From: Terrimonas ferruginea DSM 30193
GTDB lineage: Bacteria > Bacteroidota > Bacteroidia > Chitinophagales > Chitinophagaceae
Assembly (NCBI RefSeq): GCF_000425585.1
Contig: NZ_KE384401.1
Span: 62,001-126,000, forward strand
DNA length: 64,000 nt
Direction: 5' to 3'
Below are positions 1 through 64,000 of this stretch, one piece after another; the stretch's first letter is position 1, and each line of letters opens with the position of its first letter. The notes under the pieces are model-generated. The model saw only the letters and a list, made by a program, of their open reading frames with translations, ran no database searches and was not told the origin of the DNA. The translations under genes and the position numbers were made by a program.

Positions 1-558
1 TTTGCGGTGATATTGGCAAATGCCATGCGTTTCAATGGCGCGGCGATGGGCGAGCGTACCATAGCCTTTATTGCTGTTCCATTGATAGTGCGGAAACTCT
101 TCGTGCAGTTGCAACATATAGGCATCGCGGTAAGTCTTGGCAAGAATACTCGCCGCCGCAATGCTGGTATATAATCCATCGCCCTGGATGATGCAATGAT
201 GGGGAATGTCCTGGTAAGGTGTAAAACGATTGCCATCGATCAGCAGTGACTGCGGACGTATCGACAATTGATCGAGTGCGAGATGCATAGCTTTGAACGA
301 GGCCTTCAGAATATTGATGGTGTCGATCTCTTCGCTGTCGATACGGGCAACAGCGTAACACACGGCTTTTTTTTCAATAACCACACGAAGCATTTCGCGG
401 TCTTCAGGAGCTACCTGTTTGGAGTCGTTCAGCAAAGGATGACGAAAATCAGGTGGCAACATGACCGCCGCCGCAAACACCGGACCCGCATAACAACCCC
501 TTCCGGCTTCGTCGCAACCCGCTTCCAGCAAGTGTTTCGTATGAAAACGCTTCAACAT
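1..558 (-). CDS. rnhB: Ribonuclease HII (3' end cut by window edge)
   Basis: Cleaves the RNA strand of RNA-DNA hybrids, including single ribonucleotides misincorporated in DNA. Read from the ATG at 558 the frame stays open for 186 residues to the window edge, so only the last few residues of a roughly 200-residue protein are missing. The family motif GCDEAGRG carries D16 and E17. D108 lies in LLIDGN, and D145 follows the conserved SIAAASILAK stretch, completing the DEDD metal site. The gene is divergent from heme A synthase, with about 80 bases between the starts. Identification is firm from the motifs. Confidence 0.95.
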   Translation of the reverse strand, partial: MLKRFHTKHLLEAGCDEAGRGCYAGPVFAAAVMLPPDFRHPLLNDSKQVAPEDREMLRVVIEKKAVCYAVARIDSEEIDTINILKASFKAMHLALDQLSIRPQSLLIDGNRFTPYQDIPHHCIIQGDGLYTSIAAASILAKTYRDAYMLQLHEEFPHYQWNSNKGYGTLAHRRAIETHGICQYHRK

Positions 559-596
559 TCAACGGCAAGTTCCGTATTTTTTTCCGTTCAAAAGAA

Positions 597-629
597 TTTG
601 TGGAAATATTACGGGCGGGTTTAACTTTG
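597..629 (+). promoter_or_regulatory. Bacteroidota-type promoter of the heme A synthase gene
   Basis: TTTG at 597-600 is followed after 21 bases by TAACTTTG at 622-629, an exact TAnnTTTG element. The ATG at 639 is only nine bases after the element, so the leader would be a few bases at most. This decides the start in favour of 639 over the upstream in-frame codon at 600. Confidence 0.7.
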
Positions 630-638
630 CACCTGCTT

Positions 639-1553
639 ATGAATGGCAATCGCAGTTATACCCGCTACACCTGGTTTGTGTTGATAATGATTTTCCTGGT
701 CATCCTGGCCGGCGGTGTGGTCCGCACCACGCAAAGCGGAATGGGTTGTCCCGACTGGCCTACCTGTTTCGGTCGCTGGATACCTCCCACCAGCGTAAAA
801 GATCTTCCCGCGGATTATGAAAAATATCTGCGCAAACAGGACATCGATCATACGTTCAATGCGCTTCATACCTGGATCGAATCGGTGAACCGCTACCTCG
901 GTGCGCTGCTCGGCATTTTCTGCATCATCCATCTTGTATGGAGTTTCCGCCGTTTCTTCCGCACACGCCCCGCCATTTTCTGGTGGTCGCTTTTTATGCT
1001 GCTGGCCACAGGCTTCCAGGGCTGGTTGGGTAAACGGGTAGTCGATGCCAACCTTGCCGTCGTTAAGATCACCACCCACATGTTGGTGGCGCTGGTCATT
1101 GCAGCCGTGCCCGTCATCATTCTCACCTTACTCAAAGGTCAACGCGCTATCGCTTCACCCGTTTTGAAAAAAGGTGCTGTGGCTGTATTGCTGCTGGTGA
1201 TCGTGCAGATCGTACTCGGTACGGATGTACGTGAACAGATTGACGAAGTTTCCAAACCGCTCGGCTACGAACACCGCGAGCTCTGGCTCAATAATCTTGA
1301 TATGATGTTTCTCGTGCATAGAAGCCTTTCATGGCTCGTTGTGCTGAGCATCGGCTGGTTGTGGTGGAAATCGCGCAGTTATGCTTTACTCGCAGGGCAC
1401 AGGGCATTGATGCTGGCCGTTACCGTTATCGTACTGGGTGCAGGACTCGTGATGTATTTTTTTCATATGCCTGCTGCCATGCAGCCTGTGCATCTGCTTT
1501 CCGCATCAATTCTTTCGATCACGCTTTTTTCTTTTCGTTTGCAATTGAAATAA
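639..1553 (+). CDS. ctaA: Heme A synthase, COX15/CtaA family
   Basis: Converts heme O to heme A for cytochrome c oxidase in the inner membrane. The protein has 304 residues with about eight hydrophobic segments. The first helix is followed by the conserved GGVVRTTQSGMGCPDWPTC stretch. Histidines typical of the heme sites occur in HTFNALHTW, in KITTHM, in FLVHRS and in the final MQPVH segment. The frame is open from 600, but the ATG at 639 directly follows an exact promoter element and gives the expected short N-terminus. No cytochrome oxidase genes are nearby, so it stands alone between rnhB and the patatin-like gene. Confidence 0.93.
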   Translation: MNGNRSYTRYTWFVLIMIFLVILAGGVVRTTQSGMGCPDWPTCFGRWIPPTSVKDLPADYEKYLRKQDIDHTFNALHTWIESVNRYLGALLGIFCIIHLVWSFRRFFRTRPAIFWWSLFMLLATGFQGWLGKRVVDANLAVVKITTHMLVALVIAAVPVIILTLLKGQRAIASPVLKKGAVAVLLLVIVQIVLGTDVREQIDEVSKPLGYEHRELWLNNLDMMFLVHRSLSWLVVLSIGWLWWKSRSYALLAGHRALMLAVTVIVLGAGLVMYFFHMPAAMQPVHLLSASILSITLFSFRLQLK

Positions 1554-1560
1554 GTACTTT

Positions 1561-1580
1561 TATTGCTTACTGAAGCAATA
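1561..1580 (+). promoter_or_regulatory. Perfect inverted repeat just before the patatin-like gene
   Basis: TATTGCTT and AAGCAATA form a perfect 8-bp inverted repeat around a four-base centre, ending two bases before the ATG at 1583. In RNA it would be a hairpin at the start codon. In DNA it could be an operator. A possible -7 element TACTTTTA overlaps its left side. Confidence 0.45.
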
Positions 1581-1582
1581 TT

Positions 1583-3814
1583 ATGAAGGCCTGGCTGCGG
1601 GGTTTTATCTACTCATTTCCCATACAATTATTGTTTCTGCATTTCAGAAAATACCAGGTACTGCTCCTGTTCTGGTTTATTCTGTTCAGCACGATCAACG
1701 GAGGTTTCATGAAAACCTTCGGTGCGGACTCATTATACCTGGCACCGGAGTACCTCGGAAATGTGAATTCCATCAGTTTTGCGCTCGTGGGTATTGCCGT
1801 GGGCATGTTTATCATGAGCTGGAATATCAGCACCTTTATTCTTTTCAGCCGCAACTTCCGTTTTCTCGCTGCCACCACTAATCCTTTTCTTAAATATTGC
1901 ATCAACAATTCTATTCTGCCGCTGGCATTCCTGATTTTCTACGGCATAAGGGCCTATCAATTTACCCACCACCTGGAACTGATCAGTAATGCAGAATTAT
2001 TGGTGATGGCCGGCGGATTTCTCAGTGGATTGTTATTTATTCTCGTAGCCTCTTTCTTCTATTTTTTTCGTGCCGACCGCAATATTCTCCGGCAAATGAC
2101 CCCGCTGATCAATAAGCCCGGTGAATACATCACGCACCTGCGGCCGGAGAAAGAAGTAGTGGTAGATTATAGTCTCATTCGTACCGAATGGTATTTTGAA
2201 TTGCCGTGGAAGCTGCGTCCCTGTCGCAACGTGAGTCATTATACACGTGATTTTGTCGATTCGCTTTTCAAACGTCATCACTTTGCGGCCATCCTTTCCG
2301 TGTTTGCGGCGTTCCTGTTTCTGATCGGCATCGGCTTTTTTCTTGATTCCCCTTTTTTCCAGATACCAGCCGCGGCGAGCATTACGATTTTCTTTTCCAT
2401 CCTGATCGGTGTGGCCGGCGCATTTTCTTATTTCCTGCAAAGCTGGAGCATTCCTTACCTGGCAGCACTTATCCTGTTGCTGAATTTTCTTTATAAAATA
2501 GATTGGATCGATCCGCGTAACAAGGCATACGGATTGAATTACCACCAGGAAAGCACAGAACGTCCTTCGTATTCTCGTGAAGGATTGCTGGCGATCTGTA
2601 CGCCGGATAAAGTAGAAGCTGACCGCCGCAACATGCTGCGCATTCTTGAATCCTGGAAAAAGAAACAACAGGAAAAGAAGCCGTTGATGATCGTAATCGT
2701 CACGAGTGGTGGCGGACACCGCGCCGCGGCGTTTACGATGAGCGTACTGCAGCAACTCGACAGCCTGAGTCAGGGTCAGTTGATGCGGCAGACATTTCTG
2801 ATTACCGGCGCATCGGGCGGTATGATCGGCGCCACCTATTTCCGGGAATTGTACAGACGTAAACGCGCCGGAGAAAATGTCAATCTCCAGGACCGCCGGT
2901 ATGTTGAAAATATTTCAGGGGATTTGCTGAATGCTATTTTCTCTTCATTTGTTGCAAGGGATCTTATTGCGCCGGCGCAAAAGTTCCGCATAGGTCCTTA
3001 TAATTATGTAAAAGACCGGGGTTATGCATTCGAGCAAAAACTGAATGCCAATACGTATGGCTTACTCGACCGGCAATTGAAAGATTATTTCCAGGATGAA
3101 CGGGAAGCCAACATCCCGCTGATGTTTTACAACTCCGTTGTCACACGAGACAGCCGCAAAATGCTGATCAGCACACAGCCGGTAAGTTTCATGATGAAAG
3201 GCTGGCAGGACAGCACGCGCATGCCGCAGATGGACCCGGATGTAATCGACTTCACTGCATTTTTCAAAAACCAGGATCCCTACAACCTGCGTATGCTCAC
3301 GGCGCTGCGGATGAATGCAACATTTCCCATTGTATTACCCAATGTGTGGCTGCCCTGCGAACCGGTGATCGACGTAATGGATGCCGGTCTGCGCGACAAC
3401 TACGGCCAGGAAACATCTTTACGGTTTCTGGCACAATTTGATGACTGGATACGGGAGAACACGCGCGGTGTATTGCTGATGCAGATCCGCGACCGCAATC
3501 CCGGCGGTTGGGATGCCCCTTATCTTTCCGACGATATCAGCGATCATGCTACCAAACCGTTTTTGTTGCTCCAGCATAATTGGTTTAAGATGATGGAATA
3601 TTCGCAAAATGATCTGTTGAGTTATTACAGCGACAATGCGCGCAGGCAATTACGTAAAGTGTTGTTTCAGTATTCCGCCAGCAAAGAGGAGAACAAAGCG
3701 GCGCTTAACTTTCACCTCAGCCAGCGCGAACGCAACGATATCATCAATTCTATTTATACGCCGCGTAACCAGGATGCTTTTGCCGAAGTGATGAAAGCGA
3801 TGAGGGAGAGATAA
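1583..3814 (+). CDS. Membrane-anchored patatin-like phospholipase
   Basis: Predicted lipid acyl hydrolase. The first half (residues 1-305) holds about seven hydrophobic segments, near 24-45, 64-88, 108-126, 138-162, 235-254, 262-285 and 288-305. The cytosolic second half is a patatin domain. The oxyanion loop is TSGGGHR (374-380), the nucleophile elbow is GASGG with Ser411, and the acidic partner is Asp600 in DAG. All elements of the Ser-Asp dyad are present, so it is probably active. The fusion to a multi-pass membrane region is less usual than free patatins. It starts 29 bases after ctaA but appears to be a separate unit. The substrate is unknown. Confidence 0.8.
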   Translation: MKAWLRGFIYSFPIQLLFLHFRKYQVLLLFWFILFSTINGGFMKTFGADSLYLAPEYLGNVNSISFALVGIAVGMFIMSWNISTFILFSRNFRFLAATTNPFLKYCINNSILPLAFLIFYGIRAYQFTHHLELISNAELLVMAGGFLSGLLFILVASFFYFFRADRNILRQMTPLINKPGEYITHLRPEKEVVVDYSLIRTEWYFELPWKLRPCRNVSHYTRDFVDSLFKRHHFAAILSVFAAFLFLIGIGFFLDSPFFQIPAAASITIFFSILIGVAGAFSYFLQSWSIPYLAALILLLNFLYKIDWIDPRNKAYGLNYHQESTERPSYSREGLLAICTPDKVEADRRNMLRILESWKKKQQEKKPLMIVIVTSGGGHRAAAFTMSVLQQLDSLSQGQLMRQTFLITGASGGMIGATYFRELYRRKRAGENVNLQDRRYVENISGDLLNAIFSSFVARDLIAPAQKFRIGPYNYVKDRGYAFEQKLNANTYGLLDRQLKDYFQDEREANIPLMFYNSVVTRDSRKMLISTQPVSFMMKGWQDSTRMPQMDPDVIDFTAFFKNQDPYNLRMLTALRMNATFPIVLPNVWLPCEPVIDVMDAGLRDNYGQETSLRFLAQFDDWIRENTRGVLLMQIRDRNPGGWDAPYLSDDISDHATKPFLLLQHNWFKMMEYSQNDLLSYYSDNARRQLRKVLFQYSASKEENKAALNFHLSQRERNDIINSIYTPRNQDAFAEVMKAMRER

Positions 3815-3963
3815 TGTGGAAATGTGCCCGGCTTCGCCGGGGCCATGTGGAAATGTGAGAAATTAATCCTTACATACAGCCAGCTCGACCCAGATATGAA
3901 TACGCAAACCATTTTCACATTTACACATGGCCCCTTCGGCACGAAGGGCACATTTACACATTA
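3812..3963. repeat. Paired inverted intergenic repeat touching both stop codons
   Basis: Two related elements of about 50 bases face each other, at 3813-3862 and 3910-3963. Each reads outward as TAATGTGnAAATGTGCCC followed by a GC-rich hairpin (GCCCGGCTTCGCCGGGGC, or its GGCCCCTTCGGCACGAAGGGC counterpart) and a second GTGnAAATGTG copy. The TAA at the outer edge is the stop codon of the patatin-like gene on one side and of the lipid kinase on the other. The whole convergent gap could fold as one long hairpin. Confidence 0.75.
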
Positions 3964-4866
3964 TGCCTTCGGTTTCAACAACCTGAAAACCTGCTTCCTC
4001 ACCTTCACTTCTATGGTATCGGGTGTTTCTGCGGGATCGCCATCTATGTGAAGCGGTGCCTGTGAAAGATTTTCGATGCTGATTTTTTCTGTCTGGAAAT
4101 AAATGACTCCTTTCCTGGGATTGATCTGCGACGGGTCTTTCAACGGCGTAAAGCCGCCTACCTGTTGCAGGGTTTGCCAGAGAACCGCAAGTTTGTGCGG
4201 ACTCGCCATGATCACGATATCGAGCAGGCCATCAGAAAGACTGGCTTTGGGAGCAATCGTAAAATGATTGCCGAATTGATTGGCATTGGCAATGCTGATG
4301 AAATAAGCTTCAATGTCGAGTTGCTTTTTTTCCGACGTAATGCGGAAGCGATAACTTTTTGCATGGAAGAAATTGCGGAAGACCTGTTTAATATAGGTAC
4401 TTAGCCCGCGTTTGGGTTGCTTCGCAAAATCATGCGCCACTTTTGCATCGAAACCCAGTCCCGACAACATGCAGGCAAATTGTCCATTCAGTACGAAGCC
4501 ATCGGTAGGTTCGCTGTGACCGGCGAAGATAACATCGAGTGCTCTGTCTGCTTTTTTGGAAATACCGGCGGCGAGCGCCAGCCCGTTACCGGAACCACAG
4601 GGAATAATGCCGAAGTTGACACCTGTTTTATGCAGGCTGCCCACCACCTGGCTTACGGTGCCATCACCACCAGCAATCGCGATGTCCGTGATCTGTTCTT
4701 CTTCGATAATTTTTTTCAGGAAACCATAATCGCCACTTTCAACCGAAGGAAATATCTGGAAAGAAATACCTGCTTCGTTGCTGCGACGTTCGACAATTTT
4801 ATGAAGATTGCGGCGGCCACCAGTACCCGATATCGGGTTGATGATGTAAATTATTTTGCGTTCCAT
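3961..4866 (-). CDS. Diacylglycerol kinase family lipid kinase
   Basis: Predicted YegS/DgkB-type lipid kinase that phosphorylates diacylglycerol or a related lipid using ATP. From the chosen ATG at 4866 it has 301 residues. The nucleotide-binding motif GGDGT lies in IAIAGGDGTVSQVV, and is followed by the conserved IPCGSGNGLA loop. The frame is open eight codons further upstream, but 4866 gives the usual start directly before the first strand (MERKIIYIINPISG). That ATG lies two bases after the stop of the upstream lipoprotein gene, so the two are probably co-transcribed with fabH. Exact substrate not determined. Confidence 0.88.
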   Translation of the reverse strand: MERKIIYIINPISGTGGRRNLHKIVERRSNEAGISFQIFPSVESGDYGFLKKIIEEEQITDIAIAGGDGTVSQVVGSLHKTGVNFGIIPCGSGNGLALAAGISKKADRALDVIFAGHSEPTDGFVLNGQFACMLSGLGFDAKVAHDFAKQPKRGLSTYIKQVFRNFFHAKSYRFRITSEKKQLDIEAYFISIANANQFGNHFTIAPKASLSDGLLDIVIMASPHKLAVLWQTLQQVGGFTPLKDPSQINPRKGVIYFQTEKISIENLSQAPLHIDGDPAETPDTIEVKVRKQVFRLLKPKA

Positions 4867-4868
4867 TT

Positions 4869-5345
4869 TTAACGGAGCACAAAAGTACACAAATGTCGCG
4901 GTCTGATGCGAACTCTTGCCGCGAGCTCCGGATCGCTGGGCAAGCCGAAGGTTTGTATTTCAAGCGTGGTATTGTTTTGCCAGAGCGCGGCAAATTCTTT
5001 TGCAGAGATCGTTAGCTGTGTAACGCTTTCTTTGCGGAAAACCGTATTGCCTTCCGCGTTCGTGATCATGATGGAGCGGATGTATAAGGAAGGATCTTCG
5101 TCGTAATAAGCTATGGTAAGACTTTGCTGCAACTTGTCTTTTGTCAGCACAACCTGGTTGCTTTCTTTGTTTTCTTCGCGGGATTTAAGAATGGTTTGTT
5201 TTCCGAGGCTTATCTCCCAATACGGTTTGGCTAATGTATCCATGGTTGCGCGTTTTTCTTCCTGCGATGCAGCAGTGCTTCGGCTTTGCGCACAGGAAAG
5301 AAGTGCGGCAATCAGGATAAGGGGCAGAAAGCGGTGCTTTTTCAT
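4869..5345 (-). CDS. Hypothetical lipoprotein in the fabH operon
   Basis: Unrecognised exported protein of 158 residues from the ATG at 5345. A typical lipoprotein signal ends in LLSC (Cys18), so it is probably anchored in the outer membrane facing the periplasm. The mature part looks like a small beta-rich domain with no catalytic motif that I recognise, and ends in VRIRPRHLCTFVLR. It lies between fabH (36-base gap) and the lipid kinase (two-base gap) on the same strand. An envelope or lipid-related role is inferred only from these neighbours. Confidence 0.72.
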   Translation of the reverse strand: MKKHRFLPLILIAALLSCAQSRSTAASQEEKRATMDTLAKPYWEISLGKQTILKSREENKESNQVVLTKDKLQQSLTIAYYDEDPSLYIRSIMITNAEGNTVFRKESVTQLTISAKEFAALWQNNTTLEIQTFGLPSDPELAARVRIRPRHLCTFVLR

Positions 5346-5381
5346 ATTGTTTAGAAGATAGTTGTCCGCAACAGGTTGCAT

Positions 5382-6431
5382 TTACCAGCGGAGAAGGGCG
5401 CTGCCCCAGGTAAAGCCACTGCCAAATGCGGCCAGGCATACCAGGTCTCCTTCTTTTACTTTTCCCAGTTCCCATGCCTCACACAGTGCGATAGGCACCG
5501 AAGCCGCAGTGGTATTACCATAACGCTGAATGTTGTTATGTACCTGTTCTGCCGATAATCCCAATTCCTGCTGCACAAATTGTGCAATGCGGAGATTGGC
5601 CTGGTGCGGGATCAGCAAGGAAATATCTTTTGCGCTCAATTGGTTTTTTGTCAGCGCTTCGCGGATTACTTCGGGAAATTTCACCACCGCTTTTTTAAAG
5701 ACGGCCGGACCATCCATGTACGGATACAGATCATCTTTGTCCAGCAGATCCTGCGTGATGAACATACCTCCATAGGGCTGATCGGGCTGCACAGGTTTTA
5801 CTTTATCCCAAAGTTTTCCTCCATGAAAACCCGGATTCGGCATGCTCAGGGATTCGGCATCATTGCCATCACTGTGTAAATGCGTACTCAGGATTCCCTG
5901 GTTGGGATGATCGGTTGGTTGCAGTACAACAGCACCTGCACCGTCTCCGAAAATAACCGATACATTCCGTCCCCTGGTGCTGAAATCGAGCGCATAGGAA
6001 TGCGTTTCAGAACCGATGAGCAGGATATTTTTATACATGCCGGTCTTGATAAACTGATCGGCGATGCTTAAGCCGTATACGAATCCGCTGCACTGGTTGC
6101 GGATATCGAGCGCACCAATTTCTCCCATGCCAAGCTGGCGTTGTACCAGCACACCGCAACCGGGGAAATAGTAATCAGGGCTAAGGGTGGCGAAAATGAT
6201 AAAATCGATATCGGCGGCCGTAACACCGGCCCGCTCCATGGCACGGCGGGCAGCCTCGGCGCCCATCGTGGCGGTGGTGTCTTCAAATCGTGTGGCAAAA
6301 CGCCGCTCCCGGATGCCGGTCCGTTCCTGGATCCAGGCGTCCGAGGTATCCATTACCTTGGTGAGATCTTCGTTGGTTACCACATTTTCGGGTACATACA
6401 TGCCGATCCCGGCTATTTTTGTACGCATCAT
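5382..6431 (-). CDS. fabH: 3-oxoacyl-ACP synthase III (FabH-type)
   Basis: Condenses an acyl-CoA primer with malonyl-ACP to start fatty acid synthesis. The protein has 349 residues with the complete catalytic triad: Cys114 in NQCSGF, His276 in PHQANL and Asn306 in YGNTTAAS. The glycine-rich FGDGAGAVVL stretch is also present. It is slightly longer than E. coli FabH because of an insertion around residues 195-240. ATG codons at 6431 and 6428 are both possible. It is the first gene of a leftward group with a lipoprotein and a lipid kinase. A specialised KAS III acting on a different primer cannot be excluded. Confidence 0.93.
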   Translation of the reverse strand: MMRTKIAGIGMYVPENVVTNEDLTKVMDTSDAWIQERTGIRERRFATRFEDTTATMGAEAARRAMERAGVTAADIDFIIFATLSPDYYFPGCGVLVQRQLGMGEIGALDIRNQCSGFVYGLSIADQFIKTGMYKNILLIGSETHSYALDFSTRGRNVSVIFGDGAGAVVLQPTDHPNQGILSTHLHSDGNDAESLSMPNPGFHGGKLWDKVKPVQPDQPYGGMFITQDLLDKDDLYPYMDGPAVFKKAVVKFPEVIREALTKNQLSAKDISLLIPHQANLRIAQFVQQELGLSAEQVHNNIQRYGNTTAASVPIALCEAWELGKVKEGDLVCLAAFGSGFTWGSALLRW

Positions 6432-6452
6432 GCAAACAAGCGTTTAGGGGGA

Positions 6453-6481
6453 GAAAGATAGCAAATGTGGAGGAAAAGCAA
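6453..6481 (-). promoter_or_regulatory. Probable promoter of the fabH operon
   Basis: On the minus strand TTG (6481-6479) is followed after 18 bases by TATCTTTC (6460-6453), one base off TAnnTTTG. It lies about 20 bases before the fabH start. Confidence 0.5.
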
Positions 6482-6595
6482 CTATTTCACAGCGAACTAA
6501 TTACCGGCTCGTGGATTTCCGGCCTCATTGCCTGATTATGACCGGATAGAAGCAGTGTAGCACGGTTTTTTCTATTATTTTGAGTTAACATTTTA

Positions 6596-6615
6596 CGGAC
6601 AGAATTTTCTGTCCG
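6596..6615 (+). promoter_or_regulatory. Near-perfect palindrome upstream of tamB
   Basis: CGGACAGAA and TTCTGTCCG form a perfect 9-bp inverted repeat around a two-base centre, 33 bases before the tamB start. The centre is too small for a stable RNA loop, which favours a dimeric-regulator binding site. No T-tract follows, so it is not a terminator. Confidence 0.45.
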
Positions 6616-6648
6616 GTGGCGCCCTAAAACTCGAGCAGGATTTACTGA

Positions 6649-9600
6649 ATGGAGCAACCAAAAAAGAAGAGGAATTTCTGGCAGAAACTGCTAAGGGTGG
6701 TCTGGAAGACGCTCCTTTTCCTGTTTCTTTTCATTGTGCTGCTGATCATCCTGATCCAGACTCCGCCTGTTCAGAATTTTATCCGCAAACAAGCCGTTAA
6801 TTACCTCGAGAAGAAACTGGATACCAAAGTCGGCATCGGCAGGCTGTATATCAATTTCACCAAAAAAGTAGTACTGGAAAATGTGTATGTGGAAGACCGG
6901 CAACAGGACACCCTGCTGTACGGTGGAAAAATAAAAGTAGATGTAAGCATTGTAGACCTGATTTTCGGCGATCTCATGATCAACCAGGTGCAGCTCGAAG
7001 ACCTTACCGCAAAAGTAAAACGCCAACTACCCGACACTACCTTCAACTTTCAGTTCATCATCGACGCATTCGTTACCCCCAGCGATAAACCCAAAGAAAA
7101 AACCGACACCAGCTCTTCGTCGCCGGTTCCCATCAAAAAAGTGGTGCTGGATAATATCCGGCTGGTGTACAAAGATGTTGTTACCGGCAACGATGTGGAA
7201 GCATGGCTTGCGCATTTCGATACGCGCATCGAGGAACTTGATCCGGGGCTGAATATTTACCGCATTCCGAAAGTAAACCTCAACGGACTCACCGCACGTG
7301 TATACCAGACCAAACCGATGGCTACACCCGATCCGCCGGCAAAAGATATGGCCGAAGCGCAGGAACCGGCACCGCCCATGCAGATACTCGTGGACGAGAT
7401 AGCACTCGACAAAATCAAGGTCGATTTTAAAAATGATGTTTCAGCCTTCTATGCAAACCTCGACCTCGGTAAATTATTGCTGCGTCCCGACAAAATAGAC
7501 ATGGTGCGCAAAGAAGTGGTGGTAGATGAACTTACACTTGCGCAAACAACAGCGGCCATCCGTCTTGGAAAAACGCAAGCCGCAAAAGTGGTGGAGAACG
7601 AAGTAGAGCAGGAGGCAGAAAGCCAGAAAGAAGCCGGCTGGGTGATCCGCGCGAAAAAAATCCGCCTCGATGAAAACAATATCGCTTTCGACAATGACAA
7701 TAATACCCGCGCCACCAGCGGAATGGACTATGCACACCTGCACGTCAACCCGCTTACGCTGCACGCGGATAATTTTGTTTTCAGTGATGACAGCATCGCC
7801 GGTAAGATTTTAAAAGCACAACTAAAAGAACAGGAAGGTTTCGAACTGCAGGAACTGAAAACAACATTCGCTTATACATCCACAGGTGCATTCCTTTCCG
7901 ATCTTTATCTGCAAACGCCGGGCACGGTACTTCGCCGCGATGCGAAGATCAGTTATCCTTCGCTCGATGCATTGAAAGAAGATATCGGGCAAATGAACCT
8001 CGACCTGAACCTGGAGAACAGCAAGATCTGGGTGAAGGATGTATTGACTTTTGTCCCCGACCTGCGTAAGCAACCTGCGTTTGCCGATCCGAATGCCACC
8101 TGGCTGGTTAATAGCCGCCTCAAAGGAAAAGTTTCCGATCTGCGGATCGATGCATTACAATTGCAGGGCGCTTCCGATACAAAACTGGATGTGCGCGGTG
8201 TGGTAAAAGGATTGCCGGATATGGATAAAATGTCGGCGGATCTTGTGATCAATTCATTGAGCAGCTCCCGCCGCGATCTGAACAGGTTGTTACCCAAAGG
8301 CACATTGCCGTCATCAATCACTGTTCCCGGCAGTTTCAATCTTACCGGTAATGTTAAAGGTTCGATGCAACAGGTACAAACCAATCTCAACCTCCGTACC
8401 GATCTCGGAAATGCACACGTGAGTGGTACCGCTTCTTCCTTGACAGACAAAGCCCGCGCCCGTTATGATCTGCTGGTAAAAACAGAAAGACTCGACCTCG
8501 GTACGTTATTACAGGATAAAGAAACGCTTGGACCCGTTACGGCGGACTTCCGTATTAAAGGAACCGGCTACGATCAGCAAACGGCGAATGCAACCATCGA
8601 CGGTCAGTTGCACCAGGCCGTATTCAAAAAATACAATTACAAAAATCTCAAACTGACCGGCAGCATCGCCAGGCAGCAGGTCGATATCCAGGCGGGCATA
8701 CAGGATCCGAATATTCACCTCGCCTTGCAGGCCAAAGCGGATCTGTCGAAAGAATATCCCTCGGTGCAACTCGAGACCATGATCGACAGCATCAAAGCGC
8801 AGGAACTGCACCTGACCAGCGACAAACTTATTTACCGGGGAAAAATCACGGCCGATTTTCCTTCGACAAATCCCGACAGTCTCGAAGGTCAATTGCTGAT
8901 GACGGAAGCGTTATTAGTACAGAAAGAAGAACGGATCCAACTCGATACACTTAGTCTCAATGCCGGCAGCAACGACAGCGGACGTTATGTGCGCCTCAAT
9001 GCCGGCGCAATACAGGCACGGCTCGAAGGAAATTATAAGCTCACGCAAATGGGCGATATCATCAGCCAGGCGATCGAACCTTATTTCTCCGTTAAAGACA
9101 GCACCAAAGCCGCAACGGATTCATCACTGGTATATAATTTCAGACTGGAAGCAGACATCGTGGATGCGCCGCTGATCCGCGCATTCGTGCCGGATCTGAA
9201 AAGATTGGATTCTGTACAATTGCGCAGCCGTTTTTCCAATAACGAAGGATGGGAAGCAAAACTTACCGCACCTGTTATCGAACTGGGTACTAATTCTATA
9301 AGCGGTTTGCAGGTAACAGCGGCTGCGGGCGATACCGCCATCAATATCGACGCGAATGTATCCGGCTTCCGCAGCGGAAACACCATCCAGTTGTTTGCCA
9401 CAAAAGTGAATGCGCGCCTTTCGAATAACCAGGCAGACTTTACTTTAAACTTAAAAGACAGCGAATCCAAAGACCGTTACAATCTTTCTGCACTGCTGCG
9501 CCAGCCTGAAAACGGAACCTATGAAATAACGCTTCGTCCGGATGACCTGTTGCTGAACTATGATAAATGGGCGGTGCCGGCCGATAACAGGTTGCGCTAT

Positions 9601-11766
9601 GGCAATGACGGAATACTTGCACAACATTTCCGCCTGTCACGCAACGGACAGGAGTTGCTGATCAATAGTGCCACACAGGAGCCGGGTGCTCCGCTGGATG
9701 TGAGTTTTAAAAATTTCCATCTTTCCACGCTTACCGGTTTTGTGGAAACAGATTCATCGCTGGTTGATGGATTGCTGAATGGTACGGCACAGGTAAAAGA
9801 TATCATGACCGAACCGCTGTTCACGGCGGACCTGCAGATCGCCGATCTCAAACTCAAAGGCGATACGGTTGGCAACGTAGCAGCGAAAGTTTCCAATAAA
9901 TCAGCATCGGTCTATGATGCGGATATAACGATCACCGGCCGCGGAAACGATGTACAGCTTTCCGGTGAATACAATGTAAGCACCAGCTCCGCGGATATGT
10001 TGCTGGACATAAGAAAACTTCCTGTGGCTACGGCGCAGGCTTTGTCGGATGGCGCTATCCGCGAAGCAAGCGGTGATGTGAGCGGCCAGTTCCGCGTGAC
10101 GGGAAATATCAGCCAACCTGCAATACGCGGTGATCTTAATTTCAATAAGGTCGGTTTCAACCTGTCGATGTTGAACAACTATTTCCGTATCGACCAGGAA
10201 AAACTGCAGGTAAACGAACAAGGCATCCGCTTCAACCGCTTCCAGGTCCGCGATTCGCTGAACAACCAACTCGTGATCGACGGGCTTGCCGCTACCAGTG
10301 ACTTTACCACTTACAAACTGGATCTGAACATCAACGCCAAAAACTTCCGTGCACTCAACAGCACGAAGAAGGATAATAAACTTTTCTATGGCCAACTGTA
10401 TTTCGATGCCGATCTCGATGTAAAAGGAACGGCTACTGCACCACAGGTGGATGGCCGTTTTAAAGTAAATGAAAAAACAAAAATGACCGTGGTGCTGCCA
10501 CAATCTGAGCCCGGTGTGGTTGACCGCGAAGGTGTGGTGGAATTTGTAGACATGGATGCGCCGCTGACCGATTCACTCTTCCTCGCAGCGTATGACTCCA
10601 TGAACACAACCAGTCTGCGTGGAATGGAAGCTTCTATTAATATAGAAATCGACAAAGCCGCCGACCTTACACTGATCGTAGATGAAGGCAATGGTGACTT
10701 CCTCAATGTGAAAGGTGAAGCATCGCTGAATACAACCATCGACCCGGGCGGTGATATTACACTGGCGGGTAGCTATGAACTGGAAGACGGTGCGTATGAG
10801 CTTTCGTTCAACGGTATAAGACGCAAGTTCAATATTCAGAAAGGCAGCAAACTGATCTGGGGCGGAGAACCTACGGATGCCACCGTTGACATCACCGCGG
10901 TATATATAGCCAACACCGCACCGTTGGACCTTGTAAAAGGTCAACTGGGTGATGACGTGGGTTCAAACGAACGGAATACCTACCTGCAGAAATTACCGTT
11001 CGATGTAAAACTGATGATGACGGGCAAACTGCTGAAGCCTACTATCAAATTTGACATTGTATTACCCGACAATAAAAGCTATGTGGTATCCAACGATATC
11101 ATTTCCACCGTGCGAAATAAGCTTGATCAGTTGCGCCAGGATGAAGCGGAAATGAATAAACAGGTATTCGCCCTGCTGCTGCTGAACCGTTTCATCGCCG
11201 AAAATCCGTTTAACACCAGCAACTCGATCAATGCCGGTACACTTGCACGTCAGAGTGTAAGTAAACTGATGACGGAGCAATTGAACCGCCTGGCTTCCGA
11301 CCTGGTACAAGGTGTGGACCTGAACTTTGACGTACAATCATCGGATGACTATACCACAGGTCAGCGTGCCGACCGTACGGATCTGAATGTGGGCTTGTCA
11401 AAACGATTACTCAATGACAGGCTGACGGTAAGCGTGGGCAGCAACTTTGAACTGGAAGGACCCGCCAACTCCAACCAGCAGTCGAGCAATATCGCCGGCA
11501 ACATTGCCGTGGATTACAGGCTGAGCAAAGACGGCCGTTACCGCCTGCGTGCATACCGCAAAAATGAATACCAGGGAGTGATCGAAGGATATATAATAGA
11601 AACAGGTGTTGGTTTCATCATCACACTTGACTACAACCGCTTCCGCGATATATTCCGGCAGAAGAAAATTCAGAAACGCCGCGAAGAAGCCCGCAAAAAG
11701 CGGGAAGCGGAAGAGGAAAAGAAAAGCAACGAACAACCGGCCACACCAACGAAAAAAGAACCATGA
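6649..11766 (+). CDS. tamB: Translocation and assembly module protein TamB
   Basis: Very large AsmA-like protein (1705 residues) expected to bridge the inner and outer membranes. It acts with its Omp85 partner in outer-membrane protein assembly and/or lipid transport. A short basic tail and one hydrophobic segment (about residues 15-38) anchor it. A long repetitive beta-rich region follows, and the last 500 residues match the conserved TamB C-terminal domain (DUF490). The end is a charged Lys/Glu-rich tail. The stop codon overlaps the ATG of the next gene by four bases (ATGA), so translation of tamB and tamL is coupled. Confidence 0.9.
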   Translation: MEQPKKKRNFWQKLLRVVWKTLLFLFLFIVLLIILIQTPPVQNFIRKQAVNYLEKKLDTKVGIGRLYINFTKKVVLENVYVEDRQQDTLLYGGKIKVDVSIVDLIFGDLMINQVQLEDLTAKVKRQLPDTTFNFQFIIDAFVTPSDKPKEKTDTSSSSPVPIKKVVLDNIRLVYKDVVTGNDVEAWLAHFDTRIEELDPGLNIYRIPKVNLNGLTARVYQTKPMATPDPPAKDMAEAQEPAPPMQILVDEIALDKIKVDFKNDVSAFYANLDLGKLLLRPDKIDMVRKEVVVDELTLAQTTAAIRLGKTQAAKVVENEVEQEAESQKEAGWVIRAKKIRLDENNIAFDNDNNTRATSGMDYAHLHVNPLTLHADNFVFSDDSIAGKILKAQLKEQEGFELQELKTTFAYTSTGAFLSDLYLQTPGTVLRRDAKISYPSLDALKEDIGQMNLDLNLENSKIWVKDVLTFVPDLRKQPAFADPNATWLVNSRLKGKVSDLRIDALQLQGASDTKLDVRGVVKGLPDMDKMSADLVINSLSSSRRDLNRLLPKGTLPSSITVPGSFNLTGNVKGSMQQVQTNLNLRTDLGNAHVSGTASSLTDKARARYDLLVKTERLDLGTLLQDKETLGPVTADFRIKGTGYDQQTANATIDGQLHQAVFKKYNYKNLKLTGSIARQQVDIQAGIQDPNIHLALQAKADLSKEYPSVQLETMIDSIKAQELHLTSDKLIYRGKITADFPSTNPDSLEGQLLMTEALLVQKEERIQLDTLSLNAGSNDSGRYVRLNAGAIQARLEGNYKLTQMGDIISQAIEPYFSVKDSTKAATDSSLVYNFRLEADIVDAPLIRAFVPDLKRLDSVQLRSRFSNNEGWEAKLTAPVIELGTNSISGLQVTAAAGDTAINIDANVSGFRSGNTIQLFATKVNARLSNNQADFTLNLKDSESKDRYNLSALLRQPENGTYEITLRPDDLLLNYDKWAVPADNRLRYGNDGILAQHFRLSRNGQELLINSATQEPGAPLDVSFKNFHLSTLTGFVETDSSLVDGLLNGTAQVKDIMTEPLFTADLQIADLKLKGDTVGNVAAKVSNKSASVYDADITITGRGNDVQLSGEYNVSTSSADMLLDIRKLPVATAQALSDGAIREASGDVSGQFRVTGNISQPAIRGDLNFNKVGFNLSMLNNYFRIDQEKLQVNEQGIRFNRFQVRDSLNNQLVIDGLAATSDFTTYKLDLNINAKNFRALNSTKKDNKLFYGQLYFDADLDVKGTATAPQVDGRFKVNEKTKMTVVLPQSEPGVVDREGVVEFVDMDAPLTDSLFLAAYDSMNTTSLRGMEASINIEIDKAADLTLIVDEGNGDFLNVKGEASLNTTIDPGGDITLAGSYELEDGAYELSFNGIRRKFNIQKGSKLIWGGEPTDATVDITAVYIANTAPLDLVKGQLGDDVGSNERNTYLQKLPFDVKLMMTGKLLKPTIKFDIVLPDNKSYVVSNDIISTVRNKLDQLRQDEAEMNKQVFALLLLNRFIAENPFNTSNSINAGTLARQSVSKLMTEQLNRLASDLVQGVDLNFDVQSSDDYTTGQRADRTDLNVGLSKRLLNDRLTVSVGSNFELEGPANSNQQSSNIAGNIAVDYRLSKDGRYRLRAYRKNEYQGVIEGYIIETGVGFIITLDYNRFRDIFRQKKIQKRREEARKKREAEEEKKSNEQPATPTKKEP

Positions 11767-14069
11767 ACAGGCACTTAATATATATACTGCTGGTGATAGT
11801 TGCAGCAGTTGCCGTTACCGGGTGCAACATCACGAAGAGTGTGCCTGAAGGAGATGCTTTGTATACCGGGGCCACCGTGAAAATAGAGGACAGCGTGCTG
11901 AGCTCAAAGAAAAAGAAGAGCATGCGAAGCGACCTCGCGTCGCTGATCCGTCCCAAGCCCAATAAAAAAATATTAGGCATCCGGTTCAAACTGGCGATGT
12001 ATAACCTGGCCGGTAATCCGAAAAAAGAAGGTGGTTTTCGCGGCTGGCTGAAAAATAAAGTAGGTGAACCACCCGTATTGCTGAGCGATGTCAATCACCT
12101 GCGCACGGCGGAAGTATTGCAAAGCAACCTGGAGAATACCGGCTACTTCCATGCAAAAGTTACGGGAGATACCACGGTTAAAGGGAAAAAAGCAACAGCC
12201 ACTTATGTAGCCAAACCCGGCCCGCAATACAAGATCCGCGAAGTGGTATTTAATAAAGACAGCAGCATCCTTACCAAAACGATTGATTCGGCTGCAAAAA
12301 ATTCATTACTCAAACCCGGCGATCCGTTTGACCTCGGCGTAATCAAATCAGAACGAGACCGCATCGATGCATACCTGAAAGAGCGCGGGTTTTATTATTT
12401 CGACGGAGACTATCTCATCATCCGTACAGACAGTACCATCGGCAATCATGAAGTGAATCTTTATGTACATGTAAAACCACAAACACCGAAAGAAGCGAGA
12501 CTGGTATACCGGATCAACGATATTTATATTTTTCCTAGCTTCCGGCTGAACTCGACAAGCAACGACACTTTAAAAGCAAATGCTTCTTATTACCAAGGAT
12601 ATTATGTAGCCGACCGCAGGAAGTTGTACAAGCCGCGGATGTTTGAACAATCGATGCAGTTCAAAACCGGCGATGTATACAACCGGACGGATCACAATCT
12701 TTCACTCAACAGGCTGGTAAACCTGAACGTATTCAAATTTGTAAAGAACCGTTTTGAAGTGGTGCCCGGCGGAGCAGACACTCCCCGGCTTAACACCTAT
12801 TACTACCTGACGCCGATGCCGAAAAAATCATTGCGGTCGGAAATCAACGCCAGCACCAAATCGAATAACCTTACCGGTTCTTCGCTGACCGTTGGCTGGC
12901 GCAACCGCAATACTTTCCGTGGCGGTGAACTATTTGCCGTAGATGCAACGGGAGGTTTTGAAGTACAGTTTAGCGGCAACTTCAAAGGCTACAACACTTA
13001 CCGCGGTGGGCTCGAGACTTCGCTCACCTTTCCGCGGTTCCTCGTGCCCTTTATTCAGATAAATACGCGGGGCGGCTTTGTGCCCACAACCAAACTATTA
13101 CTCGGATACGATCTGTTGAACAAACAGAAACTGTATACGATGAATTCATTCCGCGCGGGCTTCAGTTATATATGGAAGGAAAACATCTACAAGGAACATC
13201 AGCTAAGCCCGATCTCGATCAATTATGTGCAGCCGTTGAAAATAACGCAGGAATATCTTGATAGTGCCGCAAAAAACCTCACGCTGCAAAAGGCGATCGA
13301 AAAACAATTCATCCTGGGTTCCAGTTACAACTTTAACTACAACGAACTGGCGGGAGGAGGCAACGGAACAGGATTATATTTCAATGGTAACCTGGATCTG
13401 TCGGGAAACATTGCCGGTCTTGTAACAGGTGCCAATGCGAAAGACAGCAATATTAAATATATCGCGGGTGCGCAGTTTTCGCAATATGTGAAGCTGGAAG
13501 GCGATGTGCGTCACTATACGAAAGTGAGCAGCGGCATCATCTGGGCCAATAGATTGATTGTTGGTTTAGGATATCCGTACGGCAACTCTACGGCGCTGCC
13601 TTTCATCAAGCAATTCTTTGTGGGCGGCACCAACAGTATCAGGGCGTTCCGCAGCCGCGCTTTGGGTCCGGGTACTTACAAAGACACGACGAGTCTGACC
13701 TTCCTTCCCGATCAGTCGGGTGATATCAAACTCGAATTGAATACGGAGTTGCGGGCAAAACTGTTCAGCATCGTGCATGGCGCCATTTTCGTGGATGCGG
13801 GTAATATCTGGTTGTACAATGCCGATTCATTGCGGCCGGGTGCGGAGTTCAGGGCCAGCCGGTTCATGAAGGAAATTGCGGTAGGTGCCGGTGTGGGTTT
13901 GCGGTTTGATATTTCTTTCCTCGTGTTGCGTCTCGATCTGGCCATGCCGTTGCGCAAGCCGTTTCTGCCGGATGGGGAGCGGTGGGTGATCGATAAAATC
14001 AATTTTGGTGATCCGGCATGGCGCAAGGAAAACCTGATCTTCAACCTCGGTATCGGCTATCCGTTCTAG
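11763..14069 (+). CDS. tamL: TamL: lipidated TamA-like Omp85 protein
   Basis: Outer-membrane beta-barrel partner of TamB. It is a lipoprotein: the signal ends in VTGC (Cys21), the feature that distinguishes Bacteroidota TamL from proteobacterial TamA. Periplasmic POTRA domains occupy roughly residues 90-350. The barrel of about 400 residues contains the Omp85 signature GGTNSIRAF near residue 625 and ends in GIGYPF with a terminal Phe, the usual Bam recognition residue. It has 768 residues, and its start overlaps the tamB stop. The convergent DUF4290 gene follows across a repeat-filled gap. Confidence 0.9.
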   Translation: MNRHLIYILLVIVAAVAVTGCNITKSVPEGDALYTGATVKIEDSVLSSKKKKSMRSDLASLIRPKPNKKILGIRFKLAMYNLAGNPKKEGGFRGWLKNKVGEPPVLLSDVNHLRTAEVLQSNLENTGYFHAKVTGDTTVKGKKATATYVAKPGPQYKIREVVFNKDSSILTKTIDSAAKNSLLKPGDPFDLGVIKSERDRIDAYLKERGFYYFDGDYLIIRTDSTIGNHEVNLYVHVKPQTPKEARLVYRINDIYIFPSFRLNSTSNDTLKANASYYQGYYVADRRKLYKPRMFEQSMQFKTGDVYNRTDHNLSLNRLVNLNVFKFVKNRFEVVPGGADTPRLNTYYYLTPMPKKSLRSEINASTKSNNLTGSSLTVGWRNRNTFRGGELFAVDATGGFEVQFSGNFKGYNTYRGGLETSLTFPRFLVPFIQINTRGGFVPTTKLLLGYDLLNKQKLYTMNSFRAGFSYIWKENIYKEHQLSPISINYVQPLKITQEYLDSAAKNLTLQKAIEKQFILGSSYNFNYNELAGGGNGTGLYFNGNLDLSGNIAGLVTGANAKDSNIKYIAGAQFSQYVKLEGDVRHYTKVSSGIIWANRLIVGLGYPYGNSTALPFIKQFFVGGTNSIRAFRSRALGPGTYKDTTSLTFLPDQSGDIKLELNTELRAKLFSIVHGAIFVDAGNIWLYNADSLRPGAEFRASRFMKEIAVGAGVGLRFDISFLVLRLDLAMPLRKPFLPDGERWVIDKINFGDPAWRKENLIFNLGIGYPF

Positions 14070-14072
14070 GAA

Positions 14073-14243
14073 CTTAAGTAATAAGTTTTAAGTAATAGGT
14101 TATAAGTAACAAGCGTTCCCTGACGTTCCCGAAAGGCGCTCCATGAGGCACTCGAAGGGTGGCCCGAAACTTCGGGCCCTGAGGCCGAAACTTCGGCCAC
14201 TCGAAGGCGGCCCGAAACTTCGGGCCCTGAGGCACTCGAAGGG
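14073..14243. repeat. Mosaic intergenic repeat: TAAGTAATAAG words plus nested hairpins
   Basis: Fills the convergent gap between tamL and the DUF4290 gene. The left part (14073-14112) repeats a TTAAGTAATAAG-like word. The right part has three perfect hairpins: GGCCCGAAACTTCGGGCC at 14161-14178 and 14209-14226, and GGCCGAAACTTCGGCC at 14183-14198. They are flanked by two copies of TGAGGCACTCGAAGGG (14144-14159 and 14228-14243). The last copy abuts the stop codon of the DUF4290 gene. Confidence 0.85.
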
Positions 14244-14954
14244 TTAGAATCGTTTCTTCTTGAAGTTGCCTCCACCGCCACCGCGGTTATCACGGTTGTC
14301 GTTCCGGCGGTTGTTGTTATTGTTTCCTCCGCCTCCGTTGTTGCGCTGCTGGAATTTATTGCGTGGTTTGCCGTATCCGCCACCGCCCGAACGGTTGTCG
14401 CGTGCTTCCTGCTGACGGTACGCTTTTACATAAGGCGTGTTGGTGAAAGTCAGTTGACCATTGGTGATATTGGTCAGTTCGCTCTGGATAGCGTCGTCGT
14501 GCACGATTTCCTTGTGCCAGTTGTTGTACGCCAGCTTCATATAATAGGCAATGGCATTGGCAAAGCCCTGACGTTTTTCCTGTTCTTCTTCGCTCAGTGC
14601 CTTGTCGATTACGGTCTCCAGGTTTTTGCCCAGGTGCGAGAAACGCGGATGACGTTTAGGATAAGGCAGCGGGTTAGGCCTGGCCTTAAGCGTTTCGCGG
14701 GTGGGTATGGGGTAAGGAGATTTTACTTCGAGTGTAAAGTCACTGATCAGGAACAGGTGATCCCACAGTTTATGGCGGAAATCTTCAACATTTTTCAGGT
14801 GCGGGTTGAGGAAGCCCATCAGTTCGATCACGGCATAAGCGTTACGCTGGCGTCTCTCGGGGTCTTCGATCTTCATGATATGCTCGATCATACGTTGAAC
14901 ATGGCGGCCATATTCGCGCATGATGAGATGATTTCTCGTTGTGTTGTATTCCAT
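14244..14954 (-). CDS. DUF4290 family protein with a Gly/Asn/Arg-rich tail
   Basis: Uncharacterised cytosolic protein conserved in Bacteroidota, 236 residues from the ATG at 14954. The N-terminal 180 residues are a helical DUF4290 domain beginning MEYNTTRNHLIMREYGRH. The last 50 residues are low complexity, made of Gly, Asn and Arg runs with several RGG/GGG-type patches and a KKKRF end. Such tails are typical of nucleic-acid-binding or phase-separating proteins, so an RNA-linked role is an inference. The open frame extends 38 codons upstream, but the chosen ATG sits just after a TACATTTG promoter element and begins the conserved domain. Confidence 0.85.
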   Translation of the reverse strand: MEYNTTRNHLIMREYGRHVQRMIEHIMKIEDPERRQRNAYAVIELMGFLNPHLKNVEDFRHKLWDHLFLISDFTLEVKSPYPIPTRETLKARPNPLPYPKRHPRFSHLGKNLETVIDKALSEEEQEKRQGFANAIAYYMKLAYNNWHKEIVHDDAIQSELTNITNGQLTFTNTPYVKAYRQQEARDNRSGGGGYGKPRNKFQQRNNGGGGNNNNNRRNDNRDNRGGGGGNFKKKRF

Positions 14955-14974
14955 TCTGAATTGTTGCGTAACGG

Positions 14975-14982
14975 CAAATGTA
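14975..14982 (-). promoter_or_regulatory. -7 promoter element of the DUF4290 gene
   Basis: TACATTTG on the minus strand, an exact TAnnTTTG match ending 20 bases before the ATG at 14954. A TTTG lies 15 bases further upstream, somewhat close for a -33 element. Confidence 0.55.
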
Positions 14983-15044
14983 TGAAAGTTTTTCTGCCAA
15001 ATGAATACCGGGAAGGGGTTCCGGCCCTGGGCAGACTTGAGGGC

Positions 15045-15077
15045 ATAAAAGAAGGGGCCCCGAACCAAGGCCCCTTT
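15045..15077 (-). terminator. Rho-independent terminator of the T9SS cargo gene
   Basis: AAGGGGCC (15052-15059) and GGCCCCTT (15069-15076) form a perfect 8-bp stem with a nine-base loop. On the minus strand a T-rich stretch follows, about 30 bases after the stop codon at 15109. Confidence 0.75.
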
Positions 15078-15108
15078 TACAAGCCACCATCCTCTTCCAC
15101 CTAAGAGG

Positions 15109-16305
15109 TCATTTAATTAAAAGTTGTTGAACACCGGACTGCAGGCTGTTTACATCTGTCACTTTAATCCAATACACACCTTTCGCCTGTAAAGAACCGA
15201 GCTGCACTCTATCCAAATTCTCTGCCAAAATCTCCTTTGCAACCAGTGTTTGCCCGAGGGCATTAAGGATCGTTATTTTATAACGTCCGCTGACAAAGTT
15301 AGCAAATTTAATACCAACAATACCATCTGAAGGGTTCGGAAATAAACTAAATTTTGGAAATCCCGAACTTTCCAGATTTATGTACCGCATTTCGCTGAAC
15401 CGCACATAACCATTGGCGTACACCTGGCGGATCCGGAAATAATGCGTACCGGTACGGCTGGCAGTATAGCTTAATTTATAATTACCTGATCCTGCATTGT
15501 TTTTCTGAACCGAACCGATTGAAACAAAGCTCCGTCCGTCCAAACTCACCTCTCCCTGGTAATAATAATCAGAATTAGCCTCGTCAAAGCCGTTCCAGTT
15601 AAGATCTACTTTTGAGCCTGTAATTTTCGTCAAAAAGAAATTACGCAGGTTCATCGGCAGTACCGAAGCCGGGCAGGTACAATACTCAAACCGCAGACGA
15701 ACAAACCCGGAAGTAGAAATACCAATAGACGCATTCGCACTGCTCGTAATATTCACACCACCCGTGATCATATAATTATAAGATACGCTGTCATTGGGCG
15801 GACCATAAAACTCAGTCAGCGAGGACTGCGTTGTTACCGTATGACAAACCGTCGTCCCCAGGATCGTATCATTGATTACTTTTCCAAAGTCCGGACCCGA
15901 ACCCTGGATGCCGTCCGAAGCCGAAAGCGAAAAATTGTAAGGCTTGCTGATCGTGCTGATCATGGCACCGCTCAAACCGGGCCCCGTAATAAAATCCGTA
16001 CGCCCATAAGTGGCGGCAAAATCATGCGGATTGCTGATGTCGGTATTTTCAAACGACAGGCTATCCACCACGCCACCCACCGTAATACAAAGCCGCATAC
16101 AGGTGACCATCCCATTCTCCGGATTGAATTTCGGAAACTTCACCGTCATCGAGGTTACACCCGATGGAAATGAAATGGTCTGGTCAAACGCGGTTTGCCC
16201 GCTTGGATTACCATTCGGACATTGCGCCTGTGCAGACACACACAACACCATCATCGCCAGCGCGACAAAGGCTGTCTTTTTCAAGGGGTAGGAAAGATAT
16301 TTCAT
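15109..16305 (-). CDS. Secreted protein with type IX secretion sorting domain
   Basis: A 398-residue exported protein. A Sec signal peptide ends near residue 28 (VSAQAQ). The body is beta-rich and not assignable to a known enzyme family. Around residues 225-310 there is a fibronectin-like region of the kind that commonly precedes the sorting tail. The last 80 residues, starting at FPKFSLFPNPSDG and ending GVYWIKVTD..QQLLIK, are a type A C-terminal domain recognised by the T9SS and the sortase PorU. The protein is therefore secreted or attached to the cell surface. It has its own promoter and terminator, and its function is unknown. Confidence 0.88.
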   Translation of the reverse strand: MKYLSYPLKKTAFVALAMMVLCVSAQAQCPNGNPSGQTAFDQTISFPSGVTSMTVKFPKFNPENGMVTCMRLCITVGGVVDSLSFENTDISNPHDFAATYGRTDFITGPGLSGAMISTISKPYNFSLSASDGIQGSGPDFGKVINDTILGTTVCHTVTTQSSLTEFYGPPNDSVSYNYMITGGVNITSSANASIGISTSGFVRLRFEYCTCPASVLPMNLRNFFLTKITGSKVDLNWNGFDEANSDYYYQGEVSLDGRSFVSIGSVQKNNAGSGNYKLSYTASRTGTHYFRIRQVYANGYVRFSEMRYINLESSGFPKFSLFPNPSDGIVGIKFANFVSGRYKITILNALGQTLVAKEILAENLDRVQLGSLQAKGVYWIKVTDVNSLQSGVQQLLIK

Positions 16306-16333
16306 AGGTACACATTGGATTTGGGAACAAGGC

Positions 16334-16364
16334 TAAAGGTAATATGATGTACCCTTCCCGGCAA
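16334..16364 (-). promoter_or_regulatory. Promoter of the T9SS cargo gene
   Basis: On the minus strand TTG (16364-16362) is followed after exactly 20 bases by TACCTTTA (16341-16334), close to the consensus TTTG-N19-21-TAnnTTTG. The ATG is 29 bases downstream. Confidence 0.6.
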
Positions 16365-16507
16365 TTGTAGTATTGCTGTTTTTCTGTAGTAGTAATAAGT
16401 GTAGCAGCATCGGAAAAGCACCTGTTAACTAACGACCTGCCTGTACGGATTTTAACGCGCTGGTATATTGTAACAATTCAGGACATCTACGGCGGATACT
16501 ATTCGCC

Positions 16508-16515
16508 TAACTTTG
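16508..16515 (+). promoter_or_regulatory. -7 promoter element of the glycosyltransferase gene
   Basis: Exact TAACTTTG. It overlaps a potential in-frame TTG start at 16513, so that codon cannot be the real start. The ATG at 16525 is nine bases after the element. Confidence 0.65.
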
Positions 16516-16524
16516 CAAAAGTTT

Positions 16525-17610
16525 ATGGTAATTGTAATCGACAACCGTTTTCCTTCAGCAAAACCCGGAGGTTTTAAACTGTACACAGAAATGTTGTTGC
16601 GCGAACTTGCGGAACAGCATCCGGCATACCACTTTGTGGTATTAACGGCAGATGAAAATGCGGCAGGAAACACCGTGGAAAATATTGCACGAATTGTTAC
16701 CGGCGTGTTTCCATCCGGACTGAAGCGTTGGTGGTGGCAGCGGGTTGGTTTGCCCAAATTGCTCCGTCAGCAAAAAGCTGCCATATATATATCATGTAAC
16801 GGATTGTTATCACACAAAAATCAATTGCCGCAGTTGTTTTTTTCTGCCGGTCCCGGTTGGATCGAAGATGATAACAGACCGGGCAATCATCGCATGATGA
16901 TCCCGGCCGGCCGCTGGATGACGGTGACGGAATTTGGCCGTACGCAGTGGCTGGAACAATCACGCTTTTTGAAAGGAGGAAAAATTGCCGGCATCGCCGT
17001 GAGGCCATTTTTTAAACCATTGGAATGGGAGGAAAAAAACCTGGTGAAAGAACAATATACGCAAGGCACAGAGTATTTTCTTTGTACCGGTGCCTTTCTG
17101 CCACGGAAAAATCTGATTACCCTGCTGAAAGCTTTTTCGCTTTTTAAAAAAAGACAACAGAGCAACCTGAAACTGGTGATCGCCGGCGAGGTGGAAGAAA
17201 AGTATACGGCTTTTGAAAAAGCACTCAGTACTTATAAATACCGCTCGGATGTAGTGTTGACGGGCTATCTCAACGGTCCGGAGCTGGCACGCGTAACCGC
17301 AGCAGCCTATGCGGTGGTATATCCGTCGCTGTATGAAGAAGTGGCTACACCCGTTGCAGAAGCGTTGCAGGCTGGCGTGCCGGTAGTGGCGGCAACGGGC
17401 ACGGCAGCAACGGAAATTGCGGGAGAGGCGGCGCTTTATGCTGATCCCGAAACGCCCGCCTCCATTGCCGATCAGTTAATGCGCCTCTATAAAGATGAGC
17501 GCCTGCGCACGCAAATGATCAGGGCCGGACTGGAGAAAGCCGCGGGCTTCAGCATTGGCGAAGCGGCCCGGCGGCTGGCGGCGATGATTGAGGCGTTACC
17601 CCGAAATTAG
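16525..17610 (+). CDS. Glycosyltransferase family 4
   Basis: Predicted retaining GT-B glycosyltransferase of 361 residues. The N-terminal acceptor domain starts with VIVIDNRFPSAKPGG, and the C-terminal donor domain (from about residue 175) has the typical GAFLPRKNLITLLKAF strand. The E-x7-E region reads YEEVATPVAEALQAGVPV, slightly divergent from EGFGLP. The start at 16525 is fixed by a promoter element that overlaps any upstream start. No polysaccharide cluster surrounds it, so the sugar and acceptor are unknown. The end of the gene carries the gldC promoter just beyond its stop. Confidence 0.85.
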   Translation: MVIVIDNRFPSAKPGGFKLYTEMLLRELAEQHPAYHFVVLTADENAAGNTVENIARIVTGVFPSGLKRWWWQRVGLPKLLRQQKAAIYISCNGLLSHKNQLPQLFFSAGPGWIEDDNRPGNHRMMIPAGRWMTVTEFGRTQWLEQSRFLKGGKIAGIAVRPFFKPLEWEEKNLVKEQYTQGTEYFLCTGAFLPRKNLITLLKAFSLFKKRQQSNLKLVIAGEVEEKYTAFEKALSTYKYRSDVVLTGYLNGPELARVTAAAYAVVYPSLYEEVATPVAEALQAGVPVVAATGTAATEIAGEAALYADPETPASIADQLMRLYKDERLRTQMIRAGLEKAAGFSIGEAARRLAAMIEALPRN

Positions 17611-17612
17611 CC

Positions 17613-17620
17613 TAACTTTG
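17613..17620 (+). promoter_or_regulatory. -7 promoter element of gldC
   Basis: Exact TAACTTTG two bases after the glycosyltransferase stop codon. It lies 23 bases before the gldC ATG and indicates an independent transcript. Confidence 0.55.
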
Positions 17621-17643
17621 CCGGTCAATATAATAAAGCAGAA

Positions 17644-17991
17644 ATGAAGCAGTCTTCTATCTCCATCGAAGTACATACCGACGAAAACCGCGTACCCGAC
17701 GCGATCTATTGGAATGCGACCGATACCACTCAACCCGACACCCAACAGGCCAAAGCCATGATGCTGGCATTCTGGGATGGTGCCGAAAAAGCGGCGCTGC
17801 GCATCGATCTGTGGACAAAAGCCATGATGGTGGACGAAATGGCCGACTTTTTTTACCAGACCATGATGACAATGGCCGATACTTATGGTCGCGCTACCAA
17901 TCACCAGGACATGGTACAGGACATGAAAAATTTTGCCCGCGACTTTTACCAGAAATTCCGCGACAAACAAATGAAGGAAAGCAAAGCCTGA
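17644..17991 (+). CDS. gldC: Gliding motility protein GldC
   Basis: Small soluble protein of 115 residues matching the GldC family. It starts with a beta-strand (SSISIEVHTDENRVPDAIYWNA) and ends in a helical, charged region. GldC is conserved in Bacteroidota and stabilises or supports the gliding/T9SS machinery without being essential for it in Flavobacterium johnsoniae. None of the core T9SS or gld genes lies in this window. The yqeY-like and cvpA genes follow closely on the same strand. Identification rests on overall sequence pattern and length. Confidence 0.88.
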   Translation: MKQSSISIEVHTDENRVPDAIYWNATDTTQPDTQQAKAMMLAFWDGAEKAALRIDLWTKAMMVDEMADFFYQTMMTMADTYGRATNHQDMVQDMKNFARDFYQKFRDKQMKESKA

Positions 17992-18023
17992 TAACTCTCT
18001 CTTCTCCCTAAAAAAATAAGACT

Positions 18024-18479
18024 ATGAGCCTGGAACAGCAAATCATGGTGGAACTCAAAGCTGCCATGCTGGCGAAAAACGAAGTGGCGTTGCGCAGCCT
18101 CCGTGCTATCAAAGCCGCGATCCTGCTGGCCAAAACGGCCGAAGGCGCCAAAGGTGAATTGACAGCCGACGATGAAATCAAACTGTTGCAAAAACAGGTA
18201 AAACAACGCCGCGACTCACTGGAGATCTTCCAGCAGCAGAACCGCCCCGACCTCGCGGAAATCGAGCAACAGGAAATTGCCGTGATCGAAAAATTTCTGC
18301 CGGCACAATTGTCTGCGGAAGAATTGCGCGCCCGTATTGCTGCGATCATTGCGGAAACCGGAGCGGCCTCACCTGCCGATCTTGGCAAAGTGATGGGCGC
18401 TGCTACCAAACAGCTCTCCGGCCAGGCCGACGGTAAGGCAATATCTGCTATCGCAAAAGAGTTATTGACCCGTCCATAA
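18024..18479 (+). CDS. GatB/YqeY domain protein
   Basis: A 151-residue helical protein of the YqeY family, related to the tail domain of the amidotransferase GatB. It has the typical order: LKAAMLAKNEVALRSLRAIKAAIL, then QKQVKQRRDSLEIFQQQNRPDLAEIEQQE, then FLPAQLSAEEL, with a C-terminal DLGKVMGAATKQLSGQADGK segment. Its role is thought to be tRNA-linked but has not been clearly shown. It lies 32 bases after gldC and 16 bases before cvpA, suggesting one transcript. Confidence 0.9.
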   Translation: MSLEQQIMVELKAAMLAKNEVALRSLRAIKAAILLAKTAEGAKGELTADDEIKLLQKQVKQRRDSLEIFQQQNRPDLAEIEQQEIAVIEKFLPAQLSAEELRARIAAIIAETGAASPADLGKVMGAATKQLSGQADGKAISAIAKELLTRP

Positions 18480-18495
18480 GCCGGATCAACCACGC

Positions 18496-19014
18496 ATGCT
18501 GATAGACATTATCCTGCTCATATTGCTGACAGGCGCCGTTATCCGCGGTCTCCGCCAGGGATTGCTGGTCGGCGTATTTTCTTTTATTGCCCTGATCGTA
18601 GGTCTGGCAGCGGCAGTGAAACTTTCGGCAGTGGTGGCGCGTCATGCCGGTGAGGTTGTGACGGTGTCGGAGCGATGGTTGCCCGTACTATCCTTTTTAG
18701 TGGTGTTTATTGTGGTGGTACTGGCCGTACGTTGGGGCGCCCGTTTGCTGCAAACGGCAGTGGAAGGAGTGGCGCTCGGCTGGGTCAACAAGCTGGGCGG
18801 GGTGTTATTCTTTGCCGCTATTTATGTTCTTGTCTTCAGTATTCTTTTGTTCTACGCGGAGCGGCTGCATATACTGCAGCCCGCTGCAATGGAAAAGTCC
18901 GTGAGTTATCCTTTTCTCCGGGCATTCGGCCCCGGCGCTATCGAGATAGTCGGCGCGCTTATACCCTTCTTCCGGGATATGTTTATTCAGTTGCAGGCAT
19001 TCTTCGAGAGATAA
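18496..19014 (+). CDS. cvpA: CvpA family membrane protein
   Basis: Inner-membrane protein of 172 residues with four hydrophobic segments, near 3-30, 50-72, 93-118 and 145-165. The start MLIDIILLILLTGAVIRGLRQGLL is typical of the CvpA family (colicin V production; linked elsewhere to purine genes and envelope stress). The cellular function is still unclear. It is the last gene of the gldC / yqeY-like / cvpA group. Its stop codon TAA is the first part of an A/T-rich inverted repeat. Confidence 0.87.
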   Translation: MLIDIILLILLTGAVIRGLRQGLLVGVFSFIALIVGLAAAVKLSAVVARHAGEVVTVSERWLPVLSFLVVFIVVVLAVRWGARLLQTAVEGVALGWVNKLGGVLFFAAIYVLVFSILLFYAERLHILQPAAMEKSVSYPFLRAFGPGAIEIVGALIPFFRDMFIQLQAFFER

Positions 19015-19096
19015 TTTGATGATTTGAAAATTTGATAATTAGGCGATGGGCTTGCTACAGCATTTTCAAACTTTCAAATTTTCAAATCGTCAAATT
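19013..19096. repeat. A/T-rich inverted repeat with 28-base arms after cvpA
   Basis: The left arm at 19013-19040 and the right arm at 19069-19096 are reverse complements with about four mismatches. Both are built from the word ATTTGA / AAATTTG. The left arm begins inside the stop codon of cvpA. The 28-base centre holds no gene. It may act as a terminator hairpin. Confidence 0.75.
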
Positions 19097-19104
19097 AATT
19101 TTCG

Positions 19105-19137
19105 TACTTTCGCATAGTCTACTATTAAGATAGACTA
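19105..19137 (+). promoter_or_regulatory. Promoter-like element with an overlapping operator-like palindrome
   Basis: TACTTTCG (19105-19112) is one base off the TAnnTTTG -7 element. Directly after it TAGTCTA (19115-19121) and TAGACTA (19131-19137) form a perfect 7-bp inverted repeat with a nine-base centre. A start site about seven bases after the -7 element would lie inside the palindrome, as expected for a repressor site controlling the hydroxylase gene. The regulator is unknown. Confidence 0.5.
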
Positions 19138-19205
19138 AACTGTTCATGCCATGTCAGTGCCTGTTGAAAAACAGGTTCAGTATTCTTTTACCCAATTGTA
19201 TTGCA

Positions 19206-20423
19206 ATGAAACTGAATTATCTGGCATTAGCGGTTCCGTTTTTCCTGTTCTTTATCGGCTGGGAATACCTCTACGCAAAACGGAAAGGGAAAAACTTTTA
19301 TCAGTATGCAGAATCTGTGGCCAATCTCAATACGGGAATTGCCGAACGGCTGCTGGATACATTTACCACGGGATTGTTTTTCTTTTTGTTCCAGTATATC
19401 TATGAGCATTGGGCCATCTTTCACATCAGGCCCACCTTACTTACCTGGTTCCTGCTGTTCCTGGCTACCGATCTTGTGTGGTACTGGTATCACCGGTTTG
19501 CGCATGAGATCAACAGTTTCTGGGCGGTACATGTGGTGCATCACCAGAGTGAGGATTTTAACTATACGGTATCGGCGAGGATCACCGTGTTTCAGGCGGT
19601 TGTACGAAGTATGTTCTGGTCGGTATTGCCACTAATTGGTTTCTCACCGGTAATGGTTACTTCGTTGCTGCTGGTGCATGGACTGTATCCATTTTTCATT
19701 CATACGCGTGCGCTGGGCAGGTGGGGCATTTTTGAAAAAGTATTGGTGACGCCTGCGCATCATTCCCTGCATCACGCATCCAACCCGGAATATTTAGATA
19801 AAAATTATGGTGATGTGCTGATCATCTGGGATAAATTATTCGGCACGTTTGTAAAAGAAAAGCCGGGCGTGGAAATCTCCTACGGCCTCACTTCGCCGCT
19901 GAAGAGTCATAGTTTTTTGTGGCAGCATTTTCATTTTGTGCTGGAAATGTACATGAATTTCCGCAGGGCAAAAGGGTTTAAAGCGCGCTGGAAGGTATTG
20001 TTCGGAAAACCGGATGATCTCGATCCGCGTTTTCGTGAGGTGCTGGAGCGGCGTTTATTGCACAACAGGCAGGCACCGGAGCCGCCTACGCCCGCCATCC
20101 GGCAATATGTGACGGCGCAAACAGCGGTTTCTCTCGTATTATTATTTATTTTATTGTTATTTGAACATTATCTTACCGTCTGGCAGCTCTTTTTGTTTTC
20201 AGCATTTTTGATTGTAAGCCTGATTAACAGCGGAGCGATACTGGATCAGCGTCGCTGGATTTTTTACCTGGAATTTACCAGGGCAATCCTGATACTGCTG
20301 GGTCTTGCAGCATTTTACCCCAATGGATATACGTATACGGCTATCCTGCTGGCAGGTGGAATATTGCTTTGGTATTTCCGGCCGATACAGCGATATTATC
20401 TGGGCTTATTATATTATCGCTAA
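19206..20423 (+). CDS. Sterol desaturase / fatty acid hydroxylase family membrane protein
   Basis: Predicted di-iron membrane oxygenase of 405 residues. The histidine clusters are in place: HRFAH (H96, H100), HVVHH (109-113) and a later HHSLHH. Four hydrophobic segments surround them, and a further four in the extra C-terminal 120 residues make it longer than a minimal family member. Similar proteins act on fatty acids, sterols or ether lipids such as alkylglycerols. The substrate cannot be told here. The ATG at 19206 was chosen because it precedes the first membrane helix, although the frame is open 20 codons upstream. Confidence 0.85.
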   Translation: MKLNYLALAVPFFLFFIGWEYLYAKRKGKNFYQYAESVANLNTGIAERLLDTFTTGLFFFLFQYIYEHWAIFHIRPTLLTWFLLFLATDLVWYWYHRFAHEINSFWAVHVVHHQSEDFNYTVSARITVFQAVVRSMFWSVLPLIGFSPVMVTSLLLVHGLYPFFIHTRALGRWGIFEKVLVTPAHHSLHHASNPEYLDKNYGDVLIIWDKLFGTFVKEKPGVEISYGLTSPLKSHSFLWQHFHFVLEMYMNFRRAKGFKARWKVLFGKPDDLDPRFREVLERRLLHNRQAPEPPTPAIRQYVTAQTAVSLVLLFILLLFEHYLTVWQLFLFSAFLIVSLINSGAILDQRRWIFYLEFTRAILILLGLAAFYPNGYTYTAILLAGGILLWYFRPIQRYYLGLLYYR

Positions 20424-20430
20424 AAAACAC

Positions 20431-20511
20431 ATGGATTCTGAAGAAAATCCGGCATTCAAATTGGATTTCAATCTTTTAAATTTGCCGGAAACGATAGATT
20501 GTTTAAATTGA
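20431..20511 (+). CDS. Possible 26-residue small open reading frame
   Basis: A short frame starting MDSEENPAFKLDFNLLNLPE lies eight bases after the hydroxylase stop and overlaps no other gene. The bases before the ATG are A-rich, as often seen before Bacteroidota starts. There is no homology that I recognise. It may be chance, so confidence is low. Confidence 0.15.
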   Translation: MDSEENPAFKLDFNLLNLPETIDCLN

Positions 20512-20571
20512 AACTGGGGTTTCCCCTAAAACATTTACTTTAGCAAAAATTAATGTGGCTTAGAGATACTA

Positions 20572-21351
20572 ATGAAGTACGAAATTAAACAGCAGGATAA
20601 GTTCAGGTACATCGAAGAAGGCGAAGGAGAGCCGCTGGTGCTGCTTCATGGCCTGTTTGGAGCATTGAGTAATTTCGAACCACTTATTGAATATTTCAAA
20701 CAATACAATAAGGTGGTGGTGCCGATGCTGCCGTTGCTGGAGATGGATATCCTGCATACGAGCGTGGGCGGACTGGCCAAATTTGTCAATAAATTCATCG
20801 AAACCCGCGGTTATACCGGTGTGCATCTGTTGGGCAACTCGCTCGGCGGCCATGTAGGCTTGGTGTATGTAATAAAGAACAATCCTTCGCAGATCAAATC
20901 CATCATTCTTACCGGAAGCTCTGGTTTGTTCGAGAACGGCATGGGTGATTCTTATCCCAAGCGCGGTGATTATGAATATATCCGTAAAAAAACGGAATAT
21001 ACCTTCTATGATCCTGCCATGGCTACCAAAGAACTGGTAGACGAAGTGTTTGAGATCACCAACAACCGCCTGAAGGTGATTAAAATTATTGCCCTGGCGA
21101 AAAGCGCCATCCGCAATAACCTCGGTGAAGAACTGAGCCAGATCAAGCAACCGACGCTGCTGATCTGGGGAAATAACGATAATATAACGCCTCCTTTCGT
21201 AGCGAAGGAGTTCAATAAGCTCATCCCTAACAGTGAACTGCATTTCATCGATAAATGCGGCCATGCCCCAATGATGGAAGTACCTGCTGAATTCAATGCA
21301 ATACTTCATAAATTTTTGAAAAAACTGAACGAGCCTGCAACAGTTGCCTGA
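20572..21351 (+). CDS. Alpha/beta hydrolase
   Basis: Cytosolic hydrolase of 259 residues with a full catalytic triad: Ser90 in GNSLGGH, Asp203 in GNNDNITPP and His231 in CGHAPMME. The oxyanion motif LLHGLFG is at residues 24-30. The fold is complete and of usual length. The reaction is unknown: esterases, lipases and C-C hydrolases share these motifs. A possible -7 element TACTTTAG lies at 20536-20543. The CBS-domain gene follows 35 bases downstream. Confidence 0.87.
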   Translation: MKYEIKQQDKFRYIEEGEGEPLVLLHGLFGALSNFEPLIEYFKQYNKVVVPMLPLLEMDILHTSVGGLAKFVNKFIETRGYTGVHLLGNSLGGHVGLVYVIKNNPSQIKSIILTGSSGLFENGMGDSYPKRGDYEYIRKKTEYTFYDPAMATKELVDEVFEITNNRLKVIKIIALAKSAIRNNLGEELSQIKQPTLLIWGNNDNITPPFVAKEFNKLIPNSELHFIDKCGHAPMMEVPAEFNAILHKFLKKLNEPATVA

Positions 21352-21386
21352 ACGTTGCGGTCTTAGGTTCAAATAAAGCCGCTACC

Positions 21387-22049
21387 ATGTTAACAGGTGA
21401 TCTCCCATTTCAGGCCCTGCCGTCCCTTCATCTGACCGATAAGGTATACCAGGCCCTTCAACTCATGAATGATAACCAGGTGACACATCTCCCGGTAATA
21501 GAGGGAGAACGTTATGCCGGTATCATTAGTGAAGATGACCTGTTGCGCGCCGAAGATGAAAATGAACCGCTTGAAACACTTCGCCAATTCTTTGGAAATA
21601 TCTCTGTAAAAAATGATGAATTTTTTCTACGCGCGATCAGCGTAGCGGGCGACAATAACCTCAGCGTGGTGCCCGTAACAGACGCCGAAGAAAATCTTCT
21701 CGGAGTGGTTACTGCCGGCGATCTGCTTAAATATGCCTCCCAATTTCTCAGCCTTCATGAACCCGGCGGCCTGATTGTAGTGGAAATGGAAAGCAATCAA
21801 TACGCCTTCAGTGAGATCAGCAAACTGGTGGAAACCAACGATGCACAGATCACACAACTCAATACCACCAATAATCCGGAGACGGGCATGATGTTGGTAA
21901 CTCTCCGTATCAACAAAGCAGAGGTTTCTGATATTATAGCCACCTTTCAGCGATATGAGTATAACGTTAAGTACTATTTTGGCGAAGAATTATACGCCAA
22001 CGAGCTGCGAAGTAACTACGACAACCTGATGAATTATCTGAGGATATGA
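21387..22049 (+). CDS. CBS domain pair protein
   Basis: A 220-residue protein with two CBS motifs (about residues 10-60 and 75-125) that together would form one Bateman module binding an adenine nucleotide. An ACT-like C-terminal half follows (from about 135, IVVEMESNQYAFSEISKLVE). This AcuB-like arrangement is usually found close to nadK in Bacteroidota, as it is here. It has no catalytic domain, so it is probably a nucleotide-responsive regulatory protein. The partner is unknown. Confidence 0.85.
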   Translation: MLTGDLPFQALPSLHLTDKVYQALQLMNDNQVTHLPVIEGERYAGIISEDDLLRAEDENEPLETLRQFFGNISVKNDEFFLRAISVAGDNNLSVVPVTDAEENLLGVVTAGDLLKYASQFLSLHEPGGLIVVEMESNQYAFSEISKLVETNDAQITQLNTTNNPETGMMLVTLRINKAEVSDIIATFQRYEYNVKYYFGEELYANELRSNYDNLMNYLRI

Positions 22050-22125
22050 CTGGTTTTTTCCTGCTGCCTTGGTTGACAGGGATATTTTTCCCTTAATTTA
22101 GAAGCCCGCGTTCCGGAGTGATGTG

Positions 22126-23607
22126 ATGCTACAGGAAAAGAAATACATGGTTTGGTTACTGGCAGCCGTGCTTACCACCGTAATTACGGTGCTGCCTGCC
22201 CGCGCGCAGACCATACCCGAACCTGCCATCGATTCTGTCAGGCTGACTGACATCGCCGCACCGCCCACGCCAATGTCTTCCCCCGACGACAGCCTTTTTC
22301 ATATCAAACGCATATTTGTTACCGGCAACAGGAAAACAAAAGAACCCGTCATCCTGCGGGAACTCCCGTTCCGTGTCGGCGACAACTACCGCCTGCAGGA
22401 TCTGGTGCAGAATTTTGAGAAAGCCCGCAAACAACTCATGAACACCACACTCTTTCACGAAGTAGTGGTAGCCCTCAAGAGTTTCAACGGATACGATGTG
22501 GAGGTGCTGGTGCAGGTAAAAGAACGCTGGTACATTTTTCCGCTGCCTTATTTCAAACCTGTTGACCGCAACCTCAACCAATGGCTGGTGGAACAAAAAG
22601 CCAGCCTCTCCCGTGTCAATTATGGCGTGAAGTTGCTGTACAACAACGTTACAGGTTTCAACGATAAACTGCGTCTCTACGCCATTACCGGTTACACACA
22701 ACAGTTCTCGCTCGGCTACGACCGCATGTACATCGACCGCGCTATGAAATGGGGCATGAACGTCAACGTGGCCCTTGGAAAAAACAGGGAGATTAATTAC
22801 AAAACGATCGACGATAAACAGGCCTTCCTCAAAGATGAGAATGATTATCTCCGCAACTTCTTCAATTCATCGCTCGAACTTACTTACCGCCGCGCCATCA
22901 AAACAAGGCACCGCTTCGGTATTGCCTATGTATCCGAGCGTGTGAGCGATTCAGTGGCCATCAGCAATCCTTCTTATTTCAAATTCGGACGTACACAGGT
23001 GCGCTACCCGGAAATATATTACGGTATGAACTACTTTGATGTGGATTACATTCCGTATCCCACCAAAGGTTATGTGGCCGATTTTACCGTAGGTAAGCGG
23101 GGGCTGAACAATACCATGAACATGTGGTATATCAATGCCAAAGGCATGGGTAGCTGGCATACCGGTAAAAATTCATTCTTCAGTCTTGCGCTGGCCGGCA
23201 GTCTGAAAGCGCCTTTCCGCCGCCAGCCTTATTTCAATAAAAGGATATTGGGATACGGAGATGTATTCATGCAGGGCTATGAATATTATGTAGTGGACGG
23301 TGTGGCCGGAGGTTATGCCAAAGCCACTTTCGCCAAAAAAATCGTCAGCTTCAAGATCCGCATACCAGGCACCAGGAAGCTGGCGCCGCAACAGATACCG
23401 ATCAATATCTATGGCAAAACATTCGGTAATCTCGGGTATGTGTATGATCCCGAACCGGGCAATAACATACTCAGCAACCGCGTATTGGTGTCCGGAGGTT
23501 TCGGCATCGATGTCTTTACCATCTATGACTGGACGGTCAAGTTCGAGTGGTCATTCAACCAGTTAGGGCAAAACGGTCTATATTTACACCGTAAGACCAT
23601 TTTTTAA
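22126..23607 (+). CDS. Single-POTRA BamA/TamA family outer-membrane protein
   Basis: An outer-membrane protein of 493 residues. A signal peptide ends around ARAQ (about residue 28). A single POTRA domain follows (about 60-125, beginning FHIKRIFVTGNRKTKEPVIL), then a barrel of about 350 residues ending in HRKTIF with a terminal Phe. BamA has five POTRA domains, so this is a reduced relative. The usual Omp85 VRGF/GGTNSIR signature is not obvious. It lies seven bases before nadK in the conserved envelope block. The ATG at 22126 follows GGAG at 22114; ATG 22147 is an alternative start. Confidence 0.78.
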   Translation: MLQEKKYMVWLLAAVLTTVITVLPARAQTIPEPAIDSVRLTDIAAPPTPMSSPDDSLFHIKRIFVTGNRKTKEPVILRELPFRVGDNYRLQDLVQNFEKARKQLMNTTLFHEVVVALKSFNGYDVEVLVQVKERWYIFPLPYFKPVDRNLNQWLVEQKASLSRVNYGVKLLYNNVTGFNDKLRLYAITGYTQQFSLGYDRMYIDRAMKWGMNVNVALGKNREINYKTIDDKQAFLKDENDYLRNFFNSSLELTYRRAIKTRHRFGIAYVSERVSDSVAISNPSYFKFGRTQVRYPEIYYGMNYFDVDYIPYPTKGYVADFTVGKRGLNNTMNMWYINAKGMGSWHTGKNSFFSLALAGSLKAPFRRQPYFNKRILGYGDVFMQGYEYYVVDGVAGGYAKATFAKKIVSFKIRIPGTRKLAPQQIPINIYGKTFGNLGYVYDPEPGNNILSNRVLVSGGFGIDVFTIYDWTVKFEWSFNQLGQNGLYLHRKTIF

Positions 23608-23614
23608 CACGCAC

Positions 23615-24493
23615 ATGAAGGCAGCCATCTATAGCCGCGGCATTGAAGAAGAATTAAGGAGCGACTTAAAGACTTTCTTTGAAGAGTTAGCCAGGTATCA
23701 GATCGAGCCTGTTATCTACCGTCCTTTTTTTGAACAAATCTCCGGCTTTTTATCTCTTGAACCGGGTACGCACACGTTCAATACAGCAGAAGAGCTCGAC
23801 AGCGAAGTCGAATTCATGATCAGCCTCGGCGGCGACGGCACCCTGCTGGATACCATCACCCTTGTGCGCGACAAGCCCATTTCTATCATGGGGATCAATT
23901 TTGGCCGGCTTGGTTTTCTGGCAGGCATTGGCCGGGAGAACATGGCGGCAGCAGTAAAATCGCTGGCGCGCCGCACATTTGTGGTAGACAAACGTACCCT
24001 GATTCATCTCGACGCCGATATGCCGTTGTTTGGTAATGTGCCTTATGGTCTCAATGAGTTTGCCATTCACAAGCGGGATACCGCCGCGATGATCAAGATC
24101 CATACCTACCTCAACGGTGAATTTCTCAATACCTACTGGGCGGATGGATTGATTGTGGCCACACCTACCGGATCCACCGGGTATTCGCTGAGCTGTGGCG
24201 GCCCGATCGTTTTCCCGGATTCCGGCAGTTTTGTGATCACGCCGGTGGCACCGCATCACCTGAACGTCCGGCCGCTGGTAGTGCCCGACGATACGGTTAT
24301 TTCTTTTGAAATAGAAAGCCGCGCGGATCAACTGATCTGTGCCATGGATTCCCGCCGCGAAATCGTGGGAAAAAATGTGTCGCTGGCCGTGAGGAAGGAA
24401 TCTTTCCGGGTTAAATTACTACGGCTTGGAGAGAACAATTTCCTGCAAACATTACACAACAAACTCACCTGGGGCTTCGACAAAAGAAATTGA
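23615..24493 (+). CDS. nadK: NAD kinase
   Basis: Phosphorylates NAD to NADP in the cytosol. It has 292 residues with the kinase motif GGDGT at 72-76 (catalytic Asp74), the NE/D loop LNEFAIHKRD, and the nucleotide-binding TPTGSTGYSLSCGGPI. All are canonical. It starts seven bases after the single-POTRA protein gene, suggesting co-transcription. DUF6089 and uppS follow, an order seen widely in Bacteroidota. Confidence 0.96.
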   Translation: MKAAIYSRGIEEELRSDLKTFFEELARYQIEPVIYRPFFEQISGFLSLEPGTHTFNTAEELDSEVEFMISLGGDGTLLDTITLVRDKPISIMGINFGRLGFLAGIGRENMAAAVKSLARRTFVVDKRTLIHLDADMPLFGNVPYGLNEFAIHKRDTAAMIKIHTYLNGEFLNTYWADGLIVATPTGSTGYSLSCGGPIVFPDSGSFVITPVAPHHLNVRPLVVPDDTVISFEIESRADQLICAMDSRREIVGKNVSLAVRKESFRVKLLRLGENNFLQTLHNKLTWGFDKRN

Positions 24494-24560
24494 TGGCTTC
24501 CAACGAAAGAAACTCCGTGTTTTTACGTTTTAAGTACCGTCTAAATACTATTTTGCACAC

Positions 24561-25424
24561 ATGAAGCGATCCTTTTTTCCATCACTACTGCTCATAACCC
24601 TGCTTTCTATCATTTCAGGTTCAACGCTTTATGCCCAGAACTCCATTGTCCAGGAAGGAGAAGTTGGTATAAGTTTCGGAGGAGCTCATTATTTCGGAGA
24701 TCTGAATACCCGTGCGCGCGTGAACCGGCTCAAACCGGCTGCATCCGTTTTTTTCCGTAAGAATTTCAGCAACTATGTAGCTGCCCGCGCCTCACTGACC
24801 TATGCGCAGGTTGGCTATTCGGACCGCTATAACTCCCACAATGAATACATGTTTCGCCGCAACCTGAGCTTCAACAGCAATATCTGGGAAGTGGCCATAC
24901 AGGGCGACTTCAACTTTTTCCGCTTCCTTCCCGGCGAACCCGGTCTTCATTTCACTCCCTATATTACCCTGGGTGTAGGCGCCTTCAGCTACGATCCTTA
25001 TGCGTACCTGAATGGTGAAAAATTCTTCCTTCGTCCCCTCGGCACCGAAGGACAGGGCAGCACCCTGTATCCTGAGCGCAAGCCTTACGGCAGCTGGGCG
25101 ATCAGCATACCATTCGGCGTAGGCTTCAAATATGCGCTGAGCGAGCGTTTTAACGTGGGCGTGGAAATCCTTCACCGCTTTACCACCACCGATTACCTGG
25201 ACGATGTGAGCACCACTTATGTGGACCCCGCCGCCTTCCCGGCCAACGGCGACGGTACTCCTTCCGTAGCGTTCCTGATGAGCGACCGTTCCTACGAACT
25301 CGGTGAGCCCATCGGCATCAAAGACCGCCAGCGTGGCAACAGCCGCCAGAAGGATCAGTTCCTCACCGCACAGATATTTTTCACCATCAACCTGCAATCT
25401 TACAAGTGCCCCACGGCCTACTAA
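24561..25424 (+). CDS. DUF6089 family outer-membrane-type beta protein
   Basis: An exported protein of 287 residues. A signal peptide ends near LYAQ (about residue 26), followed by EVGISFGGAHYFGDLN, the start of the DUF6089 region. Alternating aromatic/hydrophobic strands suggest a small outer-membrane barrel. Many members occur between nadK and uppS or bamA in Bacteroidota, as here. Biochemical function is unknown. A role in envelope assembly is inferred only from this position. Confidence 0.85.
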   Translation: MKRSFFPSLLLITLLSIISGSTLYAQNSIVQEGEVGISFGGAHYFGDLNTRARVNRLKPAASVFFRKNFSNYVAARASLTYAQVGYSDRYNSHNEYMFRRNLSFNSNIWEVAIQGDFNFFRFLPGEPGLHFTPYITLGVGAFSYDPYAYLNGEKFFLRPLGTEGQGSTLYPERKPYGSWAISIPFGVGFKYALSERFNVGVEILHRFTTTDYLDDVSTTYVDPAAFPANGDGTPSVAFLMSDRSYELGEPIGIKDRQRGNSRQKDQFLTAQIFFTINLQSYKCPTAY

Positions 25425-25465
25425 TTTCCCGCAAACATTTCCGGGCCTACTTTCCCGCTGTTGTT

Positions 25466-25473
25466 TACCTTTG
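25466..25473 (+). promoter_or_regulatory. -7 promoter element of uppS
   Basis: Exact TACCTTTG, 24 bases before the uppS ATG, in the 73-base gap after the DUF6089 gene. Confidence 0.55.
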
Positions 25474-25497
25474 TGCGCTTTCTGAATACGGCAACAG

Positions 25498-26244
25498 ATG
25501 TCACAGCTACTGGAAAAAATAGACAAAGGTCATTTGCCCCGGCATATCGCCATTATCATGGACGGTAACGGACGCTGGGCTAAAGAGCATGGTCAGGACC
25601 GGCTCTACGGGCATTTTCATGGAGTGGAAAGTGTGCGCAACATTGTAGAAGGCTGCGCAGAACTCGGCATTGGCTACCTGACTTTGTATGCATTTTCCAC
25701 CGAAAACTGGGACCGTCCGCAATACGAAGTGGTGGGCCTGATGGAACTGCTTGTCAATACCATCCGCAAGGAAGCTGAGGTCTTGCACCGTAATAATATA
25801 AGGCTGCACGTTATCGGCGATCTGAACATGCTCCCCGATTATGCGCGCCAGGAACTGAAAGAAGCACTGGATATGACGGCGGCTAATACCGGCCTAAACC
25901 TGATCATGGCACTCAGCTACAGCGGACGCTGGGAGCTGCTGAATGCCGTTAAGAACATTGCTTACGAAGTAAAAAGTGGTAAACTGGCCGTAGAAGCTAT
26001 CGACCAGCATACACTGCAACGCTTCCTCTGTACCAGCGATTTTCCCGACCCGGAACTGATGATCCGCACGAGCGGTGAATTCCGGATCAGCAATTTCCTG
26101 TTGTATCAACTGGCGTATGCAGAACTGTACTTTACCAACGTACGCTGGCCGGACTTCCGCAAGGAAAACCTTTACGAAGCGATACTGGACTATCAAAGCC
26201 GGGAAAGGCGTTTCGGAAAAACGAGTGAACAAATTGTCACATAG
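25498..26244 (+). CDS. uppS: Isoprenyl transferase (undecaprenyl diphosphate synthase)
   Basis: Cis-prenyltransferase that makes the C55 lipid carrier for peptidoglycan and O-antigen precursors. It has 248 residues with the signature IMDGNGRWA (catalytic Asp22), HFHGVESVRNIVEGC, LYAFSTENWDRP and the C-terminal DPELMIRTSGEFRISNFLLYQ. All family regions are present. It lies upstream of bamA in an envelope gene block and has its own promoter. Confidence 0.96.
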   Translation: MSQLLEKIDKGHLPRHIAIIMDGNGRWAKEHGQDRLYGHFHGVESVRNIVEGCAELGIGYLTLYAFSTENWDRPQYEVVGLMELLVNTIRKEAEVLHRNNIRLHVIGDLNMLPDYARQELKEALDMTAANTGLNLIMALSYSGRWELLNAVKNIAYEVKSGKLAVEAIDQHTLQRFLCTSDFPDPELMIRTSGEFRISNFLLYQLAYAELYFTNVRWPDFRKENLYEAILDYQSRERRFGKTSEQIVT

Positions 26245-26453
26245 TAGATAAGAGGCTGATTATAATTGGTTTGGGCTAAAAAGTAAAGGAGAAGGACCGG
26301 GCTGAAAAGCTGACTGGTAGCGGAGTTGTTTTAACAAACACTTTCGATATTTACCGTTAATTTGCCGCCGCAAGAAGTCTGAGGTAGCTTATAATAACAA
26401 ACTAATTGCTGAAAGGTTTGCCTTTTAAAGAATAACTGACTGAACACACACAC

Positions 26454-29183
26454 ATGCAATTTTTTTTAAAAAGGATTAGTGCTTTATTGATCGTGCTGGC
26501 TGCATTTTCCGTACAGAAGGCAACCGCCCAGGAAGACACCATTCCCACCACATCTGTTGACCCACGCGTGCTCGAGTGGGAAGATCCGCGTCAACCGCGT
26601 GAATATACCATCGCAGCCGTAGACGTAGTTGGTCTGCAACACCTCGATTCCTCCATCGTACTTTCGATCAGCGGCATCCAGGTTGGCGATAAATTCACAC
26701 ACCCCGGCGGCGACCTTTTTGCCAAAGCCATCAACAACCTCTGGCGCCAGAAACTTTTTTCCGATATCGAGATTTATGTTACCAGGATAGAAGGCGATAA
26801 AGTAACAATCGAGATACACGTTTCCGAACGTCCGAAAGTTGGTACCATCAAATGGTACGGTGTGAAAAAATCCGACCAGGATGAACTGCAGGGAAAGATT
26901 GCAATCGCCAAACAGATCATCATCACCGAGAACATGCGCCGCAACATCTCGGAAGTCACTACTAAATTCTACCGGGACAAAGGATACCAGAATGTAAAAG
27001 TGCGCATCGAGGAAAAACCTGACCCCTCCTATGTCAATTCCAACTCCATTACTATTTATGTCGACAAAGGCAGAAAAGTAAAAATTGACGGTATCAGCTT
27101 TGCCGGCAACGAAACGGTTGATGAGATGAAGCTGAAAAAACAAATGAAAGGAACAAAAGAAGGTACACGTATCTCCTTATTCCCTTCACGTCATACAAAT
27201 CCCTATGGTGAAAGCGAGCGCGTCACTTTCCGTGACTATGTAAAAGATTATGGCTTCCTTTCTTTTACCAAAACACGCCGTCTCCTCGATCCTTATTTCC
27301 GCGTGAAACTGAGCAACGCAAAATTCAATCCTGCCAAATACGACGAAGACAAAGAGAAGGTCCTGAGATATTACAACTCACAGGGTTTCCGCGACGCGCA
27401 GATTCTTGCCGATACAGTAATAGCTGAAGACGGCAATCTTTATGTCGATGTCAAAGTAGATGAAGGACGTAAATATTATTTCGGCAACATCACCTGGAAA
27501 GGCAACGCCAAGTATACAGACTCTGTGCTGAACCTGGTGCTCAATATTCGCAAGGGGGATACCTATAACCTGGAGGTACTGAACAAGCGTCTTGGTAAGG
27601 AAATGTCTGCCGACGGAAGCGCCGATGTGCAGGGCCTTTATATGGACGACGGTTACCTGTTCTTCCAGGCCGATGCGGTGGAAACAGCCGTTTACAACGA
27701 CACCATCGATCACGAAATCCGTTTGCGTGAAGGACCGCAGGCCCGGATCAAAAACGTGACCGTTGCCGGTAACGACCGCACCAAAGATCACGTAATCATC
27801 CGCGAACTCCGCACGCTGCCCGGCGAACTTTTCAGCCGCTCCGACATGATCCGTTCCGTGCGTGAACTGGCGAACCTCAACTATTTCAACCAGGAAAAAA
27901 TTGAACCACGTCCGGTACCCAATGCCGACGATGGTACAGTAGATATCAACTGGACCGTAGAAGAAAAATCATCTGACCAGCTCGAGCTGTCTGCCGGTTG
28001 GGGTGGTGGTATCGGTCTAACCGGTACGCTCGGTGTAACCTTCAACAACTTCTCTATTAAAAATATCTGGAAGAAATCTTCCTGGGATCCGCTGCCAACT
28101 GGCGATGGACAAAAGCTGAGCGTGCGTGTGCAGTCCAACGGACGTGCCTTCCGCTCTTATAACTTCTCTTTCACCGAGCCATGGCTGGGTGGCAAGAAAC
28201 GCAACTCACTGACCTTTGCTTACAACAACAGTAAGTATACAAACGGCTTCGACCCTGTGACCGGTCTGTTTGACCGTAAGCGTTCCGATACTGCTTACCT
28301 GAAAGTAAACGGTGTGTCACTGTCATTGGGCAAGCAACTGAAATGGCCGGATGACTATTTCAGCCTCGTATATACTGTTGCATTCCAGCAGTACAAAATG
28401 CGCAACTATCCGATCTTCCAGGGCATCAAGGACGGTGTGTCCAATAACCTGAGCTTTAAGATCGCGCTGGCGCGCTCATCTGTGTTCGATCCTATCTTCC
28501 CGAGAAGCGGTTCCAACATCATGGCAAGCGTACAGTTTACGCCACCATATTCTTTGTTCAATCCGGACCTGGTCAATTCTGCCAACCCGTATAAAAATCC
28601 TGAATACCATAAATGGCGTTTCAATGCTGAATGGTATGTGCCGATCGGCCGTGCGATGGGAGCGGAGAAAAACCGTCAGTTTGTGTTGAAGATGGCGGCG
28701 AAATATGGTTTCATGGGCCGTTACAACAGCAAACTGGAATACTCTCCGTTTGAAAGATTCCAGGTGGGTGATGCGGGTCTGACCAACAACTTCGGTTTGC
28801 TGGGTTACGATATCGTGGCACATCGCGGATATCCGGTGTATGAATCATCTGATCCGACGGTTAACCCCGATCGCCAGAATGCGAGCCAGTTCTTTACTAT
28901 CTTTAATAAGTATCAGTTGGAACTCCGTTACCCGCTGGTGACCAACCCTGGTAGCACCATATATGGTCTTACATTCTTCGAAGCGGCTAACGGCTGGTAT
29001 GATTACAAGAGCTACAACCCGTTCCGCCTGCGTCGCAGTGTGGGTGTGGGTATGCGCTTCTTCCTGCCGATGTTTGGTCTGCTCGGATTTGACTATGGTA
29101 TAGGACTTGACAGGATACAGCCTGGCCAGGGGCTGAAAAATGCTTCACGCTTTACCTTTATGCTTGGATTTGAGCCTGAATAA
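26454..29183 (+). CDS. bamA: Outer membrane protein assembly factor BamA
   Basis: Central barrel of the BAM complex, which inserts outer-membrane proteins. It has 909 residues: a signal peptide ending near ATAQ (about residue 25), five POTRA domains over roughly residues 50-480, and a 16-strand barrel over the remainder. The barrel ends in FTFMLGFEPE, so the last residue is not aromatic, although the final strand is. A 209-base gap from uppS holds no gene. The two ompH/skp genes follow at once, the conserved chaperone-plus-insertase arrangement of Bacteroidota. Confidence 0.95.
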   Translation: MQFFLKRISALLIVLAAFSVQKATAQEDTIPTTSVDPRVLEWEDPRQPREYTIAAVDVVGLQHLDSSIVLSISGIQVGDKFTHPGGDLFAKAINNLWRQKLFSDIEIYVTRIEGDKVTIEIHVSERPKVGTIKWYGVKKSDQDELQGKIAIAKQIIITENMRRNISEVTTKFYRDKGYQNVKVRIEEKPDPSYVNSNSITIYVDKGRKVKIDGISFAGNETVDEMKLKKQMKGTKEGTRISLFPSRHTNPYGESERVTFRDYVKDYGFLSFTKTRRLLDPYFRVKLSNAKFNPAKYDEDKEKVLRYYNSQGFRDAQILADTVIAEDGNLYVDVKVDEGRKYYFGNITWKGNAKYTDSVLNLVLNIRKGDTYNLEVLNKRLGKEMSADGSADVQGLYMDDGYLFFQADAVETAVYNDTIDHEIRLREGPQARIKNVTVAGNDRTKDHVIIRELRTLPGELFSRSDMIRSVRELANLNYFNQEKIEPRPVPNADDGTVDINWTVEEKSSDQLELSAGWGGGIGLTGTLGVTFNNFSIKNIWKKSSWDPLPTGDGQKLSVRVQSNGRAFRSYNFSFTEPWLGGKKRNSLTFAYNNSKYTNGFDPVTGLFDRKRSDTAYLKVNGVSLSLGKQLKWPDDYFSLVYTVAFQQYKMRNYPIFQGIKDGVSNNLSFKIALARSSVFDPIFPRSGSNIMASVQFTPPYSLFNPDLVNSANPYKNPEYHKWRFNAEWYVPIGRAMGAEKNRQFVLKMAAKYGFMGRYNSKLEYSPFERFQVGDAGLTNNFGLLGYDIVAHRGYPVYESSDPTVNPDRQNASQFFTIFNKYQLELRYPLVTNPGSTIYGLTFFEAANGWYDYKSYNPFRLRRSVGVGMRFFLPMFGLLGFDYGIGLDRIQPGQGLKNASRFTFMLGFEPE

Positions 29184-29224
29184 GCAGATGGCCGGAAATG
29201 TTTAATAACCTAAAAGCATTTACT

Positions 29225-29737
29225 ATGAAAAAGATCTTATTTGTTGCCTTTGCACTGTTTTTTGCTGCCGCCGGCGCTGTAGCCCAGCGGTATGCAATCA
29301 TCGATACGCGTTATATCCTGGATAAAATGCCTGAATATGCTGCGGCCCAGAAACAATTGGATGGCGTAGCGGCCGGCTGGCAGAAAGAGATCGATACCAG
29401 GCAGTCTGCATTGGACAAAATGTACAAAGACTATGAAGCGGAACAGGTGATGCTGAGCGAGGATCTGCGCAAAAAACGCGAAGACCAGTTGTTCATGAAA
29501 GAAAAAGAACTCCGCGATCTTCAGCGCCAACGCTTTGGTTTTGAAGGTGATCTGTTCAAGAAAAGACAAGAACTGGTAAAGCCCGTGCAGGACAAGGTTT
29601 ACAACGCCGTACAAAAGCTTGCAACGCAGCGTGGGTACGACTTTGTGCTCGACAAAAGTGAAGGAATTACCATTATATTTGCCGACCCCAAGCTGGACAA
29701 GAGCGATGATGTGCTGAAGGAGCTGGGTGTAAAATAA
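29225..29737 (+). CDS. OmpH/Skp family periplasmic chaperone (first copy)
   Basis: Predicted periplasmic holdase that carries unfolded outer-membrane proteins to BamA. It has 170 residues from the ATG at 29225: signal peptide MKKILFVAFALFFAAAGAVAQ, then a small beta part and a long charged coiled-coil (about residues 50-120) that forms the tentacles of Skp. It lies about 40 bases after bamA and precedes a second, diverged copy. The frame is open nine codons upstream, but only the chosen ATG gives a clean signal peptide. Confidence 0.92.
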   Translation: MKKILFVAFALFFAAAGAVAQRYAIIDTRYILDKMPEYAAAQKQLDGVAAGWQKEIDTRQSALDKMYKDYEAEQVMLSEDLRKKREDQLFMKEKELRDLQRQRFGFEGDLFKKRQELVKPVQDKVYNAVQKLATQRGYDFVLDKSEGITIIFADPKLDKSDDVLKELGVK

Positions 29738-29846
29738 ATTTTGTTAAAACGACGTGACTGATCAACGGTTTCCTATCCGGATTCATCTTTGACAGTAGAT
29801 TTTAAACCATAAAAGAGGGGGAAGCCCTCAACGTAAAACTTAACTG

Positions 29847-30431
29847 ATGAAACATTTGAAAGTTGCCGCGCTGGCACTTGTTTTCCTGATGGTCGCCGGA
29901 AGCCGTGTGAATGCGCAGACCAAGATCGGCTATATTGACGCCGAAACCTTGCTGTACCTGATGCCAGAAGTAGCCAAGGTAGATTCTCAACTCCGCCAGT
30001 ATCAGCTCGATACGCTGGGTCGCGAGTACCAACGCCTGCTGACTGATTATCAGTGGAAAGACAGTATGCTGAAAGCGGAGAAGCCTGAAAAGCCTTTGCC
30101 TCCCAGCATCAAAGAACAATATCAGAAAGATCTGCAGGAGCTGACACAGACGCTCACCAACTGGCAGTCAATTGCCGGTGAACTCAACCAGCAAAAACAG
30201 CAGATCCTCATCGCGCCTGCCATGCGTAAACTCTCCGACGCTATCAACGCCGTAGCGAAAGAAAAAGGATACACACATGTACTGTCACGCGAAGTATTCA
30301 TCGTTGCTCCGGATGCCGACAACCTGATCGTAGCCGTAGCCGCGAAGCTGAAAGTAACCCTGCCTCCCGAGCTGATCCCTGGTGGTAAGCCCGCAGCAGC
30401 TCCCGCAGGTGCTAAGCCCGCCGGTCGCTAA
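29847..30431 (+). CDS. OmpH/Skp family periplasmic chaperone (second copy)
   Basis: Second Skp-like protein, 194 residues. A signal peptide ends near VNAQ (about residue 24). The body has the same TKIGYIDAETLLYLMPEV opening and helical tentacle region, and the protein ends in a Pro/Ala/Gly-rich tail not seen in the first copy. The two copies are clearly diverged and may handle different clients. A strong terminator follows, ending the bamA-ompH-ompH transcript. Confidence 0.92.
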   Translation: MKHLKVAALALVFLMVAGSRVNAQTKIGYIDAETLLYLMPEVAKVDSQLRQYQLDTLGREYQRLLTDYQWKDSMLKAEKPEKPLPPSIKEQYQKDLQELTQTLTNWQSIAGELNQQKQQILIAPAMRKLSDAINAVAKEKGYTHVLSREVFIVAPDADNLIVAVAAKLKVTLPPELIPGGKPAAAPAGAKPAGR

Positions 30432-30454
30432 GAATGTAATGGTTCTACTATAAC

Positions 30455-30491
30455 AAGGCCCCCGCAGTAAATTGCGGGGGCTTTTATTTTT
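30455..30491 (+). terminator. Rho-independent terminator after the second ompH
   Basis: GCCCCCGCA (30458-30466) and TGCGGGGGC (30473-30481) form a perfect 9-bp stem with a six-base loop, followed by TTTTATTTTT. Confidence 0.92.
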
Positions 30492-30553
30492 ACCCTGCTC
30501 AGGGTATTTCAACAGGCGATTCTTACTGGTATTTTTCCCGAAAATTTTAAAGG

Positions 30554-32371
30554 ATGAAAACCTTAGCCTGCTTCCTGAGCCTGCTCCTCTCCCTCACAGC
30601 GCTCGCCGACCCCATCGTTGAGGGCAACAAATGCTGGGATGAAAAGAAATACCAGTGCGTAGTGGACAACTACCGCCAGGCCTTATCCACCCGCCAATAC
30701 AAAGAACAGGATTACTCCACCATTCAATACCGTATCGGGCACAGTCTCGGCAAACTCGGGCGTTACAACGAAGGTCTCTCTACGCTCAGAGAAGCAATGA
30801 GAGCGAGACCCGGCTATCCTTCCGCTATATGGGAAATGGCATGGATATTTTACAACATGGGCAAATATGACAGCGCCACCATCTATTATACCAAAGCAAT
30901 TCCTCTGTACAATGATCCAAAGGATCTATTCCGCTTACATTATTGGAAAGGCCAGAGCCTGACCGGAGAAAAGAAATACAAAGATGCCATACCCTGCTAC
31001 AAAGCAGCTTTGAAAATAGATTCAACAGACGTATATGCCACTGCCGGTATCGGCGATGCGGCAATCAACAGTTACGATTACACACTCGCCAATCAATATT
31101 ATACACGTGCAATGGCCATTGCACCAAAGGACGATGTCAAACTGCTCACCTCACTCACCTATTGGAGAGGTAAATCAAACTATTACCTGCGAAAATATAC
31201 CGACGCTCTTGCGGATTTTCACAAAGCCCTCTCTTATAATCCGCAGTATCGTGTTGCCGTATGGGACATCGGAGCCGTATATTATGATCAGAAAAAATGG
31301 GCAGATGCAGAAACCTGGTATGGAAAAGCGATCCCCCTCTACGGTGATGATAAAACAAGCAGAAGAAACCTTCACTTCTACCGTGGCTTCGCCCGCGAAC
31401 AGCAAAACAACCTTGCCGGTGCCATGGCTGATTATGATATGACCCTGCAATTAGACCCGGCCTATGTGTCTGCTATATGGCAAAAGGCGGAAGTATTGCA
31501 AAAGCAGCGCAAAACCAAAGACATCATCGCACTGTATACCACGGCCATTGGCAATGATTCATTGAAATTCAGCCGGGCCTTGCTTTATTATAAACGTGGT
31601 GACATTTACCTGAAACAAAAAGATACGGCATCTGCTTATAAAGATTTCGGGCTGTCAACCAAAGAAGACATGTACCTCGGTGAACCAAACCTGGCACTCG
31701 GCCATATAGAATTCGCGAGAGGGAAATATGCCAAAGCAAAGGATTATTATGATGCGGCCCTCGACGACTTTACTTTCTTTCCTGATTCAACAGAGATGGG
31801 CCTGCTGTACTACCGCAGAGGTGTTGGTAACTGGATGCAGGGATTGGATGCAGAAGCAGAAAAGGATTTTCTGTCGGCAGCAGATTATACGCCGGGTTAT
31901 GGCGGCAACAGACGTTATCTCGGAGAGATATATTACAGCCGTAAAGAATACACAAAGGCATCGGCGGAATTTACCAAAGCCATCGGTCTTTATAAAAACA
32001 CGCCCGACAGCCTGCACAAAATGTATTACTACCGCGGGCTTACCAATATCGAGTTGAGTAAAAACAGCCAGGCGATGGCAGACTTCAATGAAGCGCTCAA
32101 ACTGAAACCAAACGAAACGCCCTATATCTTCCGCGTTGGTCAATTACAATTTGAACTGAAAGATTATACGAAAGCGAAAGATAGTTTCACTAAACTCACG
32201 GGTTTACTTAAACAGGACAATAAGAACGACCTGGCATTGGTCTATTATTGCCGTGGCCGCTGCTGGATGGAACTGAATGATAAGGAAAAAGCCAGGGCCG
32301 ATTTCTCCAAAGCGCTCGGCTACGTACCCGACTATGACGAATGCAAGCAGTGGCTGGCGAAGGCACAATAA
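30554..32371 (+). CDS. Exported tetratricopeptide repeat protein
   Basis: A 605-residue protein with a signal peptide (MKTLACFLSLLLSLTALA) and about a dozen TPR units covering nearly the whole length. They are recognisable by repeats of the pattern A-x3-Y-x-A-x6-P and by YYRG/YWKG helices. The repeats are unusually tyrosine-rich. TPR arrays bind partner proteins, so this is probably a periplasmic scaffold. It sits between the ompH pair and murI, and separates genes that are often adjacent in relatives. There is no catalytic domain. Confidence 0.85.
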   Translation: MKTLACFLSLLLSLTALADPIVEGNKCWDEKKYQCVVDNYRQALSTRQYKEQDYSTIQYRIGHSLGKLGRYNEGLSTLREAMRARPGYPSAIWEMAWIFYNMGKYDSATIYYTKAIPLYNDPKDLFRLHYWKGQSLTGEKKYKDAIPCYKAALKIDSTDVYATAGIGDAAINSYDYTLANQYYTRAMAIAPKDDVKLLTSLTYWRGKSNYYLRKYTDALADFHKALSYNPQYRVAVWDIGAVYYDQKKWADAETWYGKAIPLYGDDKTSRRNLHFYRGFAREQQNNLAGAMADYDMTLQLDPAYVSAIWQKAEVLQKQRKTKDIIALYTTAIGNDSLKFSRALLYYKRGDIYLKQKDTASAYKDFGLSTKEDMYLGEPNLALGHIEFARGKYAKAKDYYDAALDDFTFFPDSTEMGLLYYRRGVGNWMQGLDAEAEKDFLSAADYTPGYGGNRRYLGEIYYSRKEYTKASAEFTKAIGLYKNTPDSLHKMYYYRGLTNIELSKNSQAMADFNEALKLKPNETPYIFRVGQLQFELKDYTKAKDSFTKLTGLLKQDNKNDLALVYYCRGRCWMELNDKEKARADFSKALGYVPDYDECKQWLAKAQ

Positions 32372-32386
32372 GCAAGCTGATTCGGC

Positions 32387-32394
32387 TACCTTTG
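32387..32394 (+). promoter_or_regulatory. -7 promoter element of murI
   Basis: Exact TACCTTTG ending only four bases before the ATG at 32399. If used, the murI transcript would be essentially leaderless. Confidence 0.5.
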
Positions 32395-32398
32395 TGGC

Positions 32399-33217
32399 AT
32401 GAGCGGACCAATCGGCGTATTTGATTCAGGCTATGGCGGACTGACCGTTTTAAGAGAACTGGTCAACCGGCTGCCCGGCTATGACTATCTCTACCTTGGC
32501 GACAATGCACGTTCGCCTTATGGCAACCGTTCTTTCGAAACCGTATATGAATATACTTTGCAATGTGTGCGCTGGTTTTTTGACCAGGGCTGCCCGCTGG
32601 TGATACTGGCCTGCAATACGGCATCGGCGAAAGCGCTACGCTCTATTCAGCAGAAAGACCTGCCGCAACTGGCACCGGACCGCAGGGTGCTGGGCGTGAT
32701 CAGACCCACAACAGAACTGATCGGAACATTTTCACGCACCGGCAGTGTGGGCATACTGGCCACGAATGGTACGGTGGCGTCCGGTTCCTATCCCGTTGAG
32801 ATCAATCGTTTTTTTCCAGACCTGAAAGTATACCAGGAAGCCTGTCCCATGTGGGTGCCCCTGGTGGAGAATGGCGAATACAACAGCGCCGGGGCCGATT
32901 TTTTTATTCGTAAAAACCTCGACAATCTTTTGAGTAAAGGCAGCGATATCGATACGGTGTTGCTGGCCTGCACGCATTATCCGTTGCTGCGAGACAAAAT
33001 ACAGGCGGCTTTGCCGGAGGGAATTCAACTGCTTTCACAGGGGCAAATTGTGGCGGAGAGCCTGGCTGATTACCTGCAGCGGCATCCCGAAATCGAAGAG
33101 CGCTGCCGCCGCGGCAATGACCGCAGATTTTATACCACCGACAGTCCGGAGGATTTCGACAACCATGCTACGGCGTTTTTTGGGGAAGCAGTGAGGTCGG
33201 AGCGGTGTCAATTGTGA
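32399..33217 (+). CDS. murI: Glutamate racemase
   Basis: Interconverts L- and D-glutamate to supply D-Glu for peptidoglycan. It has 272 residues with both catalytic cysteines: Cys72 in LACNTASAKAL and Cys191 in LLACTHYPLL. The N-terminal IGVFDSGYGGLTV contains Asp9. The extreme C-terminus (RCQL) and the stop codon are encoded by the first units of a GTSAATN-type heptad repeat, so the natural end of the gene may have been altered by the repeat. Confidence 0.95.
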   Translation: MSGPIGVFDSGYGGLTVLRELVNRLPGYDYLYLGDNARSPYGNRSFETVYEYTLQCVRWFFDQGCPLVILACNTASAKALRSIQQKDLPQLAPDRRVLGVIRPTTELIGTFSRTGSVGILATNGTVASGSYPVEINRFFPDLKVYQEACPMWVPLVENGEYNSAGADFFIRKNLDNLLSKGSDIDTVLLACTHYPLLRDKIQAALPEGIQLLSQGQIVAESLADYLQRHPEIEERCRRGNDRRFYTTDSPEDFDNHATAFFGEAVRSERCQL

Positions 33218-33297
33218 ATGGTGGGCGTCAATCGTCAATCGGGAATCGTCAATAAACAGCCTGCTTACTTAAAACTTACTACTTAATACTTATAACT
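33210..33297. repeat. Heptad repeat (GTCAATC type) plus ACTTA-type words after murI
   Basis: GTCAATT and GTGAATG, the units that contain the murI stop, are followed after a short break by GTCAATC, GTCAATC, GGGAATC and GTCAATA. From about 33265 an ACTTA/TACTTA-rich stretch follows, related to the TAAGTAATAAG words elsewhere. No gene lies in this gap before rpmH. Confidence 0.75.
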
Positions 33298-33373
33298 ACC
33301 TGTTTATCAGTTAAAAAATATATTCCTGCTAATTTTCTCTCAAAAAAAGCCTTCTTTTGTCCGGTCATTTGCC

Positions 33374-33381
33374 TACCTTTG
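33374..33381 (+). promoter_or_regulatory. -7 promoter element of rpmH
   Basis: Exact TACCTTTG about 104 bases before the rpmH ATG. The leader of roughly 95 bases is much longer than for most genes here and could hold a control region. Confidence 0.6.
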
Positions 33382-33484
33382 CCGTCCTTTCACAAGCAGC
33401 GGGTGTGGTGACCTGTTGTGAGAAAATTGAAACCGGCATGTTCTCCCGTGCTATATTCAAGAACGTGAAAAAAGCTTAAATAAA

Positions 33485-33640
33485 ATGAAACGTACATTCC
33501 AGCCCCATCGTCGTCGTCGTAAAACCGTTCACGGTTTCCGTAAGCGTATGCAAACTGCAAATGGTCGCAAAGTTCTGGCCAGCCGTCGTGCTAAAGGCCG
33601 TAAGAAACTGACTGTTTCCGACGAGCGTAAACTGAAGTAA
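33485..33640 (+). CDS. rpmH: 50S ribosomal protein L34
   Basis: A 51-residue, very basic ribosomal protein beginning [20 protein letters not shown] and ending SDERKLK, fully conserved in length and sequence. It is followed by a terminator-like hairpin and then by rnpA and yidD, the classic bacterial order. The leader upstream is about 95 bases long. Confidence 0.98.
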
Positions 33641-33664
33641 TATCAGCGCTGACCAACATATTTT

Positions 33665-33696
33665 ATAGCTCCTCCAGAAGGAGCTATTTTTGTTTT
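33665..33696 (+). terminator. Terminator hairpin between rpmH and rnpA
   Basis: ATAGCTCCT (33665-33673) and AGGAGCTAT (33679-33687) form a perfect 9-bp stem with a five-base loop, followed by TTTTTGTTTTG. It probably lowers rnpA expression relative to the abundant L34. Confidence 0.88.
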
Positions 33697-33717
33697 GTTT
33701 AATTCAATGTAATAAAG

Positions 33718-34131
33718 GTGTCTGTGCGGCATACGCTTAATAAAACACAGCGGCTCAAAAGCCGCAAGTTGATCGGGCGGCTTTTTGACAAAGGCCGTTC
33801 TTTCTCATTTCCGCCTTTTCGTGCCTACTACCTGCTGGATGAGGACCAGGCTCATGGTGGTGAAAACCTGCTGTTCGGCACAGGAGCTTCTTCCCGCCAC
33901 TTCAAACGTGCCGTGGACCGCAACCGTATCAAACGGCTGATCAGGGAAGCCTACCGCCTGCAATGCGGCGAACTCCGGTTGCAAATGAAAACAGTACCTT
34001 TAAAACTGACCGTCTTCGTTCTTTATACCGGTCGTGATCTGCCCGTGTATGCAGAGATCGCGGCAAGAATGGATTTACTTTTAAAAAAGCTGAGTGGTGT
34101 CGTGGAGCAACAAAGTGGGTCAGCTTCTTAG
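33718..34131 (+). CDS. rnpA: Ribonuclease P protein component
   Basis: Protein subunit of RNase P, which trims the 5' ends of tRNA precursors. It has 137 residues with the RNR signature in [21 protein letters not shown]. The start is a GTG at 33718: no in-frame ATG exists after the terminator, and the protein begins directly with the conserved [11 protein letters not shown] region. Its 3' end overlaps the start of yidD. Confidence 0.95.
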
Positions 34132-34336
34132 CCTGCCCTTCATCTTATTGATAAGATTTTACCAAAAGGTAATATCGCCCTGGTTCGGCCCCAAATGCCG
34201 GTATACACCCACCTGCTCGCATTATGCCGTTGAAGCATTGAAGAAACACGGCCCTTTGAAAGGGATGTGGCTGGCCATTAAAAGGATTGCGCGTTGTCAC
34301 CCCTGGGGTGGCAGCGGTTACGACCCTGTGCCCTGA
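34094..34336 (+). CDS. yidD: Membrane protein insertion efficiency factor YidD
   Basis: Small peripheral membrane protein of 80 residues that assists YidC-dependent insertion. The conserved core [15 protein letters not shown] and the end [13 protein letters not shown] are present. The start is a GTG at 34094 (GTG 34097 is possible), overlapping the end of rnpA by 38 bases in another frame, which implies translational coupling. yidC itself is not in the window. Confidence 0.95.
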
Positions 34337-34399
34337 TGTAATTTCATATAAAAGAACTATTTTGGCACCTCAATTTAAAATTTCAAAACCAAGACTAAA

Positions 34400-34702
34400 A
34401 TGAAAAAAGCAACATTTGCCTTTGCTGCGGGTCTCGTTCTGCTCTCTTTTGCTTCCTGTTCTTCTTCTTCTTCTTTCGAAAGTGATGTGAAAAAAATGGC
34501 CGGCTTCATGTGCCGCGCGCAGAAAGTTTCTGCAAAAGCTGCTACTGATGAAGCCGCTCAGAAAGAACTGGAGTCTATCGAAAAAGAAGCCCAGGCTTTC
34601 AGCGAGAAAATGAAAGAGAAATACAAAGGAATGGAGAACGATAAAGCAAAGAATGAGCAAGCAGAGAAAATCATCAATGAAGAAATGGCTAAATGCAAAT
34701 AA
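34400..34702 (+). CDS. Small hypothetical lipoprotein with a coiled coil
   Basis: A 100-residue protein. The lipoprotein signal ends in FASC (Cys20), followed by a serine linker. The rest is one continuous charged helix (about residues 30-100) rich in Lys, Glu and Ala, with one further Cys at position 38 and a C-terminal MAKCK. Size and layout recall Lpp-like or Skp-like helical envelope proteins, but no family is recognised. The leader shares a 16-base stretch with the psd leader. Confidence 0.7.
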   Translation: MKKATFAFAAGLVLLSFASCSSSSSFESDVKKMAGFMCRAQKVSAKAATDEAAQKELESIEKEAQAFSEKMKEKYKGMENDKAKNEQAEKIINEEMAKCK

Positions 34703-34782
34703 GTAGTAAGTTTTTAAGTTATAAGTAATAAGTTTTCATCCCCGATGAAGCCTGACTTATTACTTACAACTTATAACTTAAT
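34703..34782. repeat. Inverted repeat of TAAGTTATAAG words after the small lipoprotein gene
   Basis: The left arm (from 34703) and the right arm (to 34782) are imperfect reverse complements built from AAGTTATAAG, TAATAAGT and AAGTAGTAAG. They meet at CATCCCCGATG. The left arm starts in the stop codon. A separate strong terminator follows directly. Confidence 0.8.
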
Positions 34783-34790
34783 ACCTTTGA

Positions 34791-34828
34791 TAAAAGACAA
34801 ACCCCGCAATCGCGGGGTTTGTCTTTTA
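34791..34828. terminator. Bidirectional terminator between the small lipoprotein gene and sodB
   Basis: A perfect 17-bp stem (34791-34807 with 34812-34828) around the loop AATC. The core is ACCCCGC/GCGGGGT, with A-rich and T-rich outer parts on both strands. It ends one base before the sodB stop codon. Confidence 0.95.
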
Positions 34829-35431
34829 TTAAAGGGCTGCTTCATAATGTTCTGCAACCTTGCTCCAGTTGATCACGTTCCAGATCGCCTTGAGGTAATC
34901 AGGACGCTTGTTCTGGTACTTCAGGTAATAAGCGTGTTCCCACACGTCGATGCCAAGGATAGGCGTGCCTTTTACTTCAGCCACATCCATCAGCGGATTG
35001 TCCTGGTTAGGCGTGGAAGATACTTCCAGCTTGCCGTCTTTTACAATAACCCAGGCCCAACCGCTGCCGAAACGTGTAGCACCCGCCGTGCTTACTTTTT
35101 CCTGCAAGGCTTCCAGTGAACCAAATGCACTGTTGATCGCTTCGGCTAATTTGCCGGAAGGCTGACCACCATTGGCAGATAACAGTTCCCAGAAAAAACT
35201 GTGGTTCCAATGACCACCACCATTGTTACGTACTGCAGGAGAAATAGAACCGGCATTCTTTACCAGTTCCTCGAGCGATTTGTTTTCATGCTCAGTGCCG
35301 GCAATTGCTTTATTCAAGTTATCAACATATGCCTGATGATGTTTGCCATGGTGAATTTCCATGGTCTGCTTGTCAATGTGCGGTTCCAGAGCTTCGGGTG
35401 CATAAGGAAGCGCGGGTAATGTGAATGCCAT
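34829..35431 (-). CDS. sodB: Superoxide dismutase, Fe/Mn family
   Basis: Converts superoxide to hydrogen peroxide and oxygen. It has 200 residues from the ATG at 35431, without a signal peptide, so it is cytosolic. Metal ligands are visible: His27 in [12 protein letters not shown], a His in HWNHSFFW, and Asp and His in [15 protein letters not shown]. Iron and manganese types share these motifs, and the metal cannot be fixed from the sequence alone. An extended frame upstream is rejected because the promoter lies inside it. Confidence 0.95.
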
Positions 35432-35482
35432 AAGTAATGGTATTTTAAGGATGATAATTAGATAGTAATGTATAAGGACAAA

Positions 35483-35490
35483 CAAATTTA
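35483..35490 (-). promoter_or_regulatory. -7 promoter element of sodB
   Basis: Exact TAAATTTG on the minus strand, 51 bases before the sodB ATG. Confidence 0.5.
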
Positions 35491-35664
35491 TTGCCTGATT
35501 GTTGATTCGGCTGCATTTTCCCGCAGATTATTTCCTGGTAACCGTTGCGGTATTGTGCGGTCAACATAATGCCTTTAATTGTTGACAGACGTGTATTCAT
35601 GCGCAACAATAAAATCTTTTGCGGCTTAATTTTTGTAAATTCATAGCAAACCAAACAAACTGCT

Positions 35665-38600
35665 ATGAAAAGAAACCTTGCACCATGGGGGATGGTCATG
35701 CTCTTCTTCCTCCTGCCTTTTTATGCCTTCTCTCAGTCCCGTCAACTAACAGGCTCCGTCAAAAACAACAAAGGTGAACCTGTTCCCGCCGCCACCATTC
35801 AGCAAAAAAATACCACGCATTCAACAGTTGCCGGAGCTGATGGCCGCTTCGCGCTGGAGGTGACGGGTGGCGATGTAGTGCTCGTGGTCAGTTCCGCAGG
35901 CTATACTCCTTCGGAAGTAACAGTCGGCACGGCCAACAGTTACGATATCATTCTTACCGAATCCGGTACCATGAGCGAAGTAGTGGTTACCGCAGCATTT
36001 GGTGTGAAACAACGAAAGAAAACATTGGGCTATACCGTGCAGGAAGTGTCCAGCTCCGAACTATCCAAAGGACGGGAGAATAGTTTTATCAATGCATTGC
36101 AAGGCAAAGTAAGCGGCGTCAACATTACCAACACGGGTGGTGCTCCCGGCGCTGGTTCCGACATTTTGATCCGCGGTATTTCTTCGCTCAGCCCCAACGC
36201 CAACAACCAACCGCTGATCGTGATCGACGGGATGCCTGTCAACAATACCACCGTTGTCGGCAGCGTATTGCCCAGCAGTGGCACCAACTTATTGCAGGCC
36301 GGCAGTAACGACCAGTTTGCTTTTGCCAACCGCGGCCTTGATATCAACCCCGACGACATCGAATCCGTGTCGGTTCTCAAAGGTGCGGGTGCTACTGCGC
36401 TCTACGGTTTGCAGGCCGCTAACGGCGTGCTCATCATTACCACAAAAAGAGGTAATGCAGGCCGCATGAGCATTAACGCAAGCAGCTCCGTAAGCTTCGA
36501 CTTCCTGACCAAGTATCCCGAGATACAAACGAAATACCGCGAAGGCTCCAACGGCCGTGTAAACGTTGCTTTCGACGGCACACCCGGAAGCAAGTTCCAG
36601 ACCTTCGGTCCGCCACGTACAGCCGATGATCCGGCGTATAATAATTTCCAACGCGCTTTCACCACCGGTAACCGTTTTAATAATTCGGTTTCCTTGCAAG
36701 GGGGAAATGCAAAAGCTACTTATTACAGTTCTTTTTCCGCGCTGAACCAAAGCGGTATCCTGGATTACACCGACTTCAACCGCTATACGTTTAAACTCGC
36801 AGGCACCTACCAGGTGTCGGAAAAATTCAGTGTGAATGGTTCTGCTACCGTCACGTCTTCCGACAATACCGCACCGGCTGCCGGTGACAAAGGGGTAATG
36901 ACTTCTCTGGCCTATCATACGCCTACTTACGATGTGAGAGATTATATGAACCCCGATGGAAGCCAGAAAGTATACGCACCCGGCACTATCGACAACCCGC
37001 TGTATGTAGCACGCTTCAGCCAGATGAAGAGCAACCTGTTCCGCACAGTCGGCAACATGGGGTTTACCTATAACATCATTCCGCGCCTCAAATTGGATTA
37101 CAAGATCGGCGGCGATTTCTATGGAGACAGCCGCACGCGTATTGTTCCCGGTCCCCGTTTCGCCGGTGATCCTACCACACTCGACCTTGCCATCGCTAAT
37201 GGTGGTTTTATGGTAGAGGAAAGAGTTACCTACCGCGATGTGAACAGCAATGCTTTTCTTACCTGGCAGGATAAATTCAACAACAGCGATTTTGATTATA
37301 CGCTGATGGCCGGCAACAACATCCAGGTGACCTATACCGATATCATGAACACACGTGGTGAGCGATTCGCTTTGCCCGGCTTTTATGACCTGAGCAATAC
37401 GGCCAACCTGTATACCAACCGCGCTACCACACGCAGAAGATATGCCGGTGTGTTTGGAAGTGCTAAACTTGGTTTCCGCAATGCGCTGTTCCTTGAACTG
37501 ACCGGCCGCAACGATTGGAGTTCTACTTTGCCAAGCGTAAATAATTCTTTCTTCTATCCTTCCGCGAGTTTGAGTTATGTGTTCACCGATCTGCATCATA
37601 TCTCCAACAACATTCTCAATTTTGGTAAGCTGCGTCTTTCTTATGCGCAGGTTGGTAAGGATGCACCGCCTTACAGCAACGGTCCTTATTATGTAGTGGC
37701 ACCGGGCTTTCCGTTCGTGAGCGGTACTACATCGGTACCCGGCTTTTTACGCAGCTCTGTGTTTGCAGACCCTGCACTCAAACCCGAGATGCAGAAGTCC
37801 TTTGAGATCGGAACCGAATTACATTTCCTCCGCGACCGGTTGAATGTTGATTTGTCCTGGTACCAAAGCACCAACGAAGATCAGATTATTCCCGTGCCTA
37901 TTTCCTACACCGGTGGTTACACTACTTATATCACCAATGCGGGAAGTATCCGCAACCGCGGTATAGAAGTGGAACTCAATGTAACGCCTGTACGTCAGCG
38001 CGATTTCCAATGGAATTTTGTGGTAAACTGGTTCCAGAACAGAAGCAAAGTGCTTTCGATCAAAGAAGGCATTTCCGAAATTGCTTTTTACGACGAAGGC
38101 CGTATTCTCAACAAACTTACCGTGGGTGGTTCGGCCGGTGATCTTTACGGAACCGCTTACCGCCGCAATGATCAGGGACAATTGCTGATCAACGCGCAGG
38201 GCTTTCCCGACTTTACACCGCAGTTTGTAAAGGCCGGTAACTCCATGCCCGACTGGATCGGCAGTATCAATAATACAATTACATGGAAAGGCATTTCGCT
38301 TTCCGCTTTATTTGAATACCGCAAAGGTGGTGATGTATTTGACGTAACAATGCGGAATGCCATCCGTAATGGTGTACTGAAAATAACCGAGAACCGTTAT
38401 CAGCAGGTGATCTTTGACGGCGTGAAAATCTCCGATGGCCGTCCGAATGATATACCGGTTATTCTCGATCACAACTTCTACCGCAACACAAATGCCTTCA
38501 ATAACATCACCGATGTGATCTTGCAGGACGCGAGCTGGTTCCGGCTCCGCAATGTGAACCTGAGCTACGAAGTACCGAAAAAATGGATGGAACGCACTAA

Positions 38601-38778
38601 AGTAGTGAAAGGTGCTTCTGTTGGCGTAACGGCCAGCAACTTCATTCTATGGACTCCGTACTCCGGTTACGATCCGGGAAGTACCGCATTCAATGCAGGC
38701 TACAACGTATATGGCTTTACCGGAAGTAATATTCCGAACTACAGCTCCGTGATCTTTAACCTCAACCTCACCTTTTAA
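35665..38778 (+). CDS. SusC/RagA family TonB-linked outer membrane transporter
   Basis: Outer-membrane importer barrel of 1037 residues, driven by TonB, that forms a lidded pore with its SusD partner. Signal peptide to about residue 24 (YAFSQ), then a carboxypeptidase-like beta-sandwich (25-100), the SusC signature region SEVVVTAAFGVKQRKK, a plug domain (about 115-230) and a large barrel ending FNLNLTF. Neighbouring genes encode a SusD protein and a small lipoprotein but no glycan-degrading enzyme, sigma factor or anti-sigma factor. The substrate is therefore open: oligosaccharide, peptide or another nutrient. Confidence 0.94.
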   Translation: MKRNLAPWGMVMLFFLLPFYAFSQSRQLTGSVKNNKGEPVPAATIQQKNTTHSTVAGADGRFALEVTGGDVVLVVSSAGYTPSEVTVGTANSYDIILTESGTMSEVVVTAAFGVKQRKKTLGYTVQEVSSSELSKGRENSFINALQGKVSGVNITNTGGAPGAGSDILIRGISSLSPNANNQPLIVIDGMPVNNTTVVGSVLPSSGTNLLQAGSNDQFAFANRGLDINPDDIESVSVLKGAGATALYGLQAANGVLIITTKRGNAGRMSINASSSVSFDFLTKYPEIQTKYREGSNGRVNVAFDGTPGSKFQTFGPPRTADDPAYNNFQRAFTTGNRFNNSVSLQGGNAKATYYSSFSALNQSGILDYTDFNRYTFKLAGTYQVSEKFSVNGSATVTSSDNTAPAAGDKGVMTSLAYHTPTYDVRDYMNPDGSQKVYAPGTIDNPLYVARFSQMKSNLFRTVGNMGFTYNIIPRLKLDYKIGGDFYGDSRTRIVPGPRFAGDPTTLDLAIANGGFMVEERVTYRDVNSNAFLTWQDKFNNSDFDYTLMAGNNIQVTYTDIMNTRGERFALPGFYDLSNTANLYTNRATTRRRYAGVFGSAKLGFRNALFLELTGRNDWSSTLPSVNNSFFYPSASLSYVFTDLHHISNNILNFGKLRLSYAQVGKDAPPYSNGPYYVVAPGFPFVSGTTSVPGFLRSSVFADPALKPEMQKSFEIGTELHFLRDRLNVDLSWYQSTNEDQIIPVPISYTGGYTTYITNAGSIRNRGIEVELNVTPVRQRDFQWNFVVNWFQNRSKVLSIKEGISEIAFYDEGRILNKLTVGGSAGDLYGTAYRRNDQGQLLINAQGFPDFTPQFVKAGNSMPDWIGSINNTITWKGISLSALFEYRKGGDVFDVTMRNAIRNGVLKITENRYQQVIFDGVKISDGRPNDIPVILDHNFYRNTNAFNNITDVILQDASWFRLRNVNLSYEVPKKWMERTKVVKGASVGVTASNFILWTPYSGYDPGSTAFNAGYNVYGFTGSNIPNYSSVIFNLNLTF

Positions 38779-38788
38779 TTAAACTGTC

Positions 38789-40276
38789 ATGAAAAAAAAT
38801 ACAATACTGCTATTGGCCGTTGCAATGACAGGGATACTACCGGGTTGTAAAAAATTCGTGGAAAAGGGAGATGTGAATACCAATCCTAACCGACCTCCTT
38901 TTGTAACCCTCAATACCCTGCTGCCTGCTGTAGAAACAGCCACGGCTGCCAATCATACCAATGTGGCGTATATCACGTCGATGTTCAGCCAGCAGATGGC
39001 GGCCTATACCAGCGGCCCCATCAACGATGACCAGCACCGCGATGTAAGGATATCTGCTGCTTACGCAGGTATCTATCAGAATGGTTTGACCAATGCCAAA
39101 ATATTGCTGGACCTCGCGCGCGAACAAGGCTCGCCACATTACCGCGCCATTGCGCGTATTCTGTTTGTTACCAACCTTGCGCTGGCAACAGATACCTGGG
39201 GCGAAATACCATTAACCGAAGCATTCAATGCACCGGCGCAACTGTATCCTGCCTACGAAAACCAGCAGTCGATCTATGATTTCATGCACAAATACCTCGA
39301 CTCTGCGATTACCGAGATAGGGCAAACCAATCCTGCTACGGTAAGACCCGGCGTGGATGACCTCATCTATGGTGGCACGATGGCCAGTTGGACGCAAACC
39401 GCCTGGTTCCTGAAAGCAAGGTTGTACATGCACACGACCAAAAAAGGAGTGGCCGCCGCTACCAGTAATGCGCTTACGGCGTTGGGCAATGCGTTCACTT
39501 CGTCATCCAAACCTTACCAGGTCGTTTACAGCGACCGCAACAACAATCCGTGGTTCATTCAGGTATCAGGACGTATATCGGGCAGCCAGGTGTTTACCAT
39601 CGGGCCATCCAAGCGATTTGTGGATGCACTCACCGGCATTACCTATCCCGGGTTATTTGATCCGCGTATCGATACATTGATATTTAAAAGCGGGACAGGC
39701 GTGTATACCGGCATTCCCAATGGTGCAGGCAATGTAAGCAACAACGTAAACCTGACCGACGTAACGTTCTACGGCCGTCGTATTGCTCCGCTGTTGATGG
39801 GTTCTTATTTCGAACAAAAGCTGATGGAAGCGGAAGCGCTTTTTCTTGCCAATGGCGGCACGCAAACATCAACAGGATCTACGCCGGCAGCCTATGCGGC
39901 TTATATGGAAGGCATTGTTGCCAATCTCCGTTATCTCGGGTACGATACACTGCTCACCACACCCAATGGCATTAAGGGGAAAACGTATGTTAATCTTCCG
40001 CAGGTGCGTTCGAGCGCGGCCGCACTGCGCCTGGAGCTGATCATGCGTGAAAAACATGTGGCACTTTTCCTGAATCCGGAAGCATGGACCGATATGCGCC
40101 GCTACGACTACAGCACCACTTTGTATCCGGGTGTGGCACTTCCACTCAACCAGGATGCGGCTATGGGGGGTCAGTTTATCCGCCGTGCGCTTTATCCATT
40201 AGATGAAGTCAATAGAAATCCGAATGCACAGGCGGCGTTGAAAACGCTGACGACGAAAGTGTGGTGGGATGAGTAA
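38789..40276 (+). CDS. SusD/RagB family nutrient-binding lipoprotein
   Basis: Surface-exposed lid of the SusCD importer, 495 residues. The lipoprotein signal ends in LPGC (Cys20). The body is helical with TPR-like repeats, and the C-terminal region YPLDEVNRNPNA is typical of the family. It starts ten bases after susC, so the two are co-transcribed. A repeat-rich gap separates it from the following lipoprotein gene. Confidence 0.93.
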   Translation: MKKNTILLLAVAMTGILPGCKKFVEKGDVNTNPNRPPFVTLNTLLPAVETATAANHTNVAYITSMFSQQMAAYTSGPINDDQHRDVRISAAYAGIYQNGLTNAKILLDLAREQGSPHYRAIARILFVTNLALATDTWGEIPLTEAFNAPAQLYPAYENQQSIYDFMHKYLDSAITEIGQTNPATVRPGVDDLIYGGTMASWTQTAWFLKARLYMHTTKKGVAAATSNALTALGNAFTSSSKPYQVVYSDRNNNPWFIQVSGRISGSQVFTIGPSKRFVDALTGITYPGLFDPRIDTLIFKSGTGVYTGIPNGAGNVSNNVNLTDVTFYGRRIAPLLMGSYFEQKLMEAEALFLANGGTQTSTGSTPAAYAAYMEGIVANLRYLGYDTLLTTPNGIKGKTYVNLPQVRSSAAALRLELIMREKHVALFLNPEAWTDMRRYDYSTTLYPGVALPLNQDAAMGGQFIRRALYPLDEVNRNPNAQAALKTLTTKVWWDE

Positions 40277-40400
40277 CTAATTCAAAATTTAAAAGTCAAA
40301 ATTCAAAAAAGTATTAAGTTATAAGTTTAAAGTAATAAGTAGTTGAGCTGCGTGATGTAGGATTGCTTTTTGACTTTTGATTTTTTACTTTTTAATTAAA
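40277..40400. repeat. Low-complexity intergenic repeat between susD and the small lipoprotein gene
   Basis: Contains AAAATTCAAAA/AAAAGTCAAAA words on the left, TTAAGTTATAAG and AAGTAATAAG in the middle, and TTTTTGACTTTTGATTTTTTAC on the right. The outer words are partly complementary, so the region could form a long weak hairpin. No gene is seen in it. Confidence 0.65.
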
Positions 40401-40408
40401 TATTTTTT

Positions 40409-40882
40409 ATGAAAAAATATTTCCCTTTTCTTATCGCGATACTGGCACTTGCTGCCTGCGACAAGCGTCATGATTTTATCAGAGATAACGCTTCACCGAC
40501 CGGCCTGGGCTATGCGCCGGTTAGTACCAATACTTTGCAAAATGTAGTGCCTACTCCTCCGGTGAACCTGGGCACAAGTGCAGCCACGGCTAACGCTTTT
40601 GCGGCAGGTGCCACTATCCGTACAGAACTGCAATACTTTTCACAAAGCCCGGTAAAAGAGATCCAGTTTTATAATACGATCGGAGCGGGTACGCGCACGC
40701 AGGTGGCGGTTTATCCGTATGCATCGGCATTTTCACAATCCAAGCGACTGGATACTTTGCTGATACCGTATACCATTCCCACCGCTGCCAGCGGCACGGT
40801 TATTAAACTCGAGATCGATATTTTAAATGAAAATGGGCTGCGATTGCCAGCACCGAAAGTGGCTTATGTGAAGGTGCAATAG
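40409..40882 (+). CDS. Hypothetical lipoprotein downstream of SusCD
   Basis: A 157-residue lipoprotein with the signal ending in LAAC (Cys17). The mature part starts with a Ser/Thr/Ala/Pro-rich linker (about residues 25-60) and then has a compact beta-rich domain. This could be a single surface-lipoprotein domain binding the ligand of the SusCD pair, like SusE/SusF in position, but no family is recognised. The stop codon TAG begins the left arm of a long hairpin repeat. Confidence 0.68.
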   Translation: MKKYFPFLIAILALAACDKRHDFIRDNASPTGLGYAPVSTNTLQNVVPTPPVNLGTSAATANAFAAGATIRTELQYFSQSPVKEIQFYNTIGAGTRTQVAVYPYASAFSQSKRLDTLLIPYTIPTAASGTVIKLEIDILNENGLRLPAPKVAYVKVQ

Positions 40883-40960
40883 TGAATGGTCAATGGTCAA
40901 TAGTGAATGAGTTGTTTACGAAAGCAGTTTTTATTCACTATTGACCATTCACTATTCACC
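40881..40960. repeat. Long hairpin of heptad repeats filling a convergent gap
   Basis: The left arm (40881-40908) and right arm (40933-40960) are built from AGTGAAT and GGTCAAT heptads, and pair over 28 positions with a perfect 16-base inner part. The arms run from the stop codon of the lipoprotein gene exactly to that of tadA, so the repeat is the entire convergent gap. It may end transcription in both directions. Confidence 0.85.
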
Positions 40961-41398
40961 CTATCTCTTATTCCGGAAAAACGCCTTCATCAACGCCGCA
41001 CACTCATGGCTGAGAATGCCATTGGTCAATGCTGTTTTGGGATGGAAAGGTGACACGGGGGCGTGTAATCGCTGGAAGCCATTTTTTTCATCATCGGCTC
41101 CCCAGACCACACGACCGATCTTGCTCCAATAGAGCGCACCGGCACACATCACACAGGGCTCCACGGTAACGTACAACGTAGCATCAGGGACATACTTGCC
41201 GCCGAGATGACTGAAGGCAGAGGTAAGTGCAATGATCTCGGCATGCGCAGTTGGATCATTGAGCTTTTCGGTCATGTTATAACCGCGCGCGATCACTTTG
41301 TTTTGTAATACAACGATGGCACCCACGGGTATCTCATCTTCCTCAAAAGCCCGCTCCGCTTCCCGGAGTGCAAGATTCATATAGTATTCGTCAGTCAT
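40961..41398 (-). CDS. tadA: tRNA-specific adenosine deaminase TadA
   Basis: Zinc enzyme that converts adenosine 34 of tRNA-Arg(ACG) to inosine. It has 145 residues from the ATG at 41398. The deaminase motif AHAEI supplies His52 and the proton-shuttling Glu54. PCVMC supplies Cys82 and Cys85. The NDPTAHAEI and CVMCAGAL contexts are those of TadA rather than cytidine deaminase. It is divergent from the aldehyde dehydrogenase gene across a 51-base gap. The frame continues upstream to 41605, but that extension overlaps the neighbour and is rejected. Confidence 0.92.
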   Translation of the reverse strand: MTDEYYMNLALREAERAFEEDEIPVGAIVVLQNKVIARGYNMTEKLNDPTAHAEIIALTSAFSHLGGKYVPDATLYVTVEPCVMCAGALYWSKIGRVVWGADDEKNGFQRLHAPVSPFHPKTALTNGILSHECAALMKAFFRNKR

Positions 41399-41422
41399 GC
41401 CGTGATGGTTTGCCTTATAAAC

Positions 41423-41444
41423 GGTAATTTGGGATAAAATTACC
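41423..41444. promoter_or_regulatory. Palindrome in the 51-base divergent promoter of tadA and aldehyde dehydrogenase
   Basis: GGTAATTT and AAATTACC form a perfect 8-bp inverted repeat with a six-base centre. Read on either strand it gives a TAATTT -7-like word, so both divergent promoters may lie within the same symmetrical site. It could also be an operator. Confidence 0.45.
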
Positions 41445-41449
41445 TGAAA

Positions 41450-42823
41450 ATGGCCAGTATCGCTTCGCTTCAGCAACTGCGTGATTATTTCAATGCAGGC
41501 CACACGCGCCCTTATGCTTTTCGCCGCCGGCAATTGCAGGCGCTGAAGAAAGCCGTGCAAACACATGAGGATGCGCTGCAGGCAGCATTGTACCAGGACC
41601 TGCACAAAAGTCCGGAAGAGGCATGGGTAACAGAGACCGGTTTTTTACTCAATGAGATTAAGTATGCCATCAGCCATCTCCGCGAATGGATGGAACCGCA
41701 GAAGGTCGGCACCAACCTCCTCAATCTTCCCTCGGGCAGCAGCATTCAGGCGGAACCATTAGGCGTTGTATTGATTGTGGCTCCATGGAATTATCCGTTG
41801 CAGTTATTGCTCACGCCTTTGGTGGGCGCCATCGCTGCGGGCAATTGTGTAGTACTGAAAGCAAGCGAGTTTGCGCCTGCCACTGCTGCGGTCATGAAAA
41901 AAATGATCACGGATTTTTTTGATCCTTCTTATATTCTTTATACCGAAGGTGATGGTGCGGACGTAGTGCCGGCCATGATGAATAATTTCCGTTTCGATCA
42001 TGTATTCTACACCGGCAGCACGGCCGTTGGCAAACAAGTGTATAAAATGGCGGCTGAAAAACTGGTGCCGGTTACTTTGGAACTCGGCGGCAAAAGCCCC
42101 TGTGTGATCGAAGCGGATGCCGATTTAAAAGTGGCAGCGCGCCGCATCGCCATGACCAAGTTTTCCAACGCCGGGCAGATGTGCATCGCCGTGGATTATG
42201 TATTGATCCACGAATCGGTAAAAGATAAATGGGTGGGGGAAATGAAGAAGGCATTGAAAACATTTTTCTCCGATAACCCCGAACAAAGTCACGAGTACGG
42301 ACGCATCATCAATCATCGCCAGTACGATCGCATCAGTGGTTATCTGCAACAGGGAAAACTGTTGCATGGCGGTAAACAAAACCGCGATACACTTTATATC
42401 GAACCAACACTGCTGACGGATATTTCAACAGGTGCTTCCGTAATGGAAGAAGAAATATTTGGCCCTGTGTTACCGGTTATCGGATTTAACGATAAGAAAG
42501 AAGCACGCGACATCATTGCGAAGCATCCCGATCCGCTTGCATTCTATGTTTATACATCGGACAAAAACAAAGCAGCGCAATGGTTGCAGGATGTGCCTTC
42601 GGGCAATGCGTGTATCAATAACAGCAGCCTGCACGCCACCAATCATCATCTGCCTTTTGGTGGAAGAGGCAACAGCGGCATCGGCGCTTATCATGGCCAT
42701 CATAGCTTTGATATATTCAGTCACCGGAAAGGTGTGTTGCGCACCCCCACCTGGTTTGATCCGCCAATGAAATATCCCCCGTTCAAAGGGAAATTGAAAT
42801 TGTTGAAATGGTTAGTGGGCTAA
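41450..42823 (+). CDS. Aldehyde dehydrogenase family protein
   Basis: NAD(P)-dependent oxidation of an aldehyde to a carboxylate. It has 457 residues with the general base Glu211 in LELGGKSP and the nucleophile Cys245 in NAGQMCI. The length, the PWNYP loop and the C-terminal end (LPFGGRGNSGIGAYHG, then a short hydrophobic tail) resemble the class 3 / fatty aldehyde dehydrogenase type (YwdH, ALDH3). A membrane-linked fatty aldehyde is a plausible but unproven substrate. Confidence 0.9.
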   Translation: MASIASLQQLRDYFNAGHTRPYAFRRRQLQALKKAVQTHEDALQAALYQDLHKSPEEAWVTETGFLLNEIKYAISHLREWMEPQKVGTNLLNLPSGSSIQAEPLGVVLIVAPWNYPLQLLLTPLVGAIAAGNCVVLKASEFAPATAAVMKKMITDFFDPSYILYTEGDGADVVPAMMNNFRFDHVFYTGSTAVGKQVYKMAAEKLVPVTLELGGKSPCVIEADADLKVAARRIAMTKFSNAGQMCIAVDYVLIHESVKDKWVGEMKKALKTFFSDNPEQSHEYGRIINHRQYDRISGYLQQGKLLHGGKQNRDTLYIEPTLLTDISTGASVMEEEIFGPVLPVIGFNDKKEARDIIAKHPDPLAFYVYTSDKNKAAQWLQDVPSGNACINNSSLHATNHHLPFGGRGNSGIGAYHGHHSFDIFSHRKGVLRTPTWFDPPMKYPPFKGKLKLLKWLVG

Positions 42824-42861
42824 TCGTATTCTAATTTTATTTTAATGTAAAATAACCGTGC

Positions 42862-43536
42862 ATGCGTAAACTAAAAAGGATTTTCGTTGTAGTATTGATG
42901 CTGACGCTTGTTTTCGCTGCATATGTTATGATCGTAAACAGACATTCAACAGGTATGACAACAAGACAAAAGATCATGAAGGCCATCTATCCGGCGCTGA
43001 TGTTCTTTACCAAAAACAAAAAGAAAATGCACACGTCAGAACATGCCCAACAGGCAGCAGTATCATTTTACTCATTGAAGTTTACCGGCAACGATCAGCA
43101 GGAGTTTGATTTCAGCACGCTGAAAGGGAAAAAAGTATTGCTGGTCAACACGGCATCGGATTGTGGTTACACGCCGCAATATGCCGATCTGCAGAAACTG
43201 TATGAAGAACAAAAAGACAAGCTGGTGATCATCGGGTTTCCGGCCAATGATTTTAAAGAACAGGAGAAGGGATCGGATGAAGATATCGCACAGTTCTGCC
43301 AGCGCAATTTTGGCGTTACGTTTCCGCTGATGAAGAAGAGCGTGGTTGTTCCCGGCCAATCGCAGAATCCGGTATTTCAGTGGCTCACGGATCCGAAGCA
43401 AAACGGATGGAACGACACGGCACCCGAGTGGAATTTTTCCAAGTACCTGGTAGACGAAAAAGGAGAACTGTTGTATTATTTCCCTCCCGGCATTTCACCA
43501 ACGGGGCCGGAGATACACAAGGCATTGGCAGAGTAG
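42862..43536 (+). CDS. Membrane-anchored glutathione peroxidase-like protein
   Basis: Thiol peroxidase of the glutathione peroxidase family, 224 residues. An N-terminal hydrophobic segment (about 8-26) should anchor it in the inner membrane with the domain in the periplasm. Peroxidatic Cys101 lies in NTASDCGYTPQY. Cys146 in AQFCQRNFGVTFP matches the resolving cysteine of thioredoxin-using members. The WNFSKYLV motif gives the catalytic Trp and Asn. The usual FPCNQF is FPANDF here. The reductant is probably a thioredoxin-like protein. Confidence 0.85.
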   Translation: MRKLKRIFVVVLMLTLVFAAYVMIVNRHSTGMTTRQKIMKAIYPALMFFTKNKKKMHTSEHAQQAAVSFYSLKFTGNDQQEFDFSTLKGKKVLLVNTASDCGYTPQYADLQKLYEEQKDKLVIIGFPANDFKEQEKGSDEDIAQFCQRNFGVTFPLMKKSVVVPGQSQNPVFQWLTDPKQNGWNDTAPEWNFSKYLVDEKGELLYYFPPGISPTGPEIHKALAE

Positions 43537-43564
43537 TCCGGGCCTGATTATTGTGTTACTATAT

Positions 43565-43628
43565 TGCCGGTAAGGCGAAAGGAAAGATGAAAATCGGTTT
43601 CTTCCGTCTTCCGGCTATTTTTTTATCA
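43565..43628 (+). terminator. Imperfect long hairpin with T-tract after the peroxidase gene
   Basis: GCCGG at 43565-43569 pairs with CCGGC at 43610-43614, enclosing partly complementary AAGgCG / CGtCTT and GGAAA / TTTCtT stretches. TATTTTTTTATC follows. This is best read as a terminator. The next gene starts shortly after, so it could also be part of a leader control region. Confidence 0.6.
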
Positions 43629-43642
43629 TTAAAACATAGCGT

Positions 43643-43969
43643 ATGAGTTGGATTTTACTGATTATCGCGGGAATATTTGAAGTGGGATTTGCCACCTGCC
43701 TCGGTAAGGCACGTGAAGCAGATACCAATACAACTTTATGGATGACCGGCTTTTTCATTTGCCTGGGCCTGAGTATGTATTTACTTTATAAAGCTTCCCT
43801 GGAGATTCCGTTAGGTACAGCTTATGCAGTATGGACAGGCATCGGCGCCGTAGGCACCGTATTGATCGGCATTTTTGTATTCAAGGAGCCGTATAGTTTT
43901 CTGCGGATTCTTTTTCTCTGCACACTCGTCGGATCGATTGTCGGTCTGAAGATGGTGTCTTCTCACTGA
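43643..43969 (+). CDS. SMR family exporter, SugE/Gdx-like
   Basis: Small multidrug resistance family protein of 108 residues with four membrane helices, acting as a dual-topology dimer and driven by protons via Glu13. The PLGTAYAVWTGIGAVGT stretch and the IVGLK end are closer to SugE/Gdx guanidinium exporters than to EmrE. I see no convincing guanidine riboswitch in the leader. Its 3' end overlaps the convergent MutS-like gene by seven bases. Confidence 0.88.
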   Translation: MSWILLIIAGIFEVGFATCLGKAREADTNTTLWMTGFFICLGLSMYLLYKASLEIPLGTAYAVWTGIGAVGTVLIGIFVFKEPYSFLRILFLCTLVGSIVGLKMVSSH

Positions 43970-45771
43970 TCCCCTTCTATTACACCCATTTTTTTCATAA
44001 GGAACGACGCACTGAGTTTCGTACACACGCCTTGCTTGAGGCGATAGTCGAATAACAGTTCGTCGTTTTTTATTTCCGCTTCGAAACAATTATTCGCTAT
44101 ATATTCCGGGTACTCGCGGATCAGCTCTGCCACAATTACGTCGTGTGTGGCAATGATGCCGAATGCACGCATACCCGCCAGTTTGCGGATAAGACCGATC
44201 GTGCCATTCCGCTTGTCATTGCTGTTGGTGCCGCGCAATATCTCATCCAGCAAAATAAAAGTCGGTTGCCCCTGCTCAAGATGCTGAATGATCGTTTGCA
44301 GCCTTTTCAATTCTGCGTAGAAAAAGGATTCGCTGTCCTGCAATGAATCCGTGATGCGCATGCTCACATATACATCAAACGGATAAAAAACAAAATTGCG
44401 CGCACACACCATACTGCCTGTACGCGCCAGCACCAGGTTGATGCCGACTGTGCGCAGGAAAGTGCTTTTCCCCGACATATTGGAGCCCGTGAGGATCACG
44501 AACTGCTGGCCATCAAAGGAAATGCTGTTGTTGACGCGTTTCTCTTCGCGGATCAGCGGATGTCCGAGATCATTGGCAATCAGCTTTGGCGTTTTACTCA
44601 GTTCGGGTTTACAGAAAGAAGGATTGTTATAAGCGAGATTTGCAAGACTGTTCAGCGCTTCCATTTCTCCCAATAAATTCAACCAGTCTTCTACCTGCGC
44701 ACCTTGTTTGCGCTTCCATTTTTCCAGGTTATACAATACATGCACATGAAACTGAAACAATCCATTGAGCAGGATGCTTACCAGGAGGTTCACCACCGTT
44801 TCCAGGTAATTGAACAAGGAGGCCAGCCGCGCGATAGACTGCGAAGCCGTGCGCCCTTCGGTGGTGATGCGCTGCTGCATCTGTTGCAGCAGCGGCGCGT
44901 TGAATTGCTGTGTTTCGATCTGCTGCAACTGGCCGGCGTATTGCTGCAATAATTTATTGACCGAAGTAGAAACGGAAAGATGTGCAGCAATGCGTCTGCC
45001 AAATCCGAAAGAGATCAGCAGGTTCACAATAAAGAGCACATATAGCACATCAAATGCTTTGTCGCTGCCGGTGACAATACCATAAACCATGCTGCTCAGT
45101 AGCGCCAGCGGAAAGACCATCAGCAGGTAGTAGGCAATTTTATTGCGGAAGCCATCCGGTGATTTCAACCAGGCTTTGAGTTCGCGTAATTCTTTTTCTT
45201 TTGTTTCGTGAATGCTTCCATAGGCCTGCAGGTGCTGACGGAATTCAAGCTTTTGTGCTAACTCCTGAATGGCTTCCTGCCGCCCGGGAATGTTGGCCGT
45301 ATCGGGGTGTAATAATAATTGCGCCAGCGCATCGCGGCCGAAGGCCGTACTGCAACGGTTGAGGTAGGCATATAATCCGCGTTCGCCAAACAGATCTAGG
45401 TCGTAGGAATATGAATGCTGCGGATCGGTGTAAGACGCGCCGCTTTCGTAAACGGAGGGTGCGCCTTCCAGGAATTCTTTTTCATTTTTATTCAACCGCA
45501 CCAATGCTTTATAAAAAGATGTGCGCATGTCGAGCCTGTCGTATATTCTTACAAGAATAAGAAAGGCCAGGATCGATGCAACGGTACCGATGATGAAGGC
45601 GGTATCGCCGGTGCGCATGGATTTATAGCCAAGAAAAATAAAAAGACAAAAGAGAAAAAAACGCAGGAAGCTCAGCAGGCGCAGACGTGCATTCAGTTTG
45701 TTACCAATGGCTTCGTATTGTTGCAGCAGTGCAGCATACACAGCTGTACCGGGCAGCGTGGATTGATTCAT
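43963..45771 (-). CDS. Membrane-embedded MutS family ATPase
   Basis: A 602-residue protein. The C-terminal third is a MutS ATPase: Walker A GSNMSGKS (429-436), Walker B FILLDE (505-510) and ATHD (541-544). The N-terminal mismatch-binding and connector domains of MutS are absent. Instead there are two pairs of hydrophobic segments (about 33-49, 57-76, 213-232 and 241-257), so the protein is probably anchored in the inner membrane. A role in ordinary mismatch repair is unlikely and the real function is unknown. It lies 30 bases downstream of dusB on the same strand. Confidence 0.82.
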   Translation of the reverse strand: MNQSTLPGTAVYAALLQQYEAIGNKLNARLRLLSFLRFFLFCLFIFLGYKSMRTGDTAFIIGTVASILAFLILVRIYDRLDMRTSFYKALVRLNKNEKEFLEGAPSVYESGASYTDPQHSYSYDLDLFGERGLYAYLNRCSTAFGRDALAQLLLHPDTANIPGRQEAIQELAQKLEFRQHLQAYGSIHETKEKELRELKAWLKSPDGFRNKIAYYLLMVFPLALLSSMVYGIVTGSDKAFDVLYVLFIVNLLISFGFGRRIAAHLSVSTSVNKLLQQYAGQLQQIETQQFNAPLLQQMQQRITTEGRTASQSIARLASLFNYLETVVNLLVSILLNGLFQFHVHVLYNLEKWKRKQGAQVEDWLNLLGEMEALNSLANLAYNNPSFCKPELSKTPKLIANDLGHPLIREEKRVNNSISFDGQQFVILTGSNMSGKSTFLRTVGINLVLARTGSMVCARNFVFYPFDVYVSMRITDSLQDSESFFYAELKRLQTIIQHLEQGQPTFILLDEILRGTNSNDKRNGTIGLIRKLAGMRAFGIIATHDVIVAELIREYPEYIANNCFEAEIKNDELLFDYRLKQGVCTKLSASFLMKKMGVIEGDQ

Positions 45772-45801
45772 GGTAAAAATTAAAGCGCAGGGTGCCCGGG
45801 T

Positions 45802-46839
45802 TTATACCGGACATTTTTCATGATAATTGATTAGTTCGATCGGTGTTTTCTCGATCTCATACCCTTCATATTTCACGGCTATTTCATCCAGTACCGCATT
45901 GATCTCTTCTTCCGTTTTCAGGGTCACGAGGCGGTTGCGGTATTCTTTTATATTGGGCAGGCCTTTGAGATAGTTGGCGTAGTGACGGCGCATTTCGTTG
46001 ATGCCCACCACAGGATTTTTCCATTCAACGCTTTTCTTCAGGTGTTTGCGTACCACGCTGATGCGTTCGGTGATGGTAGGTGGTGTGTGGTGCTGTCCGG
46101 TTTTTATGAAATGATGGATCTCGCGGAAGATCCACGGATAACCGATTGCGGCGCGGCCGATCATGATGCCGTCGACGCCATAACGGTTTTTATATTCAAC
46201 GGCTTTTTCAGGGCTGTCGATATCACCGTTACCGAAAATGGGAATATGAATGCGTGGGTTGTTCTTTACTTTACCGATAAGTGACCAGTCGGCTTCGCCT
46301 TTGTACATCTGCGTGCGGGTGCGGCCGTGAATGGCGAGGGCTTTGATGCCCACATCCTGCAGGCGCTCTGCCACTTCTTCAATGTTGCGGGTATTATCGT
46401 CCCAGCCGAGGCGGGTCTTTACGGTTACGGGCAGGTTGGTAGACTTTACCACGGCATCGGTAAGGCGTACCATGAGGTCGATGTCTTTGAGCACACCGGC
46501 GCCGGCTCCGCGGAGGGCTACTTTTTTTACGGGGCAGCCGAAGTTGATATCGAGCAGGTCCGGGTTGGTCACTTCCACGATCTTGGCGGCCAGCGACAGG
46601 CTTTCCTCGTCGCCGCCGAAAATCTGAATGCCCACGGGGCGCTCATAATCAAAGATATCGAGCTTGCGACGGCTCTTGATGGCGTCGCGGATGAGTCCTT
46701 CACTGCTGATGAATTCCGTGTACATGAGGTCTGCTCCGTTGTCTTTGCAGACGGCGCGGAAAGGCGGGTCGCTCACATCTTCCATGGGCGCCAGCAGCAG
46801 GGGAAACTCGTTGAATGTAATGTTACCGATCTTTACCAT
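45802..46839 (-). CDS. dusB: tRNA-dihydrouridine synthase DusB
   Basis: FMN enzyme that reduces specific uridines in the tRNA D-loop using NADPH. It has 345 residues from the ATG at 46839. APMEDVSDPPFR opens the TIM barrel, the catalytic Cys is in NFGCPVKKV, and HGRTRTQMYKG and GNGDI/GRAAIGYPW bind FMN. The end is the helical tRNA-binding domain. An ATG at 46869, preceded by GAGGAG, is an alternative start that adds ten basic residues. A TAAATTTG promoter element lies at 46899-46906. Confidence 0.93.
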   Translation of the reverse strand: MVKIGNITFNEFPLLLAPMEDVSDPPFRAVCKDNGADLMYTEFISSEGLIRDAIKSRRKLDIFDYERPVGIQIFGGDEESLSLAAKIVEVTNPDLLDINFGCPVKKVALRGAGAGVLKDIDLMVRLTDAVVKSTNLPVTVKTRLGWDDNTRNIEEVAERLQDVGIKALAIHGRTRTQMYKGEADWSLIGKVKNNPRIHIPIFGNGDIDSPEKAVEYKNRYGVDGIMIGRAAIGYPWIFREIHHFIKTGQHHTPPTITERISVVRKHLKKSVEWKNPVVGINEMRRHYANYLKGLPNIKEYRNRLVTLKTEEEINAVLDEIAVKYEGYEIEKTPIELINYHEKCPV

Positions 46840-46884
46840 AATCCTACGCGGGCGCTTTACTTTGGACATCTGCCCGCACTCCTC

Positions 46885-46906
46885 TATTTTCGTGCCTGCA
46901 AATTTA
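46885..46906. promoter_or_regulatory. Overlapping divergent promoter elements of dusB and the CPBP protease gene
   Basis: The minus strand has exact TAAATTTG at 46906-46899 for dusB. The plus strand has TATTTTCG at 46885-46892, one base off consensus, for the CPBP gene. The expected start sites would lie within each other's promoter, so use of the two should be mutually exclusive. Confidence 0.5.
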
Positions 46907-46926
46907 CACACTTATCACCGAAGTTT

Positions 46927-47838
46927 ATGGATCAGGATGCAAAAGGTATTTCGTGGCTCGCCGGCTTCTTAATGTTGATCTGCTTTGCGATCGCCGGAGC
47001 GGCTTTTGCCGCCACACTCGGCAATCTGGCGTGGCAAGCCCTTGTGCCTGAAGTGGATATCATTAAAGGCATGAAAGATCCGGCGCACAGCACCGCCTCC
47101 AAAATGGTGCAGGCACTTTACGCCGTGATGGGTTTTTTGCTGCCCGCCATTGCCACCGCCTGGTTTTTACACCGCAAACCGCTGAAATTGCTGGGCTTCC
47201 GCGGCCCGATCATGCCGCAGCAGGCCGCGCTTGTTGTCCTGATTATGCTGGCCGGCCTCGCCGCTTCGTCCGGATTAGGCTTTGTAGGGCATGAACTGCC
47301 TTACCCGGCTTCCTGGCGGGAATATTTCGTGAAACTGGAAAACAGCTACAACGACCAGGTAGCTGCGATCATGGGATTGAACAGTCCCGGCGACTTTATT
47401 TTCTCCCTGGTGGTCATGGGCTTCCTGCCGGCCTTGTGCGAAGAAGCGCTGTTCCGCGCTGGTCTGCAACAGTTCCTGACACGTTCCACCGGCAAGCCCT
47501 GGGTGGCCATCATCGTGGTGAGCATTTTATTCAGCCTCGTGCATTTGTCGGGTTTCGGATTTTTCTCCCGCCTCTTCCTCGGTATCGTGCTGGGCCTGAT
47601 CTTTCAATACACCGGACGGCTCTGGCTTTGTGTGCTGGCGCATTTCGTCAACAATGCCATCGCCATCAGCGTGGTCTATTATATGAAAACGCAAGGCAAA
47701 CCGATGGACGTGATCATGCAGGACAACGGTGGCAGCTATTGGGGACTGCTGGCTATTCCGGTAGTAGTGATATTGCTGATGCGTTTACGGAATAAAACAC
47801 CTCAACCGGCATCAACGGCCGGAGAGCTGCCCGCTTAA
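46927..47838 (+). CDS. CPBP family intramembrane metalloprotease
   Basis: Predicted CAAX-processing/bacteriocin-processing type glutamic/metal protease of the inner membrane. It has 303 residues with about eight hydrophobic segments. Motif 1 is EEALFR (Glu172, Glu173), motif 2 is FSLVH (His206) and motif 3 is HFVNN (His239, Asn243). The full active site is therefore present. The frame is open far upstream over dusB, but the ATG at 46927 is the first after the dusB promoter. cdsA follows after nine bases, so it may be co-expressed with phospholipid synthesis genes. The substrate is unknown. Confidence 0.88.
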   Translation: MDQDAKGISWLAGFLMLICFAIAGAAFAATLGNLAWQALVPEVDIIKGMKDPAHSTASKMVQALYAVMGFLLPAIATAWFLHRKPLKLLGFRGPIMPQQAALVVLIMLAGLAASSGLGFVGHELPYPASWREYFVKLENSYNDQVAAIMGLNSPGDFIFSLVVMGFLPALCEEALFRAGLQQFLTRSTGKPWVAIIVVSILFSLVHLSGFGFFSRLFLGIVLGLIFQYTGRLWLCVLAHFVNNAIAISVVYYMKTQGKPMDVIMQDNGGSYWGLLAIPVVVILLMRLRNKTPQPASTAGELPA

Positions 47839-47847
47839 AACAACTAC

Positions 47848-48735
47848 ATGGCATTCAACTGGCAAACATTTACAACCCGCGCCATTTCAGGACTCAGCTT
47901 CGCCGGCATCATGATCGCTGGTCTGCTTTGGAATGCATGGAGTTTTTTATTCTTATTTACCATCATACATTTTGGTTGCTGGCATGAATACCTGCGCCTG
48001 GTTGAGCGGATACGACAGGTAGAATTTCATCCCTACACCAAACTCGGCTTCATGCTGCTGGGTTTTGGCGGCATGTTAATGTTTGCAGCAGAACAATACG
48101 ATATAGCGGGATACAGCATCCGCGACAATGCATCGTTACCGCTGACGATTGCGGGATTTGTATTGCTGGTCATTGGCATCTTCAGAGAAAGAAGATTGCA
48201 GGTAAAAGCCTTTGGTATGGCGGCACTCGGCTGGTTGTATATTTCATTAAGCTGGGGGTTGATGTTGGATCTGTATGATACCTGGCTGATGGTAAAACCC
48301 GGACTGATGATCAGTATCGCGGCCTTTTTCATTCCGGTCGTACTCATTCTTTCCATCTGGGTGAATGATACCATGGCTTATCTCGTGGGGTCATTCATAG
48401 GCCGCACACCGCTGACGTCCATTTCTCCGAAAAAAACCTGGGAAGGAACGATTGGCGGCATGGTGCTGGCAGTACTGGCCATCAGCTTTTTGTTCCCGCT
48501 CCTTTTTTACCGCGACTATTTAAATGCGCTTTACCCCGGTCTGCTTGTATTATCGGCAGTGGCCGCAATCTCCGGAACGTTCGGCGATTTGCTGGAATCT
48601 TTGTTGAAACGGAAAGCCGGCGTGAAAGACAGCGGCAACATGATGCCCGGGCACGGTGGTTTTCTTGACCGGTTCGATTCATTGCTGATCGCAACACCCT
48701 GCTGCTGGCTGGCCTATTGGCTATTTATTCGTTAA
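47848..48735 (+). CDS. cdsA: Phosphatidate cytidylyltransferase
   Basis: Makes CDP-diacylglycerol from phosphatidate and CTP, the branch point for all phospholipids. It has 295 residues with about eight membrane segments. The family signature is split between SISPKKTWEGTIGG and the C-terminal DSGNMMPGHGGFLDRFDSL, which holds the metal-binding Asp residues. It is in one cluster with a CPBP protease and psd. Together with psd it supports phosphatidylethanolamine synthesis, although phosphatidylserine synthase is not in this window. Confidence 0.95.
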   Translation: MAFNWQTFTTRAISGLSFAGIMIAGLLWNAWSFLFLFTIIHFGCWHEYLRLVERIRQVEFHPYTKLGFMLLGFGGMLMFAAEQYDIAGYSIRDNASLPLTIAGFVLLVIGIFRERRLQVKAFGMAALGWLYISLSWGLMLDLYDTWLMVKPGLMISIAAFFIPVVLILSIWVNDTMAYLVGSFIGRTPLTSISPKKTWEGTIGGMVLAVLAISFLFPLLFYRDYLNALYPGLLVLSAVAAISGTFGDLLESLLKRKAGVKDSGNMMPGHGGFLDRFDSLLIATPCCWLAYWLFIR

Positions 48736-48768
48736 CCCGGCAGCCTAACGCTGAAAAACACATTCCAC

Positions 48769-48776
48769 TATCTTTG
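48769..48776 (+). promoter_or_regulatory. -7 promoter element of psd
   Basis: Exact TATCTTTG in the 59-base gap after cdsA, 18 bases before the psd ATG. It suggests that psd also has its own transcript. Confidence 0.55.
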
Positions 48777-48794
48777 CACCTCAATTTAAAAACA

Positions 48795-49451
48795 ATGACG
48801 ATTCACAAAGAAGGTTCAGCCACAATCGCCATCACTGCCATCGTGTTTGCTGTTATCAACCTGCTTTCCTTTTACCTGCTCAGTTTCCAGGCGCCCGTGA
48901 TCAGCACGCTGATCTTTATCGCCACACTGGGCTTGCTCATTTTCATTATTTCGTTTTTCCGCATTCCCAAACGCACCTATACCGTTGGTGAAAACTATAT
49001 CGTGGCACCCTGCGATGGTAAGGTGGTGGTGATCGAGGAAGTGCAGGCAGATGAATATTTCAATGACCGCCGCATACAGGTTTCTATTTTCATGAGCCCA
49101 TTGAATGTACACGTTAACCGCAATCCCGTGACCGGTGAAGTAGTGTACAGTGAATACCACAAAGGCAAGTACCTCGTAGCCTGGCACCCCAAATCATCGA
49201 CGGAAAATGAACGCCACACGGTCGTTTACCGCAAAGGAAATAAAGAAGTGCTGACCAAGCAGATTGCCGGTGCACTCGCCAAACGTATTGTCAATTACGT
49301 GCAGCCTGGCCAGCAGGTGCGCCAGAATGATGAAATGGGATTCATCAAATTCGGTTCGCGCGTAGATATCCTGCTTCCGCTGAATGCGAAAATCGTAACC
49401 AAGCTGGGCGATAAACCCAAAGGCGGCGTAACTGTAATTGCAGAATGGTAA
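48795..49451 (+). CDS. psd: Phosphatidylserine decarboxylase proenzyme (short type)
   Basis: Converts phosphatidylserine to phosphatidylethanolamine in the inner membrane. It has 218 residues with two N-terminal hydrophobic segments (about 10-30 and 36-56). Self-cleavage to the pyruvoyl enzyme is expected at Gly187-Ser188 in FGSRVD, the form found in short, archaeal-like Psd proteins rather than the LGST of E. coli. FMSPLNVHVNR is the conserved substrate region. The ATG at 48795 follows a TATCTTTG element, and the open frame upstream overlaps cdsA. Confidence 0.94.
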   Translation: MTIHKEGSATIAITAIVFAVINLLSFYLLSFQAPVISTLIFIATLGLLIFIISFFRIPKRTYTVGENYIVAPCDGKVVVIEEVQADEYFNDRRIQVSIFMSPLNVHVNRNPVTGEVVYSEYHKGKYLVAWHPKSSTENERHTVVYRKGNKEVLTKQIAGALAKRIVNYVQPGQQVRQNDEMGFIKFGSRVDILLPLNAKIVTKLGDKPKGGVTVIAEW

Positions 49452-49472
49452 TTGCTTCCCCAAAGCTTTTTT

Positions 49473-49504
49473 AAATGTCCGGCTAAACCCGGACATTTTT
49501 TTTG
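49473..49504 (+). terminator. Rho-independent terminator after psd
   Basis: AAATGTCCGG (49473-49482) and CCGGACATTT (49489-49498) form a perfect 10-bp stem with a six-base loop, followed by TTTTT. Confidence 0.93.
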
Positions 49505-49528
49505 AGTCTTATAGGAAATAAGCCTGTT

Positions 49529-50446
49529 ATGAAAGCGAAATATTTAATGGCGCTGTGCTTTTCCCTGGCGGCAATGCCGGTTATGGCACAGACCGATTCA
49601 ACCGGGTTACCCGGAGACAACTTCAGTCTTGAGGCGGCGCTCGATCTCTTCAAAAACTCCGCTTCACCCGAAGCATTTGAAAAAGCCCTCAATACCGAAG
49701 GCAATAACGTTAACAACCTCGACCTCAACGGCGACGGCGATATCGATTACATCCGCGTGATCGATCACCGCGACGGAGATGTGCATACGATTGTACTACA
49801 GGCTACGATCTCGGCCTCGGAAAGCCAGGACGTGGCCGTGATAGAACTGGAAAAGACGGGCGAGAATACCGCCGTCATCCAGATCGTTGGCGACGAGGAT
49901 CTTTATGGGGAAGAAAAGATCGTGGAACCCGAAGACGATGGCAACTCAACTTCCTTCCTCTCCGGCGGTACGCGCTATGCGCACGGACCTGCGGTGATGG
50001 AAGAAGGTACAGGCATTATCGTAAATGTTTGGTTCTGGCCTTCAGTAAGATTTGTGTATGCACCTGCCTATGTAATCTGGACATCACCCTGGACATGGCG
50101 TGCGCGTCCGATGTGGTGGCGTCCCTGGAGACCGGTGCGTCATTCGGTATTCTATGTTCGTTATGCACCCTATCGCCCGCGATATGTGGTAGTGCGCACA
50201 CACCGTATTGTACGTGCGCCACGCATTTACAGACCAGTGCGCGTAACATCGGTAACCGTATATAATCGTCATCAGGCTTCCGTTACCCGTTATCGCAGCA
50301 CACGCCGTACAACTACTATTAACAACGGCCGCACGCATAACACACAGGGACGCGTGACGCAAAGAACCACCACCACAAGACAGGGTGTTGGTCCGCGCAA
50401 AGTAAAAACAACAAAGACAACAACCGTGCGTAAACCACGGCGATAG
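49529..50446 (+). CDS. Exported protein with an EF-hand-like loop and an Arg/Trp-rich tail
   Basis: Unrecognised 305-residue protein. A signal peptide ends near PVMAQ (about residue 21). The N-terminal domain (about 25-145) is acidic and carries DLNGDGDIDYI, an EF-hand/dockerin-like calcium loop. A hydrophobic aromatic stretch follows (VNVWFWPSVRFVYAPAYVIW). The last 120 residues are rich in Arg, Trp, Pro and Tyr, then Thr and Arg (about 185-305), strongly basic and probably disordered. The sharp acid-to-base change suggests surface or polyanion binding, which is inference. It has its own terminator. Confidence 0.72.
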   Translation: MKAKYLMALCFSLAAMPVMAQTDSTGLPGDNFSLEAALDLFKNSASPEAFEKALNTEGNNVNNLDLNGDGDIDYIRVIDHRDGDVHTIVLQATISASESQDVAVIELEKTGENTAVIQIVGDEDLYGEEKIVEPEDDGNSTSFLSGGTRYAHGPAVMEEGTGIIVNVWFWPSVRFVYAPAYVIWTSPWTWRARPMWWRPWRPVRHSVFYVRYAPYRPRYVVVRTHRIVRAPRIYRPVRVTSVTVYNRHQASVTRYRSTRRTTTINNGRTHNTQGRVTQRTTTTRQGVGPRKVKTTKTTTVRKPRR

Positions 50447-50476
50447 CTACAGAGGCGATGATCCGTTCACTACGAT

Positions 50477-50514
50477 TCCCTCCCCTTGAGTTTGGGGAGG
50501 GATTTTTATTTTAT
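50477..50514 (+). terminator. Rho-independent terminator after the EF-hand-like protein gene
   Basis: TCCCTCCCC (50477-50485) and GGGGAGGGA (50494-50502) form a perfect 9-bp stem with an eight-base loop, followed by TTTTTATTTTAT. It also ends the convergent copper-cluster side. Confidence 0.88.
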
Positions 50515-50515
50515 A

Positions 50516-51439
50516 TTAAAAAGAGTAACTCACATATACCATGCAACGGTCGCGCGCGCGCACTTTCCCCTCACCTAATTGCTGACTGAGCGGATGCTGA
50601 TAATTAGCACCTATGCCTATGTTGCCGGCTGCAAATTCTGTTCCCACCGTTCCCATCAATGAATGACCGCCGGTTGCGAATACTTCCAGTTCCCGCGTGT
50701 TGTGGTCCTTCTGCGATGTTTCATACAACAGACCCGCATTGGGTGATACGACCAGCTTCGATGTTTTCACCGCCTGATAATAAAGCAGACTGTTCAGGGT
50801 GAACTTGTTTCCATACCGGTAATCAGCCTGGTTGTAGTTGTTGATCTTATAAGACGAGTTAACATTTAATCCGGCTTTACCGAATTTGATATCATACATC
50901 AGGTGAGCGGAAAAATCCATGCTGCCCGTGCCAAGTTGAAATGTATTCTGTCCGGCCTGTTCGATATTCTTTTCTTCTTTATTGTATTGTCCGGTCGGTA
51001 ATTTGAAGCCCGCACCGATCCAGAGATTTTGCTCCAGCAATTTATCGCCAACAGCTTGCTGGTGATTAAGCAACCGGTAATAACCCACCATGCTCACATC
51101 TCCGATGCCGTTGCGGGAAGTGGTGCCTTCCTGGTTTTTTCTTTCAATAAAATTATACGGAACAAAAGCCGCCACGCGGAATCGTTGTCCAAAGTTTACG
51201 GCACCCCATACCTCCGCCACGCGATAGGTTTCTTTGGTAGTTAAATAAGTGATACTGCCACCTGGACCAAGATGATCGCGCAGGCCATTTTGCTGAAAGC
51301 GCAAGCCGATGAATCTTTTTTTGAACGAAGGCCACAGGCCCATGTATGATCCGCCACCGCCACTGCCGCAGATATCGCAGGCATAAGACGACAGGGAAAT
51401 AAACAACAGCAAAAATGCTGTTCCCGCAGATTTTATCAT
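50516..51439 (-). CDS. Predicted outer-membrane barrel with an N-terminal CDICG motif
   Basis: Last gene of the MbnP-like cluster, 307 residues. Right after the signal peptide (ending about residue 20) the mature protein starts CDICGSGGGGSYMG, a two-cysteine motif followed by a glycine run. The rest alternates aromatic and polar residues as in a transporter-type outer-membrane barrel and ends VYVSYSF with a terminal Phe. The two cysteines at the mature N-terminus could bind a metal, which is inference. Its ATG overlaps the stop of the DUF2911 gene by four bases, so translation is coupled. Confidence 0.75.
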   Translation of the reverse strand: MIKSAGTAFLLLFISLSSYACDICGSGGGGSYMGLWPSFKKRFIGLRFQQNGLRDHLGPGGSITYLTTKETYRVAEVWGAVNFGQRFRVAAFVPYNFIERKNQEGTTSRNGIGDVSMVGYYRLLNHQQAVGDKLLEQNLWIGAGFKLPTGQYNKEEKNIEQAGQNTFQLGTGSMDFSAHLMYDIKFGKAGLNVNSSYKINNYNQADYRYGNKFTLNSLLYYQAVKTSKLVVSPNAGLLYETSQKDHNTRELEVFATGGHSLMGTVGTEFAAGNIGIGANYQHPLSQQLGEGKVRARDRCMVYVSYSF

Positions 51440-52053
51440 TTTGTAGCAATTGAAGTGAAAGGAATATGAATATGTTTTTTCTCCCAGAGAAAAGTAATAG
51501 CGCCGGACTGATCATCCACACGGTCTACGGCGTAGGTGAGCCGCGGCGTTTCTTCGTGGTCTTCGGGCGTTACATTGAAGCGTAACACATCTTCTTTGGG
51601 ATTGTATTCATCCGTTAAATGTTGTTCATGCCGGCTGTTGAATATAGCAATCCATTGATCGCGGCCGGGTATGATGAAGAAAGCATAAGTACCTGCGGGT
51701 AATGCTTGTTCATTTATTTTCACCGGGCCATTCAGTTGAATGGTTGTAGCCTGATGAGCGCCGGCCACCCAAACCTGGTCATAGGGAACCAGTCCGCCCC
51801 AGATCACGCGGCCACGCACGCCGGGAGAATGATAAACGATGTGTACGTGCACGCCGCCGACAGTTGCCATGGCGGTGCGTTGCGGACTTCCTTTGAGCGT
51901 ATCGTCTTTGATCAGTCCGTTGTTGATGCTATCGCAATACCCGGACGAAGCGCTCTGCGGCATGTTATGTTTTGAGTGGTCTGTTTTGGCGGGTTCATTG
52001 CCGCAGGCGTATAACAAGCACAACAGTATGGCGGGTAATAATATATTTTTCAT
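51436..52053 (-). CDS. DUF2911 domain lipoprotein
   Basis: A 205-residue lipoprotein with the signal ending in LYAC (Cys17). A His-containing linker (DHSKHNM) precedes the DUF2911 domain (about residues 58-200; KGSPQRTAMATVGGVHVHIVYHSPGVRGR). The domain has several histidines (HVHIVYHSP, GAHQAT) but its function is unknown. It lies three bases after the diheme peroxidase gene and overlaps the barrel gene, so the three are surely co-transcribed. Confidence 0.85.
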   Translation of the reverse strand: MKNILLPAILLCLLYACGNEPAKTDHSKHNMPQSASSGYCDSINNGLIKDDTLKGSPQRTAMATVGGVHVHIVYHSPGVRGRVIWGGLVPYDQVWVAGAHQATTIQLNGPVKINEQALPAGTYAFFIIPGRDQWIAIFNSRHEQHLTDEYNPKEDVLRFNVTPEDHEETPRLTYAVDRVDDQSGAITFLWEKKHIHIPFTSIATK

Positions 52054-52056
52054 AAT

Positions 52057-53073
52057 CTATTGCTCCGACAGGAGCCGGTTGGTGATAAAATCTTTATCGT
52101 CTAATGTTTTGAGAAATGCGATCAGCTTTGTTTTCTCGTCATCGCTGATGGCAATGCCTTGCCCGGGTTGCAATGAGGGATCGAGGTTGGGTGTGTTCTG
52201 CACCCGGCTGCGGTAATGATCGATCACGGCATCCAGCGTATAAAACCTGCCGTCGTGCATGTAAGGAGCCGTGTACGACAAGTTACGGAGGCTTGGTACT
52301 TTAAACTTGTATTTATCGGCAGGATTCAGCGTCACGAGATAACGTCCTTCGTCATTGTTGGTGCCGATGGCAATGCCGTTGTTGCGGAAGGAGAAATCCG
52401 TGAGCAACGGTTCAGCGTGACAATTGCTGCATTTTTGCTGAAAAACCGTGTAGCCGGCTTGTTCATCTGCCGTAAAGATTTCTTTTCCCTGCTTTACGCG
52501 ATCATACTTTGCATTGGCGCTTACACAAAGGATCATGAATTGCGAAAGAGCTTTCATCATTCTTGCCGTTGTGATTTCTTCGGAACCAAATGCCTTTTTG
52601 AAAAGCTTCGGATAATCGGGGTGTGCTTTCAGTTTCTGAAGAACATTGGCTACGCTTTCATCCATTTCTTCATGGGCCGTGATGGGCGCAATGGGTTGCA
52701 GGTCGAGATCGAATACGCCACCATCCCACATAAACGAAGGGCTCCACGCAAGGTTCATAATAGGTGGTGAATTGCGTTTTCCCAACCGGTCGTCGATACC
52801 ATGACTTACATCGTGGCCATGTTGTGTAAAGGCAGATGACTGGATATGACAGCTACCGCAGGAAATGGTATTGTTTCTTGAAAGGCGGGGCTCATAGAAC
52901 AGTTTTCTGCCGAGTTCAAAGCCTTCTTTGGTAATGGGATTGTTGTTCAGCGCGTAAGAAGGTTCAGGAAAATGCGAGGGTTTCCGGAAGCCTTCAAACT
53001 GGTCAACGATATCCTTGCTGCATGAAACAAGAATAATAAAACCAACGCTGAAAAGCCAGAATCGCTTGCTCAT
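52057..53073 (-). CDS. Diheme cytochrome c peroxidase family lipoprotein (MbnH-like)
   Basis: A periplasmic c-type diheme protein of 338 residues. The lipoprotein signal ends in LVSC (Cys18). Two heme attachment sites are seen, CGSCH (72-76) and CSNCH (215-219), plus the conserved MWDGG (116-120) and MHDGR segments. Members next to MbnP proteins belong to the MbnH branch; MbnH oxidises tryptophan of MbnP to kynurenine instead of reducing peroxide. Assignment to that branch rests here on the adjacent mbnP-like gene (29-base gap). Plain peroxidase activity is the alternative. Confidence 0.87.
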   Translation of the reverse strand: MSKRFWLFSVGFIILVSCSKDIVDQFEGFRKPSHFPEPSYALNNNPITKEGFELGRKLFYEPRLSRNNTISCGSCHIQSSAFTQHGHDVSHGIDDRLGKRNSPPIMNLAWSPSFMWDGGVFDLDLQPIAPITAHEEMDESVANVLQKLKAHPDYPKLFKKAFGSEEITTARMMKALSQFMILCVSANAKYDRVKQGKEIFTADEQAGYTVFQQKCSNCHAEPLLTDFSFRNNGIAIGTNNDEGRYLVTLNPADKYKFKVPSLRNLSYTAPYMHDGRFYTLDAVIDHYRSRVQNTPNLDPSLQPGQGIAISDDEKTKLIAFLKTLDDKDFITNRLLSEQ

Positions 53074-53102
53074 AATTAGCTTATTTGATTGAAAAATGGC
53101 GA

Positions 53103-53909
53103 TCAGTTTTCAGTATGGTCATGATAGAACATGGCCGTATAATTATTGGCGATATTGGTGCTGAAATCACTAAACATTACCGTTGGATTGGTGGCAATAC
53201 TAAGGTTATTGGAATTGTTGAAGATTTTCAGCAGGTCTACCATCAGGTGAATATTGGCATTACGTCCTTTGCGCGGCCGGGCAATGCCGGAGGCAGAAAG
53301 GTCGATCGTAATTTTTTTGATGTTGTTGATCGTTGGAGCAGAGTAGCCTCCGAATCCGCCGATATGATAACGGAACTTTCGCTGCCCGGATGGATCAACG
53401 GGGGCAGAGGGGGAAATGCCTTCAAACTTTACGAAAATATATCCGCTGTTCCAGCCCCAGTACATGCCGTCTTCCATACCGCCTGAGGGGTCGAGCACGC
53501 CGGTACGTTTGGTAATGTCCATGGTGCTGCGCAGGCTGTCAACACCGAGTATAAAGCTGAGCTGCCTGTAATCGCCTTCCGGTACTTTTACCCTGGCGAA
53601 ACGCGTAGCGGCATCGCTTTCACGAATGAGAAAATAGCTGCTGTCCTGGTTTACTACATATTCGGTGCCATCGGCACGACGAAGGCTGATATTGCTGATA
53701 AAGTATTGGAACATACTTACGTTGAAGTCTTCTCCCGCCCCATTGGTGTAGGTAACGGTGTTGAGAAAGAGATTTTGTCCCCCAACGATATTGTCAAATT
53801 CAACGGAAAGAGGAACCAATTCACTTTCATCAGATGTGTCGTTTACATCTTTCTTACAGGATACGATGAAGAGCATGGCCACGCTGGCCATGAAAACATA
53901 TTTTTTCAT
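53103..53909 (-). CDS. MbnP family copper-binding lipoprotein (predicted)
   Basis: A 268-residue lipoprotein with the signal ending in IVSC (Cys18). The pattern LSVEFDNIVGGQNLFLN, then MFQYFISNISLRRADG, then MYWGWNSGYIFVKFEG is that of the MbnP family. MbnP from methanotrophs binds copper after a partner diheme enzyme converts tryptophan to kynurenine. W151 and W153 in WGW are the obvious candidates for such modification. His182 in RYHIGG and His263/His265 in the C-terminal MFYHDH could be ligands. It directly precedes the diheme gene. Copper binding is inferred from the family. Confidence 0.82.
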   Translation of the reverse strand: MKKYVFMASVAMLFIVSCKKDVNDTSDESELVPLSVEFDNIVGGQNLFLNTVTYTNGAGEDFNVSMFQYFISNISLRRADGTEYVVNQDSSYFLIRESDAATRFARVKVPEGDYRQLSFILGVDSLRSTMDITKRTGVLDPSGGMEDGMYWGWNSGYIFVKFEGISPSAPVDPSGQRKFRYHIGGFGGYSAPTINNIKKITIDLSASGIARPRKGRNANIHLMVDLLKIFNNSNNLSIATNPTVMFSDFSTNIANNYTAMFYHDHTEN

Positions 53910-53993
53910 GGAAATATTAATTAGTGTTCAGAGATAAATACACGTCGGCATAGCCGGTCGGACAAACCGGATGCACATGGATAAAAATGAACA

Positions 53994-54368
53994 CTAGGCA
54001 GCGGGAGGATGAAAGAAAGAAGACGGTTGATCAACAGTAGCCGCTACCTGGAATACAGCATATTCGCCGGTAGTGTTGTTGGTTGTTTTCAATTCGCCGG
54101 TGTGATAGAAGGAACGGGAGGAGAGTACGAGTAAAGGAACTTTGAGTTCTGCTTTTTTCTCCTGGTTTTCCTGCTCTTTCTTTTCTTGCGCCTTGATCTT
54201 TTGCATCAACTGACATTTACCGTCGCAATGAAGCTGTGGTCTGGCCTTGTTGACGCAATCTTTGGCGTAAGCCATGCGGTTGGTATAATAGTCAAGGAAG
54301 TAAACGCCCCGCATGAAGGTCTGGGCGGTGAATGAAAGGAGCAATATGATAGCGACTATCCTGTACAA
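53994..54368 (-). CDS. Small membrane protein with an HCDGKC motif, first gene of the copper-type cluster
   Basis: A 124-residue protein with one N-terminal hydrophobic segment (about 4-25). A conserved-looking cysteine region follows: Cys38, then HCDGKC (His47, Cys48, Cys52) and Met55. A Lys/Glu/Gln-rich helix (57-76) and a short C-terminal domain come next. The Cys/His/Met spacing would suit Cu(I) binding, which is inference. The start is a TTG at 54368: no ATG occurs in frame before the membrane segment, and an exact promoter element ends only seven bases upstream. The MbnP-like gene follows after 84 bases. Confidence 0.68.
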   Translation of the reverse strand: MYRIVAIILLLSFTAQTFMRGVYFLDYYTNRMAYAKDCVNKARPQLHCDGKCQLMQKIKAQEKKEQENQEKKAELKVPLLVLSSRSFYHTGELKTTNNTTGEYAVFQVAATVDQPSSFFHPPAA

Positions 54369-54375
54369 AGCGGCA

Positions 54376-54383
54376 CAAAGATA
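54376..54383 (-). promoter_or_regulatory. -7 promoter element of the copper-type cluster
   Basis: Exact TATCTTTG on the minus strand. The expected start of transcription falls at or within a few bases of the TTG start codon at 54368, so the first gene would be translated from a leaderless message. Confidence 0.6.
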
Positions 54384-54425
54384 CAGGTAAATAATCCTCG
54401 GAATAATGATAATGACGGAAAATGT

Positions 54426-56951
54426 TTAACAGGGAATGTCCAGTGACAGTATCTGCAGGTCGCCAGCGCGGCCGAGCTTTTTCACTTTTCCTTTTACCAG
54501 TTCCACGCGTGTGATAATATCGTCCTGCAACATAAGCAGTTCCGTATCATGTTCGGAATGGTCTATGCCATCATCGCTTACGCTAATGTGCAGCAGTTGT
54601 CCTTTACTGATGATGATCGATACTTTCTGCGCCTGCCGCCTGGCTGCCGATTTCAGTTGGTTTTCCAGGATGCGGAAAAGATGAAAACCTGTTGCCGGAT
54701 CGGCGGAACTGACATCGGGATCAAAGTCGTAACGGATCTTCATGCCTGCCTGCCCGGTATAGTTTTCCACCAGGTCGCCGATGAGGCTGAAATAGTCTTC
54801 GTTGATCAGTGTGGTAGGAGCAATGGTTTGTGTGAGCGCCTGTATCTGTTGTGTAAGCGTCTCGATGTTCTCAAGGCTTTTTTGTAAAAATGTTTGCCTG
54901 TCCTGGTTGCCATCCATCGATAACTCGATGAACATGCGTGTGGCGGCTAAAGTTTGTGCAAAGTTTTCATGCAGTTCATGCGCGATAAAACTATAAGCCT
55001 GATCTTGAATCGCGAGACGAAGTTGTGCGAGTTTTTTCTCGTCGGTGATATCATTGATCTGCGATACAAAGTGCAGTGGTTGTCCTTCGGCGCTGCGGAT
55101 GAGTGAGACGGAAAGCAGCGCCCATACGGTATGTCCCTGTTTGTGGATGTACCGTTTTTCCATACGGTAATAATCGCGCTTGCCTGCGAGCAGTTCTTCC
55201 AGCAGGTCAAGATCACCATCGAGGTCTTCGGGATGTGTGATGTCCTGGAAACGAATCTGTAACAATTCTTCTGCGCTGTAGCCGATGAATTTGCAAAGGC
55301 TGTTATTGACCTTTAGCCAGTCGCCGCGGAGACCAACGAGCGCCATACCGGTAGTGGAGTTCTCAAAGGCGCCGCGCAGTTGTGCTTCGTTGATGCGCAA
55401 TTGTTGTTGTACCTGTTTGCGTTCGGTAATATCGGCCGTATACATCAGGATGCCGCCGATTTCGCCGTCGCGGATATACCAGGGCCGTACTTCCCATGCG
55501 ATCCATTGAACGGCGCCGTTCTGCCGTACGAATCTGGCTTCGTCGCATTTATCGATGGCCCCCATCATGCAAAGCTGGTGGATCTTTTTCCAGCTTTCTC
55601 CTATTTCGGGGAATATTTCATAATGCGAACGGCCGATGATTGACTGGCCTTTCAGGCTGTAATCCTTCAGCCATTGTTGTGATGCGGCAATGTAGTGCAT
55701 GTTGCGGTCAAACATGGCGAGCGCATTCGGGGCCTGTTCTACGAAGATCCGGTTCCGCTCGTCGCTTTCCCTTAGCCGCACCTGTATCATTTTACTTTCA
55801 TGAATGTCCTGGAACGTTCCATAAAGCCATGCACATCTGCCTTCGGACATTTCGGCAACGCCGATCGCTCTTACCCATTTTTCTTTGCCGGTATATGTGG
55901 TGATCTTTAATTCCAGATCGTAAGGCGTTCCGGTTTCAATTGCTTTGGCAAAAGCGGTTGTGATGGCTTCCTTGCTTTTGGGGTCTGTATAAAAGCCGAG
56001 TGCGGAGTTGAGCTCCGGAACAAATTCGTCTGGCACTTCATGTATTTCGCGGGTCACCTGGTTCCAGGTGAGGCTGAGACTGACGGGATCAATTTCCCAG
56101 GTACCGATGCGCGCGGCCTGATTGGTTTGTTCCTGTCTGTTGCGAAGTGTGATGAGTGCGAGTTCGGCGGTCTTGCGGACGGTAATATCCTGCAAGGTGC
56201 CGGATACGCGGGAAGACCGCCCGTTCGCATCGCGTTGTGATACGCGGCCGCGTTCAATCACCCATATCCATCCATCGATAGCGCTTTTGATGCGGTACTC
56301 GCATTCATAGGCCGCCGATACGGAAAGGTATTTGCGACGGATGTCTTCGCTTTTTGCGCGGTCATCGGGATGTATATACGCGAGCCAGTCGTTTCCTGAA
56401 AAAGTATCGCTTGTTTCAATACCTGCAATGATCTTCCACTGTGTATTGACGGTAAGCCGGTCCGTGGATACATCCCATTCCCAGGTACCGGCGTTGCTGC
56501 CGGCAAGAATATCGTTGAGCCGTTTGTTTTGCTGGTAAAGTTCGCCGAGTGCGTCAGGGCCGGTCTGTAATAATCTTACAAGCCCGAGTACTTTAACAAC
56601 GCGGCCATCTGCATCCGCCACAGGCAATAAAGTGGTTTGCATCGGCAGGCGGAAGCCTGTCTGGTGACGGTAATGAAGGATGCGCGTGAAACTTTTTGTG
56701 GTGGATGATGCGCGCAGATCGTTGTCCAGCGCTTTGGTTTCTTCCGGATCACTGAGCTGCGACCATTCAGGTATGCCGGGTAATGAAGGGGCATAACCTA
56801 ATAGTTTCAACAGGCCTGAATTAGCCCAGCACTCCTGACTGTTTTCGAGAGTCCTGTACCAGCAACCATCGGGTCCTGAATCCTGGAAAAAATCGAAAAG
56901 TGTAAAGTCAGTCCTTAACCTTTGATATAGTTCGTCTTTAAGCGGATGCAT
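54426..56951 (-). CDS. Multi-PAS sensor histidine kinase with a divergent ATPase domain
   Basis: Cytosolic sensor of 841 residues from the ATG at 56951. About five PAS/PAC units in tandem cover roughly residues 20-640, several ending in a DIT/DIH motif (LQDITVRKTAE, TADITERKQ, INDITDEKK). A dimerisation helix contains His658 in AHELHENFAQ. The ATPase domain keeps SVSDDGID, but the glycine-rich lid (GxGxG) is not recognisable and the end is short, so kinase activity is doubtful. No membrane segment or paired response regulator is present. A GTG at 57038 is an alternative start, but the promoter lies inside that extension. Confidence 0.82.
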   Translation of the reverse strand: MHPLKDELYQRLRTDFTLFDFFQDSGPDGCWYRTLENSQECWANSGLLKLLGYAPSLPGIPEWSQLSDPEETKALDNDLRASSTTKSFTRILHYRHQTGFRLPMQTTLLPVADADGRVVKVLGLVRLLQTGPDALGELYQQNKRLNDILAGSNAGTWEWDVSTDRLTVNTQWKIIAGIETSDTFSGNDWLAYIHPDDRAKSEDIRRKYLSVSAAYECEYRIKSAIDGWIWVIERGRVSQRDANGRSSRVSGTLQDITVRKTAELALITLRNRQEQTNQAARIGTWEIDPVSLSLTWNQVTREIHEVPDEFVPELNSALGFYTDPKSKEAITTAFAKAIETGTPYDLELKITTYTGKEKWVRAIGVAEMSEGRCAWLYGTFQDIHESKMIQVRLRESDERNRIFVEQAPNALAMFDRNMHYIAASQQWLKDYSLKGQSIIGRSHYEIFPEIGESWKKIHQLCMMGAIDKCDEARFVRQNGAVQWIAWEVRPWYIRDGEIGGILMYTADITERKQVQQQLRINEAQLRGAFENSTTGMALVGLRGDWLKVNNSLCKFIGYSAEELLQIRFQDITHPEDLDGDLDLLEELLAGKRDYYRMEKRYIHKQGHTVWALLSVSLIRSAEGQPLHFVSQINDITDEKKLAQLRLAIQDQAYSFIAHELHENFAQTLAATRMFIELSMDGNQDRQTFLQKSLENIETLTQQIQALTQTIAPTTLINEDYFSLIGDLVENYTGQAGMKIRYDFDPDVSSADPATGFHLFRILENQLKSAARRQAQKVSIIISKGQLLHISVSDDGIDHSEHDTELLMLQDDIITRVELVKGKVKKLGRAGDLQILSLDIPC

Positions 56952-56997
56952 GCGGTTAGCAGCTTCTTCGTTAAGCCTTAGGTGTCTTTCAATGAAA

Positions 56998-57005
56998 TAA
57001 AGGTA
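56998..57005 (-). promoter_or_regulatory. Probable -7 element of the PAS kinase gene
   Basis: TACCTTTA on the minus strand, one base off consensus, 46 bases before the ATG at 56951. The 310 bases between 56952 and 57261 hold only this divergent promoter region and the palindrome near 57210; no gene is seen. Confidence 0.45.
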
Positions 57006-57197
57006 TAATGTAAAATGAGAAGAAAGAATACCACTCACCTTTTTTAGCTATTTTATGACAAGTGTCAATGAACTCCTTACCGCTTACTCAATCTTTTCTA
57101 CGGTTCGCTAATTGATACCTCAAGAAGTCGATAAGGGTTTTGTCCTATGTCGGTTCCGTTCTATTTTTTTCCGGCCACATCGCCGAGCTTTGTATTT

Positions 57198-57251
57198 CCG
57201 GCGGAAACCGGACCGGTTTGCCGGCGTCTCCTCCCGTTTTCTTTAACTTTA
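57198..57251 (+). promoter_or_regulatory. Promoter of the AraC-type gene with an overlapping palindrome
   Basis: TTTG at 57217-57220 and TAACTTTA at 57244-57251 form a promoter (23-base gap, slightly long). The -33 element lies inside an inverted repeat at 57198-57224 whose arms are CCGGCGGAAACCGG and CCGGTTTGCCGG around one base. This would suit autoregulation by the AraC-type protein, which starts at 57262. Confidence 0.5.
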
Positions 57252-57261
57252 TAATCTGAAT

Positions 57262-58083
57262 ATGATAACGCCCCTGCCAGATCATGAATTATATGTGCCG
57301 GAACCGGCATTGCGCCCGTATGTAAAATACATCCGTGTGCTGCGTTGTGGCGGGCAAGGTCAGTCGTTCCGCTTCTTTGCCGACGGATGTCCCGGTGTTA
57401 TCTTTCACCGTTCCGGCAAGCCGCTGGAAGCCGGGGAAAGCCGCGAAGTAACGGCTCCGTTCTTCCTTTACGGGCAAACAGTAAGGCCGATCGATCTGGT
57501 GACGGAGGGGTCATCAACGCTGCTCGTTTTTTATTTTTATCCGCACGTGCTGCGGGGTGTTTTCGGTTTCAACGCACAGGAGATAACGGATGCCTGTGTG
57601 GATCTTTCATTGCTGCCGGTGGCACCGGGTATGCGAATGGCCGAGCGTTTGCAGGAGTCGGATTCGATGCATCATGACATCGGTCTGATATCCGGTTACC
57701 TGTTGCAACTGATCGCGCTGCAGAAAAAAGAAGTCGACGGCGTATTGCAATATGCGGTTACCCATTTGCTGCGCTCCAAAGGTGAAAAATCGCTCCGTTC
57801 CCTGCATAAAGAACTTTGCATGACCGAAAGAACCTTCGAGCGGCGATTCAGCCAGTACATTGGTGTGTCGCCGAGGATGTTCTCAAAAATATGCCGCTTC
57901 CAGGCATCATTGAATCAATTGAAAGAAAGCCGCTACGATAAGCTCTCCGATGTTGCATTTGAAAACGGTTATACCGATCAATCTCATTTTATAAGAACCT
58001 TCCGCGAGTTTACCGGTTTTTCCCCGCTTGAATTTACCAAACAGCCTGCCCTGCCATTCCGCGAGCATACATTGATGCCCTGA
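57262..58083 (+). CDS. AraC family transcriptional regulator
   Basis: DNA-binding regulator of 273 residues. The N-terminal sensing domain (about 1-150; LRPYVKYIRVLRC, FFADGCPGVIFH) is of the DUF6597 type found in many Bacteroidota AraC proteins. The C-terminal double helix-turn-helix (about 170-265) has LHKELCMTERTFERRFSQYIGVSPRMFSKI and AFENGYTDQSHFIRTFREFTG. It probably controls the two downstream genes for an NAD(P)-binding protein and a DUF1772 protein, a common grouping, but this is not proven. Confidence 0.9.
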   Translation: MITPLPDHELYVPEPALRPYVKYIRVLRCGGQGQSFRFFADGCPGVIFHRSGKPLEAGESREVTAPFFLYGQTVRPIDLVTEGSSTLLVFYFYPHVLRGVFGFNAQEITDACVDLSLLPVAPGMRMAERLQESDSMHHDIGLISGYLLQLIALQKKEVDGVLQYAVTHLLRSKGEKSLRSLHKELCMTERTFERRFSQYIGVSPRMFSKICRFQASLNQLKESRYDKLSDVAFENGYTDQSHFIRTFREFTGFSPLEFTKQPALPFREHTLMP

Positions 58084-58164
58084 TTACTTTGTCGGAATCT
58101 TACTATTTATCCCCTTGTTGCCACGGTAGTTTTGACTTATTAAATCACAACAAAAATAAGTTTT

Positions 58165-58791
58165 ATGGAACTACTGATCATCGGAGCAACAGGCACTACG
58201 GGCCGCGAAGTGGTTAAGCAGGCGCTTTCGCTCGGGCATCGTGTAACGGCATTCTCCCGCAACCCCGAACCTCTCCGCCAAATACGTCATCACAATCTGC
58301 AATTGATGAGTGGCGATGTGATGGATGCCATTTCGGTAGAGAAGGCCGTAAGAGGCAAAGATGCGGTGCTGTCGACATTGGGAGCAGGCCGCAAAGGAAC
58401 GATACGCTCAGAAGGCACGCGTCATGTTATCGAAGCAATGCAGAAAAATAAAGTCCGCCGGTTTATCTGCCAGACAACATTGGGCGCCGGAGATAGTCGT
58501 GTTCACCTGAATTTTTTCTGGAAACATATAATGTTTGGCCTGATGCTGCGCGAAGCTTACCGCGATCACGAAATACAGGAGCGTTATATCATGAACAGCA
58601 ACCTGGACTGGACCATCGTACGTCCGGCTGCATTGACTGATGGACCCGCAACGGGGCAATACCGTCACGGATTTGGTGAAGAGGAACGTGGACTCAGGCT
58701 TAAAGTGTCCCGGCAGGATGTAGCGTTGTTCATGTTGATGCAATTGTCGTCTGAACAGTACGTGCATCAGGCTCCGGGTCTTTCTTATTAA
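58165..58791 (+). CDS. NAD(P)-binding atypical short-chain dehydrogenase/reductase-like protein
   Basis: A 208-residue Rossmann-fold protein with the dinucleotide motif GATGTTG (residues 7-13) and a following Arg (FSRNPEPLR) that suggests NADP preference. The pattern is that of NmrA/flavin-reductase-like atypical SDR proteins. There is no Tyr-x3-Lys pair in the standard place, so it may be a sensor or a reductase of unknown substrate. It lies 80 bases after the AraC-type gene and 21 bases before the DUF1772 gene. Confidence 0.85.
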   Translation: MELLIIGATGTTGREVVKQALSLGHRVTAFSRNPEPLRQIRHHNLQLMSGDVMDAISVEKAVRGKDAVLSTLGAGRKGTIRSEGTRHVIEAMQKNKVRRFICQTTLGAGDSRVHLNFFWKHIMFGLMLREAYRDHEIQERYIMNSNLDWTIVRPAALTDGPATGQYRHGFGEEERGLRLKVSRQDVALFMLMQLSSEQYVHQAPGLSY

Positions 58792-58812
58792 AAAAGTCTT
58801 TAAAAAATCAGT

Positions 58813-59298
58813 ATGTCAATTCAGCAAATCATTGTCTTCATCACTGCATTTTTTCTTGCGCTGATGGCCGGCGTATTTTACGCATACAGTTGCTCGGTGA
58901 ATCCCGGTCTTAACAAGTTGCAGGCGAGTGAGTACCTGCGTGCGATGCAGGTCATCAATCGTGCGATTCTGAATCCATTTTTCCTCCTGCCATTTGTAAC
59001 AACGGTGGTGCTGCTGCCACTCAGCGCGTGGCTGGCTTACCGTGGAGGCATGAGTGTGCAGTTTTATTTGTTCCTGGCGGCTGCGTTGGTCTATGCCGTC
59101 GGTGCTTTTGGTGTAACGATCATGGGAAATGTACCATTGAATGAAATGTTGGATAAAGCGGATCTGACGGTCGCGGATATGGAGCAACTGCGTGTAAGTT
59201 TTGAAATTCCGTGGAACAAACTTCACACGATACGTACGGTGAGTATTGTGGTGTCGCTCGTGCTCGTGTTGGCGGCGCTGGTGAAGCGTCAATCGTGA
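58813..59298 (+). CDS. DUF1772 family membrane protein
   Basis: Inner-membrane protein of 161 residues with four hydrophobic segments (about 5-25, 55-76, 84-106 and 138-156). The features YAYSCSVNPGL and MGNVPLNEMLD, typical of DUF1772 (anthrone oxygenase-like), are present. Function is unknown, and many members pair with an NAD(P)-binding gene as here. The last codons and the TGA stop are formed by the first units of a heptad repeat array. Confidence 0.87.
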   Translation: MSIQQIIVFITAFFLALMAGVFYAYSCSVNPGLNKLQASEYLRAMQVINRAILNPFFLLPFVTTVVLLPLSAWLAYRGGMSVQFYLFLAAALVYAVGAFGVTIMGNVPLNEMLDKADLTVADMEQLRVSFEIPWNKLHTIRTVSIVVSLVLVLAALVKRQS

Positions 59299-59432
59299 AT
59301 GGTGAATAAGTCAATGGTGAATCGTCAATTGTCAATTGTCAATCGTCAATCGTGAATAAAACAGCCATAGATCCCTGAGGTTCTCGAAGGGCTCGAAGGC
59401 GGTTCCTGAGGCCGATTCTTCGGCCTCTCGAA
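59288..59432. repeat. Ten-unit heptad array followed by a nested hairpin element
   Basis: From 59288 to 59358 ten consecutive heptads of the form GTCAATN or GTGAATN are seen, broken by a single extra A at 59309. From 59372 a second module follows: CCCTGAGGTTCTCGAAGGG, then CCTGAGGCCGATTCTTCGG with CCTCTCGAAGG. Its inner part GAGGCCGA/TCGGCCTC is a perfect 8-bp stem. The array fills the convergent gap and contains the stop codon of the DUF1772 gene. Confidence 0.88.
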
Positions 59433-59440
59433 GGAAAAGA

Positions 59441-60043
59441 TCAGGAGCGTTTATTCAGCCAGATACCGATCCCTACATCTGCAATAAGTGTAAACCGGCC
59501 CTCGGTACGGCGAACAAAATTATAGTTGATGTCTTCCGTTAAAACGGACGCAAACTGGTAGCCGGCGCCGAGGTTGATATCAAGACTGAAACGTTTGGCA
59601 TAGTTGCGTTGCATTCCCCAAATGGCGCCGATAGTTGTAACCGGACGGCGTTTGGATTCTTCGAGCTGGTCGCTGTCGAGCCTCACTTTTGACAGATAAG
59701 TCTGAACGGTTGCGCCAAAATAGTTGCCACTGTTGAGTCTTGTGAATTTTTCTTTACCGGCTCTTTTTTCCAGGTTGTAATAATAGCGGTATTGGACCAT
59801 GGCCGCCGGGTCGAGGTAAAAATCGAACTCACTGCCGAGACTGCTCGAATATAAGTATTGTATAGTCGGGCTGGCATATAGCTGTCCGTAAAGGGTATGT
59901 TTTTTGCCAATCGATTTTTCGTAGCTGACGCCGGGGCTGAGGATGGTTGCTTTGAGAACGTCTGTTGTTGCCGGCGGGGAATCCTGGGCATTGACAGATA
60001 AAGTGGCACCCGCGAAAGCGAGAGCGAGGATAAGCTTGTGCAT
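59441..60043 (-). CDS. Small outer-membrane barrel-like protein
   Basis: A 200-residue exported protein from the ATG at 60043 with a signal peptide ending LSVNAQ (about residue 19). The mature part consists of alternating aromatic strands (LYGQLYASPTIQYLYSS, MVQYRYYYNLEK), consistent with an eight- to ten-strand outer-membrane barrel. No family name can be given. The frame is open 44 codons upstream through repeat sequence, which is not credible as coding. Confidence 0.7.
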   Translation of the reverse strand: MHKLILALAFAGATLSVNAQDSPPATTDVLKATILSPGVSYEKSIGKKHTLYGQLYASPTIQYLYSSSLGSEFDFYLDPAAMVQYRYYYNLEKRAGKEKFTRLNSGNYFGATVQTYLSKVRLDSDQLEESKRRPVTTIGAIWGMQRNYAKRFSLDINLGAGYQFASVLTEDINYNFVRRTEGRFTLIADVGIGIWLNKRS

Positions 60044-60107
60044 GATTGTTGGTTTGGGCGAAGATAATAGGCCTGTTATCAGAGAAAAGTTAAAGTCGAC
60101 GGATGGT

Positions 60108-60176
60108 GTGAATCGTGAATCGTCAATCGTGAATCGTGAAGCGTCATCCCGAAGCCTCGGGAGTGAATAAGTCAAT
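60108..60176. repeat. Heptad repeat interrupted by a hairpin
   Basis: GTGAATC, GTGAATC, GTCAATC, GTGAATC and GTGAAGC run head to tail, then GTCATCC merges into the hairpin CCCGAAGCCTCGGG, followed by GTGAATA-A-GTCAATA. The 14 bases GTGAATAAGTCAAT also occur at 59302-59315, showing that the two arrays share a composite unit. Confidence 0.82.
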
Positions 60177-60279
60177 AGGCGAATGGATGCTGTTTTTTTG
60201 TTGTTTCATGTCCTCACGAATGTTAGAGGATGAACGGTGGATGCTTACGCGCCCTGAAGCTCCTGAGGGACCTTCCGCC

Positions 60280-60303
60280 ATTGTTGGTATTAATACCAAC
60301 AAT
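60280..60303. promoter_or_regulatory. Perfect 24-bp palindrome
   Basis: ATTGTTGGTATT followed by AATACCAACAAT: every base is matched with no spacer. Absence of a loop argues against an RNA hairpin and for a binding site of a dimeric protein. It lies 237 bases upstream of the small barrel gene start and 71 bases beyond the pentapeptide gene stop. Confidence 0.55.
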
Positions 60304-60335
60304 ATTAAGCAGTTTCCCTTTTACCGTTTACCTTA

Positions 60336-60364
60336 GGCCGAAGCTTCGGCCCGGAGTGTCGGGC
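60336..60364. repeat. Nested GC-rich hairpins of the GGCCGAAnnTTCGGCC family
   Basis: GGCCGAAGCTTCGGCC (60336-60351) is a perfect 16-base palindrome. It overlaps GGCCC...GGGCC (60348-60352 with 60360-60364). This is the same family as the hairpins at 14161-14226 and 59412-59431. It could serve as a terminator for the leftward pentapeptide gene. Confidence 0.75.
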
Positions 60365-60373
60365 CTTCTACCT

Positions 60374-60955
60374 TCAACCTTCTATCTCCAGCTCATACTT
60401 ATCCAGCAACTGCAATGCACCCCCGGCACTGAACCTTGCTTTTTTCATTTTATTGATCTCGGGATTGATGGAGAACAGCGTCGCTGTGCGGAAATCGGTT
60501 TTTTCCAATACCGTATTTTCAAACCGGGCACCGGATAATGTCGTTTGTGAAAAGATGGCCGCAGTGAGGTCCGCCCCCGTAAAATCAACTTCCTGCAATG
60601 TGCAGTTGCGCCAGGAGGTCTTTTTCATTTTTCTGTTACTGAACGAGGAGAAGTTCAGCGTGCAATGCTCAAAGTCGACCTCAAATAAAAACTCGCTGCA
60701 GGTATCAAACAACAACCCCATTAACTTGCAATCTTTGAATTTGATGTTCTTGAATGCGGTTTGCAGCAGTTTCGCATTGCTCAGGTTGCAGTGGTCGAAC
60801 CGGCAATCGGCGAAATGAATTTCCGACATATCCGTGTTGTCGAACTGACAATGCACAAAGCGGCAGTTGTCATACTCCGCCCTGGGTAGCCGGTTCTGAC
60901 GGAAATCCTGTTTTTCGAATACCCTGTCTTCCACATAAGAGCGATCCATAGCCAT
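60374..60955 (-). CDS. Pentapeptide repeat protein
   Basis: A 193-residue protein made almost wholly of A(D/N)(L/F)xx-type units (for example FADCRFDHCNLSNAKLLQTAF and DFTGADLTAAIF), which form a four-sided right-handed beta-helix. Length and Cys/Phe-rich units resemble the Qnr/McbG class that protects DNA gyrase, but similarity in repeat pattern alone does not prove that role. It starts 24 bases after the DPP-IV-type peptidase gene, so the two are probably one operon. Confidence 0.87.
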   Translation of the reverse strand: MAMDRSYVEDRVFEKQDFRQNRLPRAEYDNCRFVHCQFDNTDMSEIHFADCRFDHCNLSNAKLLQTAFKNIKFKDCKLMGLLFDTCSEFLFEVDFEHCTLNFSSFSNRKMKKTSWRNCTLQEVDFTGADLTAAIFSQTTLSGARFENTVLEKTDFRTATLFSINPEINKMKKARFSAGGALQLLDKYELEIEG

Positions 60956-60979
60956 TTTCTTTGGTATAAAACTACAGAC

Positions 60980-63037
60980 TTACTTTAAAAAATCAGGGAT
61001 AGGTTTGTTTAACAGGTAGCGGTAATAAAAACGGGCTGTTTCATTTTTATTGTGCAGCCACTTATCCCCCCGGAAACCATGACCCTGGCCGGGATAAAAC
61101 GACAGCTCAAAGTGTTTTCCGAGGTTCTGTAAGGTATCGGCAACCTGCAATACATGTTGCGGATGAACGTTGTCGTCGGCCGTGCCGTGTACGATACGCA
61201 GGAAACCTTTGTAGCGGTGCGCGTAATGTTCCACCGCAGTGATCTTGTACCCTTCGGGGTTTTCCTCCGGCGAATCCATGTAACGTTCGGTGTAATGGGT
61301 GTCGTAAAGTTTCCAGTTTGTATTGGGCCAGTGTGAAAGTCCGTAGTTGAATACATCGGCGCCATAGGTCAATGCCATACAGGTCATGTAACCGCCAAAA
61401 CTATAACCCATAATGGCCAGTTTTGACGTATCGGCCCAGGATTGTTGTTTAAGCCATCGTCCTACTGCCATGAAATCTTCGATTTCCATGATGCCGGTCC
61501 GGCGATGAATTTCATCCATTCCTTTTTTTCCAAAATGGCCACTGCTGCGGTTGTCGGCCGTTACCTGTATCATGCCCTCCTGCGCCCACCAGATATCGGC
61601 GAGCGGTGTATTCCATTCGTCATATACTTTGCCTGCATTGGGGCCGCCATAGACATACAACATCATCGGATATTTTTTAGCGCTGTCAAACCCGATCGGG
61701 TAGGTGATCACAACGGGCAGCTCATATTTGCCATCCGTAGTTTTAACGCGGTTAAAGGTTTTCCCGGGCAACGCATAGTTGTCGAAATCGGCCCCTTTGG
61801 CATTGCCAAGTTCCCGTACGGTCTTTCCCTGGAAATCCAGCACTACCAACTGATCGGGTGTATGAATATTAGAACGTTTTACAACGATGTATTTATTGGA
61901 AGGAGAAAAATACACATCCTGTAAATTATAGTCACCTTGCGTTACGCGACGGAGATTTTTTCCATCTGATTTCATTTCATAGATGTCAGTGCGGGCAGAG
62001 TTTTCTTTGCGGGCAGTGAACCACAACAGGTTCTTCTTCGGGTCTGTTTTGATGACAAATCCGCAACTGTAGTCTCCACTGGTCAGTTGCCTGATCTCAC
62101 GGCCGTTCATCTCATGTAAATAAAAATGAGGCCATCCCGAACGATAGGAACGCAATATGAAATGTTTGCCGTCTTCCAGGAAGCGAACGTTAACGCCTTC
62201 GCCGATGGCCACCCATGTAGGTTGCTTTTCATCATATACTTCGCGTTTACTACCGCTCAGCGGATCTACGGCGTATAGTTTTAAATTGTTCTGCGCACGG
62301 TTAAGCCATTTTACCCACAACTGATTATCGGGGGCAAAAAACGGGATACCGAAATACTGATCATCGTTCTCCCTGAAATCGGCCCAGGTTATTTTGGATG
62401 TGGCAACTTCCACAATGCCGATGCGAACCCGCGGGTTGTGGTCGCCGGGCTGGGGGAAACGTTGTTTTTGCCAGTTACCTGTTTTGCCTGGTGACTGATA
62501 GAGCATGAAAACCGGAACATTTGATTCATCAAAACGCATGAATGCGAGATAACGCCCGTCCTCGCTCCACCATACACAGGCAGTCTTTCTACCCGTGATC
62601 TCTTCTTCATAAACCCATGAGGCAACGCCATTCAGCAACGAATCATTGCCGTCCCGCGTAATGCGTTGTTCTGTGCCCGTCTGCTGATTGCGCATATACA
62701 GGTCATTTTTTCTTATAACCGCTGCCCGGTCGCCCGATGGCGACGGCACATAGTATTGTGCGTCTTTAGGAGCGCTGACAGAGGATTGGGTAGCCGGCTC
62801 ATTGTATGCGCTGCGGTTGCCAGAGGCAACGTGCACGATAAACTGTTTGCCTTTTTCTTTGATCAGCATACTATCATCGCCCAACCATTTTACGAAAGAT
62901 GGAACCTCTTTGTATATGGCATTCGGCTGACTTTTGAAAGTCTGCTCATACGAAAGTCGTTTTGATTGTCCGTATGAAGACAAAATTCCGATAGCCATCA
63001 GTGTGAGCGCACACCGGCGGAGTTGTTTTCCTTTCAT
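60980..63037 (-). CDS. S9 family prolyl dipeptidyl peptidase (DPP-IV type)
   Basis: Exported serine peptidase that removes Xaa-Pro dipeptides. It has 685 residues from the ATG at 63037. A signal peptide ends near SSYG (about residue 23). An eight-bladed propeller region (about 40-440) precedes the alpha/beta-hydrolase domain with Ser546 in GYSFGGY, Asp621 in HGTADDNVH and His653 in GQGHGF. The motif YEEEI in the propeller matches the Glu pair that binds the peptide N-terminus. An upstream extension of the frame is rejected because an exact TATCTTTG element lies inside it. Confidence 0.93.
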   Translation of the reverse strand: MKGKQLRRCALTLMAIGILSSYGQSKRLSYEQTFKSQPNAIYKEVPSFVKWLGDDSMLIKEKGKQFIVHVASGNRSAYNEPATQSSVSAPKDAQYYVPSPSGDRAAVIRKNDLYMRNQQTGTEQRITRDGNDSLLNGVASWVYEEEITGRKTACVWWSEDGRYLAFMRFDESNVPVFMLYQSPGKTGNWQKQRFPQPGDHNPRVRIGIVEVATSKITWADFRENDDQYFGIPFFAPDNQLWVKWLNRAQNNLKLYAVDPLSGSKREVYDEKQPTWVAIGEGVNVRFLEDGKHFILRSYRSGWPHFYLHEMNGREIRQLTSGDYSCGFVIKTDPKKNLLWFTARKENSARTDIYEMKSDGKNLRRVTQGDYNLQDVYFSPSNKYIVVKRSNIHTPDQLVVLDFQGKTVRELGNAKGADFDNYALPGKTFNRVKTTDGKYELPVVITYPIGFDSAKKYPMMLYVYGGPNAGKVYDEWNTPLADIWWAQEGMIQVTADNRSSGHFGKKGMDEIHRRTGIMEIEDFMAVGRWLKQQSWADTSKLAIMGYSFGGYMTCMALTYGADVFNYGLSHWPNTNWKLYDTHYTERYMDSPEENPEGYKITAVEHYAHRYKGFLRIVHGTADDNVHPQHVLQVADTLQNLGKHFELSFYPGQGHGFRGDKWLHNKNETARFYYRYLLNKPIPDFLK

Positions 63038-63075
63038 AAATAAAAGCGAAGTGATGTTTGTCTGAAGATCAGGAT

Positions 63076-63083
63076 CAAAGATA
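63076..63083 (-). promoter_or_regulatory. -7 promoter element of the peptidase / pentapeptide operon
   Basis: Exact TATCTTTG on the minus strand, 38 bases before the ATG at 63037. It sets that start. Confidence 0.6.
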
Positions 63084-63176
63084 GACTGCAAAGCGAAGCA
63101 GTAGTTTACAAAAGGCTTAACGACCATTTATTCCGTCATATTGCCCGGGCAATAAAATTGACAGACCTGCGTACTG

Positions 63177-64000
63177 TCAACCGCATGCTTTTATTTTCTT
63201 TTCGAGGAAGCGCTGATCGACGGGGGACTGGGCCAGCGATTTGGCCAGCAGGTAGGCGTTTGCAGCGTCGGCGTATAAACCCGCGCGCTGAAGGAGATGG
63301 CCTCTGGCGGCTTCGAGCAGGAAGCCGGGAATTTGATGGAGAGAAGCTGTGCTGTTCAATTCGTGCAGGCAATCTGTCGGATCCGAATAATAACTTTCCG
63401 CAATGATGCGATTGAGGATAAGTGAAGCATCTTCCGGATGCAATTCTTCCAATTGACGGTAAAGCATTACGATGGATGGCCAATCGGTGTCTTGGAACAT
63501 TTTTGCGCAGCAGTGAATAGAGGAAATCAGCGCTTCGAAATGATAACGGCTGATTTGCCTGCCCTGAGTGGCTTTGCGCAAATAGGAGAATCCTTCGGTG
63601 ATCATACGCTGATCCCACAAGTCGCGGTTTTGTTCTTCGAGCGATAACCATTCGCCTGCATCTGTTAGCCTTGCCGGAAACCTGGATAACGTGAGAAACT
63701 GCAGCGCCAGCAAGGCGGCAGTTTGTTCACGGTTGATGGTGACGGTGTCAAATACAATGCGCGTCAACCGTATCGCTTCGTAACAAAGATCGGGATCGAT
63801 GCCTTTTGCTTTTCTCGTAGTCTTGTAACCTTCGTTGAAGAGTAAATAAAGAATGGTGAGTACAAGCGGTAAACGGTCGCCGTCGATCGGGGAGGCCTGT
63901 GTGAGCTGTTGCAGTGGTTGTTGCCGGAGTAAAGCCTTGCTGCGTGTCAGGCTTTTTTTGACCGCCTCCTGTTGCATGCGCAATGCGTTGGCTATTTCGG
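63177..64000 (-). CDS. ECF sigma factor with a DUF6596 domain (5' end cut by window edge)
   Basis: The last 274 residues of an RNA polymerase sigma factor. The edge cuts inside region 4 (EIANALRMQQEAVKKSLTRSKALL, a helix-turn-helix). The C-terminal extension with LYLLFNEGYKTTRKAKG is the DUF6596 domain that defines the ECF42-like group. Such sigma factors usually lie beside a YCII/DGPF-type protein gene; if so here, it would be beyond the window. The extension, rather than an anti-sigma factor, is thought to control activity. Confidence 0.9.
   Translation of the reverse strand, partial: EIANALRMQQEAVKKSLTRSKALLRQQPLQQLTQASPIDGDRLPLVLTILYLLFNEGYKTTRKAKGIDPDLCYEAIRLTRIVFDTVTINREQTAALLALQFLTLSRFPARLTDAGEWLSLEEQNRDLWDQRMITEGFSYLRKATQGRQISRYHFEALISSIHCCAKMFQDTDWPSIVMLYRQLEELHPEDASLILNRIIAESYYSDPTDCLHELNSTASLHQIPGFLLEAARGHLLQRAGLYADAANAYLLAKSLAQSPVDQRFLEKKIKACG

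Follow-up and report, generated by a model that had tools for sequence, protein, structure and literature searches.

Five genes follow one another on the minus strand of the analysed stretch of Terrimonas ferruginea DSM 30193 DNA (64,000 nucleotides, hereafter the window), encoding a small protein with an HCxGKC motif, an MbnP-like lipoprotein, a diheme lipoprotein, a DUF2911 lipoprotein and a predicted outer-membrane barrel (Table 1). This cluster, with the gene content described in a first-pass annotation, is confirmed, and its five open reading frames (ORFs) and their spacing (gaps of 84, 29 and 3 nt, followed by an overlap of 4 nt) are found exactly in the ORF list and the sequence. The extent given for it holds for the ORFs, while its upstream end, placed at 54383, lies 15 nt upstream of the first ORF, whose start is at 54368. 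Position 54383 is the first base of the TATCTTTG element. None of the five genes encodes a TonB receptor, as had been noted, and the statement that a methanobactin gene is lacking holds with MbnB as its scope, since a profile search (TIGR04159) gave no match in the genome.

Table 1. Features of the cluster, in positions of the window
Feature	Position	Strand	Details
HCxGKC (here HCDGKC) small protein, putative copper-sensing leader	53994..54368	-	124 aa, TTG start
MbnP-family lipoprotein	53103..53909	-	268 aa; PF20243
MbnH/MauG-like diheme lipoprotein, putative MbnP maturase	52057..53073	-	338 aa; CGSCH and CSNCH; PF03150
DUF2911 lipoprotein, optional accessory	51436..52053	-	205 aa; PF11138
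Outer-membrane barrel (CDICG), predicted 12-stranded COG4313/FapF fold	50516..51439	-	307 aa
TATCTTTG, match to the TAnnTTTG -7 promoter element	54376..54383	-	just 5' of the leader ORF
FHPP codons, putative arrest motif	54003..54014	-	two residues ahead of the leader stop
Hairpin spanning the leader–MbnP gap	53922..53996	-	perfect 9-bp arms TAGTGTTCA / TGAACACTA

The co-occurrence expected in other Bacteroidota is indeed observed, as a core of HCxGKC, MbnP, MbnH and barrel genes recurs with its order kept and with DUF2911 as an optional member. Among 80 named loci from Chitinophaga, Taibaiella, Niabella, Pedobacter, Mucilaginibacter and other genera, this order is found in 53 and, with a tandem MbnP–MbnH pair, in 16 more, and all core parts lie within 5 kb in 77; the same order also occurs in loci from other Bacteroidota families. 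In a phylum sample of 296 Bacteroidota genomes, with neighbours defined as genes within 4 kb, the barrel adjoins MbnP in 33 genomes out of the 44 that contain both. A barrel gene on the same strand lies within that distance of 33 of the 102 MbnP places, against about 0.06 expected under random placement in 4-Mb genomes, a count that excludes three second fragments of barrel genes and whose 81 barrel places include weak partial matches, possibly other barrels. The arrangement is strongly directional, with HCxGKC upstream rather than downstream of MbnP in a ratio of 45:1 and of the barrel in a ratio of 38:1 (both among the matches listed), and the barrel downstream rather than upstream of MbnP in a ratio of 31:2. 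The association is partial at the scale of the phylum: 69 of the 102 MbnP places have no barrel within 4 kb, and 60 have no HCxGKC gene within 4 kb among the HCxGKC matches listed. MbnH directly adjoins MbnP in 19 of 20 barrel-less loci. HCxGKC genes are present in at least 120 of the 296 genomes (at least 150 places), and T. ferruginea itself has two at the threshold used, each heading one of its two MbnP–MbnH loci. At one further locus (L206), the Pfam MbnP model matches, yet the layout labelled no gene there.

The small HCxGKC protein matches no Pfam or NCBIfam family above cut-off. An alignment of 35 homologues, in which a hydrophobic N-terminal segment is visible, leaves only C38, N40, C48, G50, C52, P121 and P122 invariant, giving the layout C38-x-N40...C48-x-G50-x-C52 followed by a C-terminal FHPP. 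The distance from the Cys motif to the Pro pair is 62–65 residues in 114 of 138 HCxGKC proteins, and the pair lies 1–4 residues from the C-terminus in 114 of the 138. The motif [FLIYV][HRQKV]PP occurs within the last 12 residues of 127 of 137 HCxGKC proteins, compared with 3 of 549 other ORFs of 90–200 aa. The gene is followed by a median gap of 184 nt (186 nt with corrected starts), compared with medians of 5 and 9 nt inside the operon when ORF starts are left uncorrected. Moreover, 102 of 128 HCxGKC genes have an element of the type TAnnTTTG, which we take to be the consensus of the Bacteroidota promoter -7 element, 100–170 nt 5' of the Cys codon, whereas 200 mononucleotide shuffles gave 6.8 on average. 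Enrichment of a -33 element is only weak (38 of 102 have TTG, and 23 of 128 have it in an arbitrary window), and scanning the region for sigma-70 type promoters gave 8, compared with a mean of 6.9, hence no excess.

The invariant Cys motif and Pro pair, their near-fixed spacing, the promoter element, the first-gene position and the long gap together argue that the HCxGKC product is probably a copper-sensing nascent-chain leader of the CruR or CutF kind and not a copper carrier, so that its earlier description as a copper-handling protein fits less well. It is unlikely that it is instead a stable product anchored in the membrane, binding copper or chaperoning it in concert with MbnP in an operon still devoted to copper uptake: three invariant Cys behind a hydrophobic segment, and a CxGKC motif that would suit Cu(I), are what such a protein might display, but a carrier would not readily account for an invariant Pro pair near the C-terminus at near-constant distance from the Cys motif, nor for the first-gene position and the gap, and the parallel CruR and CutF products went undetected in cell extracts or whole cells, according to parts of the respective reports (PMC9426467, PMC9973294).

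The leader reading draws on likenesses to both of these systems. As in CruR of Bordetella pertussis, a small Cys protein comes first, ends in a Pro pair and is followed by a long gap, although the HCxGKC family has FHPP instead of RAPP, CxxxC instead of CXXC and a spacing of mostly 62–65 instead of 45 residues, and is not DUF2946. A DUF2946 (PF11162) identity is rejected at the sequence level, as 0 of 35 members match and none occurs in the genome. Orphan HCxGKC loci share the layout of Bordetella cruR-crtA-bp2921, with a TonB receptor and sometimes PepSY_TM (from passages of PMC9426467 and PMC12914433): a TonB receptor comes next in 13 of the 14 orphan loci with a large downstream ORF that were scanned, PepSY_TM is the third gene in two, and locus L245 also carries an HlyD/CusB-type gene. 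CruR-type operons also hold MbnPH-like genes, as described in part of PMC9426467, and two proteobacterial MbnP–MbnH loci begin with a small PP-ending protein (DUF2946 in one) and have TonB or PCuAC/SCO genes downstream. All CutF-like sequence features (CxxxC, a proline-rich C-terminus and the first-gene position) are likewise present, and CutF-like proteins are not foreign to the phylum, since 19% of 5,334 were counted in Bacteroidota in a section of PMC9973294. However, CutF of Rhodobacter capsulatus heads a multicopper oxidase gene, whereas HCxGKC heads MbnP, barrel or TonB genes.

A further CutF-like trait is the stem that joins the stop of the leader to the following start in the window, where arm TAGTGTTCA (53996-53988) takes in the leader stop codon and arm TGAACACTA occupies 53930-53922. 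The RNA of this gap folds with -25 kcal/mol (z -3.41), a value equalled or bettered by 2 of 200 shuffled sequences, yet the stem is not kept among relatives. Stop-to-start pairing reached p<=0.05 in 6 of 111 distinct leader gaps (123 less 4 outside 20–600 nt and 8 duplicates), and the hairpin was thus rejected as a conserved mechanism of the family. Leader gaps fold somewhat better than control gaps (the mean z is -2.41 over 88 leader gaps and -1.90 over 130 of the 355 control gaps found; p 0.005; 60 and 40 shuffles each, respectively), a difference so modest that gap folding is not the main evidence for the leader.

The last gene of the cluster had been annotated as a putative outer-membrane channel, which its predicted model bears out. 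The protein of the window belongs to no Pfam or NCBIfam family and its alignment has no convincing solved relative by sequence, but the model corresponds to 4rl8 (Z 24.9, 2.6 Å over 249 residues) and to FapF (5o65, Z 24.3), that is, to a predicted 12-stranded barrel of the COG4313/FapF fold, as in the COG4313 channels Pput2725 and SphA and in FapF; among 39 relatives, three match PF13557 (Phenol_MetA_deg), at best with 9.1e-9. Unlike these channels, the barrel bears a CxxC at its predicted mature N-terminus, C21 and C24 being invariant in 39 barrels, and lies in a copper-type gene neighbourhood. As the cluster has no TonB receptor while TonB receptor genes often follow members of its leader family at other loci, the barrel probably takes the TonB-receptor slot. 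Counting against a role in copper uptake, the function proposed for COG4313 channels is uptake of hydrophobic molecules (PMC4493636), and FapF exports a peptide (PMC5557850).

The unit might instead be imagined to export or detoxify copper, or to use a FapF-like barrel for the secretion of a peptide or of MbnP itself. FapF is structurally as close as COG4313, the orphan locus L245 has its HlyD/CusB-type gene, CutF heads a copper detoxification gene (in the part of PMC9973294 concerned), and the copper protein MopE, which has a kynurenine site, is secreted when copper is limiting (in a passage of PMC3423442). We nevertheless regard export as rather improbable, because HCxGKC heads TonB receptors, sometimes with PepSY_TM, SCO genes are neighbours, and in the model, whose N-terminus is poor, the signal peptide and the first strand are separated by some 20 residues, too few to accommodate the periplasmic coiled coil of FapF.

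The second gene product is a member of the MbnP family (PF20243, 174.5 bits against a cut-off of 27) that falls below the cut-off of the TIGR04052 equivalog (43.3 against 140 bits), a model with a four-Cys motif; this motif is missing here, and the single Cys of the protein is that of the lipobox. At E <= 0.001, the MbnP-like model has a single match, MbnP 7l6g. The WGW and HDH motifs noted at first are both present, the former as W151/W153 and the latter in the C-terminal tail (HDHTEN). Residues M149, W151, W153 and H182 align with 7l6g and match the copper site, which in the 2021 MbnP structure is reported to comprise WxW plus Met and His ligands; the first tryptophan is reportedly the residue that is oxidized in MbnP. 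In MbnPs linked to a barrel, M149 is kept in 98 of 99 and W151, W153 and H182 in 99 of 99 each, and an HxH tail occurs in 92 of 98; all four site residues are retained in 126 of 160 distinct MbnPs overall.

The diheme protein matches PF03150 (CCP_MauG, 181.5 bits against a cut-off of 25.6), and TIGR04039 (MbnH) is its best-scoring NCBIfam model, yet below cut-off (219.6 against 362.85 bits). Its axial position is Tyr287, and the aligned relatives have Tyr in 61 of 66, Phe in 4 and Trp in 1, compared with Met in the canonical CCP reference; this Tyr is not diagnostic alone, as it also occurs in four further PF03150 members encoded in the genome. In a midpoint-rooted tree, the protein falls in a 65-row group (support 96/84) with MbnH of two proteobacteria, and MauG and the canonical CCP, a single reference on a long branch, lie outside; the group also contains two paralogues of the genome without adjoining MbnP, and five MbnP-paired diheme proteins from other families (L196–L200) fall outside it. 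A CcpA-like identity is thus not supported by this tree, with its one long-branched canonical reference. The closest solved relatives by sequence include 4aal (E 4.9e-43), presumably Geobacter MacA, and, practically level with it, 6e1c (E 5.8e-43), a di-heme enzyme; an assignment of 4aal as a methanotroph SACCP was dropped, as the entry is listed only as 'cytochrome c551 peroxidase'. That the protein is an ordinary hydrogen-peroxide-scavenging peroxidase, with MbnP a partner devoid of kynurenine, is very improbable, as the likeness to 4aal is set against the axial Tyr, the grouping with MbnH away from MauG and the canonical reference, the WxW kept in every barrel-linked partner and the adjoining MbnP in nearly all barrel-less loci.

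The pair therefore resembles the MbnP–MbnH of Methylosinus trichosporium and proteobacteria in its MbnP fold, its GMxWxW and His aligned with 7l6g and its adjoining diheme protein with axial Tyr, and differs from it in lacking the four-Cys motif, in scoring below both TIGR cut-offs, in its HxH tail and in the attached COG4313-like barrel and HCxGKC leader. What stands of the methanobactin-independent version proposed earlier is this conserved MbnP–MbnH unit with a predicted channel; as for novelty, pairs outside methanobactin operons, far beyond methanobactin producers, were already reported in 2013 (in part of PMC3621798), and the neighbourhood analyses of the 2019 MbnH and 2021 MbnP papers may already contain part of this architecture. 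A diheme protein likewise adjoins a copper-binding protein in the MopE–SACCP and CorA–CorB systems of methanotrophs (passages of PMC3621798 and PMC3912023), and the copper site of MopE contains kynurenine (PMC3621798, PMC3423442, each in part), although the 2013 authors, in the portion of PMC3621798 concerned, saw no marked sequence similarity between MbnP and either MopE or CorA.

DUF2911 was initially counted among the components. The protein is a clear family member (PF11138, 154 bits against a cut-off of 27) with no convincing solved relative by sequence, but the gene occurs in 10 of the 80 named loci, and its role as a core component was rejected in favour of that of an optional passenger. 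Its place is taken at some of the other loci by a YHS protein or a helical one, and the SCO family is found within 5 kb in 22 of 80 loci, compared with 2 of 80 at 5–9.5 kb. Small custom models, built from 2, 8 and 2 seeds, supplied the SCO, YHS and helix labels, respectively; one member each of the SCO and YHS groups was confirmed with Pfam.

The initial reading of a copper system is thus retained for the MbnP–MbnH unit with its predicted channel, and revised for HCxGKC, which fits a carrier less well than a leader, and for DUF2911, which is optional. From sequence, a predicted fold and analogy, we consider it somewhat more probable than the contrary that the cluster is a Bacteroidota copper-acquisition operon in which the barrel stands in for the TonB receptor and a putative arrest leader with an FHPP motif exerts control. 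In such an operon, the nascent leader would bind copper through C-x9-C-x3-C and the ribosome would slow at the C-terminal F[HRQ]PP motif, so that under scarce copper the stalled ribosome would permit expression of the downstream genes. The exported diheme enzyme MbnH would oxidize one WxW tryptophan of MbnP to kynurenine, and the modified MbnP would then bind Cu(I) via Met149 and His182. The barrel, with its Cys-x-x-Cys N-terminus in the lumen, would let copper across the outer membrane, and DUF2911, YHS and SCO proteins could act as variable periplasmic hand-off parts.

To our knowledge, the passage of copper through the outer membrane of Bacteroidota is poorly known. The operon described here recurs in the phylum and combines a probable channel and a putative built-in sensor with a probable copper protein whose cofactor would be derived from its own chain. 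A 2025 study states, in the part concerned, that copper-related RAPP/RGPP leader peptides are missing from Bacteroidota and that TonB-related RAPP/RGPP leaders are found in Gram-negative bacteria generally (PMC12992588). It is tentatively proposed, as a possibility rather than an expectation, that HCxGKC proteins are widespread copper-sensing arrest peptides of Bacteroidota (F[HRQ]PP) controlling TonB-independent copper import, in which a kynurenine copper lipoprotein would pass copper on to a channel of the COG4313 fold gated by an N-terminal Cys plug. An FHPP family would directly explain the absence of RAPP/RGPP, as Bacteroidota may use a different copper arrest motif. If this is true, searches restricted to RAPP and RGPP overlook a large class of arrest peptides, present in at least 120 of the 296 genomes sampled.

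The first-pass annotation had proposed a methanobactin-independent copper cluster of five minus-strand genes, namely those for a small HCDGKC membrane protein (here HCxGKC), an MbnP-like lipoprotein (MbnP), a diheme lipoprotein (MbnH), a DUF2911 lipoprotein and a putative outer-membrane barrel, and its description matched, with all gaps exact. Pfam assigns MbnP to PF20243, the diheme protein to CCP_MauG (PF03150) and the DUF2911 protein to PF11138; the same scan gave no family for the barrel and the small protein. In NCBIfam, the diheme protein comes closest to TIGR04039 and MbnP to TIGR04052, each with a score below cut-off. MbnB had no match in the strain's genome, another contig of which carries a further HCxGKC–MbnP–MbnH set.

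Coordinates of the cluster, its upstream element and compared genes
Feature	Location	Strand	Remark
Five-gene cluster	window 50516-54368	-	
TATCTTTG element	window 54376-54383	-	very near leader TTG start (54368)
Second MbnP of the same genome	L003:12040-12813		
Diheme protein relative	L233:5755-7026		public annotation 'methanobactin export MATE transporter MbnM'
Diheme protein relative	L234:5869-7038		public annotation 'methanobactin export MATE transporter MbnM'

Among 147 genomes of the same family, 106 hold MbnP and 67 the barrel; 40 stretches from these genomes were compared. Conservation was further followed in 80 named loci picked by likeness to the window MbnP type (80 of 314 confirmed), with Terrimonas and Taibaiella, both Chitinophagaceae, among the nearest; eight of the 80 reach a contig end less than 5 kb from MbnP. 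Within 5 kb of MbnP, the proposed co-occurrence of five families stood for HCxGKC (80/80), MbnH (80/80) and the barrel (77/80) and failed for DUF2911 (10/80), while SCO proteins were present at 22 loci, YHS lipoproteins and AraC-type regulators at 15 each and a helical protein at five. At 5-9.5 kb, HCxGKC was found once, SCO twice and AraC-type regulators six times, and MbnH, barrel, YHS, DUF2911 and helical proteins not at all. The order HCxGKC–MbnP–MbnH–barrel is kept in 53 of the 80 loci, and 16 show a tandem form with two MbnP–MbnH pairs.

Since these loci had been selected by their MbnP, a sample of 296 genomes spread evenly over the phylum was added, with MbnP in 78 genomes, the barrel in 75 (some matches weak) and HCxGKC in at least 120; 40 stretches were drawn from it, 20 because they hold the barrel and 20 because their MbnP has no barrel nearby. 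On the same strand within 4 kb, the barrel accompanies 33 of 102 MbnP places (about 0.06 expected), HCxGKC at least 42 (about 0.10 expected) and both together at least 29. The order is nearly fixed, HCxGKC lying upstream of MbnP (45:1) and of the barrel (38:1) among the matches listed, and the barrel downstream of MbnP (31:2). MbnP and barrel are neighbours in 33 of the 296 genomes, and the barrel is missing at 69 of the 102 places. In the barrel-free stretches MbnH still adjoins MbnP in 19 of 20 (L206 gave no labelled gene), and a TonB receptor lies close downstream in two (L216, L218). Thus, MbnP–MbnH is the inner pair, and the outer-membrane part varies. In a second arrangement, the loci L085-L089 run HCxGKC, barrel, a lipoprotein of about 134 aa (DUF4625-like in the single member scanned) and MbnP, so the barrel can also directly follow the leader. 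Two others (L191, L192) hold a 224-aa gene between SCO and the HCxGKC–MbnP–MbnH–barrel unit; the copy scanned, that of L191, is an iron/manganese superoxide dismutase.

At E <= 0.001 the MbnP model matches a single solved structure, the M. trichosporium MbnP 7l6g (best E 4.8e-12, TM-score about 0.5), and the sequences align GMYWGW on GMAWNW and RYH on MVH. The copper site of 7l6g is built of His, Met and the kynurenine into which the first WxW tryptophan is converted. Among 99 barrel-linked MbnPs, Met149 is kept in 98, Trp151, Trp153 and His182 in all 99, and the tail His265 in 94; among 22 with MbnH and without barrel, the counts are 14, 21 (Trp151), 19 (Trp153), 21 and two. The HxH tail occurs in 92 of 98 barrel-linked MbnPs versus nine of 41 others and none of 20 tandem first copies, a bias that common descent could explain as well as barrel contact. 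These 20 first copies keep WxW, with Met149 replaced by V/I/L in all and His182 by Glu in 19; the second MbnP of the same genome likewise keeps WxW and has Val and Glu there. The copper site is systematically altered in these proteins, which may serve another metal or role.

The diheme protein carries Tyr at the axial position, as do 61 of 66 relatives of 300-420 aa (four have Phe, one Trp), MauG and two MbnHs, versus Met in the reference CCP; Tyr is also present in the genome's four remaining full PF03150 proteins. In the tree, the window protein falls in a 65-row group (96/84) that contains the two proteobacterial MbnHs and excludes MauG and CCP. The picture is not clean, since this group includes two paralogues from the same genome not beside MbnP, five MbnP-paired diheme proteins (L196-L200) fall outside it, and the tree is midpoint-rooted with a long CCP branch. 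The L233 and L234 genes match and align with the diheme protein, so the name MbnM looks wrong.

The AlphaFold2 model of the barrel is confident (mean pLDDT 85.9; residues 13-31 below 50), with its best structural matches to the COG4313 channel 4rl8 (Z 24.9, 2.6 A, 249 residues) and FapF (Z 24.3), and with autotransporters at Z about 20. PF13557, the Pfam family of COG4313, was matched by three of 39 relatives. What follows the presumed signal peptide (cleavage placed by eye) begins with a C-x-x-C pair, invariant in the 39. In the solved COG4313 channel the lumen is almost closed by the N-terminus lying inside (PMC4493636); a Cys pair placed likewise might bind Cu(I) within the lumen. The role proposed for COG4313 members, uptake of hydrophobic molecules, counts against a simple copper pore.

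The small protein has the anatomy of a putative copper-sensing leader. The sole invariant residues in 35 diverse members are C38, N40, C48, G50, C52, P121 and P122. Search patterns matched both motifs in 138 of 141 distinct members; in 114 of the 138 the Cys-to-PP distance is 62-65 residues, and in 114 one to four residues follow PP. Of 137 members, 127 carry the C-terminal [FLIYV][HRQKV]PP, versus three of 549 other ORFs (90-200 aa) at the same loci. In 102 of 128 genes a TAnnTTTG element, the consensus of the Bacteroidota promoter -7 element, lies 100-170 nt upstream of the Cys codon, versus a mean of 6.8 (maximum 13) in 200 mononucleotide shuffles. In the window, TATCTTTG is so near the TTG start that an almost leaderless mRNA would result; its distance to the Cys codon is similar in most relatives. 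With ORF starts uncorrected, the median gap downstream of HCxGKC is 184 nt (n=71) versus inner-operon medians of 5 nt for MbnP–MbnH (n=99) and 9 nt for MbnH–barrel (n=68). Both HCxGKC copies found in the genome head its two MbnP loci.

Comparable leaders are known. In Bordetella, the upstream ORF cruR responds to copper and has CXXC and RAPP motifs 45 residues apart; homologues of it also precede operons with MbnPH-like genes (PMC9426467, PMC12914433), and CruR stalls in vitro with the two prolines at the P and A sites (PMC12992588). CutF combines CxxxC with a proline-rich C-terminus, and the published count of CutF-like proteins includes some from Bacteroidota (PMC9973294), so a leader sensor there is not unheard of. 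A 2025 survey reports TonB-related RAPP/RGPP leaders across Gram-negative bacteria generally and no copper-related ones in Bacteroidota (PMC12992588); the string 'HPP' is absent from its main text and that of PMC10987492. Two proteobacterial plasmid loci, examples rather than a count as they were picked among 40 listed of 367 records, share the plan of a small PP-motif protein first: in Ideonella, a DUF2946 protein ending RGPP plus four residues precedes MbnP, MbnH and a TonB receptor; in Paracoccus seriniphilus, a protein without Pfam match ending RAPP plus three residues precedes MbnP, MbnH, a copper-uptake-associated protein, PCu(A)C and two SCO proteins. F[HRQ]PP is a natural candidate for the RAPP/RGPP-leader job in Bacteroidota, where ribosomes would stall on it. 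The MbnP–MbnH pair outside methanobactin operons is already known (PMC3621798), and our search, with supplements and most subscription journals outside it, found no literature on an FHPP leader or joining MbnP to such a barrel; novelty is thus claimed narrowly.

HCxGKC also occurs without MbnP or barrel within 4 kb, and 20 such stretches (L238-L257) cover 21 of 95 listed places. The scan took in 14 of 17 large downstream ORFs, and 13 are TonB-dependent receptors; that of L252 gave no family. The receptor is the second gene in L240 and about 1.2 kb away in L243; PepSY_TM comes next in two cases, and BNR-repeat or HlyD-type proteins in others. In three stretches HCxGKC is followed by SCO, AraC-type or helical proteins. 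Four stretches (L213-L215, L252) show HCxGKC, a 282-307 aa protein and one of about 680 aa; the L213 pair and the larger L252 protein, those scanned, have no Pfam family. The HCxGKC–TonB(–PepSY_TM) layout resembles Bordetella cruR–bfrG(crtA)–PepSY_TM (PMC9426467, PMC12914433). In Bacteroidota, these TonB receptors are candidates for copper receptors that come with a sensor of their own.
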